Below, piece after piece: positions 1 through 64,000 of a stretch of 64,000 nucleotides of DNA (the stretch's first letter is position 1; the number at the start of each line of letters is the position of its first letter). Position numbers and translations under genes: made by a program. The notes beneath the pieces are model-generated. The model searched no databases, had not been told where the DNA came from, and saw only the letters and a list, made by a program, of their open reading frames with translations. This stretch comes from Spongiibacter taiwanensis. Its GTDB lineage: Bacteria; Pseudomonadota; Gammaproteobacteria; Pseudomonadales; Spongiibacteraceae. The stretch covers positions 2,232,001 to 2,296,000 of the forward strand of contig NZ_CP098455.1 of NCBI RefSeq assembly GCF_023702635.1, read 5' to 3'.

Positions 1-194
1 TGAATACTGGGCGACAGGCCGTCGCAGTGATGCTGGCCGAGTTGAAGTTGGCTGCCGTTGGGGAGGGTCAGGGTCAGTATGCCGCGTTCGGCTTTGGCCA
101 GAGGGGCAAGTACCTTGGTCAGAATCTGTTGTTGGCGTTTTCCCCACCAGGAAGTTCCCAGGTTAAGGTCTAGGGCGGCAGTCGCTGTTTTCAT
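1..194 (-). CDS. cyclopropane-fatty-acyl-phospholipid synthase-like methyltransferase (N-terminal part)
   Basis: Only the first ~64 codons are inside the window; the gene runs off the left edge. The start ATG is at 194. The visible N-terminus (MKTATAALDLNLG..., then a segment rich in Leu/Thr around LTLPNGS) resembles the non-catalytic N-terminal domain of CFA-synthase family SAM methyltransferases; the catalytic domain is outside, so the call rests partly on context. It lies 30 bp downstream of the DUF1365 gene on the same strand. In many Proteobacteria the order FAD oxidoreductase, DUF1365, CFA-synthase-like enzyme is an operon of the sigmaE-ChrR (singlet oxygen) regulon. The likely role is modification of unsaturated membrane acyl chains. 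Confidence 0.7.
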   Translation of the reverse strand, partial: MKTATAALDLNLGTSWWGKRQQQILTKVLAPLAKAERGILTLTLPNGSQLQLGQHHCDGLSPSI

Positions 195-224
195 TATGGG
201 AGTTCCTTGAAGTCTGCAGACGTT

Positions 225-1010
225 TTACTCGTCAATACGGGAAACCGAAGCAGATGGTTCAGTGGGGCGTGGAACTAATTTGATGCCCTTGAGGAAAAGA
301 CGCAAGGCCTCCCAGTGAATGGCTGCCATGACTTTGACCGTCATCAGCGGCATGCGCAGGAAGCCTTTGAGCAGTTCCCGGTCGCTCAATGGTCGCCGCA
401 CGCCGCGAAACAGCGCGTGAAGCAGCGCCTGGTCATTTTCGGTCTGGCGAATTGCCACCAGCAGGGTTTCATTGGGCGGAGACAGCCGAAAATGGTAGCG
501 GCAGTCCATGTTGATAAAGGGCGACACGTAAAAATTCTTGGCGCAGGTTTGGCGAAAGTGGCGGTCGGATGAGTGGCCATCGCTTACCGGGAACAGGTAG
601 GAGTGGCGCTGGGAGAAGGTATTGCTGACTTCGTACAAAATGGCGAAGACGCGATCATCCTCGCCGTAGCAGTAGTAGATGCTAAGGGGGTTAAAGCAGT
701 AGCCCAGCACTTTCGGGTAGCAGAGCAGGCTAGCGCGGTGAAGGGTCTGGGTGAAGCCCTGTTTGCGCAGTGCTTGCTCCAGGTAGTCGCGCAGGGGGGC
801 GCCGCTGCCGTCACCAAAATCGCGGTAATCGAGACTGTACAGATTGAAGCGGTTGAGCGAGAACCAACGGCAGCGTTGGTCTACTTGCTGCAGTTGGTCG
901 ATGTCGAACAGGAAGGACTGTACCCGGTAGACAAAGCGGTGGCGGCGGGGCCGAAAGCGATGATGCATGACCTCGCCGTCATAAATGGCGCCGCCGTCAG
1001 CAGGGGTCAT
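225..1010 (-). CDS. DUF1365 domain-containing protein
   Basis: A 261-residue protein of the DUF1365 family, of usual length. The N-terminus has the family pattern around residues 10-30 (IYDGEVMHHRFRP, then HRFVYRVQSFLFDIDQL), and a central YCFNPLSIYYCY stretch near residue 105 is typical. The biochemical function is not established; the gene nearly always sits between a COG2907 FAD oxidoreductase and a CFA-synthase-like gene, as here. Its ATG overlaps the stop of the upstream oxidoreductase by 4 bp (ATGA at 1007-1010), so the two are translationally coupled. Members are thought to act in lipid modification under photo-oxidative stress; that is inferred from context. Confidence 0.88.
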   Translation of the reverse strand: MTPADGGAIYDGEVMHHRFRPRRHRFVYRVQSFLFDIDQLQQVDQRCRWFSLNRFNLYSLDYRDFGDGSGAPLRDYLEQALRKQGFTQTLHRASLLCYPKVLGYCFNPLSIYYCYGEDDRVFAILYEVSNTFSQRHSYLFPVSDGHSSDRHFRQTCAKNFYVSPFINMDCRYHFRLSPPNETLLVAIRQTENDQALLHALFRGVRRPLSDRELLKGFLRMPLMTVKVMAAIHWEALRLFLKGIKLVPRPTEPSASVSRIDE

Positions 1011-2338
1011 GCCGCGGCGTCCACCCCTGCTGGTTTGCCTAGGGTGATTCGCCCACTCTCATTTTCTACTTGCCAGGGCCGGCGCTCGCCGCCCAGCGCT
1101 TCGGCAACGGCGAGGCCGGATTGGATGCCATCTTCGTGGAAACCGTAGCCAAAGTAGCTGCCGCAGAACCAGCTGCGCTGTTGGCCTTGGAGCTTCCAGA
1201 GCTTTTGCTGGGCATCCAGGGCTTTGGTATCAAAAATCGGGTGCTGGTAATCGAATTCCCGGTAGACCAGGTGGGGACGGGGCTCCCGCAATGGGTTGAG
1301 GGTCACCAGCACCGATTCTTGGCAGGGCAGCTTTTGCAGGGCGTTCATCCAATAGCTGACGGAGACTTTCTGCTGGTCGCCGCGCTGGGAGGACAGATAA
1401 TTCCAGCTGGACCATACGTCACCCAGGTTGGGCATCAGCCGCTCATCCCGGTGCAATACCGCCCGATTGGTTTCGTACTGAAAGGCGCTCAGCAGCCGCT
1501 GCTCTTCGAGAGTCGGGTCTTTGATCATCTTGAGTGTCTGATCAGCATGGCTGGCAAACACCACGTGGTCGAAGTGGTGCTCGTGGCCGTTTTGATCGAT
1601 CACGGTTACCCGGTCGGGGGTGCGCTTGACCGATTCCACCGCACAGCCCAGGCGGATATCGTTCAGCGATCCGCTGATGCGTTTTACGTATTCCTGGGAG
1701 CCGCCAATGACGCTCTGCCATTGGGGGCGATCATTCAACTGCAGCAACCCGTGGTTTTCACAGAAACGGAGGAAGGTTTTGGCCGGGTAGTCGAGCATTT
1801 TGCTGGTCGGTGTCGACCAAATCGCCGCTCCCATAGGCAGCAGGTGATCCTCCGAAAAGCCCTTGCTGAAGCCCTCTTTGGTCAGCAGTTCGCCGAGGGT
1901 CATGTCATCGTCAAGCTTTTGTAGCCAGCCATTACTTTTGCGGTAGAAGCGCAGAATATCGAGCACCATCCGCCAGAACCGCAGGCTGAACAGGTTTTTC
2001 CGTTGGGCGAACAGGCTTGCCAGGGTATCCGAGCCGCTGTACTCAAGGCGGCCATTGTCCATGGAGACGCCGAAAGACATGGCGGTGCTTTGGAACGGCA
2101 CGCCCAGATGCTCAAACAAGGCTACCAGGTTGGGGTAGCATTTTTGGTTGAATACGATAAATCCAGTATCAACCGCGACCGTGCCGGCGCTGGTCATGAT
2201 TTCGACGGTGTTGCTGTGGCCTCCGAGGCGCTGGTCCTTTTCAAACAGCGTCACCTTATGGTTACCGCTCAGCAGCCAGGCGCTGCTGAGTCCAGAAATC
2301 CCCGAGCCGATTACGGCAATATCAAGCGCTTTAGTCAT
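1007..2338 (-). CDS. FAD-dependent amine-oxidase-like oxidoreductase (COG2907)
   Basis: A 443-residue flavoprotein. A Rossmann FAD-binding motif GSGISGLSSAW lies at residues 11-21, followed by the second-strand acid region (LFEKDQRLGGHSN). The family is annotated as NAD/FAD-binding protein or amine oxidase and is the first gene of the DUF1365/CFA operon. Proposed substrates are unsaturated or cyclopropanated acyl chains, but none is proven from this sequence. It is transcribed divergently from the MFS gene at 2451, with an ECF-type promoter candidate at 2403-2429. No signal peptide or membrane segment is seen, so it should be cytoplasmic or membrane-peripheral. Confidence 0.9.
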   Translation of the reverse strand: MTKALDIAVIGSGISGLSSAWLLSGNHKVTLFEKDQRLGGHSNTVEIMTSAGTVAVDTGFIVFNQKCYPNLVALFEHLGVPFQSTAMSFGVSMDNGRLEYSGSDTLASLFAQRKNLFSLRFWRMVLDILRFYRKSNGWLQKLDDDMTLGELLTKEGFSKGFSEDHLLPMGAAIWSTPTSKMLDYPAKTFLRFCENHGLLQLNDRPQWQSVIGGSQEYVKRISGSLNDIRLGCAVESVKRTPDRVTVIDQNGHEHHFDHVVFASHADQTLKMIKDPTLEEQRLLSAFQYETNRAVLHRDERLMPNLGDVWSSWNYLSSQRGDQQKVSVSYWMNALQKLPCQESVLVTLNPLREPRPHLVYREFDYQHPIFDTKALDAQQKLWKLQGQQRSWFCGSYFGYGFHEDGIQSGLAVAEALGGERRPWQVENESGRITLGKPAGVDAAA

Positions 2339-2343
2339 TTATC

Positions 2344-2369
2344 TGATCTTATTTCCACATAGAAACGTA
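2344..2369 (+). promoter_or_regulatory. putative ECF (sigmaE-ChrR class) promoter of the MFS operon
   Basis: TGATC at 2344-2348 and CGTA at 2366-2369 are separated by 17 bp. This matches the TGATC...CGTA pattern known for the RpoE-ChrR group of ECF sigma factors. It points towards the MFS gene start at 2451. The assignment is inferred from motif plus the ChrR-regulon-like genes on both sides. Confidence 0.5.
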
Positions 2370-2401
2370 GTTTACACATCTCTGTCACAATTCATCCATG
2401 A

Positions 2402-2429
2402 TGACGCTCGAGTTTTGTGCGTTTTATCA
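2402..2429 (-). promoter_or_regulatory. putative ECF-type promoter of the FAD oxidoreductase operon
   Basis: On the minus strand TGATA (2429-2425) is followed after 18 bp by CGTCA (2406-2402), a weaker version of the TGATC...CGTA pattern seen in the opposite direction at 2344-2369. It would start transcription near 2394, upstream of the ATG at 2338. Confidence 0.35.
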
Positions 2430-2450
2430 ACCCCCTAAACAAGGTGTGTC

Positions 2451-3698
2451 ATGCCTCATTTTGGGCCTTTGGCATCGTATGTTCGCTACGCGCTACCGGG
2501 GCTACCCCTAGCCGGGCTAATGTTACCATTTTACATATACGTGCCGTTGTGGCTATCAGAGCACAGCGGCTATGGATATTTGTTAGTCGGTGCAGTCTTT
2601 TTTATAGCGCGGATCAGTGATGTTTTCACGGATCTGCCCGTCGGTGCGCTGATTGATCGACGCGGGTGTGGCAAGGGCTGGTGGCTGGCCAGCTGGATTT
2701 TGCTCACCGCCAGCGCAATAGCGCTGTTTCTTGCTCCCCACCCCTGGCCGCCCTGGCTGCTGCTGGTGGTGCTGGTTCTGCTGATGCTTGGCTGGACGGG
2801 GCTTAATGTGCCCTGGCTGGCACTACCGGTCTCGCTGGCGGTTACCGCCTCCCAGCGCCTCGCGTACAACAGTGCCCGCGAAGGTGCGCTATTGCTCGGG
2901 ACGCTGATAGCGTTGTTGCTGCCCGGGTTGCTTGATCCCGACAAACTGAGGGTGCTGCTGGGTCCGGTGTTGCTGGTGTTGTTGGTTGCCGTGCTTCTGC
3001 AGGGTTCAAACCCCGGAAACAGGGGGGGCAAAACGGACTTTTCTTTGTGGACCTTAGTGAAAGACCGCCGGGTAACCTCGCTGGCCCTGCCCTGGTTTCT
3101 GAATATGCTGGCCAATGCGATTCCGGGAACCATCCTGGTGTTATTCATGCGCGAGGTCTTGCAGGCGGAATCCGCCGTCCCGGTTGCGCTGTTGGTGTAT
3201 TTCCTTTCTGGGTTGATCGGCGTGCCGCTGTGGTATGCCCTGGCTCGCCGGTATGGCGCCTTGTTGTGCTGGCGGGTGGGGCTGTTTCTGTCGGCGGTGT
3301 TGTTCGGCTTTGCCGCCTTGCTCGGGCCTGATGATGTGTACTGGTTTATCGCCATTTGCGTTGGCACGGGCTTGATGCTGGGTGCGGACCAGGCACTGCC
3401 GTCGGCGATGCAAACCCGCCTCGCCCAGGAGCTGATTCGGGATGCCGGCAACAATCTGGGGGCCAGACTGTTTGCTTTGTGGAGCATGCTCAGCAAGGCG
3501 GCGATGGGGCTGGCGGTAGGCTTGGGTTACCTGTGGCTGGGGGTGCAGGCGGAACCGGACACGGTGCCTCCGGCCTGGGCGATCAGCGGCGCCTATGTGA
3601 TTGCGCCCGTGGTGCTGAAGATCATGGTGGCGGCAATGCTGGGGCACCGCCGACTTGTCTGGATGGAAGAGGAGGCAGCAGATGAGATGGCGCGTTAG
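2451..3698 (+). CDS. MFS transporter, MelB/GPH-like
   Basis: A 415-residue polytopic membrane protein with about 12 hydrophobic segments. The motif around residues 51-70 (ARISDVFTDLPVGALIDRRG) matches the cation/sugar symporter (MelB, GPH) loop 2-3 signature with its D-x-x-x-D and D-R pattern. Start ATG 2451 has AAGGTG about 8 bp upstream. MelB-like transporters of this type are regularly found with DUF1365/CFA operons; the transported substrate is unknown. Its last codons overlap the next gene (ATG at 3682), so the two form an operon. Confidence 0.85.
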   Translation: MPHFGPLASYVRYALPGLPLAGLMLPFYIYVPLWLSEHSGYGYLLVGAVFFIARISDVFTDLPVGALIDRRGCGKGWWLASWILLTASAIALFLAPHPWPPWLLLVVLVLLMLGWTGLNVPWLALPVSLAVTASQRLAYNSAREGALLLGTLIALLLPGLLDPDKLRVLLGPVLLVLLVAVLLQGSNPGNRGGKTDFSLWTLVKDRRVTSLALPWFLNMLANAIPGTILVLFMREVLQAESAVPVALLVYFLSGLIGVPLWYALARRYGALLCWRVGLFLSAVLFGFAALLGPDDVYWFIAICVGTGLMLGADQALPSAMQTRLAQELIRDAGNNLGARLFALWSMLSKAAMGLAVGLGYLWLGVQAEPDTVPPAWAISGAYVIAPVVLKIMVAAMLGHRRLVWMEEEAADEMAR

Positions 3699-4224
3699 CG
3701 TTGCGACACTAATTTTATTGGCGGTGCCCTGCCTGGTGCAGGCAGAGTGGCAAACGGCTGCCGCCGCAGAATACAAACTGCTGTGGAAACGGCTAACTTA
3801 CACGGAATTGCAGGTGGATGCGGCACAGTCGCCTCCGGCTTCCTGGGATATTCTTGATCCGCATTATGCCAAGCGGCTTGTCATCGAATACGGTGTCGGG
3901 GTGTCAGCCGAGCGCTTTCGGGATATGACCCGCGACTCCCTGGAGGAGGCGTTCAGTGCGCAGATGCTGGCACCCTTCGACGAGGAGATCGATCGGTTTT
4001 GCGGGTTGTTCAAGCCCGTTGAAAAAGGGGATCAATACAGTCTGGATTGGCAAATGGACACCGGGCTTGGTCTGGCCCTCAATGGCGAGCCGTTGGGCCG
4101 GGTTCAAGACCCAATGGCGGCTCAAATTATCCTCAGTGTGTGGCTGGGTAAGGCCGCCATCAGCGAATCCCAGCGGGATGACATGCTCGCACAATGGCGT
4201 CAGTTTCTGCGCGCAGAAAAATAA
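3682..4224 (+). CDS. chalcone isomerase-like periplasmic protein
   Basis: A 180-residue protein beginning MRWRVSVATLILLAVPCLVQA, a Sec signal peptide with likely cleavage after VQA. I chose ATG 3682 over the upstream ATG 3655 because GGAGG lies at 3671-3675 and the signal peptide then starts cleanly. The mature part (RDMTRDSLEEAF, DWQMDTGLGLALNG, IILSVWLG) resembles the chalcone-isomerase-like family found next to CFA/DUF1365 genes. No enzymatic role is proven in bacteria; lipid or fatty-acid binding is plausible. It overlaps the MFS gene by 17 bp. Confidence 0.75.
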   Translation: MRWRVSVATLILLAVPCLVQAEWQTAAAAEYKLLWKRLTYTELQVDAAQSPPASWDILDPHYAKRLVIEYGVGVSAERFRDMTRDSLEEAFSAQMLAPFDEEIDRFCGLFKPVEKGDQYSLDWQMDTGLGLALNGEPLGRVQDPMAAQIILSVWLGKAAISESQRDDMLAQWRQFLRAEK

Positions 4225-4472
4225 ATCATCCAGTCCACGTGGCTAGGCGGAAAGCCGGCGGCGGCAGCGCTATAGTGAGGGAGTGTGGCGGTGCCGCTAC
4301 TAAAGCCGCAGCGTCGTGCATCGCATTTGCGGGCCGATGTCGTAGTACAACCAGCGTCGCAATATTGCAGTTGGAAGCATGAAAAGCGCAAAGGGGACGC
4401 GTAGCATGGTGTAGAGGCGGCGGCCTTTGCGCTTGGGCTATCACCTTAATGGGGATACAACGGGGATACTCT

Positions 4473-6902
4473 ATGATCGGATTACTTTGCCTCCTGTTTC
4501 TTTTGTTGGTGATCTTCTATCTGGGGCTATCGCTGCGCCGGGGCAGCGTGGTGTTTTTGCTGGCCTGGTTGTTGGCCGGCACGGTCTGCAAGGCCTTTGT
4601 TCATCCGTTGAGTCTGCTCTTACTGCTGGCTGTGCTGGCGGTCTTGAACGTGCCCAGTGTGCGTCTGAAGGTGCTCTCCGCGCCGATCAAAAAACTGCTC
4701 GCCGGGATGATGCCCACCCTGGGAAGCACAGAAAAAGAAGCCCTGGATGCAGGGACTACCTGGTGGGAGAAAGATATTTTTTCCGGTCGCCCCGACTGGG
4801 ACAAATTCGACGCGATTAATCTTCCCACGCTGAGTCCGGAAGAGCAGTCCTTTATCGATAATGAGGTGGAGGAACTGTGCGCCATGGTGAATGAATGGGA
4901 TATTCATCATCGCCACAAAGACCTGCCGCCTGAGGTGTGGCAATTTATTAAAGAAAAGGGCTTTCTCGGCCTGATCATTCCTGAAGAGTTTGGCGGTAAG
5001 CATTTCAGTCCCTACGCCCAGAGCCGGGCAGTGGGCAAAATCGCCAGTCGCTCGACGGTGGCGGCGGTGACGGTGATGGTGCCCAACTCGCTGGGCCCCG
5101 GCGAGTTGCTGGTGAAATATGGCACCCCGGAGCAACAGCAGTACTGGCTGCCCCGTCTCGCTCGCGGCGAGGAGATTCCCTGCTTTGGTCTGACCAGCCC
5201 GGAAGCCGGGTCTGATGCCGGCGCGATTCCCGACGTGGGAGTGGTGTGCAAGCAGATGTATGAAGGGGAAGAAACCCTTGGGGTGAGACTGAGCTTCTCC
5301 AAGCGCTGGATTACCCTGGCACCGGTGGCCACCGTGGTGGGGCTCGCTTTCAAACTTCGCGACCCCGAGCACTTGATCGGCGATACGGTTGAGCGCGGGA
5401 TTACCTGTGCGCTGGTGCCCGCAAATCAACCCGGAATGGAGATTGGTCGGCGCCACAACCCGGGCTCGCCCTTTATGAACGGGCCGATGACCGGGGTAGA
5501 TGTCTTTGTGCCCATGTCGATGTTGATCGGTGGCCAGGAGCGGGTTGGTCAAGGTTGGCGGATGCTGGTGGAATGTTTGGGAGCGGGTCGGGGTGTGTCT
5601 CTACCCGCACTGTCGACCGCCGGCGGCGAAATGAGTTATCTGATGGTGGGTGCTTTCGCGCGGATTCGCCGCCAATTTGGTATCTCGGTGGGCAAGTTCG
5701 AAGGTGTTCAGGAAGCGACCGCTGAAATTGCGTCCAGTGGTTATACCCTCGAAGCCTATCGCGCCTTTGTCACCCGGGGCCTGCAGGATGGCGCGCCGTC
5801 AGTGCTGACCGCCATGGCGAAATACCACGCCACTGAAATGATGCGCGAAGTGGTTAACGACAGCATGGACGTGCTTGGCGGTCGCGGCATACAGATGGGG
5901 CCCCGCAACTTTATGGCACTGGTATACCAGTCTATCCCCATTGCGATTACCGTCGAGGGGGCGAATATTCTGACTCGCTCCATGATCATTTTTGGTCAGG
6001 GCGCCATTCGCTGTCATCCCTACCTTGCCGAGGAGCTGGTGGTGATCCAGCAGGATGGCGAGGAGGCGCTGCAGCGGTTTGACAGCCTGCTCATGGGCCA
6101 TCTCGGTCACGCCATTGGGGTAATCAGCCGGGCGATTGCCAAGGGGGTTACGGCGGGTTGGCTCGATGCGCCCAAACGGGAAACCGCTTTTGCCAAACGC
6201 TGGTATCGGTATCTCGACCGCTACAGCGCAGCCTTGGCCGCCAGCGCGGATATTGCCTTGGCTACCCTGGGAGGTGATCTGAAGCGCAAGGAGTTGCTGT
6301 CAGCCCGTTTGGGTGACGTGCACAGCCAGCTTGTTATTGCCTGTGCGCTGCTGAAATTTCAGGAGAGTCTGCCCGATACCGAGTCCAACCGGCTTCACGC
6401 GGAGTATTCTCTGCGACGTTGTTTCAAGGTGCTGAATATTTCTCTCAACGCCTTTTATGACAATGTACCCGTGCCGGGATTGGGCTCGGTAATGCGCCGC
6501 CTGTTCTTCCCCTGGGGCACCCCGGTGCCGACCCTGCGAGATAGCCAGATCCGGCGTTTGGGCCGGCTGATTATGGAACCCAGCGAGGTGCGCGAGGTGC
6601 TGTCGAAGGCGGTTTACCTGAGCAAAGACCCTGAGGATGCCACCGGCCGAATCAACGTAACCTATGCCGAGCTGCTTGAGGTAGAGGAGGATTACGATAA
6701 GTTTCTGCGCGCCGAAGCCAAGGGCAAGCTGACGGGCAAGACCGTGAATGACCGCATCGACAATGCTGCCGAGCAGGGGATCTTCAGCGCAGAGGTGGCC
6801 GAGAAAGTAAAAGCCTATGAGACCCGGCGTTACGACTGTCTGCTTACCGATGCGTTTGATCCGACCCTGGAGAAAGTGGACATTCGCATTGCCAGGCCCT
6901 AG
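4473..6902 (+). CDS. fadE: acyl-CoA dehydrogenase FadE
   Basis: This is a large FadE-type acyl-CoA dehydrogenase (809 residues from ATG 4473; ATG 4449 would add 8), close in length to E. coli FadE (814). It catalyses the first step of beta-oxidation, acyl-CoA to trans-2-enoyl-CoA, with FAD. Two to three N-terminal hydrophobic segments (residues ~1-65) suggest inner-membrane attachment, as in E. coli. Family landmarks are visible: TEKEALDAGTTWWE, FGLTSPEAGSDAGAIPD (substrate/FAD region), and ITVEGANILTRSM near the active site. The C-terminal 300 residues are the FadE-specific extension. It is monocistronic, with 248 bp upstream and no clear operator that I can name. Confidence 0.96.
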   Translation: MIGLLCLLFLLLVIFYLGLSLRRGSVVFLLAWLLAGTVCKAFVHPLSLLLLLAVLAVLNVPSVRLKVLSAPIKKLLAGMMPTLGSTEKEALDAGTTWWEKDIFSGRPDWDKFDAINLPTLSPEEQSFIDNEVEELCAMVNEWDIHHRHKDLPPEVWQFIKEKGFLGLIIPEEFGGKHFSPYAQSRAVGKIASRSTVAAVTVMVPNSLGPGELLVKYGTPEQQQYWLPRLARGEEIPCFGLTSPEAGSDAGAIPDVGVVCKQMYEGEETLGVRLSFSKRWITLAPVATVVGLAFKLRDPEHLIGDTVERGITCALVPANQPGMEIGRRHNPGSPFMNGPMTGVDVFVPMSMLIGGQERVGQGWRMLVECLGAGRGVSLPALSTAGGEMSYLMVGAFARIRRQFGISVGKFEGVQEATAEIASSGYTLEAYRAFVTRGLQDGAPSVLTAMAKYHATEMMREVVNDSMDVLGGRGIQMGPRNFMALVYQSIPIAITVEGANILTRSMIIFGQGAIRCHPYLAEELVVIQQDGEEALQRFDSLLMGHLGHAIGVISRAIAKGVTAGWLDAPKRETAFAKRWYRYLDRYSAALAASADIALATLGGDLKRKELLSARLGDVHSQLVIACALLKFQESLPDTESNRLHAEYSLRRCFKVLNISLNAFYDNVPVPGLGSVMRRLFFPWGTPVPTLRDSQIRRLGRLIMEPSEVREVLSKAVYLSKDPEDATGRINVTYAELLEVEEDYDKFLRAEAKGKLTGKTVNDRIDNAAEQGIFSAEVAEKVKAYETRRYDCLLTDAFDPTLEKVDIRIARP

Positions 6903-6946
6903 TAGTCCCTGCGGGGCCCGAATGGTGATTTTCCTGAAAAAGAGCC

Positions 6947-6974
6947 TTGCGAAAATGTGCCAGACTTCTATAGT
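6947..6974 (+). promoter_or_regulatory. sigma70-type promoter of an intergenic RNA
   Basis: TTGCGA (6947-6952) and TATAGT (6969-6974) are separated by 16 bp, a good sigma70 promoter downstream of fadE. No open reading frame follows on this strand; the transcript would start near 6981 and run into the terminator at 7171-7199. Confidence 0.6.
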
Positions 6975-6980
6975 TCTGCG

Positions 6981-7199
6981 AAGCTGAAATTTCCTGCGGA
7001 GAGACTGCGGATGTGCCTTAGGGGAAATTGCCTACAGTCAAAGGCAATGATCTTCCCTAAGATGTCACTCACTCTCTGATGAATGAAGTAGCCAGGTTTG
7101 GGACGGGTGGCTTCTTGATCACATTGCTCTCGGTGAAGACCGGAACAGATCGCGGTAAGATGACACCTTTGGGGACCACGTTGTGGTCCCCTTTTTTTT
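6981..7199 (+). ncRNA. putative structured small RNA (~219 nt)
   Basis: This non-coding stretch lies between a good promoter (6947-6974) and a strong intrinsic terminator (7171-7199). It contains a two-part hairpin, CTTAGGG (7017-7023) with CCCTAAG (7055-7061) enclosing ATTGCCT (7027-7033) with AGGCAAT (7042-7048). It also has an AGCCA/TGGCT stem (7090-7094, 7108-7112) and a CGGT-GAAG-ACCG hairpin (7131-7142). The duplicated CTGCGGA at 6995-7011 is unpaired in this sketch. It does not look like 6S, tmRNA, RNase P or 4.5S RNA. The family is unknown to me, so it is a candidate sRNA. Confidence 0.55.
7171..7199 (+). terminator. strong intrinsic terminator
   Basis: A perfect 9-bp stem, GGGGACCAC (7171-7179) with GTGGTCCCC (7183-7191), a 3-nt loop, then eight T at 7192-7199. 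It ends the putative sRNA and faces the convergent DUF2256 gene. Confidence 0.9.
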
Positions 7200-7203
7200 G
7201 TTC

Positions 7204-7368
7204 CTAGGTCTCCGCGACCGACGTTTTCCTGCCCCTGCCCAAGCCACCGCAGCGCTTTGAGCAATACACCACAGTGTCCCAATTACGCGCCCACTTTTTG
7301 CGCCAGGCGAAGGGGCGCTGGCAAACCGGGCAGGTCTTTTCTGGCAGGTTGAGTTTTTTGTGGGCCAT
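7204..7368 (-). CDS. DUF2256 domain-containing small zinc-ribbon protein
   Basis: A 54-residue protein from ATG 7368 (MAHKKLNLPEKTC). An upstream in-frame ATG at 7395 is possible but adds an atypical PRGPRP leader. It carries CPVCQRPF and a second YCSKRCG cysteine pair, giving a four-cysteine zinc ribbon, with the conserved FAWRKKW between. DUF2256 proteins of this size are widespread in marine Proteobacteria, often near cryptochrome/photolyase genes; the function is unknown. It lies 66 bp downstream of ilvD and converges on the terminator at 7171-7199. Confidence 0.85.
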   Translation of the reverse strand: MAHKKLNLPEKTCPVCQRPFAWRKKWARNWDTVVYCSKRCGGLGRGRKTSVAET

Positions 7369-7434
7369 CGGTCGAGGGCCTCGCGGTAGGAACAATGGGC
7401 ACCGAGCTTGTTACGGCCGCGGCGCCCGAGCTGA

Positions 7435-9276
7435 TCAGATCTGGCTGATGTCGCGCACAGCGCCCCGGTCAGCGCTGGTCGCCATTTTGGCGTAGGCTTT
7501 CAAGGCGGCAGACACTTTGCGTGGCCGTTCCTTGACCGGCTTCCAGCCGTCAGCGCCTTTGGCATCCATCGCCTTGCGGCGCTTGTTCAACTCACTCTCG
7601 TCGAGCAACACATTGATGCTGCGGTTGGGGATATCAATGCGGATGATATCGCCCTGTTCCACCAGGCCGATGGCGCCGCCGGATGCCGCCTCCGGTGAAA
7701 CATGGCCAATCGACAAGCCTGAGGTGCCGCCGGAGAAACGGCCGTCGGTGAGCAGAGCGCAGGCCTTACCCAGACCCTTTGATTTGATGTAGCTGGTCGG
7801 GTAGAGCATTTCCTGCATACCCGGGCCGCCTTTGGGGCCTTCATAGCGCACAACGACCACGTCACCGGCTTTGACCTTGTCGGCCAGGATATCGGCTACG
7901 GCATCTTCTTGACTCTCGCAGATATGGGCGGGACCTTCAAAGACCAGAATGCTTTCGTCCACTCCGGAGGTTTTCACCACGCAGCCGTCAACAGCGATAT
8001 TGCCGTACAGTACCGCGAGCCCACCCTCCTGAGAGAAGGCGTGCTCAATGGCGCGGATACAGCCGTTTTCCCGGTCGGCATCCAGTGAGGGCCAGCGGGT
8101 GTTTTGACTGAAAGCCTGCTGCGTCGGAATACCCGCCGGGCCTGCCTTGTAAAACTCTTTTACCGCCTCGATCTCGGTTTGCATGATGTCCCACTGTTCC
8201 AGCGAGGCCGCGACGGTGCTGGCATGCACGGTGGGGATGTCGGTATGCAGCAATCCGGCGCGGTCCAGTTCGCCCAGAATGCCCACCACACCACCGGCCC
8301 GGTGCACATCTTCCATGTGATACAGCGGCGTGTTTGGCGCCACCTTGCACAGCTGGGGAACCTTGCGCGACAGCGCGTCGATATCCTTCATGGTGAAGCT
8401 CAGCTCGGCTTCCTGGGCGGCAGCCAGCAGGTGAAGAATGGTATTGGTCGAACCGCCCATCGCGATGTCCAGCGCCATGGCATTCTGGAAGGCTTCGTAG
8501 CTGGCAATGTTGCGGGGCAGGATGGAATCGTCATCCTCTTCATAATAGCGCTTGGCCAGCTCGACAATACGGCGGCCGGCTTCGAGGAAGAGCTTTTCCC
8601 GATCGGCGTGGGTGGCCAGCATCGAGCCATTGCCGGGCAAAGACAGGCCCAGGGCTTCGGTCAGGCAGTTCATGGAGTTGGCGGTGAACATGCCCGAACA
8701 GCTGCCACAGGTCGGGCAAGCAGAGCGCTCATACTCGGCCACTTTTTCATCAGAGGCGGAGTCGTCTACGGCAATCACCATGGCATCGACTAGGTCGAGC
8801 TTGTGCTCTGACAGCTTGGTTTTACCCGCCTCCATGGGGCCGCCAGAAACAAAGATCACCGGAATGTTCAGGCGCATGGCGGCGTTGAGCATGCCGGGGG
8901 TGATCTTGTCGCAGTTGGAAATACACACCAGCGCATCGGCGCAGTGGGCGTTGACCATGTACTCCACCGAGTCGGCAATCAGGTCGCGGCTGGGCAGGCT
9001 GTAGAGCATGCCGTCGTGGCCCATGGCGATACCGTCGTCCACAGCGATGGTGTTGAACTCTTTGGCGACACCCCCAGCGCGTTCAATTTCCCGGGCCACC
9101 AATTGCCCCAGGTCCTTGAGGTGGACGTGGCCCGGGACAAACTGGGTGAAGGAGTTGGCGATGGCGATAATCGGCTTGTTGAAATCGTCATCCTTCATGC
9201 CAGTGGCCCGCCACAGGGCGCGGGCGCCAGCCATATTGCGGCCGGCGGTGGAGGTTTTGGAGCGGTATGCAGGCAT
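7435..9276 (-). CDS. ilvD: dihydroxy-acid dehydratase IlvD
   Basis: A 613-residue enzyme of valine/isoleucine biosynthesis, converting 2,3-dihydroxy-3-methyl acids to 2-keto acids with an Fe-S cluster. The cluster cysteines are visible in [10 protein letters not shown] (~residue 122) and [16 protein letters not shown] (~195). The C-terminal [22 protein letters not shown] is the family signature. The length and N-terminus ([19 protein letters not shown]) match E. coli IlvD (616). It stands apart from other ilv genes and I see no attenuator-like leader upstream. Confidence 0.98.
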
Positions 9277-9412
9277 GATCGGCCTCGAAATATTCAGCGT
9301 TGAAAACAGGGCGGAGAGTTTAACACAGCAGTGGCTTTGGCTTTAATCACCCCAGCTGCGAGAAGCGCCGCATTCGGCTATGGTGTACACATTAATTGGG
9401 TGAGGGGGTTCT

Positions 9413-10522
9413 GTGGAAGACACGGTTGATCAAGCAGCGCAGTCGATTGGCGCGGTAGTTCCGGAGTGGGTGTTCGACTGGCTGCCCTTTGCGCTGGTCA
9501 TGGTGCTGCTGTTCTGTGTGTGGCTGTTTACCCGCAAGGTGTTTTCGGTACAGAAGGAGCACGGCGCCGATATTCGCTACCGGGAGCAGGGCAGCCGCCT
9601 GCTGTTTCGCTTGGCGGGGCTGGTGCTGGCGATTGCCACGATCCCGATGGACGGCGAGCTGCGCGGCCAGTTGTTCAGTCTGGTGGGCCTGCTGGCATCC
9701 GCCGCCATTGCCCTGTCGTCGACCACGGTGATGGGTAATCTGATGGCGGGCTTTATGCTGCGTACCGTGAACAGCTTTCGCGCCGGTGATTACATTGAGT
9801 TTCGCCGGGAGCTGGGCCGAGTGTCCCAGCGGGGCCTGCTCCATGTCGAGATACAAAACGAGACCAGCGAACTGGTCACGGTGCCCAACTTACTGCTGGT
9901 GCAGGAGCCCTATAACGTGGTGCGGGCGTCGGGCACGGTGGTGTCGGCGGATGTGTCCCTCGGTTATGACGTGGATCGCCGGGATATTGAAAAAGCCCTG
10001 CTGGCGGCCATCGAAAAGGCCGAGCTGGAAGAGGGTTTTGTGCAGATTCGCGAGCTTGGTGATTTTTCGGTGACCTACCGGGCTAGCGGCTGGCTGAATG
10101 AAGCCGGCTTGCTGGTCAGTTCCCGGTCGCGCCTGCGAGCAATGATGCTCGACGCACTGCACGGCGCCGGCATCGAAATTGTGTCACCCAACTTTATGAA
10201 TCAGCGCCAGCTCAAAGGTGAGGGCAAGATTATTCCGGCCGCGTCGATGCGTTATCGCCGAGAGGAAGACAATCATGGCCGGGCTGAGGAGGTCCTGTTC
10301 AGCAAAGCGGAAACGGCCAGCGCAGTAGAAAAGCTGGAAGACCAGATCAAAAAATTGAAGGAAGTGCTGAATCAGGAGCCCGCCGAGGGCGAACCGCCGT
10401 TGGATCGAGATGCGATAAAAACCGAGCTGGCCGCATTGACCAGGCAGCTTGAGGAAGCCAGAGAGCAGGCCAAAGCAGAGGCCGCCAAAGATCGCGCTCA
10501 GGACGAAAGCGCCGAGCGTTGA
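9413..10522 (+). CDS. MscS-family mechanosensitive channel
   Basis: A 369-residue protein from GTG 9413, preceded by GAGGGGG at 9402-9408. There are three hydrophobic segments in residues ~15-120, then the MscS pore/beta-domain signature (TTVMGNLMAGFMLRTVNSFRAGDYIEF, ~residues 103-129). After the ~180-residue beta and alpha/beta domains there is a long charged C-terminal coiled coil (~residues 300-369, rich in Glu/Lys/Ala). The coiled coil is longer than in E. coli MscS and may aid oligomerisation. The role is osmotic relief in the inner membrane. The gene is divergent from ilvD. Confidence 0.85.
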   Translation: MEDTVDQAAQSIGAVVPEWVFDWLPFALVMVLLFCVWLFTRKVFSVQKEHGADIRYREQGSRLLFRLAGLVLAIATIPMDGELRGQLFSLVGLLASAAIALSSTTVMGNLMAGFMLRTVNSFRAGDYIEFRRELGRVSQRGLLHVEIQNETSELVTVPNLLLVQEPYNVVRASGTVVSADVSLGYDVDRRDIEKALLAAIEKAELEEGFVQIRELGDFSVTYRASGWLNEAGLLVSSRSRLRAMMLDALHGAGIEIVSPNFMNQRQLKGEGKIIPAASMRYRREEDNHGRAEEVLFSKAETASAVEKLEDQIKKLKEVLNQEPAEGEPPLDRDAIKTELAALTRQLEEAREQAKAEAAKDRAQDESAER

Positions 10523-10607
10523 TCTTCAACTTCCGCTGTATTGACTGCAGTTGTTGCGCTCAGGCAATCTTGCGCCACATTGCCAGGGTGTGTGTGAGGA
10601 GCAGGGA

Positions 10608-12596
10608 ATGCGTGTCAGCCAATGGGTCGCTGTGCTGTGCAGTGGCCTTTTTCATTTATGCGTCGCGGCGTTGCCAGCCGACCCGGCGCCGATCATCCCC
10701 CCCGACCTGACTGCCTATTCGGCCCTGCCTACCATTACTGATCCGGTGCTTTCGCAAAGCGGTCGTTATTTTGCTTTTCAAGCCAATATCGACGCGCGGC
10801 GGATGGTGGTTGTCGTCGAATCTGGCGGCGGCGTCATTCACCAGATCGATTTTGGCGATATCAAACTTCGATCGCTGATGTGGGCGGGGGATGACTACGT
10901 CCTGGCCATTAGCAGTTCGACTCAGAATCTGGGTATGTTTTACGGCGGGCGTTACGAACTGTTCAACTTTCTCGTCATTGATGTGGCAACGGGTGAGACT
11001 CGTTGGCCGATCCAGGCCGCGAGCACCAGGGTGTTGAATGCGGCCTTCGGGTTTTACCCGCCTAATCGCTGGCGGGGGAAGTGGCAGCAATGTGTGAATA
11101 CCCTGGCCCTGGATCGTTCGCAATTTGGTACCAAATTGTATATCCGTGACGGTGACCTCGACCTCGCTTGCTTCGATCTTGCGAGCGGTAAATTGCGCTT
11201 TGCCGCCAAAGGCGGCCAAACCACGGATGGCTGGCTGATGAGCCCCAGTGGTGAAATTCTGGCGACTGCCTATCGTGATTCTGCGCGCCAACAGTGGAGT
11301 CTAAAGCGGGGCAAGGGCGTCTCGGTATTCAGTGATAAAGACATGCTGGCAGAGCACGATTCCCGCTACGGCGCGGACGGAATTATTGGTCTTGGTCGTG
11401 AGCCCGGCACGGTGTTGTACACGGTCTCCGATACCGAGCAAGCCACCCATTACCGTGAGGCCAGGCTAGATGGCAGCGCAGAGCCTGTCGCTGTGTTTGA
11501 CGATAGGGATATTGCTGAGGTGGTCTTCGATCGCCACACCCAGTTATTGTCGGGTTATCGGGTGTCGGGCATCTCTCCTTCTCTGGAAATGCTATCAGAT
11601 GCGGATCAGGCACGGGTGGTGGGTGCCCAAAAGGCCTTCCCTGGCAGCCAGGTCAACTTCGTGTCGATGTCTCAAAACCTCGATCGGATGATTGTGCTCA
11701 CCGAGAGCAACACGGACTCGGGCACCTGGTGGCTGGTCGATATCGCCAAGGGCAGCGCCGAAATTCTTGGCAACAGCTACCCCGGTGTTCGTTCGTCTCA
11801 GGTCGGCGGCTTTTCAAGCTGGCGTTATCACGCCAGTGATGGCTTACCAATCGAGGCCGTACTCACCGAGCCGCCGTCGGTGGCGGATGGGCCGCTGCCC
11901 CTGGTGGTGATTCCCCACGGTGGTCCAGAGGCCCACGACAAGTTGGGGTTTGACTGGTTAGCTCAGGCCTTTGCCAGTCGCGGGTATCTGGTTTTGCAGC
12001 CTAATTTTCGCGGTTCGTCGGGCTATGGTGCTGAGTTCCGCAACTCGGGGTTTGGTCAGTGGGGCCGCAAGATGCAAAGCGACCTGTCTGATGGGGTGGC
12101 GGCGCTGGTTGAGGCAGGACGGGTCGATCCAGCGCGGGTGTGCATTGTCGGCGCCAGCTACGGCGGCTATGCGGCGCTGGCCGGGGTGACCTTGCAGCGG
12201 GGTATTTATCGCTGCGCGGTGTCAATTGCCGGTGTTTCGGATCCCGCCGCCTTGCTGCGGGAGCGGGAAGTGGAACGACAGCATAACTCAATGCGTTACT
12301 GGCGCGATTATCTGGGTGTGTCTACCTCCTTTGACGGTGATCTCGACAGCATCTCGCCGCTAGCCAAGGCCCGAGAAGCCACTGCGCCGGTGTTGTTGAT
12401 TCACGGCAAGGATGACTTGGTCGTGTCCATCAGCCACAGCCGGCGCATGGCCAAAGCCCTGGCCCGAGCCGGTAAAGCGCATCGCTTGGTTGAGCTGCCG
12501 GGAGAGGATCACTTTTTGTCTCGCAGTCACACCCGGCGGCGAGCTCTGGAAGAGGCCGTCAGTTTTGTGATGCAGCACAATCCCCCGCAACTTTAA
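10608..12596 (+). CDS. secreted prolyl-oligopeptidase-family (S9) peptidase, copy 1
   Basis: A 662-residue protein from ATG 10608 (GAGGAGCAGGGA upstream). It has an N-terminal signal peptide (MRVSQWVAVLCSGLFHLCVAALPA), a beta-propeller-like region (~30-400) and a C-terminal alpha/beta-hydrolase. Catalytic features: HGGPEAHD oxyanion region, nucleophile Ser ~517 in GASYGGYA, Asp ~603 in HGKDDLVV, His ~635 in EDHFLSR. These enzymes act as aminoacyl- or dipeptidyl-type peptidases on short peptides in the periplasm. A paralogue follows 71 bp downstream. Confidence 0.9.
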   Translation: MRVSQWVAVLCSGLFHLCVAALPADPAPIIPPDLTAYSALPTITDPVLSQSGRYFAFQANIDARRMVVVVESGGGVIHQIDFGDIKLRSLMWAGDDYVLAISSSTQNLGMFYGGRYELFNFLVIDVATGETRWPIQAASTRVLNAAFGFYPPNRWRGKWQQCVNTLALDRSQFGTKLYIRDGDLDLACFDLASGKLRFAAKGGQTTDGWLMSPSGEILATAYRDSARQQWSLKRGKGVSVFSDKDMLAEHDSRYGADGIIGLGREPGTVLYTVSDTEQATHYREARLDGSAEPVAVFDDRDIAEVVFDRHTQLLSGYRVSGISPSLEMLSDADQARVVGAQKAFPGSQVNFVSMSQNLDRMIVLTESNTDSGTWWLVDIAKGSAEILGNSYPGVRSSQVGGFSSWRYHASDGLPIEAVLTEPPSVADGPLPLVVIPHGGPEAHDKLGFDWLAQAFASRGYLVLQPNFRGSSGYGAEFRNSGFGQWGRKMQSDLSDGVAALVEAGRVDPARVCIVGASYGGYAALAGVTLQRGIYRCAVSIAGVSDPAALLREREVERQHNSMRYWRDYLGVSTSFDGDLDSISPLAKAREATAPVLLIHGKDDLVVSISHSRRMAKALARAGKAHRLVELPGEDHFLSRSHTRRRALEEAVSFVMQHNPPQL

Positions 12597-12667
12597 GTGA
12601 ATAAGAGCGTGGTCGCTGCTTGATGAATAAATGTGGGCTATCTAGGCTGGAGCTCAGTTAGGAAACG

Positions 12668-14668
12668 GTGGGCAAAGGGAGTGTTGCTGTGAATAGGATT
12701 GGTCGGCAGTTTGGCTTTTTTGCTTTGCTGGCGGTGTTTCTCGGTTGGCAAAAGGTTGCTCTGAGTGGCGATGGGTCACTGCCGCCCCTTGATATTTATG
12801 GGCACTTGCCCGCAATAAGCCATGCTCAGTTGTCCCCTTCCGGGGAGCAGCTCGGGGTGGTCACCCATGTTGACGAAAAGTCCTTGCTGTTGGTGATGAA
12901 GCAGGGAAAGATTCGCCACAAAATCGGACTCGGCGATATCTTGGTAGACAGTTTGCGCTGGGCCGGAGACGGCCACCTGCTGGTGCGTACCCGATCCTCA
13001 CAAGAACTCGGTAGCCGCCGGGGTGGCTTGTACAGTTTCAGCAATCTGCTCACCGTTGATGCGGCGTCCGGTAAGGCCGATTGGCCATTGGCAAACTCCA
13101 AGCGGGTGTTCAACGCTTCCCTGGGCTTTTATCGACCGATTCGCCACCGAGGAGCCTGGTATCAATGCGTTAACACCTTTTCTCTGAAGGGCTCTTATTC
13201 CTCTCGTTTCGGCGTTTCTTGCCTGAATCTCGAGTCTGGAAAGCTGAAAGAAATCGTCGCCTCGGAATCGGTGTACGACTGGCTCATTGATCAAAATCTC
13301 GAGATTAGCGCCCACGCCACCTATTCGGCGAAGTACGGTAAATGGCAGTTATGGAAAGGGGAGAGCCATTCGGTTTCGCTTTTGAATCAGCGCGACCCCA
13401 TGCTTGAACTCGAGTCAAAGTATGGTGAGACCCAGATTTTGGGTTTGGGTCGGCGCCCTGGCACAGCCCTGATTTTGATGGAGGACCGCAAAGGCGTGAG
13501 GCGGACCGCAGAGGTAGATATCGAGGGGAGTGCGCCGGTTGAATTTTTGTATGCAGATGTAGGGATATCCGAGCTGTTTTTTGACTCTTTGACGGGGCTG
13601 CACAATGGGTATGAACTGCTAGGCGAAGTGCCAAAGCCGGTGATGCATAATGCCGCCCATCAAGCACGGGTTAAGGGGGTCATTAAAGCGTTCCCGGGCC
13701 GCAACACAACGATTGTCTCCTGGAGTAATGACTTCAATCGGATTATTGCCTACACCGACGGTGCCGGCGATTCCGGCACCTGGTGGACCGTCGATATTGA
13801 ATCGGGGTTTGCCGATGAATTGGGTCGCAGCTACCCCGCTCTCCCGCCTGAGCAGGTTGGTGATGTCGAGGTGTGGGAATACAAGGCGGCGGATGGCTTG
13901 CCCATCACGGCCATTTTGACCCGGCCACCGGGCGAGAAAGGCGAGGGGCTCCCCCTGGTGGTCATACCCCACGGCGGCCCGGAGTCTCGCGATTTTCTGG
14001 GGTTTGACTGGATGGCCCAGGCTTTTGCCAGCCGCGGCTACGTTGTGCTCCAGCCTAACTTCAGGGGCTCTTCCGGTTTTGGTATTGCCTTTCGGAATGC
14101 GGGTTTTGGCGAGTGGGGCCGCAAAATGCAGACGGATATCTCTGATGGGGTCAACGCTCTGGCCAAAACCGGATTGATCGATCCCGCTCGAGTGAGCATT
14201 GTCGGTGCCAGTTACGGTGGCTACGCCGCATTGGCCGGCGTCACCGTTCAGCAAGGCATCTATCGGTGTGCCGTGTCGATCGCCGGGGTTGCCGATCTCG
14301 GCAGACTTCTGGTGGCAGCCAGGGACGACCGCGCGTTTCAGGAATACCGCTATTGGAAGGATTACCTCGGTGTTGATTCCTTGGGCCATGAGATCATCGA
14401 AAAGCTCTCACCGGTGGATCTCGCAGAAAGCGCGAGTGCGCCTATACTGCTGATCCACGGCGATGGTGATCTGGTTGTGCCGATTGCGCACAGCAAGGCG
14501 ATGGCCAAGGAATTGCGGGCAGAGGATAAACCCTATCGTTTTGTCGAAATTAAAACGGAAGATCACTACTTGTCACGCAGCCACACCCGGCGGCGAGCCC
14601 TGGAAGAGTCCGTCAGTTTTGTGATGCAGCATAATCCGCCGGGCGGCGCGACTGCCCCCGTTAATTAA
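12668..14668 (+). CDS. secreted prolyl-oligopeptidase-family (S9) peptidase, copy 2
   Basis: A 666-residue paralogue of the preceding gene, from GTG 12668 (GTG 12689 is an alternative 7 codons later). It shares the same architecture: signal peptide, propeller-like domain, then the catalytic domain with HGGPESRD, Ser ~515 in GASYGGYA, HGDGDLVV and EDHYLSRSHTRR. The catalytic domain and extreme C-terminus (RRRALEESVSFVMQHNPP) are nearly identical to copy 1 while the propeller differs more. This suggests tandem duplication followed by divergence of the substrate-gating part. Probably co-transcribed with copy 1. Confidence 0.9.
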   Translation: MGKGSVAVNRIGRQFGFFALLAVFLGWQKVALSGDGSLPPLDIYGHLPAISHAQLSPSGEQLGVVTHVDEKSLLLVMKQGKIRHKIGLGDILVDSLRWAGDGHLLVRTRSSQELGSRRGGLYSFSNLLTVDAASGKADWPLANSKRVFNASLGFYRPIRHRGAWYQCVNTFSLKGSYSSRFGVSCLNLESGKLKEIVASESVYDWLIDQNLEISAHATYSAKYGKWQLWKGESHSVSLLNQRDPMLELESKYGETQILGLGRRPGTALILMEDRKGVRRTAEVDIEGSAPVEFLYADVGISELFFDSLTGLHNGYELLGEVPKPVMHNAAHQARVKGVIKAFPGRNTTIVSWSNDFNRIIAYTDGAGDSGTWWTVDIESGFADELGRSYPALPPEQVGDVEVWEYKAADGLPITAILTRPPGEKGEGLPLVVIPHGGPESRDFLGFDWMAQAFASRGYVVLQPNFRGSSGFGIAFRNAGFGEWGRKMQTDISDGVNALAKTGLIDPARVSIVGASYGGYAALAGVTVQQGIYRCAVSIAGVADLGRLLVAARDDRAFQEYRYWKDYLGVDSLGHEIIEKLSPVDLAESASAPILLIHGDGDLVVPIAHSKAMAKELRAEDKPYRFVEIKTEDHYLSRSHTRRRALEESVSFVMQHNPPGGATAPVN

Positions 14669-14744
14669 ATGGCCATTGGTCTTGTGGCCGCACGTTTGCG
14701 AGGCTGAAGCGGTTCAGGGCATAGGTGCTTAAGGGCATTGACGC

Positions 14745-15230
14745 TTACGGAGCCCCCAGGCGCTTGGCCACCCAGTCGTTAATCGCCAGGCCGGTACCCA
14801 TATTCCAACCCTTGAGGTTTTCAACGGCGACGATTTTGTAATCGTCGAGCTCCTCGTTCAGTTTGATCTCGCCCGCTGCTTCCACGTGGTAAGCGATGAT
14901 GACCTGGTTTTGCTGGGGGAAGCTGTAAACGCCGATCAGTTCGGTATTCAGCGCATGCAGGTTGAGCTCCTCCAGGGTTTCTCGTTTGGCGCACTCCAAG
15001 GGGTCTTCGCCAGCCTCCAGAAAGCCGGTAATAATCGAGTAAAACTTCCTCGGCCAGCTGACGTTGTGGGCCAGCACCACGCCGCCCTCTACCTCGACGA
15101 TCATGGCGACCACGGGGGTGGGATTATTGAAGTGCACAAAGCCGCATTCGGTATCCGGGCAGGCCCGGCGAATCTCACCGTCGATCAGGGCTTCAGCAAT
15201 GGGTTGTGCACATTGGGGACAAAAATTCAT
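14745..15230 (-). CDS. NUDIX hydrolase with N-terminal zinc ribbon
   Basis: A 161-residue protein. ATG 15230 gives the natural start MNFCPQCAQPI; an upstream start at 15314 would add an implausible leader. CPQC and CPDTEC form a zinc ribbon at residues ~4-30. The Nudix box GFLEAGEDPLECAKRETLEELNL follows at ~residue 79. The second glycine of the usual GX5EX7REUXEEXGU pattern is replaced by Asn, but the REXXEE metal ligands are intact. This resembles the NADH-pyrophosphatase-like/NUDIX proteins of other marine gammaproteobacteria; the substrate is unknown. It converges with the second S9 gene. Confidence 0.85.
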   Translation of the reverse strand: MNFCPQCAQPIAEALIDGEIRRACPDTECGFVHFNNPTPVVAMIVEVEGGVVLAHNVSWPRKFYSIITGFLEAGEDPLECAKRETLEELNLHALNTELIGVYSFPQQNQVIIAYHVEAAGEIKLNEELDDYKIVAVENLKGWNMGTGLAINDWVAKRLGAP

Positions 15231-15357
15231 TTGGCGCTCGATATTTATTGAAACTTCGTTATTCTGCCACAGAGCTTTGGAGACCGCTCTGCTGTAACAA
15301 TAACAACAATACACTGCTATCTGGCAGAAATACGTTTATCGGGGGAGAAACGTAAGC

Positions 15358-16146
15358 ATGGATTTGAATCTGCACAATCGCATTGCCCTGGTTACCGGAA
15401 GCAATCGGGGTACCGGCGAAATTATTGCCCGCACCCTGGCGAGTGAGGGTGCCACGGTGATTTTTCACAGCCTGGAGGCGGGCGCTGCTGCCGCGCTGGC
15501 GGAAGAAGTGAAAAATGCCTACGCCGTATGGGGCGACATCAGTACCGAAGCGGGCTGTCGTCAGGTTGCCGAGCAGGTAACCGGGCTGGTCGGCGAGATC
15601 GATATTCTGGTCAACAATTACGGTGTTGGCAGTCGGGGTCGCTGGAGCAACAGCTGTAACGGTGACTGGATAGAGAGCTATCAGAAAAACGTGCTGTCTG
15701 CGGTGCGCCTGGCCCAGCAGTTTATACCGGAGATGAAGCAGCGGGGCTGGGGGCGGATTGTGCAGTTGGGCACTATTGGCAGTCATCACCCCGGTAATCG
15801 CATGCCGGACTATTACGCTGCCAAAGGCGCCTTGGCGACCATGTCAGTGAGCCTGACCCAGGAGCTCAGCGATACCGGAATAACCGTGAATACGGTCTCG
15901 CCGGGCTTTATTCGCACCCCTGAGCTGGAGGCGGGGTTTCGTCGTAGGGCAGCGCGGGAAGGCTGGGGCGATGACTGGGATGATATTCAGCGCAGGATTG
16001 TGGCGGAGGAGTTTCCCAACCCCTGTGGCCGTATTGCCGAACGCCAGGAGGTTGCCGATTTGGTGGCGTTCCTGTGCAGCGATCGGGCGGGGTTTATTAA
16101 CGGCCAAAATATCCGCATTGATGGGGGTGCCGTGCGCTACGTCTGA
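15358..16146 (+). CDS. SDR-family oxidoreductase
   Basis: A 262-residue short-chain dehydrogenase of classical type. It has the cofactor motif TGSNRGTG (residues ~13-20), VNNYG in place of the common NNAG, and the catalytic YxxxK as YYAAKGAL (~residue 157). The C-terminal FLCSDRAGFINGQNIRIDGG is typical. The substrate cannot be told; homologues are annotated as 3-oxoacyl-ACP reductase-like. ATG 15358 follows GGGGGAGAAACG. It is divergent from the NUDIX gene and converges with the DUF5062 gene with 7 bp between stops. Confidence 0.88.
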   Translation: MDLNLHNRIALVTGSNRGTGEIIARTLASEGATVIFHSLEAGAAAALAEEVKNAYAVWGDISTEAGCRQVAEQVTGLVGEIDILVNNYGVGSRGRWSNSCNGDWIESYQKNVLSAVRLAQQFIPEMKQRGWGRIVQLGTIGSHHPGNRMPDYYAAKGALATMSVSLTQELSDTGITVNTVSPGFIRTPELEAGFRRRAAREGWGDDWDDIQRRIVAEEFPNPCGRIAERQEVADLVAFLCSDRAGFINGQNIRIDGGAVRYV

Positions 16147-16153
16147 GTGGGCG

Positions 16154-16399
16154 CTACTTTTTCTTGTCCAGCGACGCTGCCCACAGTGCCAGGCGATGGC
16201 GAATCGATTGCTGGGAGACTTGTAGCTCCGGCATGGGTTGAATCAGTTTATCCCGCACCAGAAGACGGTAGATAAACTCCAGTCGTTCGTTGGCGGAGTC
16301 ACCTTCTTCAAATTTCGCTGCGCCGCGTTTTTCCGCATAAGCGGTGCCGATGGTCAGGGCCTTGCGTACCAGTTCTTTCTCGTTGTCGAGTTTCTTCAT
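16154..16399 (-). CDS. DUF5062 family protein
   Basis: An 81-residue, highly charged, probably helical protein (MKKLDNEKELVRKALTIG...). The pattern AYAEKRGAAKFEEGDSANERLEFIYRLLVRDKLIQP is that of DUF5062, known from Vibrio, Shewanella and relatives. No cysteines, signal peptide or membrane segment are present. The function is unknown. Confidence 0.85.
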   Translation of the reverse strand: MKKLDNEKELVRKALTIGTAYAEKRGAAKFEEGDSANERLEFIYRLLVRDKLIQPMPELQVSQQSIRHRLALWAASLDKKK

Positions 16400-16501
16400 T
16401 TACGCTGCTCCGCGGGTCGCCGTCTTGCTTATGATTCATACTTTACCAGCGAAAGTAAAATCGCTGTTTCAGTATCAGTAGCCCACGACGGCCGGGAATG
16501 C

Positions 16502-16990
16502 TCAATCCTCGCGTTCATTGCTGACATAACGCCGTTTGCGGCCGGTAAAGCGGCGAAACAGGGTGTCATGCGCAGAGCGTGAAAAGCAGTCCTGGCGCTG
16601 ATTATACTGGCCGATCCAGTCAATCAGCATATCGAGATTGGCATCTTGGGCCGCTTTGGATGGGTATTTGTGGGGCTCCCAGGGGCGTGCCCTGGCATTT
16701 TCAATGCACAGCGGTGTGGGCAGATCGAGGTAGATCATCGCGGTGGCCTGGGGCACTGCGAGCGCGAGTAAGTCGGCGTAACAACCCTCAATCACCCAGC
16801 TTTTGTTGCTGGCGATAAAGGCATCAATGTGGTGTTTTGATTGTGCCAGCGGCGCCCTTTCTGGGGGATTGCCGGGCTGCCAGGCCAGCGTGTCCAGGTC
16901 CAAATGGGCGGCGTGTTCGGTATCAGCAATGTGTTTGGCCACGGTTGATTTTCCCGAGCCGGAATTCCCAAAAATCAGGTACTTTTTCAA
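16502..16990 (-). CDS. P-loop adenylate kinase/shikimate kinase-like NTPase
   Basis: A 162-residue protein with Walker A FGNSGSGKS at residues ~7-15 from the TTG start at 16990. I prefer TTG 16990 (MKKYLIFGNSGSGKST) because GAGGAGAGG lies 4-5 nt upstream; ATG 17011 is the alternative. The later VIEGCYAD and MIYLDLPTPLCIEN elements are typical of the topology-modulation/AAA kinase-like family. The substrate is unknown. It is transcribed just after hemW (39 bp gap) and is probably in the same transcript. Confidence 0.8.
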   Translation of the reverse strand: MKKYLIFGNSGSGKSTVAKHIADTEHAAHLDLDTLAWQPGNPPERAPLAQSKHHIDAFIASNKSWVIEGCYADLLALAVPQATAMIYLDLPTPLCIENARARPWEPHKYPSKAAQDANLDMLIDWIGQYNQRQDCFSRSAHDTLFRRFTGRKRRYVSNERED

Positions 16991-17029
16991 CGACCTCTCC
17001 TCGGTTGCCATCGCGCTGGCAGATTGTCC

Positions 17030-18241
17030 TCAGGCTTCTGGCAAGAACTCGCTGAGCACGCTGTCTAGCAGTGCAAAGCCGCGCTCAGTGGTGCAATAGT
17101 GTTGGTTCTTGCTCTCCAGCAAACCGCGCTGCTCAAGGACACTTACTTTGGCATGAATCGCGGACCAGGGTAGCCCGGTGCGCTGTTCAAACAGCGCGGG
17201 CGAGAAACCTTCCCTCAGGCGCAAGGCATTCATTACGAACTCGAACGGCAGATCGACTGCTTCGACCCGTTCTTGCCGACTTGTGCGCGAGGGCGCGCGC
17301 CTCAAATAATCTTCGGGCTTGCGGGTTTTCTGGTAGCGTTGCACCTGGCCATCAGCGCCGGTCACTTTGCCGTGGGCGCCTGCTCCCAGCGCCAGGTAAT
17401 CGCCAAATTGCCAATAGTTGAGATTGTGGCGGGCGCGGTGGCCGGGCCGGGCAAAGGCGGACACCTCGTAGCGCTCAAAGCCCGCTTGCTCGAGCAACTC
17501 GAATCCCGCTCGCTGAATGCGAAGAATGTCATTCTCTACCGGCAATAGGGGTGGTCTGTTATAGAACTCGGTGTTGGGCTCAATGGTGAGTTGATACCAG
17601 GAAATATGGGGCGCGCCGCTGTCGATGGCGATCTGTAAATCCTGCAGCGCGTCGCTCAGGCTTTGCTCATTCAGGCCGTGCATCAGGTCGACATTAAAGT
17701 TGCTGAAACCTGCCTGTTGGGCAGCGGCGATGGCGTGACGCGCATCGTCGCTGCTGTGAATGCGACCCAGTTTGCCGAGCTGGTTTGAATCAAAGCTCTG
17801 CACGCCGATGGAGATGCGATTAATGCCGCTGTCACGATAGGCTTTGAATCGCTCTTGGCCCACTTCCTTGTTCAAGGTGCCGGGATTGGCTTCCAGGGTG
17901 ATTTCAATATCGCTGGCGAATCGGAGCTGTTGTTTTAATCCGGTGAAAAGCTGCTGATAGGCTCGGGCGCTAAACAGGCTGGGCGTGCCGCCGCCGATAA
18001 AAATACTCTGAATTTCCCGCCCCTGAACAAATGCCAAATCCTGCTCTAGGTCCTCCAACATGGCTGCAACGTAAGCCTGCTCCGGCAGCTCTCCTTTTTG
18101 AGCGTGGGAGTTGAAGTCGCAGTAGGGGCACTTGCGCACGCACCAGGGGATGTGGATGTAGAGACTGAGCGGAGCCTGACGTCGGACGTCGGACGTCGGA
18201 CGCTGATCTGTGCCGGCTCGTACTTCTGTAGATATGCTCAT
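17030..18241 (-). CDS. hemW: heme chaperone HemW (radical SAM)
   Basis: A 403-residue radical-SAM protein of the HemN-like family that delivers heme and is not a true coproporphyrinogen oxidase. The 4Fe-4S motif CVRKCPYCDF begins at residue ~34, followed by IFIGGGTPSLF and the HemW C-terminal winged-helix part. The only available start is ATG 18241, giving about 25 residues before the family's usual PLSLYIHIPWC. Part of this leader (RPTSDVRRQ) is encoded by three tandem GTCGGAC heptamers at 18178-18201. Three units are 21 bp, so the frame is kept. Downstream is a P-loop kinase; upstream is ubiD. Confidence 0.95.
   Translation of the reverse strand: MSISTEVRAGTDQRPTSDVRRQAPLSLYIHIPWCVRKCPYCDFNSHAQKGELPEQAYVAAMLEDLEQDLAFVQGREIQSIFIGGGTPSLFSARAYQQLFTGLKQQLRFASDIEITLEANPGTLNKEVGQERFKAYRDSGINRISIGVQSFDSNQLGKLGRIHSSDDARHAIAAAQQAGFSNFNVDLMHGLNEQSLSDALQDLQIAIDSGAPHISWYQLTIEPNTEFYNRPPLLPVENDILRIQRAGFELLEQAGFERYEVSAFARPGHRARHNLNYWQFGDYLALGAGAHGKVTGADGQVQRYQKTRKPEDYLRRAPSRTSRQERVEAVDLPFEFVMNALRLREGFSPALFEQRTGLPWSAIHAKVSVLEQRGLLESKNQHYCTTERGFALLDSVLSEFLPEA
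18178..18201. repeat. heptamer array A, GAC(GTCGGAC)x3, inside hemW 5' end
   Basis: Three perfect tandem copies of GTCGGAC with a preceding GAC. They lie within the hemW reading frame near its N-terminus. The unit is of the palindromic form GTC-N-GAC, shared with three other arrays around ubiD. Confidence 0.85.
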
Positions 18242-18295
18242 GTGCTGTGCCAGCTGAAAACGAGATGGAAGGTAGTTCGCGCTTTTGCTTTTAGC

Positions 18296-18323
18296 GTCCG
18301 ACTTCAGACGTCCGACATCAGAC
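18296..18323. repeat. heptamer array B downstream of ubiD
   Basis: Four tandem 7-bp units, GTCCGAC, TTCAGAC, GTCCGAC, ATCAGAC, in the hemW-ubiD spacer. All are variants of GTCNGAC with exact 7-bp phasing. Confidence 0.85.
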
Positions 18324-18340
18324 CAAAAAAGCTCATGTCA

Positions 18341-19813
18341 TCACCCGTCAGACTCAAATATTTGACTCCACATCTCGTCAACCCGCTTCACCACCGCCGG
18401 ATCACGGGCAATTGGCCGCCCCCATTCCCGATCCGTTTCGCCCGCCCATTTGTTGGTGGCATCCATCCCCATCTTCGAGCCGAGGCCGGACACGGGGGAG
18501 GCGAAATCCAGGTAATCGATGGGGGTGTGCTCCACCATCACGGTATCCCGCTGGGGGTCCATCCGGGTGGTGATGGCCCAGATCACATCGTTCCAATCCC
18601 GAGCGTTTACGTCGTCGTCGCAGACGATTACAAACTTGGTGTACATAAACTGGCGCAGGAAGGACCACACGCCAAACATCACCCGCTTGGCGTGGCCGGG
18701 GTACTGCTTTTTGATGGTCACCACCGCCATCCGATAGGAGCAGCCTTCTGGCGGCAGATAGAAGTCAATGATCTCAGGGAACTGGCGGCGCAGCAGCGGC
18801 ACCAACACCTCGTTTAAGGCGACACCGAGCACGGCGGGTTCGTCCGGTGGCCGGCCGGTGTAAGTGCTGTGATAAATGGGGTCTTTGCGGTGAGTGATAT
18901 GGGTCACGGTGAAGACCGGGAAGCGATCTACTTCGTTGTAGTAGCCGGTGTGGTCGCCGTAGGGGCCTTCGTCGGCCATTTCATCGGGGGCGATGTAGCC
19001 TTCCAGAATGATCTCGGCGGTGGCGGGTACCTGCAGATCGTTGCTGAGGCTCTTACAGAGCTCAGTCTTTTCGCCCCGCAGCAAACCGGCAAAGGCGTAT
19101 TCACTCAGGGTATCTGGCACCGGGGTTACTGCGCCGAGTGTGGTGGCCGGGTCAGCACCCAGGGCGACGGACACCGGGAAGTTTTCGCCGGGGTGGGCCG
19201 CTTTGAATTCTTGGAAATCCAGCGCGCCACCGCGATGAGACAACCAGCGCATAATCAGCTTGTTCTTGCCGATCAGCTGCATCCGGTAGATACCCAGGTT
19301 CTGCCGCTCTTTATTGGGGCCGCGAGTAATTACCAATGGCCAGGTAATGAGGGGCGCGGCATCCTCAGGCCAGCAGGTCTGGATGGGCAGTTGGCTCAGG
19401 TCGACCGCATCCCCTTCGAGCAGCACTTGTTGGCATAAACCCTTGCCGACCAGCTTGGGCCCCATATTCAGTACTTGCTTGAATACCGGCAGCTGCCGCC
19501 AGGCATCCCGCAGGCCCTTGGGTGGATCGGGCTGGCGCAAAAAGGCCAGCAACTCACCGACCTCGTGGAGGGCTTCAATATTGTCCTTGCCCATCCCCAT
19601 GGCCACCCGTTTCTCGGTGCCAAACAGGTTGGCCAGCACGGGCATGGAAAAACCGACGGGGTTTTCAAACAGCAGGGCAGGGCCACCCGCGCGCAGCACC
19701 CGATCGCAAATCTCGGTCATTTCCAGATTGGGATCGACGGGATGACTGATGCGTTTGAGTTCGCCCTGGGATTCCAGGTAGTCGAGGAAGGATCTGAGGT
19801 CTGAGTGGGGCAT
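18341..19813 (-). CDS. ubiD: 4-hydroxy-3-polyprenylbenzoate decarboxylase UbiD
   Basis: A 490-residue UbiD decarboxylase of ubiquinone synthesis, dependent on prenylated FMN made by UbiX. E. coli UbiD has 497 residues and a matching C-terminus ([47 protein letters not shown]). I take ATG 19813 ([14 protein letters not shown]), the family start; the longer frame from 19894 reads through heptamer repeats and an unrelated fragment. The order trxA-rho-ubiD is conserved in Pseudomonas. Here heptamer arrays flank both ends of ubiD. Confidence 0.97.
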
Positions 19814-19820
19814 TAAGGGC

Positions 19821-19934
19821 CTAGTCGGACGTCTGAAGTCGGACGTCTGACGCTTCAAGGCGAAAAGCCCCGAGCGCCAGCACCTTGCGGCCATGCTCTG
19901 TGTCGATGGCGTCCAACAATCGGTTTACGGGTTC
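19821..19934 (-). pseudogene. possible remnant of a Y-family polymerase (UmuC) C-terminus
   Basis: The ~85 bp between heptamer arrays C and D read on the minus strand in one frame as [17 protein letters not shown], then [12 protein letters not shown], before continuing into the repeat and a TAG at 19823-19821. The pattern L-D-A-I-x3-x-G-R-x-x-L-x-x-G-A resembles the DUF4113 tail of UmuC. There is no start signal and nothing else of the gene, so this is at most a fragment and the match may be chance. Confidence 0.2.
19824..19851. repeat. heptamer array C upstream of ubiD
   Basis: Four 7-bp units, GTCGGAC, GTCTGAA, GTCGGAC, GTCTGAC, lying 10 bp upstream of the ubiD start codon. They fall in the region where its ribosome binding site would be. 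Confidence 0.85.
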
Positions 19935-19938
19935 TTAC

Positions 19939-19966
19939 GTCCGACGTCAGACTTCCGACGTCAGAC
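19939..19966. repeat. heptamer array D downstream of rho
   Basis: Four 7-bp units, GTCCGAC, GTCAGAC, TTCCGAC, GTCAGAC, beginning 8 bp past the rho stop codon. Same GTCNGAC family as arrays A-C. Confidence 0.85.
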
Positions 19967-19973
19967 GCCTCAA

Positions 19974-21242
19974 TCACTTCCTCTTCATTGAATCGAAGAA
20001 TTCACTATTGGTCTTGGTGTCTTTGAGCTTGTCGATCAGGAATTCAATCGCCGGAGTGTCTTCCATGCCGTGGAGCAGTTTGCGCAGAATCCACATCCGT
20101 TGCAGCTCTTCTTCACCGGTGAGCAGCTCTTCACGACGGGTGCCGGAGCGGCGGATGTTGATGGCGGGGTAGACCCGCTTCTCGGCGATCTTCCGGTCCA
20201 GATGCAACTCGTTGTTACCGGTACCTTTAAATTCTTCGTAGATAACCTCGTCCATTTTGGAGCCGGTATCGATCAGGGCGGTGGCGATGATGGTCAGACT
20301 GCCGCCTTCTTCAATATTACGGGCGGCGCCGAAGAAACGCTTGGGGCGCTCCAGGGCGTGGGCATCCACACCGCCGGTCAGAACCTTGCCGGAGCTGGGC
20401 ACGATGGTGTTGTAGGCCCGGGCCAGGCGGGTGATGGAGTCCAGCAGAATGACCACGTCTTTCTTGTGCTCAACCAGGCGCTTGGCCTTTTCGATGACCA
20501 TCTCGGCAACTTGTACGTGACGGGCCGGGGGTTCGTCGAAGGTAGATGCGACCACCTCGGCACCCTTGGCGCCGACTGAGCGCTGCATCTCGGTCACTTC
20601 TTCCGGACGCTCGTCGATCAGCAGCACGATCACATAACACTCGGGGTTGTTGCGAATGATGCTCTGGGCGATGTTCTGCAGCATCAGGGTTTTACCGGCC
20701 TTGGGCGGTGCCACGATGAGACCGCGCTGGCCTTTACCGATGGGCGCTGCCAGGTCGATGATGCGGCCGGTCAGATCTTCGGTGGAGCCATTGCCCTGTT
20801 CCAGCGTCAGGCGCTCATTGGGGAACAGCGGGGTGAGGTTTTCAAACAGTACTTTGTTCTTGGATTGCTCGGGGCGGGCAAAGTTAACTTCATCGACCTT
20901 GAGCAGGGCAAAGTAGCGCTCGCCTTCTTTGGGCGGGCGAATCTTGCCAGAGATGCTGTCACCAGTGCGCAGGTTGAAGCGGCGTATCTGGCTGGGGGAA
21001 ACATAAATATCGTCCGGACCTGCGAGGTAAGAGCAATCTGCGTTGCGCAGGAATCCGAAGCCGTCCTGCAGAATTTCCAGTACGCCGTCACCGTGAATGT
21101 CTTCGCCACTTTTGGCGTGACGCTTCAGGATGGAAAAAATAATGTCCTGTTTGCGGGAGCGGGCGATGTTGTCGAGGCCAATTTCTTTGGCGATGTCGAG
21201 CAGTTCTTGGGCAGGTTTGGCTTTAAGGTCGGTTAGATTCAT
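19974..21242 (-). CDS. rho: transcription termination factor Rho
   Basis: A 422-residue Rho hexameric RNA helicase, of standard length (E. coli 419). The N-terminal RNA-binding cold-shock-like domain includes GFGFLR (~61-66). The P-loop APPKAGKT is at ~178-185, the catalytic-Glu region [16 protein letters not shown] at ~208-223, and the Q/R-loop region [30 protein letters not shown] follows. The 230-bp upstream leader between trxA and rho holds the trxA terminator and could support the autoregulation known for E. coli rho, but I see no specific element. Order trxA-rho-ubiD is as in Pseudomonas. Confidence 0.99.
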
Positions 21243-21438
21243 AGGTATGAGATTGTAGATTCAAAAAAATAATGGAAGAGAGAATTTCGAGACGCGGGAA
21301 CGGCGGAGACGGAAAGCCGAAAACGAACTCGACAAAGTCGTGGAAGCGAAAAAGTAAAACAGGTTAGTTATTTGAGTAGTCTTTGCAGGGACAGCCGAAC
21401 TCTATCACCGAAAACAGAGGCCGTCTAGTGTTGTAAAT

Positions 21439-21467
21439 ACCCAGCCCAATAGGGGATTGGGCTGGGT
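21439..21467 (-). terminator. trxA terminator
   Basis: A perfect 12-bp stem, ACCCAGCCCAAT (21439-21450) with ATTGGGCTGGGT (21456-21467), and a 5-nt loop, located 8 bp beyond the trxA stop. The following minus-strand bases are only moderately T-rich (TATTTACA), so termination may be partial and allow rho read-through. Confidence 0.7.
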
Positions 21468-21474
21468 GAAGCAT

Positions 21475-21801
21475 TTACAGCGCGCTGTTGACGAACTCGG
21501 TGAGTTGGGTCTTTGACAGGGCACCAACTTTGGTGGCTTCAGCGTTGCCGCCTTTGAAAATCATCAGTGTTGGGATGCCGCGTACACTGAATTTGGCGGG
21601 AGTTTCGGCGTTGGCATCAACATCAACCTTACACACCTTGATTTTATCGCCGTAGTCGCTCGCGATTTCGTCCAGAACGGGGGCGATCATCTTACAGGGG
21701 CCGCACCACTCTGCCCAAAAGTCGACTAGAACCGGCACCTCTGACTTGAGGACTTCGTCCTCGAAGCTGGCATCGGTGACGTGAACGATCTTCTCGCTCA
21801 T
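21475..21801 (-). CDS. trxA: thioredoxin TrxA
   Basis: A 108-residue thioredoxin with the redox site WCGPC at ~32-36 and the cis-Pro loop [12 protein letters not shown] at ~74-85. ATG 21801 ([10 protein letters not shown]) is the usual start; ATG 21816 would add five residues. It is cytoplasmic and reduces protein disulfides. It is divergent from ppx/gppA and followed by a 12-bp hairpin and then rho. Confidence 0.98.
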
Positions 21802-21887
21802 GGGGAATCTCCGCATTAAACATCAGAATTAAAGGATGTGAGATCATAGCACAGGTGCAAAGTGGAAGTGAAAAGGCGCAGCCGAAG

Positions 21888-22811
21888 ATGACATCACCGC
21901 GTGTGGCCGTTGTGGATATGGGGTCTAACAGTTTTCATCTGTTGATTGCCGAGGTGCAAGCGGGCCGTTGGGTACCGCTCAAAACCGCAGAGCGCAAAGT
22001 GCAGCTGGCGGCAAATCGCCGGGGGCGGACGCTGTGTGACAAGGCGATTGCGCGGGCGCTGGGGTGCCTGCGGGACTATATGTCATTGCTGGAGGCTCAC
22101 GATTGCGGGCAGCTGCGCATTGTGGCCACCGCTTCGCTGCGGGGAACCGATTGCGATGACTTTCTCACTCAGGTGGCGGCGGTGTGCGGTGTCAGGCCCG
22201 ATATTATCAGTGGCGAGGAGGAAGCGGCGCTGGTCTATCGCGGCGTGGGTGCCCGCTTCGATGATCAACGCCACTACCTGGTCGTGGATATCGGTGGCGG
22301 CAGCACTGAGATTGCCCTGGGGTGCGGCCAGTCGCTGTCGGCCTTTTGTAGTGTATCGGTGGGTTGCCTCAGTTATTTGCGATATTTTCCTGATGACACG
22401 CTGACTGCTGCGGCCTTTCATGAGGCCTATGACGCCGCCAAGGGAGAGTTTGTCGCGGCGGCGCAGCGCCTGGGAATGAATAGGTTCCGCGGCGGCGACC
22501 TGACGGTGGTGGGTAGCTCGGGTTCACTGCTTGCCGTTGAGGCGGTACTGCGCCGCCTGCAATTGTGTGAGTCGGGTATCTCGGTTGCTGCACTGGCCTG
22601 GTTGGCTGAGGATATTACGCGTTTCGCCACCCTGGGTGAGCTTGAATACGGCGGCCTCAGTGAAGACCGCCGTGGTGTCTTTGCATCGGGGGTGGCCATT
22701 GTGAAGGCCTTGTTTGATAGCCTCGCCATTGAACACATGGTGTTGTCTCAGGGCGGCCTGCGTGAGGGCGTGATGGATCGATGGGTATCCCAGGGCGACC
22801 CGGGTTTGTAG
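21888..22811 (+). CDS. Ppx/GppA-family phosphatase (short form)
   Basis: A 307-residue protein from ATG 21888 (GTG 21855 is an alternative). The ASKHA-fold phosphate loops are visible: AVVDMGSNSFHLLIAEV near the N-terminus, SGEEEAALVYRGV, and VVDIGGGSTEIALG in the middle. This is the exopolyphosphatase/pppGpp phosphatase family, but at ~307 residues it lacks the C-terminal HD domain of E. coli Ppx and GppA (~500). It may therefore act on polyP or pppGpp with different specificity. It is divergent from trxA, as in Pseudomonas and other gammaproteobacteria. Confidence 0.9.
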   Translation: MTSPRVAVVDMGSNSFHLLIAEVQAGRWVPLKTAERKVQLAANRRGRTLCDKAIARALGCLRDYMSLLEAHDCGQLRIVATASLRGTDCDDFLTQVAAVCGVRPDIISGEEEAALVYRGVGARFDDQRHYLVVDIGGGSTEIALGCGQSLSAFCSVSVGCLSYLRYFPDDTLTAAAFHEAYDAAKGEFVAAAQRLGMNRFRGGDLTVVGSSGSLLAVEAVLRRLQLCESGISVAALAWLAEDITRFATLGELEYGGLSEDRRGVFASGVAIVKALFDSLAIEHMVLSQGGLREGVMDRWVSQGDPGL

Positions 22812-22913
22812 CAGCGGGCTTAGTGGGCTGCGTTAGCAAAACCGATATCTATGACTGGGGTCGTGGCCTGCCCGCCTGATAGAATGGCGTGATTTTTTTA
22901 GATGCTCAGGACT

Positions 22914-24182
22914 ATGTCGCGAACTCTCTACAGCGCTCTGCTCTATTTGCTCTGCCCGCTAATTTTACTGCGCCTTTGGTTGAGAGGTCGCAAGGCGCCG
23001 GCTTACCGCCTGCGGTTTGCCGAGCGCTTCGGTTACTTGCGCCAGCGGCCACAGGCCAATGGGCTCTGGGTCCATGCGGTCTCTGTTGGCGAAACGATTG
23101 CTGCCGCGCCGCTGATCCTGCACTTCCTCGACAATTACCCTGAGTTACCCGTGGTGGTAACCACCATGACCCCGACGGGGTCTGAGCGGGTTAAGGCCTT
23201 GTTCGGGGATCGGGTTTTTCATTGCTACGCGCCCTACGATCTGCCCGGTGTGGTAAATCGCTTTCTCAATACGACACAGCCCGGTGCTGCGGTGATTATG
23301 GAAACGGAGGTGTGGCCGAACATGGTATGCCAGACCGCCGCTCGGGGTATTCCCGTGCTGCTGGCAAATGGGCGGATGTCGGCGCGCTCTGCCAAGGGGT
23401 ATGGCCGGTTTTCCAGCTTGGTTCAGCCCGCTTTTGCCGCGTTCGATCAGGTATTGGCCCAGTCCGAGGATGATGCCCGCCGGTTTATCGCGCTGGGTGC
23501 GCGGCCAGAGAGCGTCGCGGTCTCCGGCAGTGTGAAATTCGATGTCACCATCGGCCCGGAGCTGGCCACCCGTGCCGCCGCGCTGCGCGGCAGTCTGGAG
23601 GGGCGGCCGGTGTGGGTCGCCGCCAGCACCCATCACGGCGAAGACGAAATCTTGCTGGCGGTGCATCGTCAGTTGTTGACGACCTTTCCCGATTTACTGC
23701 TGGTGCTGGTGCCGCGCCACCCGGAGCGTTTTTCCCAGGTGGCTGAGTTAGTGGCGTCGAGCTCGCTCGGATATTCCCGGCGCAGTGCCGTCGGCGACTC
23801 GGTCGCCATCAGTTGTAGCGTGTTGCTCGGCGATACGATGGGTGAATTGATGTTGCTGCTAGGTGCGGGTGATCTGGCCTTTGTTGGCGGCAGTCTGATT
23901 GCCAGGGGCGGTCACAACAGTCTGGAGCCGGCGGCCTGGGGTATACCGGTGATTACCGGCGAGAGCGATTTTAACTTTGCCGAGATTAGTGCGTTGCTGC
24001 AGGCTTCCGGCGGCTTGGTCAAGGTGTCAGGTGAGTCGGAAATGGCAGAGGTGATTGCCCGCTGGTTGGCAGATCCGCAAGAACGGCGTCGATGCGGCGC
24101 CGCGGCAAAGGGGGTCGTGGAGGCCAACCGCGGCGCCCTGGCGCGCCTGATTGCCGCGGTGGATGGCGCCCTCGCCAAGTAA
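22914..24182 (+). CDS. waaA: 3-deoxy-D-manno-octulosonic acid transferase WaaA
   Basis: A 422-residue Kdo transferase of lipid A-core assembly at the inner membrane. The N-terminus (MSRTLYSALLYLLCPLILLRLWLRGRKAPAYR) matches E. coli WaaA, with a membrane anchor at ~5-25. The GVSVGE-like catalytic region appears as WVHAVSVGETIAAAPL, followed by IMETEVWPN and, in the C-terminal domain, FVGGSLIARGGHNSLEPAAWG. I take ATG 22914 by homology; ATG 22902 would add four residues. It is convergent with tolC. Confidence 0.97.
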   Translation: MSRTLYSALLYLLCPLILLRLWLRGRKAPAYRLRFAERFGYLRQRPQANGLWVHAVSVGETIAAAPLILHFLDNYPELPVVVTTMTPTGSERVKALFGDRVFHCYAPYDLPGVVNRFLNTTQPGAAVIMETEVWPNMVCQTAARGIPVLLANGRMSARSAKGYGRFSSLVQPAFAAFDQVLAQSEDDARRFIALGARPESVAVSGSVKFDVTIGPELATRAAALRGSLEGRPVWVAASTHHGEDEILLAVHRQLLTTFPDLLLVLVPRHPERFSQVAELVASSSLGYSRRSAVGDSVAISCSVLLGDTMGELMLLLGAGDLAFVGGSLIARGGHNSLEPAAWGIPVITGESDFNFAEISALLQASGGLVKVSGESEMAEVIARWLADPQERRRCGAAAKGVVEANRGALARLIAAVDGALAK

Positions 24183-24204
24183 AGTAGGGTGCCAACGAGA
24201 AAGG

Positions 24205-25638
24205 CTAGCTTTGTTCTGACAGGGTGGTTTCGCCCGCTGCTTCCAGCCAAGTGTTGAGGTCGTTGATGTCAGCGGGGCTCAGGGTGCCCGCATTTTGTTT
24301 TAGCCGAAGCACGTCCAGCACGTAGTCGTAGCGCGCATTGGTGTAGTCGCGCATGGCGGCATACAGGTTGCGTTGTGCTTCCAGCACATCGACAATATTA
24401 CGCGTTCCCACTTCGTAACCGGCTTCGGTCGCATCCAGTGCGCTTCTGGCGGAAATAATGTTCTGCTTGCGCGCTTTTACTGTTTGAACATCGGTATTTA
24501 CAGCAATGTGCTGGGCCCGGGTGCCGGCGATAACCTGACGCAGGATGTTAATACTGCCCTGCTGAGCGGCATTGTATTGCTCGAAAGCTTGTCTGCGCGC
24601 GGCGCTGATACCGCCGCCGGCAAACAGCGGCACAGTCAGGGTGACGCGCAGGGCCTCGGTTTCGGAATAGCTGTCAGGCGGCGTGGCAAAGGCGCTGGTG
24701 GGGTTAAAGGTTGTGCTGCCGTCCAGGTCCTGCTTGCTGTAGGTAAAGCTGCCGGTCACCGTGGGCAGGTGCTCCATCTTTTTGGCTTGGGCGTTCTGGT
24801 AGGCCGAATCCCGGTTGGCGCCAGCGGCCTTTAGCAGGTAGTTGTTGGCCAGGGCGAATTCGACCCACTCGCTGCGGTCGCTGGGTTCTGGCATGGCAAT
24901 GGGGAAGCTGTCCTGGAGGGACCAGAGGTTGTGATGCTCCTGGCCAGTCAGGGTGCTCAGGTTTTCTCGGGCAATGGCCAGTGAGCCCTCAAAGCCGAGG
25001 CGCTGGGCGACAATGCCATCGTAAACGGCCCGGGCTTCGTGAACGTCAGTGATGGCGATCAGGCCGACGTCGAAGCGCTGTTGGGTTTGCTCGAGCTGAC
25101 GATTGGCGGCTTTTTCTTCGGCCTTTGAGGCGTCGAGGTTTTCTTTGGCCCGGAGCACATTGAAGTAGGCCTCGGCAACGCGAACGATCAGGTCCTGTTG
25201 ATCGTAGGCGAGTTGGGCCTTGGCTTGTTCGCTGACTGCCTTACCGGCTTTGAAGGTGAACCAGGCGGGCAGATCAAAAATCGGTTGGGTCAGGCTGACG
25301 GAGTAGGCCTCGGTTTCGGAGTCGGTGCTGGCCTTTTGGTCGATGATGCTGGAGGTGGTGCCGCCCATGCCGTCATCGGTGATGGTGGTACTGGCCCGCT
25401 CACTGTCGGTCTCGGCGTCTTCGTAATAGGCCTGGCCGACCACCTGGGGCAGCAGGCCGGAGAGGGCGATATTCTCTGTTTCCAGGTTGGCCCGATAGTT
25501 GGCCTCGGCCTGTTTCAATACGGGGTCGTTTTTGAGCGCCAGTTCGTAGACATCCAGCAGCGTGTCGGCCAAGGCGACTTGTCCGGACAGGCCGACAAGC
25601 AACATTGCGGCATAGAGGGGATGACGTTTCGCGATCAT
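24205..25638 (-). CDS. tolC: TolC-family outer membrane efflux channel
   Basis: A 477-residue TolC from ATG 25638, with a signal peptide ending ...GQVALA and mature start DTLLDVYELALKNDPVLKQAEANY, the TolC signature. The two OEP repeats are visible (QQRFDVGLIAITDVHEARAVYD ~165 and GYEVGTRNIVDVLEAQRNLYAA ~400). The 38 codons upstream of 25638 lack family similarity. It is the outer-membrane exit duct for RND/ABC efflux and type I secretion. It lies divergently next to yqiB-cpdA-yqiA-parE, the same neighbourhood as in E. coli. Confidence 0.95.
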   Translation of the reverse strand: MIAKRHPLYAAMLLVGLSGQVALADTLLDVYELALKNDPVLKQAEANYRANLETENIALSGLLPQVVGQAYYEDAETDSERASTTITDDGMGGTTSSIIDQKASTDSETEAYSVSLTQPIFDLPAWFTFKAGKAVSEQAKAQLAYDQQDLIVRVAEAYFNVLRAKENLDASKAEEKAANRQLEQTQQRFDVGLIAITDVHEARAVYDGIVAQRLGFEGSLAIARENLSTLTGQEHHNLWSLQDSFPIAMPEPSDRSEWVEFALANNYLLKAAGANRDSAYQNAQAKKMEHLPTVTGSFTYSKQDLDGSTTFNPTSAFATPPDSYSETEALRVTLTVPLFAGGGISAARRQAFEQYNAAQQGSINILRQVIAGTRAQHIAVNTDVQTVKARKQNIISARSALDATEAGYEVGTRNIVDVLEAQRNLYAAMRDYTNARYDYVLDVLRLKQNAGTLSPADINDLNTWLEAAGETTLSEQS

Positions 25639-25772
25639 TGAGGTTAACCTGTTTCGAATGGGTGGTCGTGCAGCGCCCGGAGCGGAGACAGTGTAGCAAA
25701 GGACGCAGCGCAAGAGCGGAACATTACTTTTTCGTAAATTTAAATAGTGCACTAACTAAATTCTGAGGCAGT

Positions 25773-26216
25773 GTGAGCATTCAACGCTATCAAGTCAATC
25801 TGAGCGAGCATCTTGCCGATTGCGAACTCAATTACCTGCGGCTGCAAAAACTGCTGCCGGAGACCTGCGTTGCCAGTACTCAGCTGTCTTACGGGCTGGT
25901 TGATGCAACGGTCCATTTCCGCATAACGGAGTGCGCGCCGTATACCACCTCCATTGAGGTGGAGCTGGCCAAGCCTGGCAACAGCGAGTGGGCGTCGCCG
26001 CAAATGTCGGTGCAGGTCTACCACGATGCCGGCTTGGCGGAAGTGGTGGCGGTGCAGGGCATTCGGGTCAAGCAGGCCCGGCAACCCTATCCTAACCCGG
26101 CCATGTTGCAGCGGGACGAGAAGCGCCAACTCAATCGTTATCTCGGTGAGATTCTCTGCCATTGTCTGGCGCAGGGACATTCGCTGACGGACCCCTTAAA
26201 AATTTTGGAAATATGA
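25773..26216 (+). CDS. yqiB: DUF1249 family protein YqiB
   Basis: A 147-residue cytoplasmic protein from GTG 25773 (GAGGCAG upstream). The C-terminal YHDAGLAEVVAVQG and LQRDEKRQLNRYLGEILCHCL match E. coli YqiB, whose function is unknown. It is the first gene of the yqiB-cpdA-yqiA-parE operon. In E. coli nudF (ADP-ribose pyrophosphatase) precedes yqiB; here nudF is missing and yqiB follows directly on the tolC divergence. Confidence 0.92.
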   Translation: MSIQRYQVNLSEHLADCELNYLRLQKLLPETCVASTQLSYGLVDATVHFRITECAPYTTSIEVELAKPGNSEWASPQMSVQVYHDAGLAEVVAVQGIRVKQARQPYPNPAMLQRDEKRQLNRYLGEILCHCLAQGHSLTDPLKILEI

Positions 26217-26308
26217 CCGACTGCGCGGTTTTCAATCGGTGTTCGCTAGATTTGGCCCAACCCTTACCGTATAAACTGGGCATACATACTTAAGCTTTGG
26301 GTTATTTG

Positions 26309-27100
26309 GTGTCCTCCAACTCTGTTCAACGACCGCTGCATGTAGTGCAGATTAGCGATTGCCATCTCGGCGGACGAGCGGGGGAGACCCTCTTGGGTCT
26401 CGATACGGATCGAAGCCTTGAGGTGGTGCTCCAGCAGGTGGCTGGTGGCGCGAAACCGGATCTGTTGATTGTCTCAGGCGATATCTCCAGCGATGGTCAG
26501 GTCGATGCCTACCACCGGTTGAAGGCGCGTTTGCAGGGGATGGCCGGTGCCATGGTTTGGCTGCCGGGCAATCACGATGATGCAGTGCAAATGCGCGCGG
26601 CAATCGGCGCCGAGATCATGCCGGGCTCGCTGCTGCTGGAAGGCTGGCAATTTGTATTTCTGAATACGGCGGTGCCGGGGCAAGTCGGTGGCCGGCTGGC
26701 GGCGAGTGAGCTGGAGAAAGTCCGGTTAGCGGCCAGCAGCGGCATGCCGACCCTGATTTTTATGCATCATCACGCCCTGCCGGTGGGCAGTGACTGGCTG
26801 GATGAGCAGCGGGTCAGCAACGCTGACGAGTTGTTTTCTCTGATCGGCGGGCAAACCCACATCAAAGCGCTGGTGTGTGGCCATGTCCATCAAGAGAGCG
26901 ACCAGAACGCCGAGGGCATCCGTCAGATCTCAACCCCGTCGAGCTGTATTCAGTTTGCGCCGGGCAGTGAAGACTTTGCCCTCGACAGTATCAACCCGGG
27001 GTATCGGTGTTTTGCTTTGCACGGCAATGGCACCTTCGAAACCCAGGTGAAGCGGGTGGCGGGCAATTTCGCGGTCGATCACTCAGCGAGAGGTTATTGA
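26309..27100 (+). CDS. cpdA: 3',5'-cyclic AMP phosphodiesterase CpdA
   Basis: A 263-residue calcineurin-like metallophosphoesterase. The metal-site motifs are in order: QISDCHLGG (D-x-H), VSGDISSDG (GD), LPGNHDD (GNHD), MHHHALPVG and CGHVHQE (GHxH). It hydrolyses cAMP and so tunes CRP/Vfr signalling. GTG 26309 is taken as start; TTG 26297 is possible and neither has a clear Shine-Dalgarno. The operon position between yqiB and yqiA supports cpdA. Confidence 0.95.
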   Translation: MSSNSVQRPLHVVQISDCHLGGRAGETLLGLDTDRSLEVVLQQVAGGAKPDLLIVSGDISSDGQVDAYHRLKARLQGMAGAMVWLPGNHDDAVQMRAAIGAEIMPGSLLLEGWQFVFLNTAVPGQVGGRLAASELEKVRLAASSGMPTLIFMHHHALPVGSDWLDEQRVSNADELFSLIGGQTHIKALVCGHVHQESDQNAEGIRQISTPSSCIQFAPGSEDFALDSINPGYRCFALHGNGTFETQVKRVAGNFAVDHSARGY

Positions 27101-27116
27101 TGTTTGGTGTTTTCCC

Positions 27117-27704
27117 GTGAGCGCGGCACTGGTTTATCTGCACGGCTTCATCTCTTCCCCCCAGTCCCACAAAGCGGTGCAGATGGGGGAATACCTGAAA
27201 AGTCATCATCCCGACATTCACTACGCCGTACCCGCCCTGGGGGATACCCCAGACCAGGCTTATGAGCGCGGCTCGAAGGCGGTCATGGATTGCCTCGCGC
27301 GGCATGACAAGGTTGGGCTGATTGGCAGCTCAATGGGCGGCTTTCTGTCGACGGTGTTGGCAGAGCGCTTTGGCTTGCGTGCAGTGCTGATCAACCCGGT
27401 GGTGCGCCCTCAGCATCTGGTAGAGAAGTTTATTGGCGAGCACCACAACCCCTACACGGGTTCGCGCTTTAGTCTGGATAGCCATCATGTGGATATTTTG
27501 ACGTCTCTCTACCTGCCCGCGCTTGCTGCGCCGCAAAATTATTGGGCCTTGCTGCAGGAGGGCGATGAGACCCTGGATTATCGCTGGGCCGAGGATTACT
27601 ACCAGCACAGCAAATTGACGGTAGAGCCCGGCGGGGACCACGCATTTCAGGGCTTTGAGCGCTATTTCCACCGGGTGGTGGAATTTCTGGGCCTGCTCGG
27701 TTAA
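27117..27704 (+). CDS. yqiA: YqiA-family esterase
   Basis: A 195-residue alpha/beta hydrolase from GTG 27117. The N-terminal strand and oxyanion region LVYLHGFISSPQSHKA, nucleophile elbow GSSMGGFLST (~residue 71) and C-terminal GGDHAFQGF with the catalytic His match YqiA. E. coli YqiA hydrolyses short acyl-CoA/pNP esters; its physiological role is unclear. It sits 16 bp after cpdA and 113 bp before parE. Confidence 0.93.
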   Translation: MSAALVYLHGFISSPQSHKAVQMGEYLKSHHPDIHYAVPALGDTPDQAYERGSKAVMDCLARHDKVGLIGSSMGGFLSTVLAERFGLRAVLINPVVRPQHLVEKFIGEHHNPYTGSRFSLDSHHVDILTSLYLPALAAPQNYWALLQEGDETLDYRWAEDYYQHSKLTVEPGGDHAFQGFERYFHRVVEFLGLLG

Positions 27705-27817
27705 CAATACCCCACCTTATTTCAGCGTGTTGATGGTGCTTCGAGGGTTGCCTCGCTATCAATGCGGCCTGTTTGTTGTAGACATCTAAAAAGGCGGCGT
27801 CAGGCCGCGGAAGATTC

Positions 27818-29707
27818 ATGGCTGAATATACATCCCAATCGATTGAGGTATTGACCGGACTGGAGCCCGTGCGCAAACGGCCCGGCATGTATACCGACAC
27901 CACTCGCCCCAACCACCTTGCCCAGGAGGTGATCGACAACAGCGTAGACGAAGCGCTGGCCGGTCACGCCAAGCAGATTTCGGTCACCCTCAAACCCGAT
28001 GGCTCGCTAATCTGCGCCGACGATGGTCGGGGCATGCCAGTGGATATCCACCCGGAACAGGGGCTCCCCGGGGTAGAGGTAATTTTGTCTACCCTCCACG
28101 CCGGCGGTAAATTCTCCAACGATAATTATCAGTTCTCCGGCGGTTTGCACGGTGTCGGGGTGTCAGTGGTCAACGCCCTGTCGAGCCGCCTCGAGGTGGA
28201 GATCAAACGGGACGGTAACGTTTACCGGATGGTGTTTGCAGACGGCAACAAAGCCTCCGAGCTGGAAGTGATCGACACCTGCGGCAAACGCAATACTGGC
28301 ACCGCGATCCACTTCTGGCCCGATCCGAAATATTTCGACAGCCCGCGTTTTTCCGTGCGTCGACTGAAGCATGTATTGCGGGCCAAGGCGGTACTGTGTC
28401 CGGGCCTGCGCGTCAGCTTTGTCGACGAAACCGGCGACGAGAGCGAAGAGTGGTACTACGAGGATGGCCTGGCCGATTACCTGCAAGGCCACACCAAAGG
28501 CTTTGAGGTACTGCCAGCCCAGCCCTTTGTCGGTCAATTCAGCGGCCGCACCGAAGCGGTGGACTGGGCGGTGCAATGGCTGCCCGAGGGCGGCGAGCTG
28601 CTCACCGAGTCCTACGTCAACCTGATTCCCACCGCCCAGGGCGGTACCCATGTGAATGGCCTGCGCAGTGGTCTGCTCGATGCCATGCGCGAGTTCTGCG
28701 AGTTTCGCAACCTGCTGCCCCGTGGGGTCAAGCTCAGCCCGGATGATATCTGGGATAAATGCAGCTATGTGCTGTCGTCCAAACTGGCCGATCCTCAGTT
28801 CTCCGGCCAGACCAAGGAACGCCTCAGTTCCCGAGAGGCGGCGGCCTTTGTCGCCGGGGTGGCCAAAGATGCCTTTAGCCTGTGGTTGAACCAACACACC
28901 GAAGACGCCGAGCGCCTGGCTGAGCTCTGTATCGACAGCGCCCAAAGCCGTTTGCGCAAAGCCAAAAAAGTGGTGCGCAAGAAAGTCTCTGCCGGCCCTG
29001 CCTTGCCCGGCAAGCTGGCCGACTGCTCCGGTGCGGATATCGAGCGGTCTGAATTGTTTCTGGTTGAGGGTGACTCGGCCGGGGGCAGCGCCAAGCAGGC
29101 CCGGGACCGCCAATACCAAGCAATCCTTCCGCTGCGAGGGAAAATTCTGAATACCTGGGAAGTCGACTCAGCCGACATCCTCGCTTCTCAGGAGGTACAC
29201 GATATTTCGGTGGCCCTGGGCATTGAGCCAGACAGCCCTGATTTGAGCGGTCTGCGCTACGGCAAAATCTGCGTACTGGCCGATGCGGACTCGGACGGTT
29301 TGCACATTGCTACCTTGCTATGTGCCTTGTTCTTACGGCATTTCCGCCCGCTGGTGGAGCAGGGCCACGTGTTTATCGCCATGCCGCCGCTGTACCGAAT
29401 CGATGTGGGCAAGGAAGTCTATTACGCGCTGGACAATGCAGAAAAGGAAGGGGTGCTGGACCGCATCGATGCGGAAAACAAGCGTGGCAAAGTGCAAGTG
29501 ACCCGCTTCAAAGGCTTGGGTGAGATGAACCCCCTGCAGCTGCGCGAGACGGTCATGGACCCCAATACCCGGCGCCTGGTGCGGCTGGCCATCGAAGATG
29601 ACGAAGACACCGTTGGCCAGATGGATATGATGCTGGCCAAAAAGCGCGCCGCCGACCGTAAAGCCTGGTTGGAGAAATATGGCGACGAAGCCGAGCTGAT
29701 GATGTAG
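27818..29707 (+). CDS. parE: DNA topoisomerase IV subunit B ParE
   Basis: A 629-residue ATPase subunit of topoisomerase IV. It has the GHKL motifs EVIDNSVDEALAGHA, DGRGMPVDIHPEQG and GGLHGVGVSVVNALS, the QTKERLSS region, and the TOPRIM elements LFLVEGDSAGGSAKQARDR and LADADSDGLHI. E. coli ParE has 630 residues. It needs ParC, which is not in the window. It is preceded by the yqiB-cpdA-yqiA genes. Confidence 0.98.
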   Translation: MAEYTSQSIEVLTGLEPVRKRPGMYTDTTRPNHLAQEVIDNSVDEALAGHAKQISVTLKPDGSLICADDGRGMPVDIHPEQGLPGVEVILSTLHAGGKFSNDNYQFSGGLHGVGVSVVNALSSRLEVEIKRDGNVYRMVFADGNKASELEVIDTCGKRNTGTAIHFWPDPKYFDSPRFSVRRLKHVLRAKAVLCPGLRVSFVDETGDESEEWYYEDGLADYLQGHTKGFEVLPAQPFVGQFSGRTEAVDWAVQWLPEGGELLTESYVNLIPTAQGGTHVNGLRSGLLDAMREFCEFRNLLPRGVKLSPDDIWDKCSYVLSSKLADPQFSGQTKERLSSREAAAFVAGVAKDAFSLWLNQHTEDAERLAELCIDSAQSRLRKAKKVVRKKVSAGPALPGKLADCSGADIERSELFLVEGDSAGGSAKQARDRQYQAILPLRGKILNTWEVDSADILASQEVHDISVALGIEPDSPDLSGLRYGKICVLADADSDGLHIATLLCALFLRHFRPLVEQGHVFIAMPPLYRIDVGKEVYYALDNAEKEGVLDRIDAENKRGKVQVTRFKGLGEMNPLQLRETVMDPNTRRLVRLAIEDDEDTVGQMDMMLAKKRAADRKAWLEKYGDEAELMM

Positions 29708-29817
29708 CGGTTTTACCCGCGCTTTGCGCTAACTGAAAAAATCGTTTGATGCACTGGGCGGCCAATAAGAGGGCACTCTTGGGCTGCCCGGTGATACCTG
29801 TGACCCGATCAATCGTT

Positions 29818-30852
29818 TCAGATCTCGCTTGCCAGTTGTTCAGTCAGTGTTGCTGCTGATATCTCTTTGCAGTCCTTGAAGTGGCTGCCCGCCCAGAGCG
29901 GTGTGAAGTGATCAATGCCAATGGCTTCCGCCTTTTTGCGCAGTTCTGAAGTTGCAGCACTGGCCAGGGGAAACGGAGGCGCGTCTGGGTTTAGCGGCCC
30001 GATGTCCATCATCAATCGGTTTGCAATTCCGCGGGCCGCCCTTCCCGAAAAGACGTTGGTGATTGCGGTGTCGCGCTTGGTATCTTTGATTGCCTTGCGA
30101 TGCACCCCGCTGGTGTTAGCCTCAGGGCAGAGTAAATAGGCCGTGCCAACCTGTACGCCAGCGGCGCCGAGATGAAATGCTGCTTTAACGTCTTTTGAGC
30201 TCATGATGCCACCGGCCGCGATAACCGGGAGGCTAACCGCGCTTGCGACCTGAGGTAACAAGTCCGCCAGCGTCTTCTGTTCTCGAAGATCGTCGGTAAG
30301 AAACATTCCACGGTGCCCGCCCGCTTCCAGGCCTTGTGCAATTATTGCGTCAACCCCTCTGGATTCGAGCCATATTGCCTCGTGCACTGTGGTAGCCGTA
30401 GCGATGATTTTGGCGCCGGCGCGACGGACTGGCTCGATCAGTTCCGGTGGCGGCAGCCCAAAATGAAAGCTCACTACCCGAGGTTGGCATTCGCTGACAA
30501 GATCGGCCATTTCTTCATCGAAGGGTCTGCGCAATGGTCCTGTTAGAGGTGCGTCGGTGTCGATACCATACTCTTCAAAATAGGCAGAAAATTGGTGCTG
30601 CCACCGCAAGATTTTTTCTTCGTTGCAGTGCGGCATGCGGTGGGCAAAAAAGTTGAGGTTGAACGGGCGCTGAGTCTGCGAACGAATATTGCCAACCTCC
30701 TTTCCTATCTGTGCTTTGCTAAGCATGCCGCAGGGCAGGGCGCCAAGGCCCCCGGCGTTCGACACTGCGATCGCCAGAGCACTGTCCTGCACGCCAGCCA
30801 TGGGCGCCTGGAGAATGGGGTAGTCGGTTCCTAGTAGGGCTGATAGATTCAT
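29818..30852 (-). CDS. nitronate monooxygenase / 2-nitropropane dioxygenase-like flavoprotein
   Basis: A 344-residue TIM-barrel FMN enzyme. The N-terminal YPILQAPMAGVQDSALAIAVSNAGGLGALP, VSFHFGLPPPELI, QGLEAGGHRG (~190) and PVIAAGGIMSSKDVKAAFHLGAAGVQVGTAYL are the family signatures, including the phosphate-binding GG and GA. It would oxidise nitronates such as propionate-3-nitronate, or similar substrates. It is separated by 30 bp from the YbfB-type MFS gene on the same strand. A LysR regulator is divergent, so the three form a cassette. Confidence 0.9.
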   Translation of the reverse strand: MNLSALLGTDYPILQAPMAGVQDSALAIAVSNAGGLGALPCGMLSKAQIGKEVGNIRSQTQRPFNLNFFAHRMPHCNEEKILRWQHQFSAYFEEYGIDTDAPLTGPLRRPFDEEMADLVSECQPRVVSFHFGLPPPELIEPVRRAGAKIIATATTVHEAIWLESRGVDAIIAQGLEAGGHRGMFLTDDLREQKTLADLLPQVASAVSLPVIAAGGIMSSKDVKAAFHLGAAGVQVGTAYLLCPEANTSGVHRKAIKDTKRDTAITNVFSGRAARGIANRLMMDIGPLNPDAPPFPLASAATSELRKKAEAIGIDHFTPLWAGSHFKDCKEISAATLTEQLASEI

Positions 30853-30882
30853 AGGGTCCTTTCTGCTGTTGCATGCAAATTA

Positions 30883-32058
30883 CTACTGCCCGGCGCCGGC
30901 CCAAAGCCAGATCGTGGAGATGGCTAAAAGCGTGGTCGCTAAAATACTGACGCTTTGCATCGCATCCCAGCCGAGCAACGGAAAGCCTTCAACCCAGTGG
31001 ATGGATAGTGGACCCGATATCTGACCTAGGGCAAATGCGCTCGTCATCTGGGCGACTATCCGATTGGGCCGGTGTGGTTCGACAGCTCGCGCCAGTTGCA
31101 GTCCGGCCATGGTGGCGATCATAAATGCGGCGCCAACGAGCAGGGCGGCCAACGAAATCGTCACGATGGATTGCTTGATCAGTGGCAAGAGCGTTGCCAG
31201 TGCCATCGCCGCTTGGGAACTCGCCCACATCTTGCGAGGCGGTCGCTTCGGTTGTTTCAAAGTTGCGAGTCCGACGGCCAGCGCAGCGGCTAAGCCGAAT
31301 ATCGGCCATACCAAGCCAAAGATAAACGTATTTGCTGAGAGGCTCTTTGCCATCGTTGGCAAAAACGTAGCAGGTATGATGTAGCCAAAGCCGAAAAATG
31401 CGTAACTGACAAGTAGCCCGATTTTTGGTCCCGCCTTTGAGAGCTGAGAGGGTTCGATAGGGTGCTCAATGACTTCACGCTTGCTGGAGAGGGCTCTGGT
31501 GCTGCGTAGTATGTAAATCGTGCCTGCAGCCGAGATGCCAGCGAGTTGGGTCCATAACACTTTTGCCGACTGGTGACCTCCGAGCCAGGTTACCAAGCCG
31601 GTAACAAATATACCGATGCCAACGCCGGTGTATATCCTTCCCCCTGCATGGCTACCGGCGCGCGCCAGCGCTGGCAAACACCACGCAGTCGCGCCAATTA
31701 AGGCCCAGGCGCTGAAAATGCCCGATGTGCCGCGCAGCAGCGTGCCCAAAAATGGGAAGGCTGGTGGGGCTGCAGCGATGAAAAATGTTGTTACGGTCAC
31801 ACCTACCGCCCCAGTGGTCAGCGCTCTCAAAGGGCAGTTTGAAAACCGAAGCGCCGAAACAGCCCCAAGAAAGTAGCCTGCATAGTTGGCAATAGCCCAC
31901 TCGATGCCAGTGGTGAGGGTGATGGTGTTGTCTCTTAGCATGATCGGCATCAGTGGTGTGAGCGCGAATCGGCCGATTCCCATGGCAATGGCCAAGGCGA
32001 TCACACCGATGAGGGTGATATCGAGAGCAGAGGTATCCGTAGCGGCGGGCGGTTTCAT
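30883..32058 (-). CDS. YbfB/YjiJ-family MFS transporter
   Basis: A 391-residue membrane protein with about 12 hydrophobic segments. The N-terminal IALAIAMGIGRFALTPLMPIMLRD is the YbfB/YjiJ signature. The family transports unknown compounds, possibly aromatic or sugar-derived. It is transcribed first in the operon with the nitronate monooxygenase gene and is divergent from the LysR gene at 32124. The shared spacer is only 65 bp and strongly AT-rich. Confidence 0.88.
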   Translation of the reverse strand: MKPPAATDTSALDITLIGVIALAIAMGIGRFALTPLMPIMLRDNTITLTTGIEWAIANYAGYFLGAVSALRFSNCPLRALTTGAVGVTVTTFFIAAAPPAFPFLGTLLRGTSGIFSAWALIGATAWCLPALARAGSHAGGRIYTGVGIGIFVTGLVTWLGGHQSAKVLWTQLAGISAAGTIYILRSTRALSSKREVIEHPIEPSQLSKAGPKIGLLVSYAFFGFGYIIPATFLPTMAKSLSANTFIFGLVWPIFGLAAALAVGLATLKQPKRPPRKMWASSQAAMALATLLPLIKQSIVTISLAALLVGAAFMIATMAGLQLARAVEPHRPNRIVAQMTSAFALGQISGPLSIHWVEGFPLLGWDAMQSVSILATTLLAISTIWLWAGAGQ

Positions 32059-32123
32059 GCAGCCAATTAGACTGGTTTTGGGTAAAATAAAAAATTGAAT
32101 TATTTCTGCGGAATGTTCTTATT

Positions 32124-32996
32124 ATGAGAATAATTACATTGGAGGATTTGGCGATTTTTCGTTGCGTGGCCCAGGAAGGCGGGGTTCTGCGAGCGGCTGA
32201 ACGGCTAAACCGCGTTCCGTCGAATGTGTCTACCAGGATAAAGCAATTTGAGAAACGGCTGGGCACTCCGCTGTTTCGGCGGCAAGGTCGAAATATTGTG
32301 CTTACCGCGTCAGGCAGTAATCTTTTTGGCCATGCCGAGCGACTTTTGCGCATGGCTGATGAGGTCGAGCAGGAACTGATTCATGGCTCGGTGCGAGGTG
32401 CGCTAAAACTTGGGTCGCTTGAGAGTGCGGCCAGCGTCAGACTTCCCTCCATTCTGGCGGCATTCCACAACAAGTTTCCTGAGACTCAGGTGGAGTTGCG
32501 CACTGGGACCACGGCTTCGCTTCTTGATCAGGTGGAAAGCGTCGAACTGGATGCCGCGTTCGTGTCGCAGCCCTTCGAGATTCGCGGAGGCCTATCGTCG
32601 ATGGCGGCTTTTCAGGAAGAGCTGACCTTGATCACGTCGAAGGAGGTTCCCGATGTGAGGGAGGTTGGCCAGCTGAATGGCTTGTCTGCTGTCGCCTTTC
32701 CGCACGGATGCTCGTATCGGCGAGTGCTGGTGGATTGGTTTGCGACGTCGGGGGCCAGCCCGTCGCGATTTTTGGATTTAAGTTCATACCATGCCATCGT
32801 GGCTTGTGTCGCGGCGGGTGCTGGCGTGGCCGTTGTACCAGCCAGCGTTCTGGACAGTGTGGCGGGCAGTGGCGCGGTAAAGCGGCATGTGCTGCCATGG
32901 GAAATTCGTGACAACACAACCCACTTGGTGTGGGCGGGTGAGCTCAGTCCACCGTTAAAGAATATGATGACTTTCCTCCCAAAACTGCTGAAATGA
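32124..32996 (+). CDS. LysR-family transcriptional regulator
   Basis: A 290-residue LTTR with N-terminal wHTH (LEDLAIFRCVAQEGGVLRAAERLNRVPSNVSTRIKQFEKRLGTPLF) and a substrate-binding domain. It probably controls the divergent MFS-nitronate monooxygenase operon. The 65-bp AT-rich spacer contains TTATT-N5-AATAA overlapping its own start codon, a possible autoregulatory site. The start is unusually poor in Shine-Dalgarno signal. The effector is unknown. Confidence 0.9.
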   Translation: MRIITLEDLAIFRCVAQEGGVLRAAERLNRVPSNVSTRIKQFEKRLGTPLFRRQGRNIVLTASGSNLFGHAERLLRMADEVEQELIHGSVRGALKLGSLESAASVRLPSILAAFHNKFPETQVELRTGTTASLLDQVESVELDAAFVSQPFEIRGGLSSMAAFQEELTLITSKEVPDVREVGQLNGLSAVAFPHGCSYRRVLVDWFATSGASPSRFLDLSSYHAIVACVAAGAGVAVVPASVLDSVAGSGAVKRHVLPWEIRDNTTHLVWAGELSPPLKNMMTFLPKLLK

Positions 32997-33454
32997 GGCG
33001 GCCACTAGATGGTGGGAGGACGGAGATGATGCCGGCCAAGAAGCGCGTTGCAGGGCATCTGTTTCTGCGATGAATGTTGTCCTGCAATCGGCGGTCCTTC
33101 GCTCAAACTTTCATTGCAACGGGTAAGTAGGAATTTTGCGTCTTAATTGTGATGTTAGATATTTGTTAATCGCTTTAAATTTGATGTGAAGTGGCCCTCA
33201 AACTTCACCGAAACCCCCAGTGCGCGGTAATGGCGCAAGACCTGCACCGATTTCCGTGTCGATAGCTTAAGAGGCTAATTTTCGCCCTAAATCGGGGATT
33301 ATCTCGAACTTCAGCCCTATCTTTTGCTGGCCGGTGGTGCGCAAGTTTTTATGCCTGTGTAGATTACTTATTGGCTCAGGTGATAGCCCCAATCGCTGAA
33401 ATTTGGGCTCTCAATACAGTGTGAAATCGTACTAACTCTGACGAGCACACTGCG
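32997..33454. other. 458-bp AT-richer non-coding spacer
   Basis: No supported gene on either strand. It separates the LysR gene from the small outer-membrane protein. A loose inverted repeat, AGCCCCAAT with ATTTGGGCT (about 33386-33412), lies upstream of the latter's start. No convincing promoter or RNA was recognised. Confidence 0.6.
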
Positions 33455-33958
33455 ATGAAAAAATCATACTTGCTGTGTTCGCTGGCAGTCCTCTGCGGTA
33501 TCGGGATGGTCCATGCGGGCACCCCCAATCAACCAAACATCTACTTGGGTTTCGGCCTGAGCGAAGCGTTGGCAGACAATCCCTACGAGGATCAGCCCGG
33601 AGTTGAGGTGGACAATCAGGCCGCGGCCTATCGCGGCATCATCGGTTACAGCCTGCTACCCAATCTGGCCATTGAGGCGGGGTATATCAGCTTCGGAGAA
33701 TTTTCTGCCACCATGAAGACACCTTTCGGCAGTGCGACCGAAAGCGTGTCACTGTCCTCGCCCTTGGTGGGTGTGAAAGCCTACGCCTATAAAAATCGTG
33801 AGTGGGGTGTGTTTGGCAAGGCCGGTTTGCCTTACTACGGCGGGGGAGTTTCCTGGTACTACGGCGGGCGTGGCAGTTTGAATATGAGCTTTGAACGCTA
33901 TCAGGTGAACGAGGCGGCGATTAACTCGGTCAGCCTCGAGCTGCTCGCGGCATTCTGA
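33455..33958 (+). CDS. OmpA/OmpW-like small outer-membrane beta-barrel protein
   Basis: A 167-residue protein with a signal peptide (MKKSYLLCSLAVLCGIGMVHA, cleavage after VHA). Alternating strands typical of an 8-stranded barrel follow (IYLGFGLSEAL, IIGYSLLPNLAIEAGYISFG, VGVKAYAYKNREWGVFGKAGLPYYG). It ends in ...SLELLAAF with a terminal Phe, the usual BAM recognition residue. It has a Tyr/Gly-rich segment (YYGGGVSWYYGGRG) near residue 129. The function is unknown; it resembles acyloxyacyl hydrolase/OmpA-like barrels. Confidence 0.75.
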   Translation: MKKSYLLCSLAVLCGIGMVHAGTPNQPNIYLGFGLSEALADNPYEDQPGVEVDNQAAAYRGIIGYSLLPNLAIEAGYISFGEFSATMKTPFGSATESVSLSSPLVGVKAYAYKNREWGVFGKAGLPYYGGGVSWYYGGRGSLNMSFERYQVNEAAINSVSLELLAAF

Positions 33959-33979
33959 ACAGGGGGTTTGACGATGTGC

Positions 33980-34004
33980 ACTTTGGGGCGGAATGCCCCA
34001 AAGT
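33980..34004. terminator. bidirectional stem-loop between convergent genes
   Basis: A perfect 10-bp inverted repeat, ACTTTGGGGC (33980-33989) with GCCCCAAAGT (33995-34004), and a 5-nt loop, between the outer-membrane protein and yebC. No T-run follows on either strand, so it may be an mRNA 3'-end stabiliser rather than a full terminator. Confidence 0.5.
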
Positions 34005-34028
34005 ACGTTCAAGAAATCGCGTCGGTTA

Positions 34029-34745
34029 TTACACTTCCGCGTTGTGATACACGTTCTGAACGTCGTCCAGGTCGTTGAGCATGTCGAGAAACTTCTCGAA
34101 TAGCGGCATATCTTCGTCGCTGATTGGTGTTGTGGTCTGCGGGATGAACTGAATTTCTTCCACGTCAAATTCAATTTCGCCGAAGCGATCCAGCAGGGCC
34201 TGCTTGGCTTTGAAGAAATCGGTGTGGGGGGCGAAGACGGAGATTTTGCCGTCCTCACATTCGATGTCGCTCACATCCACTTCCGCTTCCATGAGGGCTT
34301 CCAGTGCCTCTTCTTCGTCTTCACCGGGGAAGACCAGAATCGCAGCGTGGTCGAACATATGGCTCACGGTGCCGGGTGTGCCAATTTTGCATTTGGTTTT
34401 GGTGAAGGCCAGGCGCACATCGCCAAAGGTGCGGTTGGGGTTGTCTGTCAGGCAATCAACAATAACCATGCAGTTGCCGGGACCGAAGCCTTCGTAGCGT
34501 GCTGGCGAGAAATCCTCACCGCCGCCGCCCTCGGCCTTGTCCAGGGCGTTCTTGATAACGTGGCTTGGGACCTGGTCTTTCTTTGCCCGCTCCAGCAGGC
34601 CCCGCAGGCTCAGGTTGGCGCTGGGGTCGGTGCCGCCAGCTTTGGCGGTCACGTAGATTTCACGGCCATACTTGCTGTATACCTTGGTCTTGGCAGCAGC
34701 CGTTTTGGCCATGGAGTCTTTGCGGTTTTGGTAAGCGCGGCCCAT
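34029..34745 (-). CDS. yebC: YebC/PmpR-family translation/regulatory protein
   Basis: A 238-residue protein from ATG 34745 ([38 protein letters not shown]). The ATG at 34781 would add an unlike leader. It is the marine-type YebC paralogue whose N-terminus reads [10 protein letters not shown] rather than the E. coli AGHSKW. YebC proteins bind DNA and were lately linked to relief of ribosome stalling at proline stretches. Acidic C-terminal domain ([29 protein letters not shown]). Confidence 0.93.
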
Positions 34746-35164
34746 TGAATGATTCCATTGACGATTTTTGAAGGGGGGCATTTTATAGTTACTGCCCCGG
34801 GCTTGGGAATCCTTTTGCCCAGGTCAGTGGCGCGCCGCCTGGGTTTGCGGGCCGAAAACTGGCCGGCGGCTATCGTGCTAAGGCTAAAAGTACGTTAGCG
34901 GATGATTTTCCCGGCGAGCTGATCTACACTGGTTTTCCGTCGTCGGTTTACCATTTTCACAGCGCGTGACCCTATGTATACGCCTGATGGGAAGGCCCGA
35001 ACGGGCGAGAAAGAACAACGCGATAAGCAGCAATCACAGAAGACAGGCTGCTCACCCGAAGATGAGCTCATTCAATATCATCACGGTGGGTGGCAATGGC
35101 TTGGCCGATGGCCACGCCCAGGCGACAGTGGGTCGAAAAATAACACTCTCAGGAGAAATGACAG
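34746..35164. other. 419-bp intergenic region upstream of the aldehyde dehydrogenase
   Basis: No supported gene. It lies between divergent yebC and the aldehyde dehydrogenase. A tight GCCCG-AA-CGGGC hairpin (34995-35006) lies in what would be the dehydrogenase leader, and AGGAGA (35152-35157) is its ribosome binding site. Frames that read through here overlap the dehydrogenase start and have no family likeness. Confidence 0.6.
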
Positions 35165-36604
35165 ATGGCAGTTAATCAGGAAACCCTGTTCATCGGCGGT
35201 GAGTGGGTGCAACCCGCCTCCAGCAACCGAATTCAAGCAATCAGTGCCGCCACCGAAGAGGTGCTTGGCAGTGTTCCCGAAGGCAGCCCCGCCGATATCG
35301 ACCGTGCGGTCGATGCCGCCCGCAATGCGCTGAAAAATTCTGCCTGGGCAACGGCGACCCCGGAAGAGCGCAGCGCCGCCATGCATCGATTTGCCGATGC
35401 CATTGAGAAGCGCGCGCCCCAGATTGCCGAGGCTGTCAGCAGCCAGAACGGCATGCCGATCATCATGTCTGAGCAGCTGGAGGCGGGTTACACCGTCGGC
35501 TTGCTGCGTTACTACGCCGAGCTGGCCAAGGGCATGGAGCTGGAAGAAACCCGCCCTTCTCCGCTGGGCTCAACGACTCTGGTTCGGCGTGAGCCGGTGG
35601 GTGTGGTTGGCGCGATTGTGCCCTGGAACTTCCCCGTCATCCTGTCGATGATGAAAATTGCCCCGGCGCTGGCGGCAGGCTGTGCCATTGTGCTCAAACC
35701 CTCTCCAGAAACTGTGCTCGACAGCGTATTGATCGCCGAAGCCGCTGAAGAAGCTCAGCTGCCTCCCGGTGTGATCAGCTGGGTGCCCGGTGGTCGCGAG
35801 CTGGGTGCTTACCTGGTGTCACATCCCGGGGTAAACAAAGTGGCCTTCACTGGCTCCTCCACGGCGGGCCGCATTATTGCTCAGGAATGTGCCAAGTTGC
35901 TGCGTCCGGTCAGCCTGGAGCTGGGCGGTAAGTCCGCGGCGATTCTGCTGGACGATATGGATCTGAACGCCTTTGTGCAGGCGGTGCCCTCTGTGTCCAT
36001 GCTCAACAGCGGCATGGCCTGTTTCTCCTGTACTCGCATTCTGGCACCTGCCAGCCGCTACAACGAAGTGGTGGAAGCCATCGCCGCGGGTGTGTCCTCC
36101 TTCCCCCAGGGCAACCCACTGGATCGCAACACGGTTGTTGGCCCAATGGCCTCCTCTGCCCACCGTCAGCGGGTCGAATCCTACATCGCCAAAGGTAAAA
36201 CCGAAGCCAAACTGGTGACCGGTGGCGGCCGTCCCGCTAGCCTGGAAAAGGGCTGGTTCGTGGAGCCTACCGTGTTTGCCGATGTCGACAATTCTGCCGT
36301 GATCGCCCAGGAAGAAATTTTCGGCCCGGTGCTGTCCATCATCTCCTATAAAGATGAAGCCGACGCAATTCGCATTGCCAATGACTCCATCTATGGTCTG
36401 GGCGGCACGGTATGGTCTACCGACAGCGAGCACGCTGCCGCCGTTGCCCGGCAAATGGAGTCCGGCACCATTGGGGTGAACGGCTATATGCCAGACCTGA
36501 ACGCACCTTTCGGCGGCGTGAAAGCCAGCGGCCTGGGTCGGGAAATGGGCCCCGAGGCTATTTTTGCCTATCAGCAATACAAGTCAATTTACCTGATGGG
36601 TTGA
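35165..36604 (+). CDS. aldehyde dehydrogenase (NAD(P)+-dependent)
   Basis: A 479-residue ALDH-superfamily enzyme. It has VGAIVPWNFPVILSMMKIAPALAAG (~154-178), the glycine motif FTGSSTAG (~227), the catalytic Glu in LELGGKSAAI (~256) and the nucleophilic Cys in the segment GMACFSCTRIL (~285-295). Two cysteines, CFSC, lie in that segment; the Cys matching the usual GQxC position is in MACFS. It is similar to fatty/aromatic aldehyde dehydrogenases of actinobacteria and marine bacteria. Substrate not assignable. ATG 35165 follows AGGAGA. Confidence 0.93.
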   Translation: MAVNQETLFIGGEWVQPASSNRIQAISAATEEVLGSVPEGSPADIDRAVDAARNALKNSAWATATPEERSAAMHRFADAIEKRAPQIAEAVSSQNGMPIIMSEQLEAGYTVGLLRYYAELAKGMELEETRPSPLGSTTLVRREPVGVVGAIVPWNFPVILSMMKIAPALAAGCAIVLKPSPETVLDSVLIAEAAEEAQLPPGVISWVPGGRELGAYLVSHPGVNKVAFTGSSTAGRIIAQECAKLLRPVSLELGGKSAAILLDDMDLNAFVQAVPSVSMLNSGMACFSCTRILAPASRYNEVVEAIAAGVSSFPQGNPLDRNTVVGPMASSAHRQRVESYIAKGKTEAKLVTGGGRPASLEKGWFVEPTVFADVDNSAVIAQEEIFGPVLSIISYKDEADAIRIANDSIYGLGGTVWSTDSEHAAAVARQMESGTIGVNGYMPDLNAPFGGVKASGLGREMGPEAIFAYQQYKSIYLMG

Positions 36605-36641
36605 TAACCTGCCGGGCCGTGTCAGCGGCCTGATGTTTGAG

Positions 36642-36670
36642 AAGCCCGGTTGGAGACAGCCGGGCTTTTT
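36642..36670 (+). terminator. aldehyde dehydrogenase terminator
   Basis: Stem AAGCCCGG (36642-36649) with CCGGGCTT (36660-36667), 10-nt loop, and a run of T continuing to 36670, 38 bp after the stop codon. Typical intrinsic terminator. Confidence 0.8.
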
Positions 36671-36737
36671 GCGTTTTGGGGGATGGGTGAGGTGGGGCTG
36701 ACCTCTGACACCGCGTCTCCGCAAGATTTCAAACATC

Positions 36738-36822
36738 CGTCATTCCGGATGCGTTGTCTGCGATCTGGAATCCAGGGGTCTTGAGCACGGGAGCAACTGG
36801 GCCCCGGCTCGGGGGCCGGGGC
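36738..36822. repeat. extragenic palindromic repeat of the GTCATTCC...GGAATCC type
   Basis: CGTCATTCCGGATGCG at 36738-36753 and CGATCTGGAATCCAGG at 36761-36776 form an imperfect hairpin. This has the GTCATTCC...GGAATCCAG form of a dispersed intergenic repeat seen in many Proteobacteria. A second hairpin, GCCCCGGC (36801-36808) with GCCGGGGC (36815-36822), follows. The second copy needed to prove dispersal is not in the window. Confidence 0.5.
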
Positions 36823-36928
36823 GACGGAGTTGGGAGTTCGTCTTGGGGGCGACGCTGAATAGAGATTGGCGTTGAAATAAAAAAAGTGCGCTAAATGCTT
36901 GACATGCGCCGGCGCCAAATCATGCTTT

Positions 36929-37297
36929 TCTAGCGTCTAGCGTCTAGCGTCTAGCGTCTAGCGTCTAGCGTCTAGCGTCTAGCGTCTAGCGTCTAGCGTC
37001 TAGCGTCTAGCGTCTAGCGTCTAGCGTCTAGCGTCTAGCGTCTAGCGTCTAGCGTCTAGCGTCTAGCGTCTAGCGTCTAGCGTCTAGCGTCTAGCGTCTA
37101 GCGTCTAGCGTCTAGCGTCTAGCGTCTAGCGTCTAGCGTCTGCGTCTGGCGTCTGGCGTCTGGCGTCTGGCGTCTAGCGTCTAGCGTCTAGCGTCTAGCG
37201 TCTAGCGTCTAGCGTCTAGCGTCTAGCGTCTAGCGTCTAGCGTCTAGCGTCTAGCGTCTAGCGTCTAGCGTCTAGCGTCTAGCGTCTAGCGTCCAGC
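36929..37297. repeat. ~52-copy tandem array of the heptamer GTCTAGC
   Basis: About 369 bp of nearly perfect 7-bp tandem repeat (TCTAGCG/GTCTAGC). One block of variants sits at 37140-37176, where a 6-bp unit (GTCTGC) is followed by four GTCTGGC units, and a final GTCCAGC sits next to the ybiT end. The array stops 3 bp before the ybiT stop codon complement (37301). It fills the space between the convergent aldehyde dehydrogenase and ybiT genes. The near-identity of copies suggests recent expansion by slippage or unequal exchange. Confidence 0.97.
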
Positions 37298-37300
37298 GTC

Positions 37301-38893
37301 CTAAACCTGCTCCTGGCTGGCAAGAAACTCGTCGTAGGTGCCTTGGAAATCGTGAATCTGGTGGTCGCGGATTTCCACAATCCGGGTGGCCAGGGAGGAC
37401 ACAAACTCCCGGTCGTGGCTGACAAAGATCAAAGTGCCGTCGAAGTGCTCAAGGGCGAGGTTCAGCGACTCGATAGACTCCATATCCAGGTGGTTGGTGG
37501 GTTCGTCCATCACCAGCACGTTGCAGTCCATCATCATCAATTTGCCGAACAACAGGCGGTTTTTCTCGCCTCCGGAGCAGACCTTGGCCTTTTTGTTGAA
37601 CTCATCTGAGGAGAACAGCAGGCGGCCGAGGGTGGCCCGTACGATCTGGTCGTCGTGGCTGGGTTTCTGCCATTGGCTCATCCATTCAAACAGCGTCAGG
37701 TCGTTGTCGAAATCGCTGCTGCTGTCCTGGGGGCAGTAGCCAACGCTGGCGTTTTCGGCCCATTTCACGTTGCCGCCATTGGCGCGCAGCTCGCCGATCA
37801 AACAGCGCAGAAAGGTGGTTTTGCCCGCGCCGTTTTCGCCGATCACCGCCAGTCGCGAGCCCGCTTCCAGAATCAAGTCGCCACCGTTGAACAAGGTTTC
37901 GCCGCCAAAGCCGTGACTGAGCTTTTCCAGGGTCAGCGCCTGGCGGTGCAGCTTTTTGTCTTGCTTGAAACGGATGTAGGGGTTCTGCCGGCTGGAGGCC
38001 TTGATCTCATCGAGTTTGATTTTCTCGATTTGCTTGGCCCGGGAGGTGGCCTGTTTGGCCTTGGAGGCGTTGGCAGAGAAGCGGCTGACGAACTGCTGCA
38101 GATCGGCAATCTGGGCCGACTTTTTGGCATTCTGAGCTTGCAGGCGTTCACGGGCGGCGGTGGCGGCGGTCATGAAATCGTCGTAGTTGCCGGGATAGAC
38201 CCGCAGTTCGCCATAGTCGATATCGGCCATGTGGGTGCACACGGTGTTGAGAAAATGGCGGTCGTGGGAAATGATCACCATGGTGCTCTTGCGCTGATTC
38301 AGCACCCCTTCGAGCCAGCGGATAGTATTGATATCGAGGTTGTTGGTCGGCTCGTCGAGCAGCAGGATATCCGGATCGGAAAACAAGGCCTGGGCCAGCA
38401 GCACCCTCAGTTTCCAGCCCGGGGCGACCTCACTCATCGGGCCGAAGTGCAGGGACTCCTCAATGCCGGCACCCAGCAGAATTTCTCCGGCCCGGCTCTC
38501 AGCGCTGTAGCCGTCCATCTCGGCAAAGGCGACTTCCAGCTCGGCCACTTTCATGCCGTCCTCTTCGCTCATTTCTGGCAAGGAGTAAATCCGGTCCCGC
38601 TCTTTCTTCACTTCCCACAGTTCGGTGTGACCCATGATCACGGTGTCGATCACGGAGTAATTCTCAAAGGCGAACTGGTCCTGGTGCAACTTGCCGATGC
38701 GCTCGTTGGGGTCAATGGACACATTGCCCGCGCTGGGGGAGAGGCTGCCGTCGAGAATTTTCATCAGGGTCGACTTGCCACAGCCGTTGGCGCCGATCAG
38801 GCCATAGCGGTTGCCGCCGCCGAACTTGACCGAGATATTTTCAAACAGGGGTTTGGCACCAAATTGCATGGTGATGTTGGCAGCAGAAATCAC
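37301..38893 (-). CDS. ybiT: ABC-F ATPase, YbiT type
   Basis: A 530-residue ABC-F protein with two ABC cassettes. Walker A sites are GANGCGKS (~residues 36-43) and GENGAGKT (~350), with signature and Walker B regions [12 protein letters not shown] and [12 protein letters not shown]. The linker is charged. It matches E. coli YbiT (530 residues) from the second residue onward. GTG 38893 ([12 protein letters not shown]) is taken as start by this match; the reading frame is open to 38944. ABC-F proteins bind the ribosomal E site and relieve stalling. The stop codon abuts the heptamer array at 36929-37297. Confidence 0.95.
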
Positions 38894-39013
38894 AGTGTTT
38901 TCCAGGGATGAGAGTGAGTGGAGTGCAGCGTGCAGGGCGCGCACTATAGCGGTTTTGGCAGCGAAAATCGAACAATCGGGCGCAAACGGACGTTGCGCCG
39001 CGCCCGATGTGGA

Positions 39014-39913
39014 CTACTTCGCTGGCGACGCCATTGCCTGGCGAATGCAGCTCACCACTTCGCGAATGCAGGCCATGCGGGAGTAATTGGGGCGCACCAG
39101 CAGGCAAATCTGCCGGGTGGGTGCAGGAGTGCGGAAGTGAATGTAGTGAAGTCCCCGCTCGCCATCGGCGGGGTTAATGGCCAACTCTGGCATCAGGGTG
39201 ATACCCAGGCCGCTGGCTACCATGTAGCGCAGAGTTTCCAGGCTGGTGGCCTGAAAGCGGGTATCTTCCCGGGCACCAGCGGTAAAACAATAGTCCAGGG
39301 TTTCATCCCGCAAGCAGTGGCCGTCCTCCAGGGTAAGCACCCACTGCCCATCCAGGTCCTGCAGGTTGGCCTCTGTTTTTGCCGCCAATGGATGCTGCTG
39401 GGGGGTGGCTAATACCAGAGGCTCTTCGAACAGGGTGTAGCGTTCAACACCTTTCATATCGCTGAGCCAGGATAAAATCACCGCATCGAGCTTGCCCTCG
39501 TCAAGCTGCTGCATGATGACTTTGGTCTGGTCCTCGTGGAGGAAGAAATTCACTGCCGGCAAAGCCTTGGTGAGCTTACCCATGATGTGGGGAAGGAGAT
39601 AGGGCGCCACGGTGGGTATCAGGCCAATGTGCAAATCCCCCGCAAGGGGGTCGGCCAGGGCGCGGGCGGCCTCTTCAAAATCATCGGCGGCGCGCAGCAC
39701 ATTGCGGGCCCGCTGTATGAGTTGCTCGCCAGCCGGGGTCAGCATGATGCGTTTGCGATGCCGCTCAAACAGCGTCAGCCCAAGCTGTTCCTCGAGTTTC
39801 ATTATCTGACCACTGAGGGTCGGTTGGCTCACAAAGCAGGCGTCGGCAGCGCGGCCAAAATGTTGGTGCTCGGCCACGGCATTGAGATATTGGAGGTCGC
39901 GCAGTTTTATCAT
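39014..39913 (-). CDS. oxyR: hydrogen peroxide-sensing regulator OxyR
   Basis: A 299-residue LysR-type regulator. The wHTH is at 1-60 (QYLNAVAEHQHFGRAADACFVSQPTLSGQI). The two redox cysteines lie in GHCLRDETLDYC with eight residues between, the same spacing as E. coli Cys199/Cys208. It activates peroxide-defence genes and is divergent from ahpC, its expected target, with a 106-bp AT-rich spacer. Confidence 0.95.
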   Translation of the reverse strand: MIKLRDLQYLNAVAEHQHFGRAADACFVSQPTLSGQIMKLEEQLGLTLFERHRKRIMLTPAGEQLIQRARNVLRAADDFEEAARALADPLAGDLHIGLIPTVAPYLLPHIMGKLTKALPAVNFFLHEDQTKVIMQQLDEGKLDAVILSWLSDMKGVERYTLFEEPLVLATPQQHPLAAKTEANLQDLDGQWVLTLEDGHCLRDETLDYCFTAGAREDTRFQATSLETLRYMVASGLGITLMPELAINPADGERGLHYIHFRTPAPTRQICLLVRPNYSRMACIREVVSCIRQAMASPAK

Positions 39914-40019
39914 CGGTTTCAGCTATGAAAATAATAAAAACAATCGATTAGAGCTTTTGGTATGGGATTTATAGCATAGGTCGGGAATTGAGCACTAACC
40001 CATTCATCAGGAGATCGCT

Positions 40020-40589
40020 ATGTTCCCACGTATTATCAACACGAAAGTTTTGCCTTTTTCCGCTACCGCATTCCATCAGGGCGAGTTTATTCCCGTCAGC
40101 GACGCCGACCTGAAAGGTAAGTGGTCTGTGGTGATGTTCTACCCCGCCGACTTCACCTTTGTCTGCCCCACCGAGCTGGGCGATATGGCTGACCATTACG
40201 CACAGCTGCAGGAGATGGGTGTAGAAGTGTACTCGGTATCCACCGACACCCATTTTACCCACAAAGCCTGGCACGACAGCTCAGAAACGATCGGTAAGAT
40301 TCAATTCCCGATGATCGGCGACCCCACTGGCACCATTTCCCGTAACTTCGGTGTGATGATTGAAGAAGACGGTCTGGCGCTGCGCGGCACCTTCGTGATC
40401 AACCCCGAGGGCGAAATTAAAGTGGCTGAGCTGCATGACCTGGGTATTGGTCGTTCCGCAAAAGAGCTGGTCCGCAAAGTACAGGCTGCCCAATACGTCG
40501 CCGATCACGATGGCGAAGTGTGCCCCGCTGCATGGCAGCCCGGTGAAGCTACCCTGTCGCCCTCGCTGGATCTGGTTGGCAAGATTTAA
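40020..40589 (+). CDS. ahpC: alkyl hydroperoxide reductase subunit C (peroxiredoxin)
   Basis: A 189-residue typical 2-Cys peroxiredoxin, with peroxidatic Cys in TFVCPTELGD (~residue 47) and resolving Cys in GEVCPAAWQPG (~168). It reduces H2O2 and organic hydroperoxides using AhpF. CAGGAGATCGCT precedes ATG 40020. Peroxide control by the divergent OxyR is expected; a full ATAG-N7-CTAT tetrad was not evident by eye. A hairpin terminator separates it from ahpF. Confidence 0.98.
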   Translation: MFPRIINTKVLPFSATAFHQGEFIPVSDADLKGKWSVVMFYPADFTFVCPTELGDMADHYAQLQEMGVEVYSVSTDTHFTHKAWHDSSETIGKIQFPMIGDPTGTISRNFGVMIEEDGLALRGTFVINPEGEIKVAELHDLGIGRSAKELVRKVQAAQYVADHDGEVCPAAWQPGEATLSPSLDLVGKI

Positions 40590-40633
40590 GTCCGTCCCTC
40601 AGGTAGGGGTACCTTTGAAGTAACCCCATGTTT

Positions 40634-40657
40634 GGCCCCCTCCCGGGGGCCCTTTTT
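40634..40657 (+). terminator. terminator/attenuator between ahpC and ahpF
   Basis: Stem GGCCCCC (40634-40640) with GGGGGCC (40645-40651), 4-nt loop, then C and five T (40653-40657). It would make ahpC transcripts more abundant than ahpC-ahpF read-through. Confidence 0.8.
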
Positions 40658-40687
40658 CCGAATACTTTCGAGTTCTCTGGAGTTGTT

Positions 40688-42271
40688 ATGCTAGACGCAA
40701 ATATGAAAAAACAGCTGCAAAGCTACCTGCAGAATTTAAAAACGCCGGTCGAGCTGCTGGCCTATTTGGGTGAGGATGATAAATCCAAAGAGCTTGGCGC
40801 ACTGATCGACGAGCTGGTGAGCTTGTCGCCCAAAGTTACTGCGGCCAGTGGCAGTGACAGCACTGCTCGCGTGCCTTCTATGGGGGTGCGCTCAGTGGCG
40901 AAGGGAACGGAGCTGCGCTTCGCCGGTATCCCCCTGGGCCATGAGTTCACCTCCCTGGTGCTGGCCCTGCTGCACAGCGGCGGACATCCTCTAAAGCTGG
41001 ATGCTGAAGTGATCGAGCAGATTGAGGGATTGGAGGGGGAGTTTCACTTTGAGACCTTCATCTCGCTGAGCTGCCAGAATTGCCCCGACGTGGTCCAGGC
41101 GCTGAACATGATGGCGATCATCAATCCGAATATTCGTCACGAGATGATTGATGGCGCGTTGTTTCAGGAAGAGGTTGATCGGCGCAAGGTGATGGCTGTG
41201 CCCTCGGTGTTTTTGAACGGCGAGAGCTTTGGCCAGGGGCGGATGTCGATTGCCGATATTCTGAAGAAGGTAGACAAGAATGCGGCAGCGCGCAGCGCCA
41301 AGAAGCTGGAGCAAAAGGCCCTGTTCGACATGCTGGTAGTGGGCGGCGGTCCTGCCGGGGCGGCGGCTTCCATTTATGCCGCGCGCAAAGGCATTAACAC
41401 CGGCATTGTCGCAGACCGTTTTGGCGGCCAGGTGCTCGACACCGTGGGTATTGAAAATTTCATCTCGGTCAGTGCCACCGAGGGGCCGAAATTGGTCGCC
41501 AACCTGGAAGAGCACGTAAAGGATTACGACGTCGACATTATGGCAGGGCACAAAGCGACCGGGCTGACCCTCGCCGATGATGGCACGGTGGAGCTTCAGG
41601 TTGAGGGTGGTGCAACCTTGCGCAGTCGGTCAGTGTTGCTGGCCACCGGCGCGCGCTGGCGTGAAATGAACGTGCCGGGGGAGCAGGAATACCGCGGCAA
41701 AGGCGTAGCGTACTGCCCCCACTGTGATGGTCCGCTGTTTAAAGGCAAGCGTGTTGCGGTTATTGGCGGCGGCAACTCCGGCATCGAGGCGGCCATTGAC
41801 CTGGCCGGGGTCACCCAGCACGTCACAGTACTGGAATTCGACAGTAAATTGCGTGCCGACGAGGTGCTACAGCGCAAGGCGCGCTCCTTGCCAAATGTGG
41901 ACATCATCCTCAATGCCCAGACTACCGAAGTTCTTGGCAATGGCGAGAAAGTGACGGGGCTGGCCTACACCGACCGGGTGAGCGGCGAGGCCCAGCAGAT
42001 CGAACTGGCCGGGATTTTTGTGCAGATTGGTCTGGTGCCCAACACCGAGTTTTTGAAGACCAGTGGCATTGAGTTGAGCCCGCGAGGCGAGATCGTGATT
42101 AATGGCAAGGGCGAGACAAATCTGCCCGGCGTCTTTGCCGCCGGTGACGCCACCACGGTGCATTACAAGCAGATTATTATTGCGATGGGTGCCGGTGCGA
42201 CGGGTGCGCTGAGTGCCTTTGACTACCTGATTCGCAGCTCGGCGCCCTCGGCCGAAACCAAGGCAGCGTAA
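40688..42271 (+). CDS. ahpF: alkyl hydroperoxide reductase subunit F
   Basis: A 527-residue FAD/NADH flavoprotein that reduces AhpC. An N-terminal tandem thioredoxin-fold domain carries the CQNC disulfide (~residue 129). Then come the FAD motif [18 protein letters not shown] (~217), the thioredoxin-reductase-like CPHC (~345, AYCPHCDGP), NAD motif [11 protein letters not shown] and [17 protein letters not shown] 40688 ([11 protein letters not shown]) is the natural start. It is 99 bp after ahpC. Confidence 0.97.
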
Positions 42272-42290
42272 CAGCTGCCGGGCTTTTTTT
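42262..42290 (+). terminator. ahpF terminator
   Basis: GGCAGC (42262-42267) and GCTGCC (42274-42279) form a stem overlapping the ahpF stop codon, followed after GGGC by seven T (42284-42290). Confidence 0.6.
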
Positions 42291-42308
42291 GTGCTCGGGA
42301 TTCTTTCG

Positions 42309-43403
42309 TCAACTGGCGATGGGCGGGTCTTCATCACTGTCGGGCGAATAGGGGTAGGCCTCGGGTTCAAAGGCTTCGCGAAATGCAGAAATGTGTTCCA
42401 GGGCGATGTCAGTGTCGCCTTTGTACTTGGCGATATGGAAGAGGGCATCCCCCTCGTAAATCAGTGGCAGAAAGGTGCGCCCAATGACAATACCTTCATC
42501 GTTGGCCAAGACTTCGGCATCGGTACTGCTATCGCCAATGGGGTCGGAAATCATCCCGATGACCTGCCCCTTTTTGACAAAGGCGCCGAGCGGCACCAGC
42601 GCCCGCAAGACGCCGCTGCTGCTGGCCCGGATCCAATAAGACTGGTCGGTTAGCATGGGCTTGCGGCGGGGACGGCGGCTGCGGGAGGGCGGTAGCATGC
42701 CGATGGTGCGCATCACGCTGATAATGCCAGACACCCCGGCCCGAATGGCCACTTCGTCAAAGCGCAGGGCTTCCCCTGCTTCGTACAGCAGAATGCGGAT
42801 ATTTTCGTCGCTGGCCACTTCACGCAGGGAGCCATCCCGGGTTTTGGAGTGGAGCATGACGGGCGCGCCGAAGGCTTCCGCCATTTCCCGGGTGGCGGGG
42901 TCCTTTAAATCTGCACGAATTTGCGGCAGGTTGCTGCGATGCCGCGCGCCGGTGTGCAGATCGATGCCGTGGCTGCATTTGGCGACGACCTCGTTGAAAA
43001 ACGTGTGCGCCATGCGACCCGCCAGGGAGCTCTTTGGTGAGCCCGGAAAGGAGCGGTTGAGGTCGCGGCCATCGGGTAGGTAGCGCTCGTTATTCAGAAA
43101 GCCGTGCACATTGACGACGGGAATCGCCAGCAGGGTACCGCGCATGGAGCGCAGGGCCCGATGCTCCAGCAGTCGCCGAACAATCTCCACACCGTTAATT
43201 TCATCGCCGTGAATGGCGGCGCTGACGAACAGGGTCGGGCCTTCACGTTTGCCGCGCAGGGCTTTGACGGTGATGGATAATTCCGTGTGGGTGTAGAGCT
43301 TGGCCACCGGCAGCTCGATATGCACGCGACTGCCGGGGGGGATGGGAGTGCCGGCAACCACCAGCTCCTGATAGCGCGATGGCGGGCGTTTTGTTGTACT
43401 CAT
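42309..43403 (-). CDS. succinylglutamate desuccinylase/aspartoacylase-family zinc deacylase
   Basis: A 364-residue M14-like zinc enzyme with metal ligands in AAIHGDEINGVEIVRRLL (H-x-x-E, ~residue 67) and in GIDLHTGARHR (His ~160). A ~100-residue C-terminal barrel domain (VLRALVPLGAFVKKGQVIGMISDPIG) is typical of AstE/aspartoacylase-like proteins. It is the last gene of a three-gene operon with rimK and the retropepsin-like protease. It may remove or edit glutamate tags added by RimK, an inference from context. Confidence 0.88.
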   Translation of the reverse strand: MSTTKRPPSRYQELVVAGTPIPPGSRVHIELPVAKLYTHTELSITVKALRGKREGPTLFVSAAIHGDEINGVEIVRRLLEHRALRSMRGTLLAIPVVNVHGFLNNERYLPDGRDLNRSFPGSPKSSLAGRMAHTFFNEVVAKCSHGIDLHTGARHRSNLPQIRADLKDPATREMAEAFGAPVMLHSKTRDGSLREVASDENIRILLYEAGEALRFDEVAIRAGVSGIISVMRTIGMLPPSRSRRPRRKPMLTDQSYWIRASSSGVLRALVPLGAFVKKGQVIGMISDPIGDSSTDAEVLANDEGIVIGRTFLPLIYEGDALFHIAKYKGDTDIALEHISAFREAFEPEAYPYSPDSDEDPPIAS

Positions 43404-43488
43404 AAGCCCTGGTTGGTCCTGCGAAGAATGATATTAAGCTGATTCTACACAGTTTTTCGCTGCTAACGAGGGGCTTGGCAGGGGTTTA

Positions 43489-44394
43489 TCAGCCTTTGCC
43501 CCGGGTTTTGTTGCGAAAGGGTGCGGCGTTCTCCTCCACAAACTTCACGATTTCGCCGGCAATGTTTTTACGGCTGGCCATCTCGATGCCTTCCAGTCCG
43601 GGTGAGGAATTCACCTCCATGACCAGCGGCCCGCGGCTGGAGCGCAGCAGGTCGACCCCGGCCACGTTCAGGCCCATGATCTGCGCAGCTTTGACGGCGG
43701 TGGCCCGCTCAGTGGGGGTGAGACGGGTAAGCTCGGCTGAGCCGCCCCGGTGCAGGTTGGAGCGGAACTCGCCGTTGGCGGCGGTGCGTTGCATGGCGGC
43801 GACCACTTTCTTGCCAATGACCAGGCAACGAACATCGGAGCCGCCGGCCTCTTTGATAAATTCCTGTACCAGGAAGTCGGCCTTGAGCTCGCGGAAGGCG
43901 TCGATGACCGACTCAGCCGCTTTGGCGGTTTCGGCCAGTACCACCCCTCTACCCTGGGTACCTTCAAGGAGTTTCACCACTACTGGCGCACCGCCAACCA
44001 GCTTGATCAATTCTTTCGTGTTGTGAACATCATGGGCAAAACTGGTGACCGGCATGCCCACGTTCTTGCGTGATAGCAATTGCAGCGCGCGCAGTTTATC
44101 CCGGGAGCGACCGAGGGCGACGGATTCAGTGAGGCTGTAGGTGCCCACCATTTCAAACTGGCGAATGACGGCCAGACCGTAAGTGGTGATGGAGGCGCCA
44201 ATGCGGGGAATGATGGCGTCGAAGTCTTCCAGTTTCTCACCCTTGTACCAGATATCCGGTTCGTGGGAGCTGAGTTCCATGTAGCACTTGAGGGTGTCGA
44301 GGACCCTGACTTCGTGGCCCCGCTCTTTGCAGGCTTCTACCAGGCGGCGAGTGGAGTACAGGCGGCTATTGCGCGACAGAATTGCGATTTTCAT
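43489..44394 (-). CDS. rimK: ribosomal protein S6-L-glutamate ligase RimK
   Basis: A 301-residue ATP-grasp ligase that adds glutamate to the C-terminus of ribosomal protein S6. It starts [27 protein letters not shown] as in E. coli RimK (300). It also has [19 protein letters not shown] (ATP-binding loop, ~145), [25 protein letters not shown] and [14 protein letters not shown] (metal site). ATG 44394. It lies 15 bp after the upstream protease gene. Confidence 0.97.
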
Positions 44395-44409
44395 AGTGAA
44401 AAACTCGTT

Positions 44410-44880
44410 TTATTCAGGTTTGCGGCTGACGCAGTAGGAACGGCTGGGGTCGACCAGAAAGCGGCCCTTCATGGCCGTGCGACCCACCAGCATTCGGAAC
44501 AGCATATCGCTGCGATCGGCTAGGGTGATTTCTATGGGGAAGCTATCCTGCCCGAGGCTAAGCGCGGTTTCAATCACATAACGCATGCTCCGGTGACCGC
44601 CGGAGTCGGTGACCTGACGGTAGTCTTTGACGGGGGCCTGACACTGGACGACCAGGGATTTGTCGTGCTGGTGGGGGTGGACCTTAAAGCGCACCCACTT
44701 TTCGCCATCCCGATCAATGGCTTGGATATCAAAGGCGTGCAGGCTGGAACTGCGTGCCCCGGTATCTACCTTGGCTTTGATGATGTCGATGCCGAGGTCG
44801 GGTAGCGATAGCCACTCCCGCCAACCCAATGTATTCAGCGCCAAGCAAACCTCCCGTTGATTGCCCAAAGTTACCGTCAC
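44410..44880 (-). CDS. retropepsin-like aspartic endopeptidase (RimB/COG4067 type)
   Basis: A 156-residue protein with the retropepsin-like active-site motif KAKVDTGARSSSLHA (D-T-G-A, ~residues 38-41) and the second element MLVGRTAMKGRFLVDPSRSY. It was annotated historically as an ATP-dependent zinc protease (DUF785). In Pseudomonas a protein of this type (RimB) is encoded with rimK and modulates its activity. It is the first gene of the operon here, followed after 15 bp by rimK. Confidence 0.88.
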   Translation of the reverse strand: MTVTLGNQREVCLALNTLGWREWLSLPDLGIDIIKAKVDTGARSSSLHAFDIQAIDRDGEKWVRFKVHPHQHDKSLVVQCQAPVKDYRQVTDSGGHRSMRYVIETALSLGQDSFPIEITLADRSDMLFRMLVGRTAMKGRFLVDPSRSYCVSRKPE

Positions 44881-45101
44881 TCTAGCATAGTTAAATGAGA
44901 TGACAGGGCATAGCGATTTGGCACTGCAGACCGTTCAGGCGGCAGCAAGCACAATGGGCTAGTCTTGATTCGGGCTGGGGGCGGTGTGTTAGAGCCAGTG
45001 TCAGGGCTGCGGCACTCCCCTGAACCTTTATGGTCATAGTGGGGCATTCGGTACCGTAACGCCGCAATGGGCGGTTCAAACAATTTTAAGGGGTTTTTGC
45101 T

Positions 45102-45800
45102 ATGGCATCTCTAAAACGCAATCTGATTCTGGTGGTCCTGGCGTGGCTGCCTGCGCTTGGCTTTGCCGACGCCCTGCCAGAGGGCCCTCACCTAGTGGTG
45201 TCTGCCGAGGGTGAGGTGGAAGCCGCGCCCGATATTGCGATGCTGAGTTTGCAGGTTTCCGAGACGCGGGATACCGCTGAGGCGGCGAAACAGGAAGTGG
45301 ATGGTCGCACCCAGCGGGTGCTCAACGCCGCGAAAGAGCAGGGCATTGCCGACGAAAATATTCGCGCCTCCCAGATTCGGGTGTACCCGGATTACGAGTG
45401 GGATGACGGCAAGCGGCTGCTGCGGGGTCAGCGTGTTGAACGGAGCATTGAGCTCAAACTAACCGATCTGAGTCGCTACGGCGCCCTGCTCGACAGCCTG
45501 GTGCTCGCCGGTATTACCGAGATTGGCAGCGTCAATCTGGCGATCTCCAATCGTGATGAATTGGTGGAGCAGGCCCTGCAGCAGGCCATTGCCAAGGCCA
45601 CAGCCAAAGCTGAGGTGCTGGCCGAAGGCTTTGGCCGCAAAGTGGCCGGGGTCTATCACGTGGATGAAACCGGCGGCGCGGTGGTGGTAGCCGAGCGAGC
45701 TCACTTAATGATGGATGCCAAAGCCGGTGCTCAGGCCCCCGTGCTGTTCGGCAAGCAGTCCGTGACCGCCAATTTGAAGGTGGTATTCTTGTTGAAGTAA
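45102..45800 (+). CDS. SIMPL-domain (DUF541) periplasmic protein, YggE-like
   Basis: A 232-residue protein with a signal peptide (MASLKRNLILVVLAWLPALGFADA) and the SIMPL domain (HLVVSAEGEVEAAPDIAMLSLQV at the N-terminal part, VNLAISNRDELVEQALQQAIAKATAKAEVLAEGFG in the middle). E. coli YggE is linked to lower oxidative stress; the molecular role is unknown. AAGGGGT precedes ATG 45102. It stands alone, followed by a GC-rich hairpin (45812-45829) without a T-run. Confidence 0.88.
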   Translation: MASLKRNLILVVLAWLPALGFADALPEGPHLVVSAEGEVEAAPDIAMLSLQVSETRDTAEAAKQEVDGRTQRVLNAAKEQGIADENIRASQIRVYPDYEWDDGKRLLRGQRVERSIELKLTDLSRYGALLDSLVLAGITEIGSVNLAISNRDELVEQALQQAIAKATAKAEVLAEGFGRKVAGVYHVDETGGAVVVAERAHLMMDAKAGAQAPVLFGKQSVTANLKVVFLLK

Positions 45801-45811
45801 CAAATCAGGCG

Positions 45812-45829
45812 GGCGGGCTCAGGCCCGCC
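45812..45829. terminator. GC-rich hairpin after the SIMPL gene
   Basis: GGCGGGC (45812-45818) pairs with GCCCGCC (45823-45829) around a TCAG loop, 12 bp after the stop. There is no T-run; possibly a Rho-dependent or 3'-protecting element. Confidence 0.4.
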
Positions 45830-45898
45830 GTTGAATGGCAACTGACTCGCACGGGTGTCACGGCGGCAGGCCAAACGTGACAGGCAAAAGCAGTAGGC

Positions 45899-45980
45899 AA
45901 AAAAAAGCACCCGAAAATCGAGTGCCAAGCGGGGGTGCTACTATGGAGACGCTTAATCACTGGCTCATTCAGTGATAGCT
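45899..45980 (-). ncRNA. putative minus-strand small RNA (~82 nt)
   Basis: On the minus strand a strong intrinsic terminator, GCACUCGA-UUU-UCGGGUGC followed by eight U (45925-45899), ends no visible minus-strand gene, since the genes on both sides run on the plus strand. Just upstream is a perfect 7-bp hairpin ATCACTG-N7-CAGTGAT (45976-45956), and TAATAT (45992-45987) could be a -10 box placing the start near 45980. No good -35 is seen. An Hfq-type sRNA is one possibility; this is inferred from sequence structure only. Confidence 0.4.
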
Positions 45981-46118
45981 GGGTTCATATTAGGGCGAGT
46001 GTGCTGTTGTGGGTATGCGTACTTACCCCTACTGTGACGTAGCGGGGTCCGGGCGCTGGTGCCACGGGCAGAATGTCGCCGGTGCCGTGCTCTAGCAGTG
46101 TGGTGAAGAGGGAAGAAC

Positions 46119-46889
46119 TTGGACGAATATCAACAATTAATCAGTGTCATTTCCCTCACCATGGGTGTGGCGTGGGCCAGTGGTCTAAATCTCTACGCGG
46201 CGATTCTGGTGCTTGGCCTGGGCGGTTCCACCGGTGGTATCGACCTGCCGGAAAACCTGCAGATTGTGCAAGACCCGGCGGTAATGCTGGCGGCGGGCTT
46301 GATGTTTGCCGTTGAGTTTTTTGCCGACAAAGTGCCTGGTGTCGATACCGGGTGGGACGCCCTGCATACCTTTATTCGTATACCTGCCGGCGCGCTGTTG
46401 GCGGCCAACTCAGTGGGGGATGTCAGCCCGGCACTGCAGCTGGCCGCGGGTATCGCCGGTGGTTCGGTGACCTCGGTTACCCATGCGGCCAAGGCCAGCA
46501 CGCGGGTACTGATCAATACCTCGCCGGAGCCGGTGTCCAATTGGGCGGCCTCCATCAGCGAGGATCTGGCCGTGTTGGGCGGCTTGTGGGTGGCGCTGAA
46601 TCACCCGCTGCTGTTCCTCGCGCTGTTTATTGTTTTCTTGCTGGCGCTGATTTGGCTGCTGCCCAAACTGTGGCGCGGTATTGCCCGCATTTTCCGCAAG
46701 ATCGCCCAATGGCTGGGGCTGAGTCGGCAAGTTGAAGAAGAGGTCCTCGATGGGGCCGCCCCCGCGGGTGAGGAAATGGTCGACACCCTGCAAAAACTGC
46801 AATCAATGCGGGATAAGGGCAGTCTCACTGAAGTTGAGTTTCAGCAGGCCAAGGCGAAGATTCTCGGCAATCCTCCGGCATCGGAGTAA
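46119..46889 (+). CDS. DUF4126 membrane protein with C-terminal SHOCT-like tail
   Basis: A 256-residue protein from TTG 46119 (GAGGGAAG upstream). The DUF4126 region has four to five hydrophobic segments (ISLTMGVAWASGLNLYAAILVLGL, AGLMFAVEFFADKVPGVDTGWDALHTFIR, GGSVTSVTHAAKASTRVLINTSPEPVSNW). A further TM segment (HPLLFLALFIVFLLALIWLLP) and a soluble tail, LQKLQSMRDKGSLTEVEFQQAKAKILG, of short SHOCT type follow. The function is unknown. Confidence 0.85.
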   Translation: MDEYQQLISVISLTMGVAWASGLNLYAAILVLGLGGSTGGIDLPENLQIVQDPAVMLAAGLMFAVEFFADKVPGVDTGWDALHTFIRIPAGALLAANSVGDVSPALQLAAGIAGGSVTSVTHAAKASTRVLINTSPEPVSNWAASISEDLAVLGGLWVALNHPLLFLALFIVFLLALIWLLPKLWRGIARIFRKIAQWLGLSRQVEEEVLDGAAPAGEEMVDTLQKLQSMRDKGSLTEVEFQQAKAKILGNPPASE

Positions 46890-47008
46890 ATTGCCGGGAA
46901 TTGGCTCGGGTAGGTAGCCTTTTATCGCCCGCTAAGGCACATTAGTTGCAATGCATTCCCTTGTTGCGAATTGTTGCGCTATTGCTCAGGAGCCCTCTGG
47001 CCAGCCCC

Positions 47009-47941
47009 ATGTTGTTTCGCCCCACTCTGACTCGCTCAAATCTGAAGCCCGTTGCCGCGCTGTGTCTGTGTGCCTCGCTGCTGACGCTCGCCACCCCTGC
47101 CGACGCGGGTCTGATTGCCAATGTACTGCGCGCGACGGGGGTCGATAGCGTATTGCAGTCCCTTTCCCGGGCAACCGGTATTGCTCTCGAAGCGCCGGTG
47201 GCCTCACTGGATTCACTGGCCTCTGAGCTGGCGCCGGGCGCAACGCTGCCTGCTCTGCTGCTGACGCCGGAGCAATCCCAGCAGCTGGCCATGATGGATC
47301 TGTCTGAAGATGAATTTCGCCGGCTGCAGGCCTTCGCCAACGCCGCACCTGTGGCTGTGGCGGTCAGTTTGGGTGGCAATGATCAACCCGCTGTCACTGA
47401 AAACGAGGCACTTGATCCCCGTTATCAGGGCGGGCGAATTCAAAATGAGCGGAATCAATGCGCGGATAGCGATAATGATGGCGTGTGCGACGAGGATGAT
47501 CAGTGCCTGAAAACCCCGGCGGGAGCCTGGGTGATCGGTAACGGCTGCCATATCGAGGGGCCCGTCCGGCTGCGGTTTGATCCGCTGGTGTTCCGCCCCG
47601 CGAGTGCGGAGCTGAGCGAGGCAGCCCAGTATGAGCTGACGCAGGTGGTCGCTGCCATGAATCGACATCCCAGCTATCAGCTGGCCGTGGTGGGCTACAC
47701 CGATGCGTCGGGTGACCGTGGTGAAAACAAGCGGTTGTCTCAGGACAGGGCAAAAGCCACCCGGGATTTTTTGGTGGCCCAGGGGCTGTCGCCAACGCGC
47801 TTGCGGGTTGCCGGTCTGGGCGAAGCCCGTCCCCGAGGCGACAATTCCACCGAGGTCGGGCGGGCCAAAAACCGCCGGGTGGAGTTGATTATCATCGAGT
47901 CTGATCGCGCATCGGGCGCCTCGCCCACAAACCCTCAATAA
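47009..47941 (+). CDS. OmpA-family outer-membrane protein with calcium-type repeat
   Basis: A 310-residue protein from ATG 47009, with a signal peptide ending near TPADA. The start is uncertain because the reading frame extends upstream to 46946 and the Shine-Dalgarno is weak. The middle has an Asp-rich thrombospondin type-3-like segment (CADSDNDGVCDEDDQCLKTPAG) that probably binds Ca2+. The C-terminal OmpA domain (SAELSEAAQYELTQVVAAMN, LAVVGYTDASGDRGENKRLSQDRAKATRDFL) binds peptidoglycan. It is followed after 54 bp by the FhaC-like gene, likely in one transcript. Confidence 0.82.
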   Translation: MLFRPTLTRSNLKPVAALCLCASLLTLATPADAGLIANVLRATGVDSVLQSLSRATGIALEAPVASLDSLASELAPGATLPALLLTPEQSQQLAMMDLSEDEFRRLQAFANAAPVAVAVSLGGNDQPAVTENEALDPRYQGGRIQNERNQCADSDNDGVCDEDDQCLKTPAGAWVIGNGCHIEGPVRLRFDPLVFRPASAELSEAAQYELTQVVAAMNRHPSYQLAVVGYTDASGDRGENKRLSQDRAKATRDFLVAQGLSPTRLRVAGLGEARPRGDNSTEVGRAKNRRVELIIIESDRASGASPTNPQ

Positions 47942-47995
47942 TCGGTAAATAAGCCCGCTTTCCCATGCGAGAAAGGCCTACTACAAGGAGTCAAC

Positions 47996-49627
47996 ATGGC
48001 AATTGATTTGCCACCGGTCATGCCACCCCAATTGGCGAGCCAGCAGGAAATCAATCAGAGTGGTCAGATGGGGGGCGCCGTTCAGCGTCGGACCATTGAT
48101 GGTGTCGAGGTGCAGGTGGTGGGTAATACTCTGCTCTCTGCCGCGCAGGTACAGGCGGTACTCGATGAAGCCAAAGTGCCCTCTGAGGCAATTACAGAAC
48201 TGAGCCATCGGTATTACAGTGCGGGCCATCTATTGGTGAGTCTGCGTTATTTTCGCAGTGGCAACACGGTGACGGTGCTGGTCAGCCAGAGCCAGATAAA
48301 GGGCTTGCGCGGTGACCCCGGCATTACCGGGCATTTTGATTCGTTGGTGGGCGACCCGGACCTCACCTTAGCGGAGTTTGATCGTGCCCGGGTATTGGCA
48401 GATCTGAAGTCGACTCGCAGCGGCGTGGACTATGTGATCAGCTATGAGCAGCATTTTGATGACCAGGTGATCCTCAATTTTCAGCCCCGCCCCCAGGCCG
48501 ACTATCGCCCGGGCCAGTTCACGGCTGAGGCGAGTAACCGCGGCAGCCGGTTTTTGGGTCGCTACTTCGGCTCGGTTGGCTGGCGTCAGCAGTTCACCAA
48601 TGGCACCGAGGCCAACCTCGTCGCTGAGGCGGCATTCCCCGACCTGGGGGAGGCCGGTGATGGTGAGGAATATCATCAGTTTGTCCTGGGTGTCGATCAC
48701 CCCTTCATCTTTGGCTTGTTCGGTGTGGAGGCAAGCTACCTGACCTATGAGCGCCAACCCCGGGTGAGCGTGGATGACGCGCCCTTGGGAGGTCTATGCT
48801 TGCCGCCGTTAATTAGCTGTGAGCCGGGCACGGTCACCGCCCAACTGGATGCGGAGATCAGCCAATTGGCCCTGCGCGGTGAGCAGGTGCTGTACAGCAA
48901 TCCGGTTGAGCGGCTCAATGTCTTTCAGCGGCTGGAGCACATCGATTCAGAGCTGGATTTGGGTAGCGGCGGCGTGTTGCTCGATGAGTCTTACCAGGTG
49001 ATGACCTTGGGGCTGCGTTACTCTTCCCGGGCGGACCCTCTGGACCGACCGGAGTCCTTTAGTGCTGAGCTGGGTGTGAGCGCCGGCATTGGCGATGATG
49101 ACGGGACCTTTTCCACGGATACCGGCAGTGGGGTAAGTATCGGCAAACGCTCAGGAGAGTTTGTGCTGCTGCGGCCGGCCCTGGCCTATCGCCGGGAGTT
49201 TGCGTCCCAATGGCAGCTCCGGGGCAATCTCTCTGCCCAGTTCAGTGATGATACCCAGTTGCCCCAACAGCAGCAGTGGGTGCTTGGCGGTATGGATGCC
49301 CTGGCGGCCTATCTGCCGGGGGTGCTGGTGGGGGATAACGGTGTTTTTGCCAGGCTGAGCCTTAGTCGCGAGCAGCAATGGCTGGGTTTCGACTGGCACC
49401 CGGGATGGTTTGTTGAGCTCGGTACCAGCGAGTTTGCCGATGCCAGCGGCGGCTTTGCCGAGCAGCAAAGCTTGGCCGACATGGGGGTTTCGCTCAAACT
49501 GAGTTTGCCCAAGGGCTTTGAAACCGAGGTGATTGCGGCAACGTCGCTGCATGAAGATGTGGTGGACGACCGTCGGCGGGAACAGCTGGAGGCCGATTTC
49601 TTCTGGCGCCTGCGCTGGACTTACTGA
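47996..49627 (+). CDS. FhaC/ShlB-like (TpsB, Omp85) outer-membrane protein, atypical
   Basis: A 543-residue protein from ATG 47996 (AAGGAG 7 bp upstream). A POTRA-like region (~30-170, TIDGVEVQVVGNTLLSAAQVQAVLDEAK) is followed by a 16-strand-type barrel ending in aromatic WTY. Two features are odd. There is no signal peptide, and the in-frame upstream codons hit a stop 57 bp before with no other start. The conserved Omp85 loop-6 motif (LGG...RGF/Y) reads LGGMDALAAY, so the Arg and Gly are both Ala. No TpsA exoprotein is adjacent. It may be a repurposed or inactive transporter, or secreted by another route. Confidence 0.75.
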   Translation: MAIDLPPVMPPQLASQQEINQSGQMGGAVQRRTIDGVEVQVVGNTLLSAAQVQAVLDEAKVPSEAITELSHRYYSAGHLLVSLRYFRSGNTVTVLVSQSQIKGLRGDPGITGHFDSLVGDPDLTLAEFDRARVLADLKSTRSGVDYVISYEQHFDDQVILNFQPRPQADYRPGQFTAEASNRGSRFLGRYFGSVGWRQQFTNGTEANLVAEAAFPDLGEAGDGEEYHQFVLGVDHPFIFGLFGVEASYLTYERQPRVSVDDAPLGGLCLPPLISCEPGTVTAQLDAEISQLALRGEQVLYSNPVERLNVFQRLEHIDSELDLGSGGVLLDESYQVMTLGLRYSSRADPLDRPESFSAELGVSAGIGDDDGTFSTDTGSGVSIGKRSGEFVLLRPALAYRREFASQWQLRGNLSAQFSDDTQLPQQQQWVLGGMDALAAYLPGVLVGDNGVFARLSLSREQQWLGFDWHPGWFVELGTSEFADASGGFAEQQSLADMGVSLKLSLPKGFETEVIAATSLHEDVVDDRRREQLEADFFWRLRWTY

Positions 49628-49657
49628 GCGGGCTGGCCGTCCGTTTGCACGGCGGCC

Positions 49658-50167
49658 TCAATCCAGATCGCGCTGCTCTGCCTGCTGCAGCATTTTTTCC
49701 AGCACTTGATCGAGGGCCGTCAGCTCTTTCTCACTGAGACCGCCGACCTGTTGTTTGTGCAGTGCCATAATGCCCTCCATCGCCAGCTCGACCAGGGATT
49801 TACCGGCATCGGTCAGGGCCACTAACAGGCTGCGGCCATCATTGGGGTTTGGCGGGCGGCTGATTAATCCCCGTTCCTGCAAACGGTAAAGGACCTTGGT
49901 GAGCCCGCCGGAGCTGATCAACAGCGCCCGGCATAGCTCGGTCGGACTCACAATATGAGGGGCTGTCTGACGCCGCAGGGCGGCCAGCACGTCGAATTCG
50001 GCGGACAGCAGGTTGGCGTCCTGCAGGGTTTTCGCCGCCTCCCGGTGAATAAGGTCGCTGAGTCGCACCAGGCGCAGCAGAGCGGGATTGGCAACGGCAT
50101 AGACTTCCGGCCAGTTGTCGCGTTGTTGCTGGCGCAGCTCTTCTATGCTGATTCGGCGATCGTCCAA
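49658..50167 (-). CDS. MarR-family transcriptional regulator
   Basis: A 169-residue winged-helix protein with dimer helices at both ends. Recognition region SPTELCRALLISSGGLTKVLYRLQERGLISRPPNPNDGRSLLVALTDAGKSLV (~residues 75-127) is classical MarR. It is divergent from a Bcr/CflA-type drug exporter, which it most likely represses through the perfect 12-6-12 palindrome at 50194-50223. The ligand is unknown. Confidence 0.92.
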   Translation of the reverse strand: MDDRRISIEELRQQQRDNWPEVYAVANPALLRLVRLSDLIHREAAKTLQDANLLSAEFDVLAALRRQTAPHIVSPTELCRALLISSGGLTKVLYRLQERGLISRPPNPNDGRSLLVALTDAGKSLVELAMEGIMALHKQQVGGLSEKELTALDQVLEKMLQQAEQRDLD

Positions 50168-50193
50168 GGGGTATCCTCCAAATGGTTACGGCG

Positions 50194-50223
50194 GGATTTT
50201 ATCTTGCTGGAAAGATAAAATCC
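50194..50223. promoter_or_regulatory. MarR operator candidate
   Basis: A perfect inverted repeat, GGATTTTATCTT (50194-50205) and AAGATAAAATCC (50212-50223), with a 6-bp spacer. It lies between the MarR start (50167) and the MFS start (50270) and is well placed to repress both. Confidence 0.7.
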
Positions 50224-50269
50224 ATCTATAGTTGCTGACCTTGCATGCCGTTTTTTCAGGTCAGTTCCT

Positions 50270-51454
50270 ATGCCCTCAACCCGCCTGGCCGCCACCCTGG
50301 CCCTGGTTTTTGCGCTCTCTCCGCTGGCGATCGACCTCTATTTGCCCACCTTTCCAGCCATTGCTGTTACGTTGGCTGTGCCCATTCAGGATGTGGCCAT
50401 CACTATCAGCGTTTATATCCTGGGCCTGAGCGTTGGCCAGTTTGTTGGCGGACCGGTGAGTGACTATCGGGGGCGTCGGCCGGTGTTGTTTTTTGGTCTG
50501 CTGGTATTTTGCATTGCCAGCCTGTCGCTGGCGGTGACGACTTCCATCGAAATGTTTTGGCTGTCCCGGTTTGTCCAGGCCTTTGGCGGCGGCTGCGCCT
50601 CAGTGGTGGTACCCGCGATGATTCGCGATCGCACCGAGGGGCAGGAAACGGCCAAACTTTTTGCCTTGATTGCCCTGATCACCATTATTGCACCGGGCAT
50701 CGCACCGGCCCTTGGAACCTTAATTTACAGCCTCAGCGGCTGGCGGGCGGTCTTTTTTGTGCTGGCCTTTTATGCCGCCCTGGTGTGCCTGATTACCTGG
50801 CGCTATTTACATGTGGTGCCCCGGGCCAAGGTTCAAGCCCAGGGCAATCTGTTGAGCCGCTATCGCTATGTCTTGAGTAATCCGCTGGCACTGCGCTACC
50901 TGTTTACCCAGGGGCTGACCTTTGGCGTGATGATGACCTTTCTGGCCAACGCGTCACTGGTTTACATGAATCATTACGGGGTCAGTGAAGCAAGCTTTTC
51001 CGTACTGTTTGCCTGCAATATTGGTGCAATGGCGGTGATCAATCGGATCAACAATTTCCTGTTAAATCGGATTCCGGCTGCTCAGGTGCTGGTAATCTTT
51101 TTGTCTTTGCAAAGCGCAGCGGCGGTGCTGCTGCTAGTGTTAACCGCCCAAGCACCGCCGCTGTGGGTGGTGGTGCCGCTGGTGATGATCACCGTGGGCG
51201 CCCTGGGCGGCATTATGGGCAATACCCAGGCCTGTATGCTGCAATTCTTCCCCCAGCACAGTGGAATTGCAGCAGCTCTGCTGGGCAGTGGTCAGTATCT
51301 GATTGCCGCGATTGTCAGCGGGCTATCTACCCTGTTTGTCAGCGATCTGATGTGGCCCATGACCTGTACGATGGCCGCCGCCGCGCTGCTGGCCCTGTTG
51401 CTGGTACCCTCGGCGAGGGGCTTTGCCCGGCGGGCCGGGCAGGTCAGCACGTAG
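50270..51454 (+). CDS. Bcr/CflA-family MFS multidrug exporter
   Basis: A 394-residue MFS protein with 12 hydrophobic segments, starting MPSTRLAATLALVFALSPLAIDLYLPTFPAI as in Bcr/CflA. The loop 2-3 motif GGPVSDYRGRRPVLFFGL is the MFS signature. It is divergent from the MarR gene and presumably derepressed when MarR binds a drug-like ligand. It is convergent with finR. Confidence 0.92.
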   Translation: MPSTRLAATLALVFALSPLAIDLYLPTFPAIAVTLAVPIQDVAITISVYILGLSVGQFVGGPVSDYRGRRPVLFFGLLVFCIASLSLAVTTSIEMFWLSRFVQAFGGGCASVVVPAMIRDRTEGQETAKLFALIALITIIAPGIAPALGTLIYSLSGWRAVFFVLAFYAALVCLITWRYLHVVPRAKVQAQGNLLSRYRYVLSNPLALRYLFTQGLTFGVMMTFLANASLVYMNHYGVSEASFSVLFACNIGAMAVINRINNFLLNRIPAAQVLVIFLSLQSAAAVLLLVLTAQAPPLWVVVPLVMITVGALGGIMGNTQACMLQFFPQHSGIAAALLGSGQYLIAAIVSGLSTLFVSDLMWPMTCTMAAAALLALLLVPSARGFARRAGQVST

Positions 51455-51466
51455 TGTGACCAGGCC

Positions 51467-52345
51467 TTAATACTCGCGACACATATCCAGCCAGCGCAGG
51501 ATGCCTTCGCTGAGGTATTTCTGACGGTGAAGAATGAAGTAGAAGTAGCGCCGAAAATCCCGCCCGGGCGCCCGCAGCGGAATCAGCCGGCCACTGTCGA
51601 AGGCGCTTTGCAGGGAGACTCTCGACAGGCAGCCGATACCGAGCCCGGTTTCTACCGCCCGTTTAATGGCCTCGGTGTGCTGCAGCTCCAGACGAATATC
51701 CAAATCGGGCAGCAGGTCGTACATTGCCCGGTCAAAGGCCTGCCGGGTGCCGGAGCCGCTTTCCCGCAGAATCCACTCGGCAGCCAGTAAATCCTTTTGG
51801 CTGAGCTTGTCGCGCTTGGCCAGCGGGTGGCTTGGGCTGCAGAAAATCTGCAGCTCATCCTCTCGCCAGCGGCTGACGTTGAGGTCTGGGTGTTGCAGTT
51901 CGCCTTCAATCAAGCCGACGTCGAGATCGAAATTGAGCACCTGCTGGCTGATGCGGGCGGTGTTGGCAACATGCAAGTTGACCCTTGCTGAGGGGTACTG
52001 ACTCATAAAGCGGGCGGTGATATCCACGGCAACGTAGTTACCGATGGTGAGGGTGGCCCCCACTTTGAGCTCGCCAATTTTGTCGTGTTGGCGAAATCCC
52101 TGTTCGAGGGCGATCGCCTGTTCCAGCAGGGATTCCGCTTGCGGGCGAAGGGCCCGGCCCAATTCGTTGAGCTGTAGGCGTTTGCCAACGCGGTCAAACA
52201 GCTGGATGGAAAACTGCTGCTCAAGATCTTTGAGAGCACTGGAGGCTGCAGACTGGGACATGGAGAGCAGCTCCGCCGCCCGGGTGATGTTTTCGGTGTG
52301 GGCCGCGGCCAGAAACACTTCCAGTTGTCGGAGGGTGTAGTGCAT
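51467..52345 (-). CDS. finR: LysR-family regulator FinR-like
   Basis: A 292-residue LTTR from ATG 52345 (MHYTLRQLEVFLAAAHTENITRAAELLSMSQSAASSAL). The wHTH is at 5-60 and a substrate domain follows. It is divergent from fpr, the same arrangement as the Pseudomonas finR-fprA pair, where FinR activates fprA under oxidative stress or iron limitation. The name is therefore by synteny and family. A palindrome lies between the genes at 52360-52377. Confidence 0.8.
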   Translation of the reverse strand: MHYTLRQLEVFLAAAHTENITRAAELLSMSQSAASSALKDLEQQFSIQLFDRVGKRLQLNELGRALRPQAESLLEQAIALEQGFRQHDKIGELKVGATLTIGNYVAVDITARFMSQYPSARVNLHVANTARISQQVLNFDLDVGLIEGELQHPDLNVSRWREDELQIFCSPSHPLAKRDKLSQKDLLAAEWILRESGSGTRQAFDRAMYDLLPDLDIRLELQHTEAIKRAVETGLGIGCLSRVSLQSAFDSGRLIPLRAPGRDFRRYFYFILHRQKYLSEGILRWLDMCREY

Positions 52346-52359
52346 ATCTGCAAATCCGA

Positions 52360-52377
52360 TTATTTTGATCGAAATAA
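52360..52377. promoter_or_regulatory. FinR operator candidate
   Basis: TTATTT-N6-AAATAA (52360-52377) centred on GATC. It lies 15 bp upstream of the finR start codon and about 86 bp upstream of fpr, a position usual for LysR-type autoregulatory/activation sites. Confidence 0.5.
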
Positions 52378-52462
52378 CTCGTTTTGCCGATAGGATAGTT
52401 TGCCCGTAGAGTAATGGCAAGTCAGCGATTCAGTGCCTGCGAGCACTTATGGAGTTTGTGCA

Positions 52463-53236
52463 ATGAGCAATATTATGCGTGAGCGGGTGATCAGCGTGCA
52501 CCATTGGAATGACACGCTGTTCAGTTTCAAAACCAGCCGCGATCCGTCCTTCCGCTTTGAGAACGGTCACTTCACCATGATCGGTCTGGAGCAGGAAAAC
52601 CGGCCGCTGATGCGAGCCTACAGTATCGTTAGCGCGAACTATGAGGAGCAGCTGGAGTTCTTTTCTATCAAAGTGCCCGACGGCCCATTGACCTCCAAGT
52701 TGCAGAATATCCAGGTCGGCGACGAGATCCTGGTAAGCCGCAAGCCAACCGGCACCCTGACGATTGATAACATTTTGCCGGGGCGCAACCTGTACCTGCT
52801 GGCCACCGGGACCGGCCTGGCGCCCTTTATGAGCATTATCAAAGATCCGGAAGTTTATGAGCGGTTCGACAAGATTGTGCTGACCCACGGTGTGCGCTAT
52901 GAAAACGAGCTGGCCTACCAGGAGTTTATTCGTGAGCATTTGCCCAACCACGAGTACTTTGGCGAGGCGGTGCGAGAAAAGCTGATCTACTACCCGACCG
53001 TGACCCGGGAGGCCTATATTAATCAGGGTCGCCTGACAGACCTGATCAGCAGTGGCAAGCTGATGGCCGATATTGGGCTGCCCGCGCTGAACCCTGAGCA
53101 TGACCGTTTTCTGTTGTGCGGCAGCCCGGCGATGTTGAAGGACAGCTGTGAGCTGCTGAACAATGCGGGGTTTCGTGAGACGCGCAAAGGCGTTTACGGT
53201 GAGTACGCCATCGAGCGGGCGTTTGTCGAACACTAG
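52463..53236 (+). CDS. fpr: ferredoxin/flavodoxin-NADP+ reductase
   Basis: A 257-residue FAD enzyme of the bacterial FNR type. The FAD motif RAYSIVSANYEE (RxYS) is at ~residue 49. The NADP part is LLATGTGLAPFMSIIKDPEVYERFDKIVLTHGVR, with LLCGSPAML later and a C-terminal EYAIERAFVEH. It exchanges electrons between NADPH and ferredoxin/flavodoxin for Fe-S and oxidative-stress repair. ATG 52463 (MSNIMRERV) follows GGAG. Presumed regulator: finR, divergent. Confidence 0.96.
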   Translation: MSNIMRERVISVHHWNDTLFSFKTSRDPSFRFENGHFTMIGLEQENRPLMRAYSIVSANYEEQLEFFSIKVPDGPLTSKLQNIQVGDEILVSRKPTGTLTIDNILPGRNLYLLATGTGLAPFMSIIKDPEVYERFDKIVLTHGVRYENELAYQEFIREHLPNHEYFGEAVREKLIYYPTVTREAYINQGRLTDLISSGKLMADIGLPALNPEHDRFLLCGSPAMLKDSCELLNNAGFRETRKGVYGEYAIERAFVEH

Positions 53237-53413
53237 CGAGCTTGCCTGCAAGGGGGATGTTTTACTCCTCACGGCGAGACCTTGGCGGAGCGGCGCAGTA
53301 GCGCTCGCTCCGTTTTTGCTTATTGGCGCAGAGTAAAAGGGGTTGGGGGAGTGGAGTCTGTCGAATAGCCTTGATAACGTAGTGGGTCGTTGATTAACGC
53401 ATTCTGGTCCACA

Positions 53414-54544
53414 ATGCTTAAAGGCATCTCCTATTCCATCTTGCTGCTGATTGTTGTCGGCAGTGTTTATTTCAAGTTTGGTGCCATGCCCGAACCGCTG
53501 CCGAAGGGTTCGGAAAGTGCCCAGTGGTTGGCGCCTGGCCCCGAAAAAATCAGTTATTTTGATATTACGCTGGTGGATGACACCCGCGAGACGGCTGCCA
53601 ATGGCGATTTCTCCGGCAGCGACAAGCGTCGCCTCAAAACCCGAATCTGGCATCCCCAGCAACTGGATATTGCCCGGCCGTTGATCGTGTATGCCCACGG
53701 ATTTATGTCAAATCGCTGGGGCGGCAGTTACCTGGCCGAGCTGCTCGCCAGTCACGGCTATGTGGTGGTGTCTGCCGATTTCCCGCTCACCCATTTCGGC
53801 GCACCCGGTGGCGCGGCAGTGGCGGGTGTGGTGCAGCAACCCGGTGATGTCAGCTTTCTGCTCGATCAGGTGATCAGCTGGAGCCAGCAGGAGGGGAATC
53901 AATTTTTTGGTGCCATTGATGAGCGCCGGATTGGTCTGGTGGGCTTTTCTCTTGGCGGCTTAACGGCAACGCTGGCCGCCTTTCACCCGGCGATGGCCGA
54001 CCCCCGTCTGAGCAGAGTAGCGTCAATTGCAGGGCCCAGTGAAGGTTTTGATAAAGCGTTTTTCTCCCAGCGCCAGGTTCCCTTCATGATGATCGCGTCG
54101 CCGGACGATGCCATGATCGCCTATGATCGCAATGCCAAATCGCTGCCCGAGCGTCTGCCCGGCGCGGTGTTGGTGAGTATTGATGGCGCGTCGCATACTG
54201 GCTTCACGGCGTTGAGTCGCCACTTCCGCTGGTTAGATAACCCCGATTGGCTTGGCTGCAGTCAGCTGCGGGATGCGCTGTCTGAGCCGGTTAATCAACA
54301 CTGGTGGCAGGCCCTCGGGCCCTTGGGTGAACAGTTGGCCTTTGAGCCTGGCGGCTTGTGCCAGCAGCAGGTGCTGCCCAAAGTGATGAATCCAGTGCGT
54401 CAGCAATGGCTGACCGCGGTGGCTGTGCTGGCGTTTTTTGACGCCGATTTTTCCTTGAGTATTGCGCGCCAGCAGGAGGCCCGCCAGTTTTTGCGGGAAG
54501 GGCTGGCGGCGGAGAATCCGGAAATCAGCGTCGAGGTGGAGTGA
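53414..54544 (+). CDS. alpha/beta hydrolase, PAF-AH/dienelactone hydrolase-like, membrane-anchored
   Basis: A 376-residue protein from ATG 53414 with one N-terminal hydrophobic segment (LKGISYSILLLIVVGSVYF), a signal anchor. The hydrolase domain has VYAHGFMSNRWGGSYLAELLASHGYVVVSADFP, a nucleophile elbow GFSLGGLTAT (~residue 182) and a C-terminal DGASHTGF with the likely His. It resembles platelet-activating-factor acetylhydrolase-like bacterial lipases. The substrate is not known. TTG 53390 is an alternative start. Confidence 0.78.
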   Translation: MLKGISYSILLLIVVGSVYFKFGAMPEPLPKGSESAQWLAPGPEKISYFDITLVDDTRETAANGDFSGSDKRRLKTRIWHPQQLDIARPLIVYAHGFMSNRWGGSYLAELLASHGYVVVSADFPLTHFGAPGGAAVAGVVQQPGDVSFLLDQVISWSQQEGNQFFGAIDERRIGLVGFSLGGLTATLAAFHPAMADPRLSRVASIAGPSEGFDKAFFSQRQVPFMMIASPDDAMIAYDRNAKSLPERLPGAVLVSIDGASHTGFTALSRHFRWLDNPDWLGCSQLRDALSEPVNQHWWQALGPLGEQLAFEPGGLCQQQVLPKVMNPVRQQWLTAVAVLAFFDADFSLSIARQQEARQFLREGLAAENPEISVEVE

Positions 54545-54708
54545 ACGTATCCGGGTGATAAAGCACCCTGCCAATGTTTGGCATAATTTCCGCTTTGTGC
54601 GCGATCGCTGTCGGTAGCGCCCGCGCTTGGTTATATTGCGAACGAAACAAGGTGTGTTTTTGGGCCATCCTGGGCTTCTACAACGATAATGTAAAAGGGA
54701 CGTAATCG

Positions 54709-55095
54709 ATGACAATCGCATTCTGGTGTGTGTTCGTAGCCTGCCTGCTGCCGGTCATGACAGCCTGGGTAAGCGGCTGGTTTCGTCATCGTCAGTTTGG
54801 CGGGATCGACAATCGCCACCCTCGCCAGCAATGTGCCCGCTTAGAAGGGCCGGGTGCCCGTTCGGTGGCGGCCCAGCAAAATGCCTGGGAGGCCTTGGCG
54901 GTGTTCACCGCAGCGGTGCTAGTGGCCGATGCGGTTGGTGTGGCGCAACACAAAATGGATATCGCCGCATTGGTGTTTATTGCGGCGCGGGTGGTCTACC
55001 CGGTGTTTTATATTGCCGATCTGCACGTGCTGCGTTCATTGACCTTTATGGTGGGCTTCTTCGCCAGCCTGTCACTATTCATTATGGCGGCCTGA
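54709..55095 (+). CDS. MAPEG-family membrane protein
   Basis: A 128-residue protein with four hydrophobic helices and the MAPEG motif (ARLEGPGARSVAAQQNAWEALAVFTAAVLVAD; later ARVVYPVFYIADLHVLRSL). Eukaryotic MAPEG proteins are glutathione/eicosanoid enzymes; bacterial relatives are uncharacterised. Its stop overlaps the next start (TGATG at 55093-55097), so it is translationally coupled to the CehA-like hydrolase, which is an uncommon pairing. Confidence 0.88.
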   Translation: MTIAFWCVFVACLLPVMTAWVSGWFRHRQFGGIDNRHPRQQCARLEGPGARSVAAQQNAWEALAVFTAAVLVADAVGVAQHKMDIAALVFIAARVVYPVFYIADLHVLRSLTFMVGFFASLSLFIMAA

Positions 55096-57851
55096 TGGTG
55101 CGCAAACTCGCTTTCACCCTCGCACTGGGACTCAATGCCTCTCTTCTCTTGGCGCAGGATGCGCCGGCGAGTACGCCGGGCGAATTAAAGGCGCAGATGG
55201 AGGCCTTTCTGGACGAAGTGGCGCAGCCCGACGATGGCGGTCTGCTGCGCGCCGAGAAAATTCGAGAGGCCAATCTCGATAGCTTTCCCCGGGGCGGGCC
55301 GGATGCATTAGCGGGGGTGGATGATTGGTGGCTGTCTAACGGCAAAGTGTGCGCGGCAGTGAGCGGCTTGGGTCACGATGGCGGCATTGTCGGCGGCGGT
55401 GGCACCCTGGTGGATCTTTACCATTGCGACCAGGCCAACGATCAGTGGACCTACGCCAATATGTTGACGGGACTCGCCAAAGAGACCGCCATCATCACCC
55501 AGCGCATTTCTGCGCAAATCTCCGACGGTGTTGCCGAGATCGTTGCCGTCGGTGAGGATCAGGGGCTGCGGCAAACGGTGAGCTATCGCCTGCGAGAAGA
55601 CAGCATGGCGCTGGAGATCGAGGTTCGCGTGCGCCGCATTGGTCCGGGGCGGGCCTTGCGAATGAGCGGCCTGTTCACGCTGTATTCTCAGCGCAGTCTG
55701 ACGCCGTTTTCCCTGTCGAGCTACAACCCGGAAGCCACTCTCGGCTTTCAGCACCCGGCCATTGATCGCAGCAGTATCAGTTCACTTATCAACGGACTCA
55801 AAGCCAGCGACTGGAACATTCTGGTGGGGTCTCATCACTACGATTCGGCAATCAGTTACGGTGTGCAACTGCGCTCCGCGAGTCTGATCAAACCCAATGG
55901 CAGTCGTCTTGCCTTGCCACGGTTCCTGGCTGTGTTTCCCGACTATAGCCTGCATGGTTGGATGAGTCGGCCGCTTTGGATAAACAGCGAAAAGCTCAAC
56001 TGGATGTCGATGTTGCAGAACCAGCTCATGGACCTGGAGCAGGATGAGCAGTTGGTTGCCGAGTTTCAGATCGTGATTGGCGATCGCGCCGAGGTGGCGG
56101 CGATTACCGATACGATGTTTAAGGGGCCGAGTCTGCGAGGTTACAGCAATCATCCGGGTGCCAGCTTCGCCGTTTGGGATCAGCATGATCGTCCGGTCAC
56201 CCAGATGCGGGTCGATCGTGAGGGCGGGTTCAACATTCGCCTACCCAAAGGAACCAATCGAGTTCGCCTGCAGGCTACTGCTCCTTGGGGCGAATCACTG
56301 TCGCGCGAGTTGAACATCAGTGATGAGCGCAATGACAGTGGTCGTTGGTTGTTTAATGAGCGGGGGCAGTTACAGCTGCCTCGGGGTTTGGCAATGAGCC
56401 TGACCTTTTTCGGCATTGGCGATACCCCGGCGCCTGATTTTGGTGATGATTTGCTGGGGTTCACCGAAAACGGCAAGCACGTGCATGGCTCGCGAAACAG
56501 CAATCGGGTTGATCTCGCCGGCGTCGATAGTGACCCGGTGCTGGTGGACTTGCCGCCGGGTCAGTACCGGGTGATTAGTAGTCGGGGGTTTGAATACGAA
56601 ACTCAGGAATACCTGCTGACCATCATTCCGGGTATGACCAGCGTGCTGCCGATCATCGCGCCAAAACGAATCTGGCAGGGAGAGGATTGGGTCAGTGCCG
56701 ATTTGCATGTGCACAGCGGCGCCAGTTTTGATAGCACCTTGCCCTTTGATGAGCGCCTGCGGAGCTTTGTTGCTCAGGGTGCAGAGGTGCTGGTGGCCAG
56801 TGAGCACAATCGCATTGTGGATTACAGTGATGTGCCGGAAAAAATGGGGCTGGCAGAAGCGGTGCAGGTGATTGTGGGCACTGAGTTGACCGGGCTGGCG
56901 CGCAGCGAAGCGGCGCCGTTCACCATTGGTCACAGCAACGTGTTCCCTGTTCGGGCGCAGCCTCAGCAGTATGCTGGCGGAATTGTGCCGGTGGAAAATC
57001 AGCGCCTGCGCAGTGTGATTGCCAGCGCCAAGCAGGCGTGGCCCGCGGCGCTGTTCCAGCTCAATCATCCACGTGCGCGATCTGAGCTCGATGCCGACTT
57101 GGCCTTTTTTGATCACTTGTCGGTGGGTCAGAACTACGACCCCGAGCAGTTGCTGGTGGCCGATGTAAATCGCAGCTTGCTCGAGGTCGATCCCGCCAGC
57201 GGGCTGCGAGATATCGATTTTGATGTCATTGAAGTGCTCAATGGGGCGGAGGTCGATGCCTACTCGCAGCTGCGCAAAGACTGGTTTTCATTGTTGAATC
57301 AAGGGGCGGTGCGCACGGCGACCGGCAACAGCGATGCCCATGGTTTGGGGCAGGTCGTTGCCGCACCCAGAAACTATATATACCTGCCAAAGCGCAGCGG
57401 GTTGCCGGTAGCGGAGCAGGCCCTCACCCAGGCGCTGCTGGAAGGCCGCAGCTACTTTAGCAGCGGTCCGTTGCTCGACGTGGTGCTCAAGTCCGAGGAT
57501 GGCCGACAAGCCCGGCTGGGGGAGCGCCTGCAAGCCAACCGGGCGGAGTTGCATGTGCAGGTTGAGGCTGCCTCCTGGGTGCCGGTTTCCCGGCTGAAAA
57601 TATGGGTGAATGGCGAGCTTTACCGCGAGGCCTCTGTCAGCGCCGGCAGTCATGCGGCCGTCGAGGTGATCGTGGAAAAGGATGCCTACGTAGTGGTGGA
57701 GGTGGTTGGCGAGCCAGGTGGCGTATATGCGCAACTGCTACCGGGGCTCAAGCCGATGGCTTTGACCAACCCCATCTTTATGGATGCAGATGGTGACGGT
57801 AAGTGGTCACCCGTGCAGCCGCTTCAGAGAAGCGCAAAACAAGGGAAATAA
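55095..57851 (+). CDS. secreted CehA/McbA-family PHP-domain metallohydrolase
   Basis: A 918-residue protein from ATG 55095 (MVRKLAFTLALGLNASLLLA, signal peptide). The long open frame beginning at 54726 reads through the MAPEG gene and is not real. The N-terminal ~500 residues form beta-rich domains. The PHP-like hydrolase begins at VSADLHVHSGASFDSTLPFDERL (~535) with the DLHxH metal motif. Further ligands are in VASEHNRIVDYSD and in TATGNSDAHGLG (~737). CehA/McbA enzymes hydrolyse carbamate insecticides, but most family members have unknown natural substrates. Confidence 0.85.
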   Translation: MVRKLAFTLALGLNASLLLAQDAPASTPGELKAQMEAFLDEVAQPDDGGLLRAEKIREANLDSFPRGGPDALAGVDDWWLSNGKVCAAVSGLGHDGGIVGGGGTLVDLYHCDQANDQWTYANMLTGLAKETAIITQRISAQISDGVAEIVAVGEDQGLRQTVSYRLREDSMALEIEVRVRRIGPGRALRMSGLFTLYSQRSLTPFSLSSYNPEATLGFQHPAIDRSSISSLINGLKASDWNILVGSHHYDSAISYGVQLRSASLIKPNGSRLALPRFLAVFPDYSLHGWMSRPLWINSEKLNWMSMLQNQLMDLEQDEQLVAEFQIVIGDRAEVAAITDTMFKGPSLRGYSNHPGASFAVWDQHDRPVTQMRVDREGGFNIRLPKGTNRVRLQATAPWGESLSRELNISDERNDSGRWLFNERGQLQLPRGLAMSLTFFGIGDTPAPDFGDDLLGFTENGKHVHGSRNSNRVDLAGVDSDPVLVDLPPGQYRVISSRGFEYETQEYLLTIIPGMTSVLPIIAPKRIWQGEDWVSADLHVHSGASFDSTLPFDERLRSFVAQGAEVLVASEHNRIVDYSDVPEKMGLAEAVQVIVGTELTGLARSEAAPFTIGHSNVFPVRAQPQQYAGGIVPVENQRLRSVIASAKQAWPAALFQLNHPRARSELDADLAFFDHLSVGQNYDPEQLLVADVNRSLLEVDPASGLRDIDFDVIEVLNGAEVDAYSQLRKDWFSLLNQGAVRTATGNSDAHGLGQVVAAPRNYIYLPKRSGLPVAEQALTQALLEGRSYFSSGPLLDVVLKSEDGRQARLGERLQANRAELHVQVEAASWVPVSRLKIWVNGELYREASVSAGSHAAVEVIVEKDAYVVVEVVGEPGGVYAQLLPGLKPMALTNPIFMDADGDGKWSPVQPLQRSAKQGK

Positions 57852-58027
57852 TACCACCCCATTAAGCCTTGCCTTGGTGCAACTGATACGGCTTATTTGG
57901 GTCTGAAGCAAAGTTGGCGACGCAGGCGCTGCCAGATTTGCTGTGATCAGTGTTATGTTTGTTAAGCTGGCGTTATGTCACCTACTACTAGAGTGGCAAA
58001 AAATCAAAACCGTGAAGGGGGTTTCAC

Positions 58028-58696
58028 ATGAAAGCATTGCAAGCTAGCCGTTGGACGGCTGTGTTGGCGGCAGTCGTATTCTCGGCAGCCTGTTCTATTG
58101 ATCCGTACACTGGTGAGCAGAAGACCAGTAACACTGCCAAAGGCGCCGGCTGGGGTGCTCTGGGTGGTGCGGTGCTGGGTGCCGCGGTATCGGACAAGGA
58201 CCATCGTGAGCAGGGCGCCATTATCGGTGCGGTAACCGGTGCAGCTGCTGGTGGCGGCTACGGTTACTACATGGATCGTCAGGAAGCTAAATTGCGTGCG
58301 CGCCTGGAAGGTACTGGTGTGGGTGTGCAGCGTGTCGGCGATACCATCAAGCTGATTATGCCCGGCAACATTACCTTTGACACTGGCAGCTCTGCGATCA
58401 AAGGCGGTTTTACCTCAGTGCTCGATAGCGTGGTTCTGGTCGCCAAGGAATTTGACAAGACGCTGATGCAAATCAATGGTTACACCGACTCGACAGGTAG
58501 CTTCCAAACTAACCAGAAGCTGTCTGAAGATCGTGCCAACAGCGTGGGCCGTTACTTCATGAATCAGGGTCTGCCTGCGGCGCGTATTCGCACCACTGGC
58601 TACGGTCCCCGCGATCCGATTGCGGACAACAGCACTGCAAGCGGTCGTGAGCAAAACCGTCGTGTTGAAATCGAGATGCTGCCCACCAACAAATAA
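58028..58696 (+). CDS. OmpA-family lipoprotein, YiaD-like
   Basis: A 222-residue lipoprotein with lipobox VVFSAAC (Cys ~22). It has two glycine-zipper segments (GAGWGALGGAVLGAAVS, GAIIGAVTGAAAGGGYGYYMD) and a C-terminal OmpA domain (ITFDTGSSAIKGGF, QINGYTDSTGSFQTNQKLSEDRANSV, GREQNRRVEIEM). This is the order seen in E. coli YiaD, an outer-membrane peptidoglycan-binding lipoprotein. GAAGGGGG is upstream of ATG 58028. A stem-loop follows at 58712-58732. Confidence 0.9.
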   Translation: MKALQASRWTAVLAAVVFSAACSIDPYTGEQKTSNTAKGAGWGALGGAVLGAAVSDKDHREQGAIIGAVTGAAAGGGYGYYMDRQEAKLRARLEGTGVGVQRVGDTIKLIMPGNITFDTGSSAIKGGFTSVLDSVVLVAKEFDKTLMQINGYTDSTGSFQTNQKLSEDRANSVGRYFMNQGLPAARIRTTGYGPRDPIADNSTASGREQNRRVEIEMLPTNK

Positions 58697-58711
58697 GGTT
58701 GGGTTACTCCA

Positions 58712-58732
58712 GGGGCCGCCTAGCGCGGCCCC
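58712..58732 (+). terminator. hairpin between YiaD-like and LEA genes
   Basis: GGGGCCGC (58712-58719) pairs with GCGGCCCC (58725-58732) around a 5-nt loop. No T-run follows, so partial termination or 3'-end protection is likely. Confidence 0.45.
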
Positions 58733-58774
58733 GTTCATGACTTTCCTCCACGCTCACTCTTCTGGAGAGCGACC

Positions 58775-59233
58775 TTGAAAATCGTACTATCTCTTTTTGC
58801 CGCGCTGTTGCTGAGCGCTTGCGCTGCACTCAATCCCATTGAAAAGCCAGATGTTGCCATCACCAGCATCAACATTGGGCCGTCTAATGGCTTGCAGCAG
58901 CAATTGCTGGTGGGCTTGCAGCTGGATAACCCCAATGACTTTGCTCTGAATTTAGGTCGGCTGCGGTATTCGATCAGCCTGGCGGGTAATTCGTTGGCGG
59001 GTGGCCGCTTCAATGAGGCGGTGGTGCTTCCGGCCAATGATCGGGCCAACATTGTGGTGCCTGTGGACGTTAACTTACTTAACGGTCTGGGGTTGATCCG
59101 CAGCATCATGTCCACCACCGGCGACATGGAATACAAGCTCAGCCTGACGGCGGCGGTGGCGAATTTCGGCTTGGGCGATATTACCGTCAATAAGGTCGGC
59201 AATATTGGATTGGGTGTGCCGACCGCTAAGTAG
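58775..59233 (+). CDS. LEA14-like (type 2) lipoprotein
   Basis: A 152-residue protein from TTG 58775 (GGAGAG upstream). The lipobox is LLLSACA (Cys ~14), followed by a LEA/WHy-type beta domain (LVGLQLDNPNDFALNLGRLRYSISLAGNSLAGGRF, VVPVDVNLLNGL). Such proteins are small, hydrophilic, periplasm-facing lipoproteins with unknown stress-related function. Confidence 0.85.
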   Translation: MKIVLSLFAALLLSACAALNPIEKPDVAITSINIGPSNGLQQQLLVGLQLDNPNDFALNLGRLRYSISLAGNSLAGGRFNEAVVLPANDRANIVVPVDVNLLNGLGLIRSIMSTTGDMEYKLSLTAAVANFGLGDITVNKVGNIGLGVPTAK

Positions 59234-59269
59234 CCGCGGTCGGCTGGTCAGGGCGCTGGTGGCCTCGGC

Positions 59270-60067
59270 TCAGGCTGATTGAGCTGCCCTGGCCGACATG
59301 AGCTCGGACAGGCTGTCGTGCAAGGCGCACAGCTGTTGAGTCAGCTTGTGAGACGGCGCCATGTAAATCAGCGGCGTTTGGCGGCTGCGCGATTCCTTCA
59401 TTTTGACTGAACTGCTCAGGTATTGATCAAAGACCGGCAGGCCCTCGTCGAGCATCTCAGCGATCAATTGCTGGGGTAAATTGGCTTGGGTCTGGAACTG
59501 GTTGACCACAATGCCGTCGAGCCCCAGCTCTGGATTGTGATCCTCACGAATTTCCTCAACGGTTTCCAGCAGGCCTACCAGGGCAACCTTGGAAAAGCTG
59601 TCGCAATCAAAAGGAATGACCAGGGTGTCGGCGGCAATCAAGGCGGAGCGGCTGTAGAAATTGAGCGCTGGGGGCGTATCAATATAAATATGCTCGTACT
59701 CTTTCTGCAGTTTGTTCAACGCATCGCGCAGCTTGTAGATTTTGTGACGAGACTCCAGCTCGCGCTCGATCACCGCCAGCTCCGGATTGGAGGGCATCAC
59801 GTAAAGGTTGTCGAACTCGGTTTGGTAGATGAAGTCCGAGGCTTCCTTGGCCTTGCCAAACAAGGACAGCTTTTGTTTGAAGAAGTCCGCTGCGTTGTCC
59901 TCGAGTTCGCGAAATTGCTCGCCCAACAGGTATTCACTGCTGTTGCCCTGGATATCCAGGTCAATGACCAAGGTTTTGTATCCCTTCCAGGCGCTGATTG
60001 CCGCCAAATTGCAGGTGATGCTGGTTTTGCCCACCCCACCCTTTTGGTTGAAGATAACCCGTTTCAT
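59270..60067 (-). CDS. ParA-family ATPase (orphan)
   Basis: A 265-residue deviant-Walker ATPase with FNQKGGVGKTSITCNLAAI (KGGVGKT ~residues 9-15), VIDLDIQGNSSEYLLG and IDTPPALNFYSRSALIAADTLVIPFD. The chromosome-type ParA with ParB is elsewhere in most genomes, and no ParB is adjacent here, so this is an orphan ParA of the cargo- or pole-positioning type. It is divergent from the riboflavin synthase gene. Confidence 0.88.
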   Translation of the reverse strand: MKRVIFNQKGGVGKTSITCNLAAISAWKGYKTLVIDLDIQGNSSEYLLGEQFRELEDNAADFFKQKLSLFGKAKEASDFIYQTEFDNLYVMPSNPELAVIERELESRHKIYKLRDALNKLQKEYEHIYIDTPPALNFYSRSALIAADTLVIPFDCDSFSKVALVGLLETVEEIREDHNPELGLDGIVVNQFQTQANLPQQLIAEMLDEGLPVFDQYLSSSVKMKESRSRQTPLIYMAPSHKLTQQLCALHDSLSELMSARAAQSA

Positions 60068-60216
60068 TGATCTGCCCTATTTTTGTCGTGGTGTTTTCAA
60101 TTATGTTGTCGTGGTGTGGCTGAATCAGCCCGGCCAGTTGCCGCCGCCATAGGTTGCGGACCCTCAGGATGCTAGCAGCTCTCATGCCAAGCTGCTATCA
60201 CCCCCGGCGTAAAGCT

Positions 60217-60237
60217 CCTTCGATTCTGAGTCGAAGG
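60217..60237. repeat. inverted repeat in the ParA-riboflavin synthase spacer
   Basis: CCTTCGA (60217-60223) and TCGAAGG (60231-60237) with a 7-nt loop lie upstream of the riboflavin synthase gene. No T-run and no RFN element is present, so the role is unknown. Confidence 0.4.
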
Positions 60238-60314
60238 TGGTCTGGTCGAATTGGCGGCGGAAAAAATGCGACCCTCGGGGGTATACTGGTGGGCGTTTTT
60301 TGGGAGGTAATGCA

Positions 60315-60935
60315 ATGTATACCGGAATCGTCGCTGGCGCCTTTCCGATCAGTCGTCTTGAGCGCAAGCCGGGTTTGCTGAGTTTTGCGGTGGCGCTGTC
60401 GCCGGCGCTGCGCGAGGACTTGGCTATCGGGGCCAGTGTTGGCCTGGATGGCGTATGTATGACGGTGACTCAGGTGGAGGGCGACCAGGTTGCTTTCGAC
60501 GCCATGCAGCAAACCCTGTCGCTGACAACGTTGGGAGGGCTGCGGGAAGGGGATCTTGTTAATGTGGAGCGCTCGGCAAAGCAGGGGGCGGAAATCGGTG
60601 GCCACTTGATTTCCGGTCATATTGACGCCACCGGTGAGCTTCGCGAACGGGTCGTCAGCGAGAATAACCTGTCGCTGGTGTTTTCCGTGCCCCAGTCGCT
60701 GCTGAAATACTGTTTCACTAAAGGCTTTATTGGGCTGCACGGTTGCAGTCTGACGCTGGCCGATGTGGACAAAGCCGCTGCGACGCTAACCGTTTGCCTG
60801 ATACCCGAAACCCTGCGCCGTACCAACCTCGGGCACCTCAAGGAGGGCGATCGGGTCAACCTGGAGGTGGATCGCCAAACCCAGGTGATTGTCGATACCG
60901 TTGAGCGGGTTTTGGCGGAGCGCCTGCCGGGGTAG
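60315..60935 (+). CDS. riboflavin synthase alpha subunit (RibE/RibC family)
   Basis: A 206-residue protein starting MYTGIVAGAFPI, the lumazine-binding fold start. Tandem Lum_binding repeats each carry GASVGLDGVCMTVTQ-type and GGHLISGHIDATGEL-type motifs (~43 and ~95). It converts 6,7-dimethyl-8-ribityllumazine to riboflavin. It stands alone, without ribD, ribBA or ribH, as does the second-copy type in several marine gammaproteobacteria. I see no FMN riboswitch upstream. ATG 60315 follows GGGAGGTAATGCA. Confidence 0.9.
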   Translation: MYTGIVAGAFPISRLERKPGLLSFAVALSPALREDLAIGASVGLDGVCMTVTQVEGDQVAFDAMQQTLSLTTLGGLREGDLVNVERSAKQGAEIGGHLISGHIDATGELRERVVSENNLSLVFSVPQSLLKYCFTKGFIGLHGCSLTLADVDKAAATLTVCLIPETLRRTNLGHLKEGDRVNLEVDRQTQVIVDTVERVLAERLPG

Positions 60936-61029
60936 TGGTCGGTTAGATTTTGCCGGGGGGCTTGTGTCGTCGCGTGGCAAGAGGTAAAATGGTGGCATTG
61001 CTAGCGGTGTTGCATAAGGCGACTTCCAT

Positions 61030-61230
61030 ATGGAAACCCCAACTTCTCTGAGTGCGCGATTGCTGGAATTGCAGCGAAAGCACCGCGCTCTCGACGAGGA
61101 GATCAGCGAACTTTCCCTCAATCCTTATCAGAATCAATTGCTCTTGCGGCGCTTAAAAAAGGAAAAGCTGCGACTGAAAGACAATATTTCCTGGTTGAAG
61201 AATGCGCTGATTCCAGATTTAGATGCCTGA
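61030..61230 (+). CDS. YdcH family (DUF465) small protein
   Basis: A 66-residue helical protein with the DUF465 pattern (SARLLELQRKHRALDEEISELSLN, LLLRRLKKEKLRLKDNISWLKN). E. coli YdcH is uncharacterised. It forms an alpha-helical hairpin. It lies directly upstream of the GacA-box and small-RNA region at 61245-61406. Confidence 0.88.
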   Translation: METPTSLSARLLELQRKHRALDEEISELSLNPYQNQLLLRRLKKEKLRLKDNISWLKNALIPDLDA

Positions 61231-61245
61231 TTGGCGCCAATGATG

Positions 61246-61263
61246 TGTGAGATATATCTCACA
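61246..61263. promoter_or_regulatory. GacA/UvrY binding site (UAS)
   Basis: TGTGAG-N6-CTCACA, part of a perfect 20-bp palindrome at 61245-61264. The GacA consensus is TGTAAG-N6-CTTACA and the E. coli UvrY site upstream of csrB is TGTGAG-like in one half. It sits ~64 bp upstream of the predicted RNA start at ~61319, with a -10 (CATAAT, 61307-61312) but no -35, as expected for an activated promoter. The half-site spacing (TGTGA-N8-TCACA) is 2 bp too wide for CRP. Confidence 0.7.
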
Positions 61264-61318
61264 CGCCGTGTCCTACATTGCTGCTACTACGTACTTTTGC
61301 TTAGTCCATAATGATTCG

Positions 61319-61406
61319 GGTCAGGAAGACCTAGGCATACAATGGATTGTGTGCGACATGGGATGTCTTAAATTTAAAAGCCGGAGCCTAGTGCTCCGGC
61401 TTTTTT
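61319..61406 (+). ncRNA. CsrA/RsmA-sequestering small RNA (RsmX/Y/Z-CsrB type)
   Basis: An ~88-nt transcript, from ~61319 to 61406, predicted from a -10 box, three GGA- or GGG-containing hairpins and a strong terminator. Hairpin 1 is GGTC-AGGAA-GACC (61319-61331). Hairpin 2 is GCATACAA-TGGA-TTGTGTGC (61335-61354, 8 bp). Hairpin 3 is GACAT-GGG-ATGTC (61355-61367), with GGA over the loop and stem. A further GGA sits in the terminator stem. GGA presented in hairpin loops is the CsrA/RsmA binding determinant. With the GacA box upstream this is a clear regulatory RNA of the Gac/Rsm pathway, though gene context and family name need a covariance search. Confidence 0.75.
61376..61406 (+). terminator. 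sRNA terminator
   Basis: AAAAGCCGGAGC (61376-61387) with GCTCCGGCTTTTTT (61393-61406) and a 5-nt loop. Perfect 8-bp GC-rich stem plus A/T flank and six T. Confidence 0.9.
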
Positions 61407-61449
61407 ATGCCTTACACTTTTGCTCCCGCCGCTGCTGATACCCGCCCGC

Positions 61450-62250
61450 ATGGATAACAAAGACCGCAACTTTGATGGCCTCAGTCGCCGTTTTCGGGAC
61501 AATATTTATCGACGTCCGAAGGGCCAATTACGCCTGGATTTATGTTGGCGCGAGTTGAATACGCAGCTGCCACACCTGGAAGGGGCGTCGTTGCAGGTGT
61601 GGGATGCCGGGGGTGGGCTCGGGCAAATGAGCGCGCGTCTTGCTGGTTTGGGGCATAACGTGTTGTACAGCGATATCTCGCAGGAAATGCTAGCGGCATT
61701 TGTTGAAGAGCAGTCGGCGGGGGAGTTGCGAAATATTGAAGCGCGTCAGGGAGCCATCCAGGAAATGGCGAGCTTGCCGGAGATGGCGGGTCGCTTTGAT
61801 CTGATTGTTTGCCATGCGGTACTGGAGTGGGTGGAGGATCAGCCTGGGCTAGTGCAGGCGCTGGCCAGGTGCTTGCAACCGGAAGGCTACCTTTCGCTGA
61901 TGTTCTACAACCTCAATACCTTGGTGTTGAGCAATATCACCAAAGGCAATCTTTATAAGTTGCGCGATGAGGATTTTGCCGGGCATCCCGGCGGCTTAAC
62001 CCCGAGCCATCCTTGTCGGCCCCATCAGGTGGAGACGTGGTTAGCGGCGGGCGATCTAGAGGTGGTCGCCCGGCGAGGGATTCGTCTGGTGTACGATTTA
62101 ATGCCTCGGGCGATTCGAGATGCCCGTAGCCTAGAAGATGTGGCGGCATTGGAGTGGCAGTACGGCGATCAGGAGCCTTTCTGGGCTTTGGGGCGGTACG
62201 TGCATTTGCTTTGCCGACCCTCGGTCAAGCGGGGCCGCCCAGCGCGTTAG
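61450..62250 (+). CDS. cmoM: tRNA 5-carboxymethoxyuridine methyltransferase CmoM-like
   Basis: A 266-residue SAM methyltransferase from ATG 61450 (MDNKDRNFDGLSRRFRDNIYRRPKGQLRLDLCW). The start and NFDGLSRRFRDNIY agree with E. coli CmoM (SmtA), which methylates cmo5U34 of tRNA. The SAM-binding strand QVWDAGGGLGQMSARLAGLGHNV (~41-63) has the DxGGGxG motif; YSDISQEML, VCHAVLEWVEDQP and LSLMFYNLN follow. Confidence 0.92.
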   Translation: MDNKDRNFDGLSRRFRDNIYRRPKGQLRLDLCWRELNTQLPHLEGASLQVWDAGGGLGQMSARLAGLGHNVLYSDISQEMLAAFVEEQSAGELRNIEARQGAIQEMASLPEMAGRFDLIVCHAVLEWVEDQPGLVQALARCLQPEGYLSLMFYNLNTLVLSNITKGNLYKLRDEDFAGHPGGLTPSHPCRPHQVETWLAAGDLEVVARRGIRLVYDLMPRAIRDARSLEDVAALEWQYGDQEPFWALGRYVHLLCRPSVKRGRPAR

Positions 62251-62277
62251 GGCGCTGGGCGGCAGTGTGGGGCGGGC

Positions 62278-62403
62278 TTATACCAGGCTGATCAGGCAGG
62301 CAACCAGGGCAGCGGTAACACCCAGTAACAGGCTGTATTTTGCGGCCAACTCCGCAAATGCGTCGGTATTTTCCACGTATTGTTGCAGTTTCTCTTGTGA
62401 CAT
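62278..62403 (-). CDS. 41-residue single-pass membrane protein
   Basis: A small open frame from ATG 62403 with GGAGGTGCAAG immediately upstream, an excellent ribosome binding site. The first ~22 residues are polar (MSQEKLQQYVENTDAFAELAAK), then a hydrophobic segment YSLLLGVTAALVACLISLV ends the protein. A TTTACG-N16-TATACT promoter lies ahead of it (62467-62440). I do not recognise the family. A small membrane regulatory or toxin-like peptide is possible. Confidence 0.7.
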   Translation of the reverse strand: MSQEKLQQYVENTDAFAELAAKYSLLLGVTAALVACLISLV

Positions 62404-62439
62404 CTTGCACCTCCATGGGTGTCTGCTGAGCTTGTGTTC

Positions 62440-62467
62440 AGTATATCGATGCAATGTGTTACGTAAA
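62440..62467 (-). promoter_or_regulatory. sigma70 promoter of the 41-residue gene
   Basis: TTTACG (62467-62462) and TATACT (62445-62440) are separated by 16 bp, placing the start near 62433, about 30 nt upstream of the ATG at 62403. Confidence 0.5.
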
Positions 62468-62566
62468 GTTACATTTGAGAAAGGTTTGGCTGCGTTGTTC
62501 TGGCGGTTAAATCCGTGCGATTTGAAATAATGCTTAAAAAACAACAAGATATTTTTTTTGATGTGC

Positions 62567-62609
62567 AATAAAAAGCCTCTCTAGCGCAACGCTGGAGAGG
62601 CTTTTTATT
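62567..62609. terminator. bidirectional terminator downstream of glpD
   Basis: AATAAAAAGCCTCTC (62567-62581) pairs with GAGAGGCTTTTTATT (62595-62609), with an inner AGCG-CAAC-GCT hairpin. T-tracts lie on both strands. It ends the glpD transcript and insulates it from the small gene to the left. Confidence 0.9.
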
Positions 62610-62651
62610 AACTTATGGTAACAATTTGGCTGGCGGTGTTACCTGGGGTGC

Positions 62652-63845
62652 TTACTCGCTGCCCTGGGGTAGCGGGCTGAGGGGGAGGCGCCGGGTGTCG
62701 GCGACCACCGTGCGCTTGCCGAGGCTCTCGGTAATGTAGTCCATCACCCGTTCGGCGGTGTGGCGGTAGCTGGTCAGCTTGCCGCCGTAGACTGCAATCA
62801 ATGAGGCCTTTTTCGGGTCGTCACAGAGAAAGAACGTGTCCCGATCCCGCTTGTTCGCCAATTCTGACGATTTTGGTAGTACCCGCAAGCCGGCCCAGGC
62901 CTCTAGTACCGTTGCATCGTCGTTTTTGAAGAAGTGGCCAAAGGTGGCCTGCAGGTAGCTAATTTCTTCTGTGCTGGGGGTGACGTTGTCGGCGCCTTCC
63001 TCATGGATGACTTCGGTGGTGCCGATCAGCGCCTTGTCGCCCCAGGGCATGGCAAACACGGCGCGGCCGTCTCGGGGCGATTCCATGTAGTACACACCCT
63101 GGCTGAGGGTTTTGTTGACCAGAATGTGGCTGCCGCGCACCAGATCGATTGAACGTGGGGCGGTATCAGTTTCGATCCGATGGCCGATGTCGTTGACCCA
63201 CGGGCCGCCGGCATTGACCAGACACTTGCAGTCGCAGTGAATGTGACCGTCGAGGGTGCGGATGGTGAGGCGGTAGCCGTTGGCGGTTTTGCGGGCTTCC
63301 ATCAGCTCGGCACTGGCCAGGGTAGTGACCCCCATCTCCTGGGCGGAGCGAATCACCGCTTCCGTCAGGAGTTTGTCATTGGTTTGCCCATCCCAGTACT
63401 GAAAGACCGCTTGCAGGTCGTTGGTGCTGATACCATCGAGCTGGTCCCATTCGGATTTTGGCACGCTGCGAAAGCGGGCCAGTTGGCCGCCGCCGCTGAG
63501 CAGATAGTAGAGCGTCAAACCGGCGCGAATCTGCCAGGGGCGACGGCTGGTATCTTTATAGATTGGGATAAAAAATTTGACTGGCTTGACCAGGTCGGGC
63601 GCGTTTTTGAGCAGGCGCGCGCGCTCTTGCAGGCTGTGATACACCAGCGGTATCTGCCCGGTTTCCAGATAGCGAAGGCCACCGTGGATAAGCTTGCTGG
63701 AGCGCTGGGAGGTGCCTGCGGCCCAGTGGTGGCGCTCAAAAATAGTGACTTTGTAGCCAGCGGCGGCAGCGGCCTGGGCAATGCCTGCCCCCTGAACACC
63801 ACCGCCAATGACGGCGACTTCGGTTTCAATATGCTGCTCAGACAA
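62652..63845 (-). CDS. glpD: glycerol-3-phosphate dehydrogenase/oxidase (short GlpD-like)
   Basis: A 397-residue FAD enzyme from TTG 63845, with AGGAG 7 nt upstream; TTG 63872 gives nine more residues. It has VIGGGVQGAGIAQAAAAAGYKVTIFERHHWAAGTSQRSSKLIHGGLRYLE at the N-terminus (FAD GxGxxG, residues ~13-18), then AMPWGDKALIGTTE and YGGKLTSYRHTAERVMD near the end. It oxidises glycerol-3-phosphate to DHAP with electrons to quinone. It is ~100 residues shorter than E. coli GlpD (501), lacking the C-terminal helical domain. Confidence 0.9.
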   Translation of the reverse strand: MSEQHIETEVAVIGGGVQGAGIAQAAAAAGYKVTIFERHHWAAGTSQRSSKLIHGGLRYLETGQIPLVYHSLQERARLLKNAPDLVKPVKFFIPIYKDTSRRPWQIRAGLTLYYLLSGGGQLARFRSVPKSEWDQLDGISTNDLQAVFQYWDGQTNDKLLTEAVIRSAQEMGVTTLASAELMEARKTANGYRLTIRTLDGHIHCDCKCLVNAGGPWVNDIGHRIETDTAPRSIDLVRGSHILVNKTLSQGVYYMESPRDGRAVFAMPWGDKALIGTTEVIHEEGADNVTPSTEEISYLQATFGHFFKNDDATVLEAWAGLRVLPKSSELANKRDRDTFFLCDDPKKASLIAVYGGKLTSYRHTAERVMDYITESLGKRTVVADTRRLPLSPLPQGSE

Positions 63846-64000
63846 GGTTGAACTCCTGTAGTAGTTCTCCAATCAGATAGGTTTCTACGGCGGCAGCGCC
63901 CCTTTGGAACCAGTGTTCGGCCTGTAAGCGGCTGCCAATTTCGTAGACAACGATGGGCCAGGGAAGGCTCCGCAGGTCGGCGTCGAGGGGGATGCAATTG
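63838..64000 (-). CDS. C-terminal part of an unidentified protein upstream of glpD
   Basis: A reading frame entering from the right edge ends at TGA 63840-63838 and overlaps the glpD start by 8 bp (CTTGTCTGAG). The visible ~53 residues include DADLRSLPWPIVVYEIGSRL and end GELLQEFNLV. I do not recognise the family. The overlap shows it is co-translated with glpD; a glycerol-related gene (kinase, regulator) is possible but not supported. Confidence 0.6.
   Translation of the reverse strand, partial: NCIPLDADLRSLPWPIVVYEIGSRLQAEHWFQRGAAAVETYLIGELLQEFNLV

Follow-up and report, generated by a model that had tools for sequence, protein, structure and literature searches.

A candidate GacA-controlled CsrA-sponge RNA of a new sequence family in Spongiibacter taiwanensis and its relatives

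Between a DUF465 gene and a cmoM-like methyltransferase gene, with a riboflavin synthase alpha gene further upstream, the genome of Spongiibacter taiwanensis carries a short transcription unit that we assign, at a probability of roughly 0.92, to a stand-alone Csr/Rsm-type RNA sequestering CsrA under GacS/GacA control. The assignment is made from sequence, from which we infer transcription, GacA binding, CsrA binding and an effect on CsrA targets. The RNA exposes conserved GGA motifs in three hairpin loops, lies downstream of a box that by its sequence is of the GacA/UvrY type (typical of the class, though not universal) and appears to be a gene of its own, with a promoter predicted from the sequence and an intrinsic terminator, in a host that encodes CsrA and GacS/GacA. 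Counting against the assignment, three exposed GGA are close to the lower limit for RNAs of this class. As this sponge-type anatomy matches neither an Rfam family nor the literature searched, we regard the sequence family as new and the kind of RNA as well known.

Results

Anatomy of the RNA unit

The window, namely the whole stretch of 64,000 nucleotides that was analysed (contig NZ_CP098455.1, positions 2,232,001 to 2,296,000), had been described in an earlier note as containing an Rsm/Csr-type RNA under a GacA/UvrY box; positions below are counted from its first letter. On re-reading of the sequence, the perfect 20-bp palindrome of that description was found (GTGTGAGATATATCTCACAC), with TGTGAG-N6-CTCACA at 61246-61263 inside it (in full TGTGAG-ATATAT-CTCACA), and so were the -10 box, hairpins 2 and 3 with their GGA (the third as UGGGA) and the intrinsic terminator (Table 1). 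Hairpin 1, given in the note as 61319-61331, was likewise present, with slightly narrower limits here and one further G-C pair possible.

Table 1 Features of the RNA unit (window positions)
Feature	Position	Strand	Remarks
DUF465 gene (Pfam PF04325)	61030-61230		upstream neighbour of the RNA unit
Palindromic activator box GTGTGAGATATATCTCACAC	61245-61264	.	putative GacA (UvrY) site
-10 element CATAAT	61307-61312	+	without recognisable -35
Small RNA gene	61320-61406	+	87 nt, U run included; inferred start G61320
Hairpin 1, GUC-AGGAA-GAC	61320-61330	+	loop GGA 61324-61326; one covarying pair
Hairpin 2, GCAUACAA-UGGA-UUGUGUGC	61335-61354	+	loop GGA 61344-61346; two covarying pairs
Hairpin 3, GACA-UGGGA-UGUC	61355-61367	+	GGA 61361-61363; conserved, without covarying pair
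Rho-independent terminator	61376-61406	+	stem of 12 bp with U run; fourth GGA in stem; five covarying pairs

Seven bases separate the -10 element from the inferred start, and the last three bases of CATAAT (AAT) are the same in all 21 sequences aligned. A -10 element without a recognisable -35 is as in activator-dependent promoters. Neither the promoter of the RNA nor its terminator was listed by a simple promoter/terminator scanner, which in our reading is due to the absence of a -35 hexamer and to the A run in the stem, with which part of the U run pairs. Three further bases between the box and the -10 element (T, C and T; window 61278-61285; columns 38, 41 and 45 of alignment A2) are invariant in all 21 sequences; they stand 42, 39 and 35 bases upstream of the inferred start, form no -35 hexamer and possibly mark a second protein contact.

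Folding from the inferred start yields all four hairpins. With 25 extra upstream bases, which are probably not transcribed, the first part pairs differently (z -4.0). Hairpin 3 can be drawn with UGGGA between its stems or, as in the computed fold, with a GGG loop and one extra U-A pair. Of the four GGA in the RNA, three are placed in hairpin loops and the fourth in the stem of the terminator. A 63-aa open reading frame at 61247-61438 was rejected; it would span the box, the promoter and the RNA, and it is unlikely as a conserved frame since the length of the RNA differs by single bases among relatives.

Conservation and covariation

A DNA search of 57 genomes recovered the stretch in 16 of the 18 genomes of the genus, its own included, and missed G002 and G007; matches outside the genus (G026, G043 and G044) were confined to the terminator. 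From these 16 sequences, its own genome among them, a covariance model (R1) was built, which detected the RNA in all 18 genus genomes with E ≤3.4e-12, the 16 training genomes matching by construction and G002 and G007 being independent. In the sister genus g2 (three genomes), R1 found nothing convincing (no match in two, one match at E 0.03 in the third). A second model, R2, matches 61242-61407 at 147.9 bits, the sequence of the window being included in the model. A pattern scan gave 16 loci, ten of which scored at least 137 bits with R2 and belong to Zhongshania (six), Spongiibacter (three) and Neomelitea salexigens (one); the scan loci in Exiguobacterium (four), Rhodanobacter (one) and Rhodocyclus (one) had no match to R2 at E 1 and were taken as chance.

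Alignment A1 (16 rows) argues for the predicted structure. Standard pairs fill 98.1% of its cells against a shuffle mean of 94.5, and both-sided changes occur in 8 of 27 pairs, against a shuffle mean of 2.3 and equalled by none of 500 shuffles; slid partners are only 34 to 43% paired. The eight covarying pairs lie in the terminator and in hairpins 1 and 2 (Table 1), so that for hairpin 3, which has none, the support comes from conservation alone. GGA is the sole invariant part of each of the three loops in the 18 genus rows, conservation of the other loop bases ranging between 39% and 89% when one gap column is disregarded. It is also kept in 21 of 21 rows when three from another family are added and two flanking columns per side are allowed, the alignment of these three rows being less sure in hairpins 1 and 2. 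The earlier note had stated that its reading would fall if the loop GGA and the palindrome were unconserved in relatives. Both are conserved: all 18 genus rows carry GGA in each of the three loops, and in all 16 aligned relatives the spacing between box and RNA hardly varies, though 6 of 18 boxes are inexact.

The box and its putative regulator

Among the 16 aligned relatives, the centre of the box lies 65.5 bp upstream of the inferred RNA start in 13, and in the other three this distance is 66.5 bp. Mean identity of the box columns in the 18 genus genomes is 95%, compared with at most 74% in the spacer (25 windows of 18 columns each). The exact pattern TGTRAG-N6-CTYACA has a single occurrence in the 3.7-Mb genome, at the box itself, and this uniqueness says little alone, as about one exact box per genome is expected by chance (0.9 by our own estimate). 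Across the 18 genomes the exact pattern was found 22 times, 12 of them at the RNA, the remaining ten equalling the count of a reversed-pattern control (10), so that the pattern exceeds its control at the RNA only. Six of the 18 genomes have, at the RNA, a box that departs from the exact pattern.

In excerpts of the E. coli study (PMC4682653), the footprinted UvrY site of csrB is TGTGAGAGATCTCTTACA, centred at -183/-182; it has the same length as the box described here and near-identical half-sites, whereas the box here lies at about -65 from the inferred start. From excerpted sources, too, Pseudomonas and Shewanella boxes read TGTAAG-N6-CTTACA, and the rsmY box of Pseudomonas SS101 is TGTAAGCATTCTCTTACA (PMC4353343). 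The view of the earlier note that the box is of the GacA/UvrY type is supported by near identity with the footprinted E. coli site and by the presence of GacA, a GacS/BarA-type kinase and CsrA in the genome.

A different dimeric regulator, for example of the NarL/FixJ type, might bind the box instead and place the CsrA sponge under other control. GacA binding is a prediction, and the inner six bases ATATAT are mostly conserved as well, although a TGTRAG-N6-CTYACA site does not demand them. Against such a regulator, the E. coli csrB and Pseudomonas sites agree with the box at both half-sites and with equal spacing, and we regard this explanation as improbable. A CRP-type site was rejected, TGTGA and TCACA being 8 bases apart at the box compared with 6 in the CRP consensus.

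Two other sequences of this kind were noted. In G008, a box whose sequence equals that of the UvrY site of E. coli csrB lies away from the RNA (L125, G008:C1:2815073-2815090), within a 48-bp inverted repeat in which 46 of 48 positions are self-complementary; it scores 17.4 bits with R2, and a GGA RNA was not evident there by eye. The recurrent sequence TGTAAGTTCATCCTTACA, found in six genus genomes, was set aside, apparently lying within coding sequence in the three loci read by eye.

Gac/Csr proteins encoded in the genome

GacA, a GacS/BarA-like sensor kinase and two CsrA proteins are encoded in the genome. GacA scores 294.8 bits against the curated cut-off of 280 for the UvrY/SirA/GacA equivalog, and its gene adjoins uvrC and a pgsA-like gene (the latter named by eye). 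The kinase has sCache_4 (a narrow match, 22.9 versus 22.1), HisKA, HATPase, receiver and Hpt domains. Its best NCBIfam match is BarA, at 668 of 890 bits and thus under the equivalog cut-off, so that it is named GacS from best match and domains. Both csrA genes score above the cut-off, and one lies beside an aspartokinase-like gene (by eye). The second (L050, G000:C1:166966-167130, 74 aa) is located outside the window amid plasmid- or phage-like open reading frames, as judged by eye; its product could compete for the RNA.

Relation to catalogued RNA families

An Rfam scan of the window returned no family at gathering score. The Csr/Rsm families CsrB, CsrC, RsmX and RsmZ had no match at E 5 around the RNA, nor did they appear among the matches listed for the 16 genus loci (own included). 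For RsmY (RF00195), none of the 12 matches in the own genome at E ≤10 falls at the RNA locus, and the best, located elsewhere, reaches 22.4 bits against 57. The covariance search proposed in the earlier note thus turned out negative, with no catalogued sequence family matched. Sub-threshold matches to Leu_leader, MicC, OmrA-B and others were discarded, all being under their gathering scores. In the open PMC literature, no paper joining Zhongshania with GacA was found, and a search for Spongiibacter with CsrA gave a Legionella secretion paper only.

An antisense RNA acting by base pairing, with incidental GGA loops and a regulator other than GacA, would fit the missing Csr/Rsm match in Rfam and the nature of the weak sub-threshold matches, which are leaders and base-pairing RNAs such as MicC; the terminator is the best-matching part in the three Rfam alignments examined. 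However, in RNAs that act by pairing the conserved open seed is usually longer, whereas GGA is the invariant unpaired part of each loop here; the box, moreover, is compatible with GacA/UvrY, and the genome encodes the partner proteins. We consider an antisense RNA very improbable.

Gene neighbourhood

For the downstream methyltransferase gene, the best NCBIfam match is CmoM at 213.7 bits, under the cut-off of 366, and the gene name is therefore tentative. A DUF465-like open reading frame precedes the RNA in all 18 genus loci and in L099, and not in L087; in relatives it was judged by C-terminal sequence, Pfam being applied to the open reading frame of the window only. In three loci (L014, L016 and L017) no downstream gene remained after the open reading frame filter, and a CmoM-like start was seen by eye in L014 and L016.

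An attenuator or leader of the cmoM-like gene would accord with the terminator of the window lying about 40 bases before that gene on the same strand, with the leucine leader as the best (sub-threshold) Rfam match and with a short frame ending (M/V)R-x-x-M-x-K-(F/L) common to 8 of 18 genus RNAs. This explanation is hardly credible and is largely refuted by relatives: L013, L087 and L099 have a convergent gene as the next one listed, and the RNA is kept there all the same and so is not a leader of cmoM, 8 of the 18 genus RNAs have no frame of at least 8 codons and 2 have other frames only, G048 has tandem copies, and the common short frame overlies hairpin 3 and its conserved bases.

A second RNA and relatives across the order

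The earlier note took the RNA to be the Rsm/Csr RNA of this organism. As to kind this is supported by the GGA loops, the box and the partners, but it is not the only one, since a second related RNA exists in the same genome outside the window (G000:C1:1830217-1830410, 60.9 bits with R2). Its region (L104, G000:C1:1830194-1830424) shows GUCAGGGAUGAC, then a nested GGA hairpin and then a terminator. The second RNA keeps the right half of the box only and has relatives in G012 (L105) and G008 (L170). This half-site, CTCACA in G000 and G012 and CCCACA in G008, ends 56 nt upstream of the RNA in all three genomes, as in the main RNA, and all three loci adjoin a convergent FKBP-like gene (named by eye). 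Among the matches listed when the 18 genus genomes were searched at the DNA level, the body of the second RNA beyond the terminator appeared in G000 and G012 only; the G008 copy was found through R2.

At E ≤0.01, R2 has matches in at least 151 of 390 genomes, and many of the weaker ones, among the matches listed, consist of the terminator part only. Loci matched by R2 outside the genus were read by eye from 14 genomes, and 20 loci in 14 genomes of six families (f29, f30, f45, f16, f14 and f20) were accepted. Where scored, their boxes agree with the pattern at between 8 and 12 of its 12 positions, and a half-site is present at G049:C8; R2 includes the box and was trained on three of these loci, so that the presence of a box there is not independent evidence. 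G048 has four box-plus-RNA copies (L087 at G048:C18, also L174 and L175); every copy has a box to itself, and two stand in tandem at a distance of about 220 bases. GGA-rich RNAs of greater length occur in f16 (L162, L164, L165, L167 and L177), f14 (L163 and L168) and f20 (L166 and L169) under boxes holding 11 or 12 of 12 positions; one Rfam scan with E up to 1 matched no Csr/Rsm family to them. In G033, G223 and G261 the GGA-rich stretch extends well past the R2 match, indicating much longer, more CsrB-like RNAs. One relative from a different family of the order scored 29.4 bits with rsmX (RF02144), below the threshold of 56.

Several matches were rejected on reading. Those of R1 in G157, G287, G346 and G043 (L088) and an R2 match at G006:C1:2560799 (L176) had no convincing box or GGA hairpins, and L103 (G010) and L090 (G030) resemble, by eye, tRNA sequence ahead of a terminator.

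Discussion

Compared with known systems as described in excerpts of the cited papers, the RNA is small and poor in GGA. In E. coli, GGA repeats of CsrB and CsrC bind CsrA, as predicted for the GGA repeats here, with 22 motifs in CsrB and 14 in CsrC (PMC11882849) compared with four in this RNA. RsmX, RsmY and RsmZ of Pseudomonas share with it a GacA box, short length and loop GGA, but they are 110 to 133 nt long (PMC7911923, PMC4353343) rather than about 87 nt, have TGTAAG where TGTGAG is found here, and gave no covariance match. The Rsm RNAs of P. brassicacearum are described with 6 to 10 GGA, 2 to 8 of them exposed, against four here, three of them in loops. Pf1-Pf3 of Pseudoalteromonas fuliginea are, like the RNA proposed here, Csr sponge RNAs of a marine gammaproteobacterium, with 9 to 25 GGA motifs compared with four; Pf2 and Pf3 were discovered from GGA motifs, promoter and terminator (PMC11882849).

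For the CsrA sponge under GacS/GacA control, we propose that the GacS/BarA-like kinase would phosphorylate GacA, which would then bind the palindrome about 65 bp upstream of the RNA and switch on the promoter with its -10 element and no recognisable -35. The transcript of about 87 nt would display three GGA in hairpin loops and capture CsrA, by which mRNAs held by CsrA would be freed.

More speculatively, GacA-driven sponges may form a lineage that spans the order, with this RNA as its shortest member; the promoter geometry would be fixed, placing the box some six helical turns upstream of the start, and the number of GGA hairpins and copies would vary. In this genome it would be paired with the half-site second RNA, giving a two-step response to GacA phosphorylation. 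We offer this scheme as a tentative one and think it rather unlikely to hold in full.

CsrA sponge RNAs are, according to excerpts of PMC11882849, usually without sequence conservation and hard to find computationally. The covariance model derived from the present RNA reaches other families of the order. Being near-minimal, with three exposed GGA, the RNA is well suited to studying the minimum number of sites in a functional sponge. The type of RNA is well known, while this sequence version is new and conserved in a group of marine bacteria, and it is likely the link from Gac to CsrA in Zhongshania and Spongiibacter.
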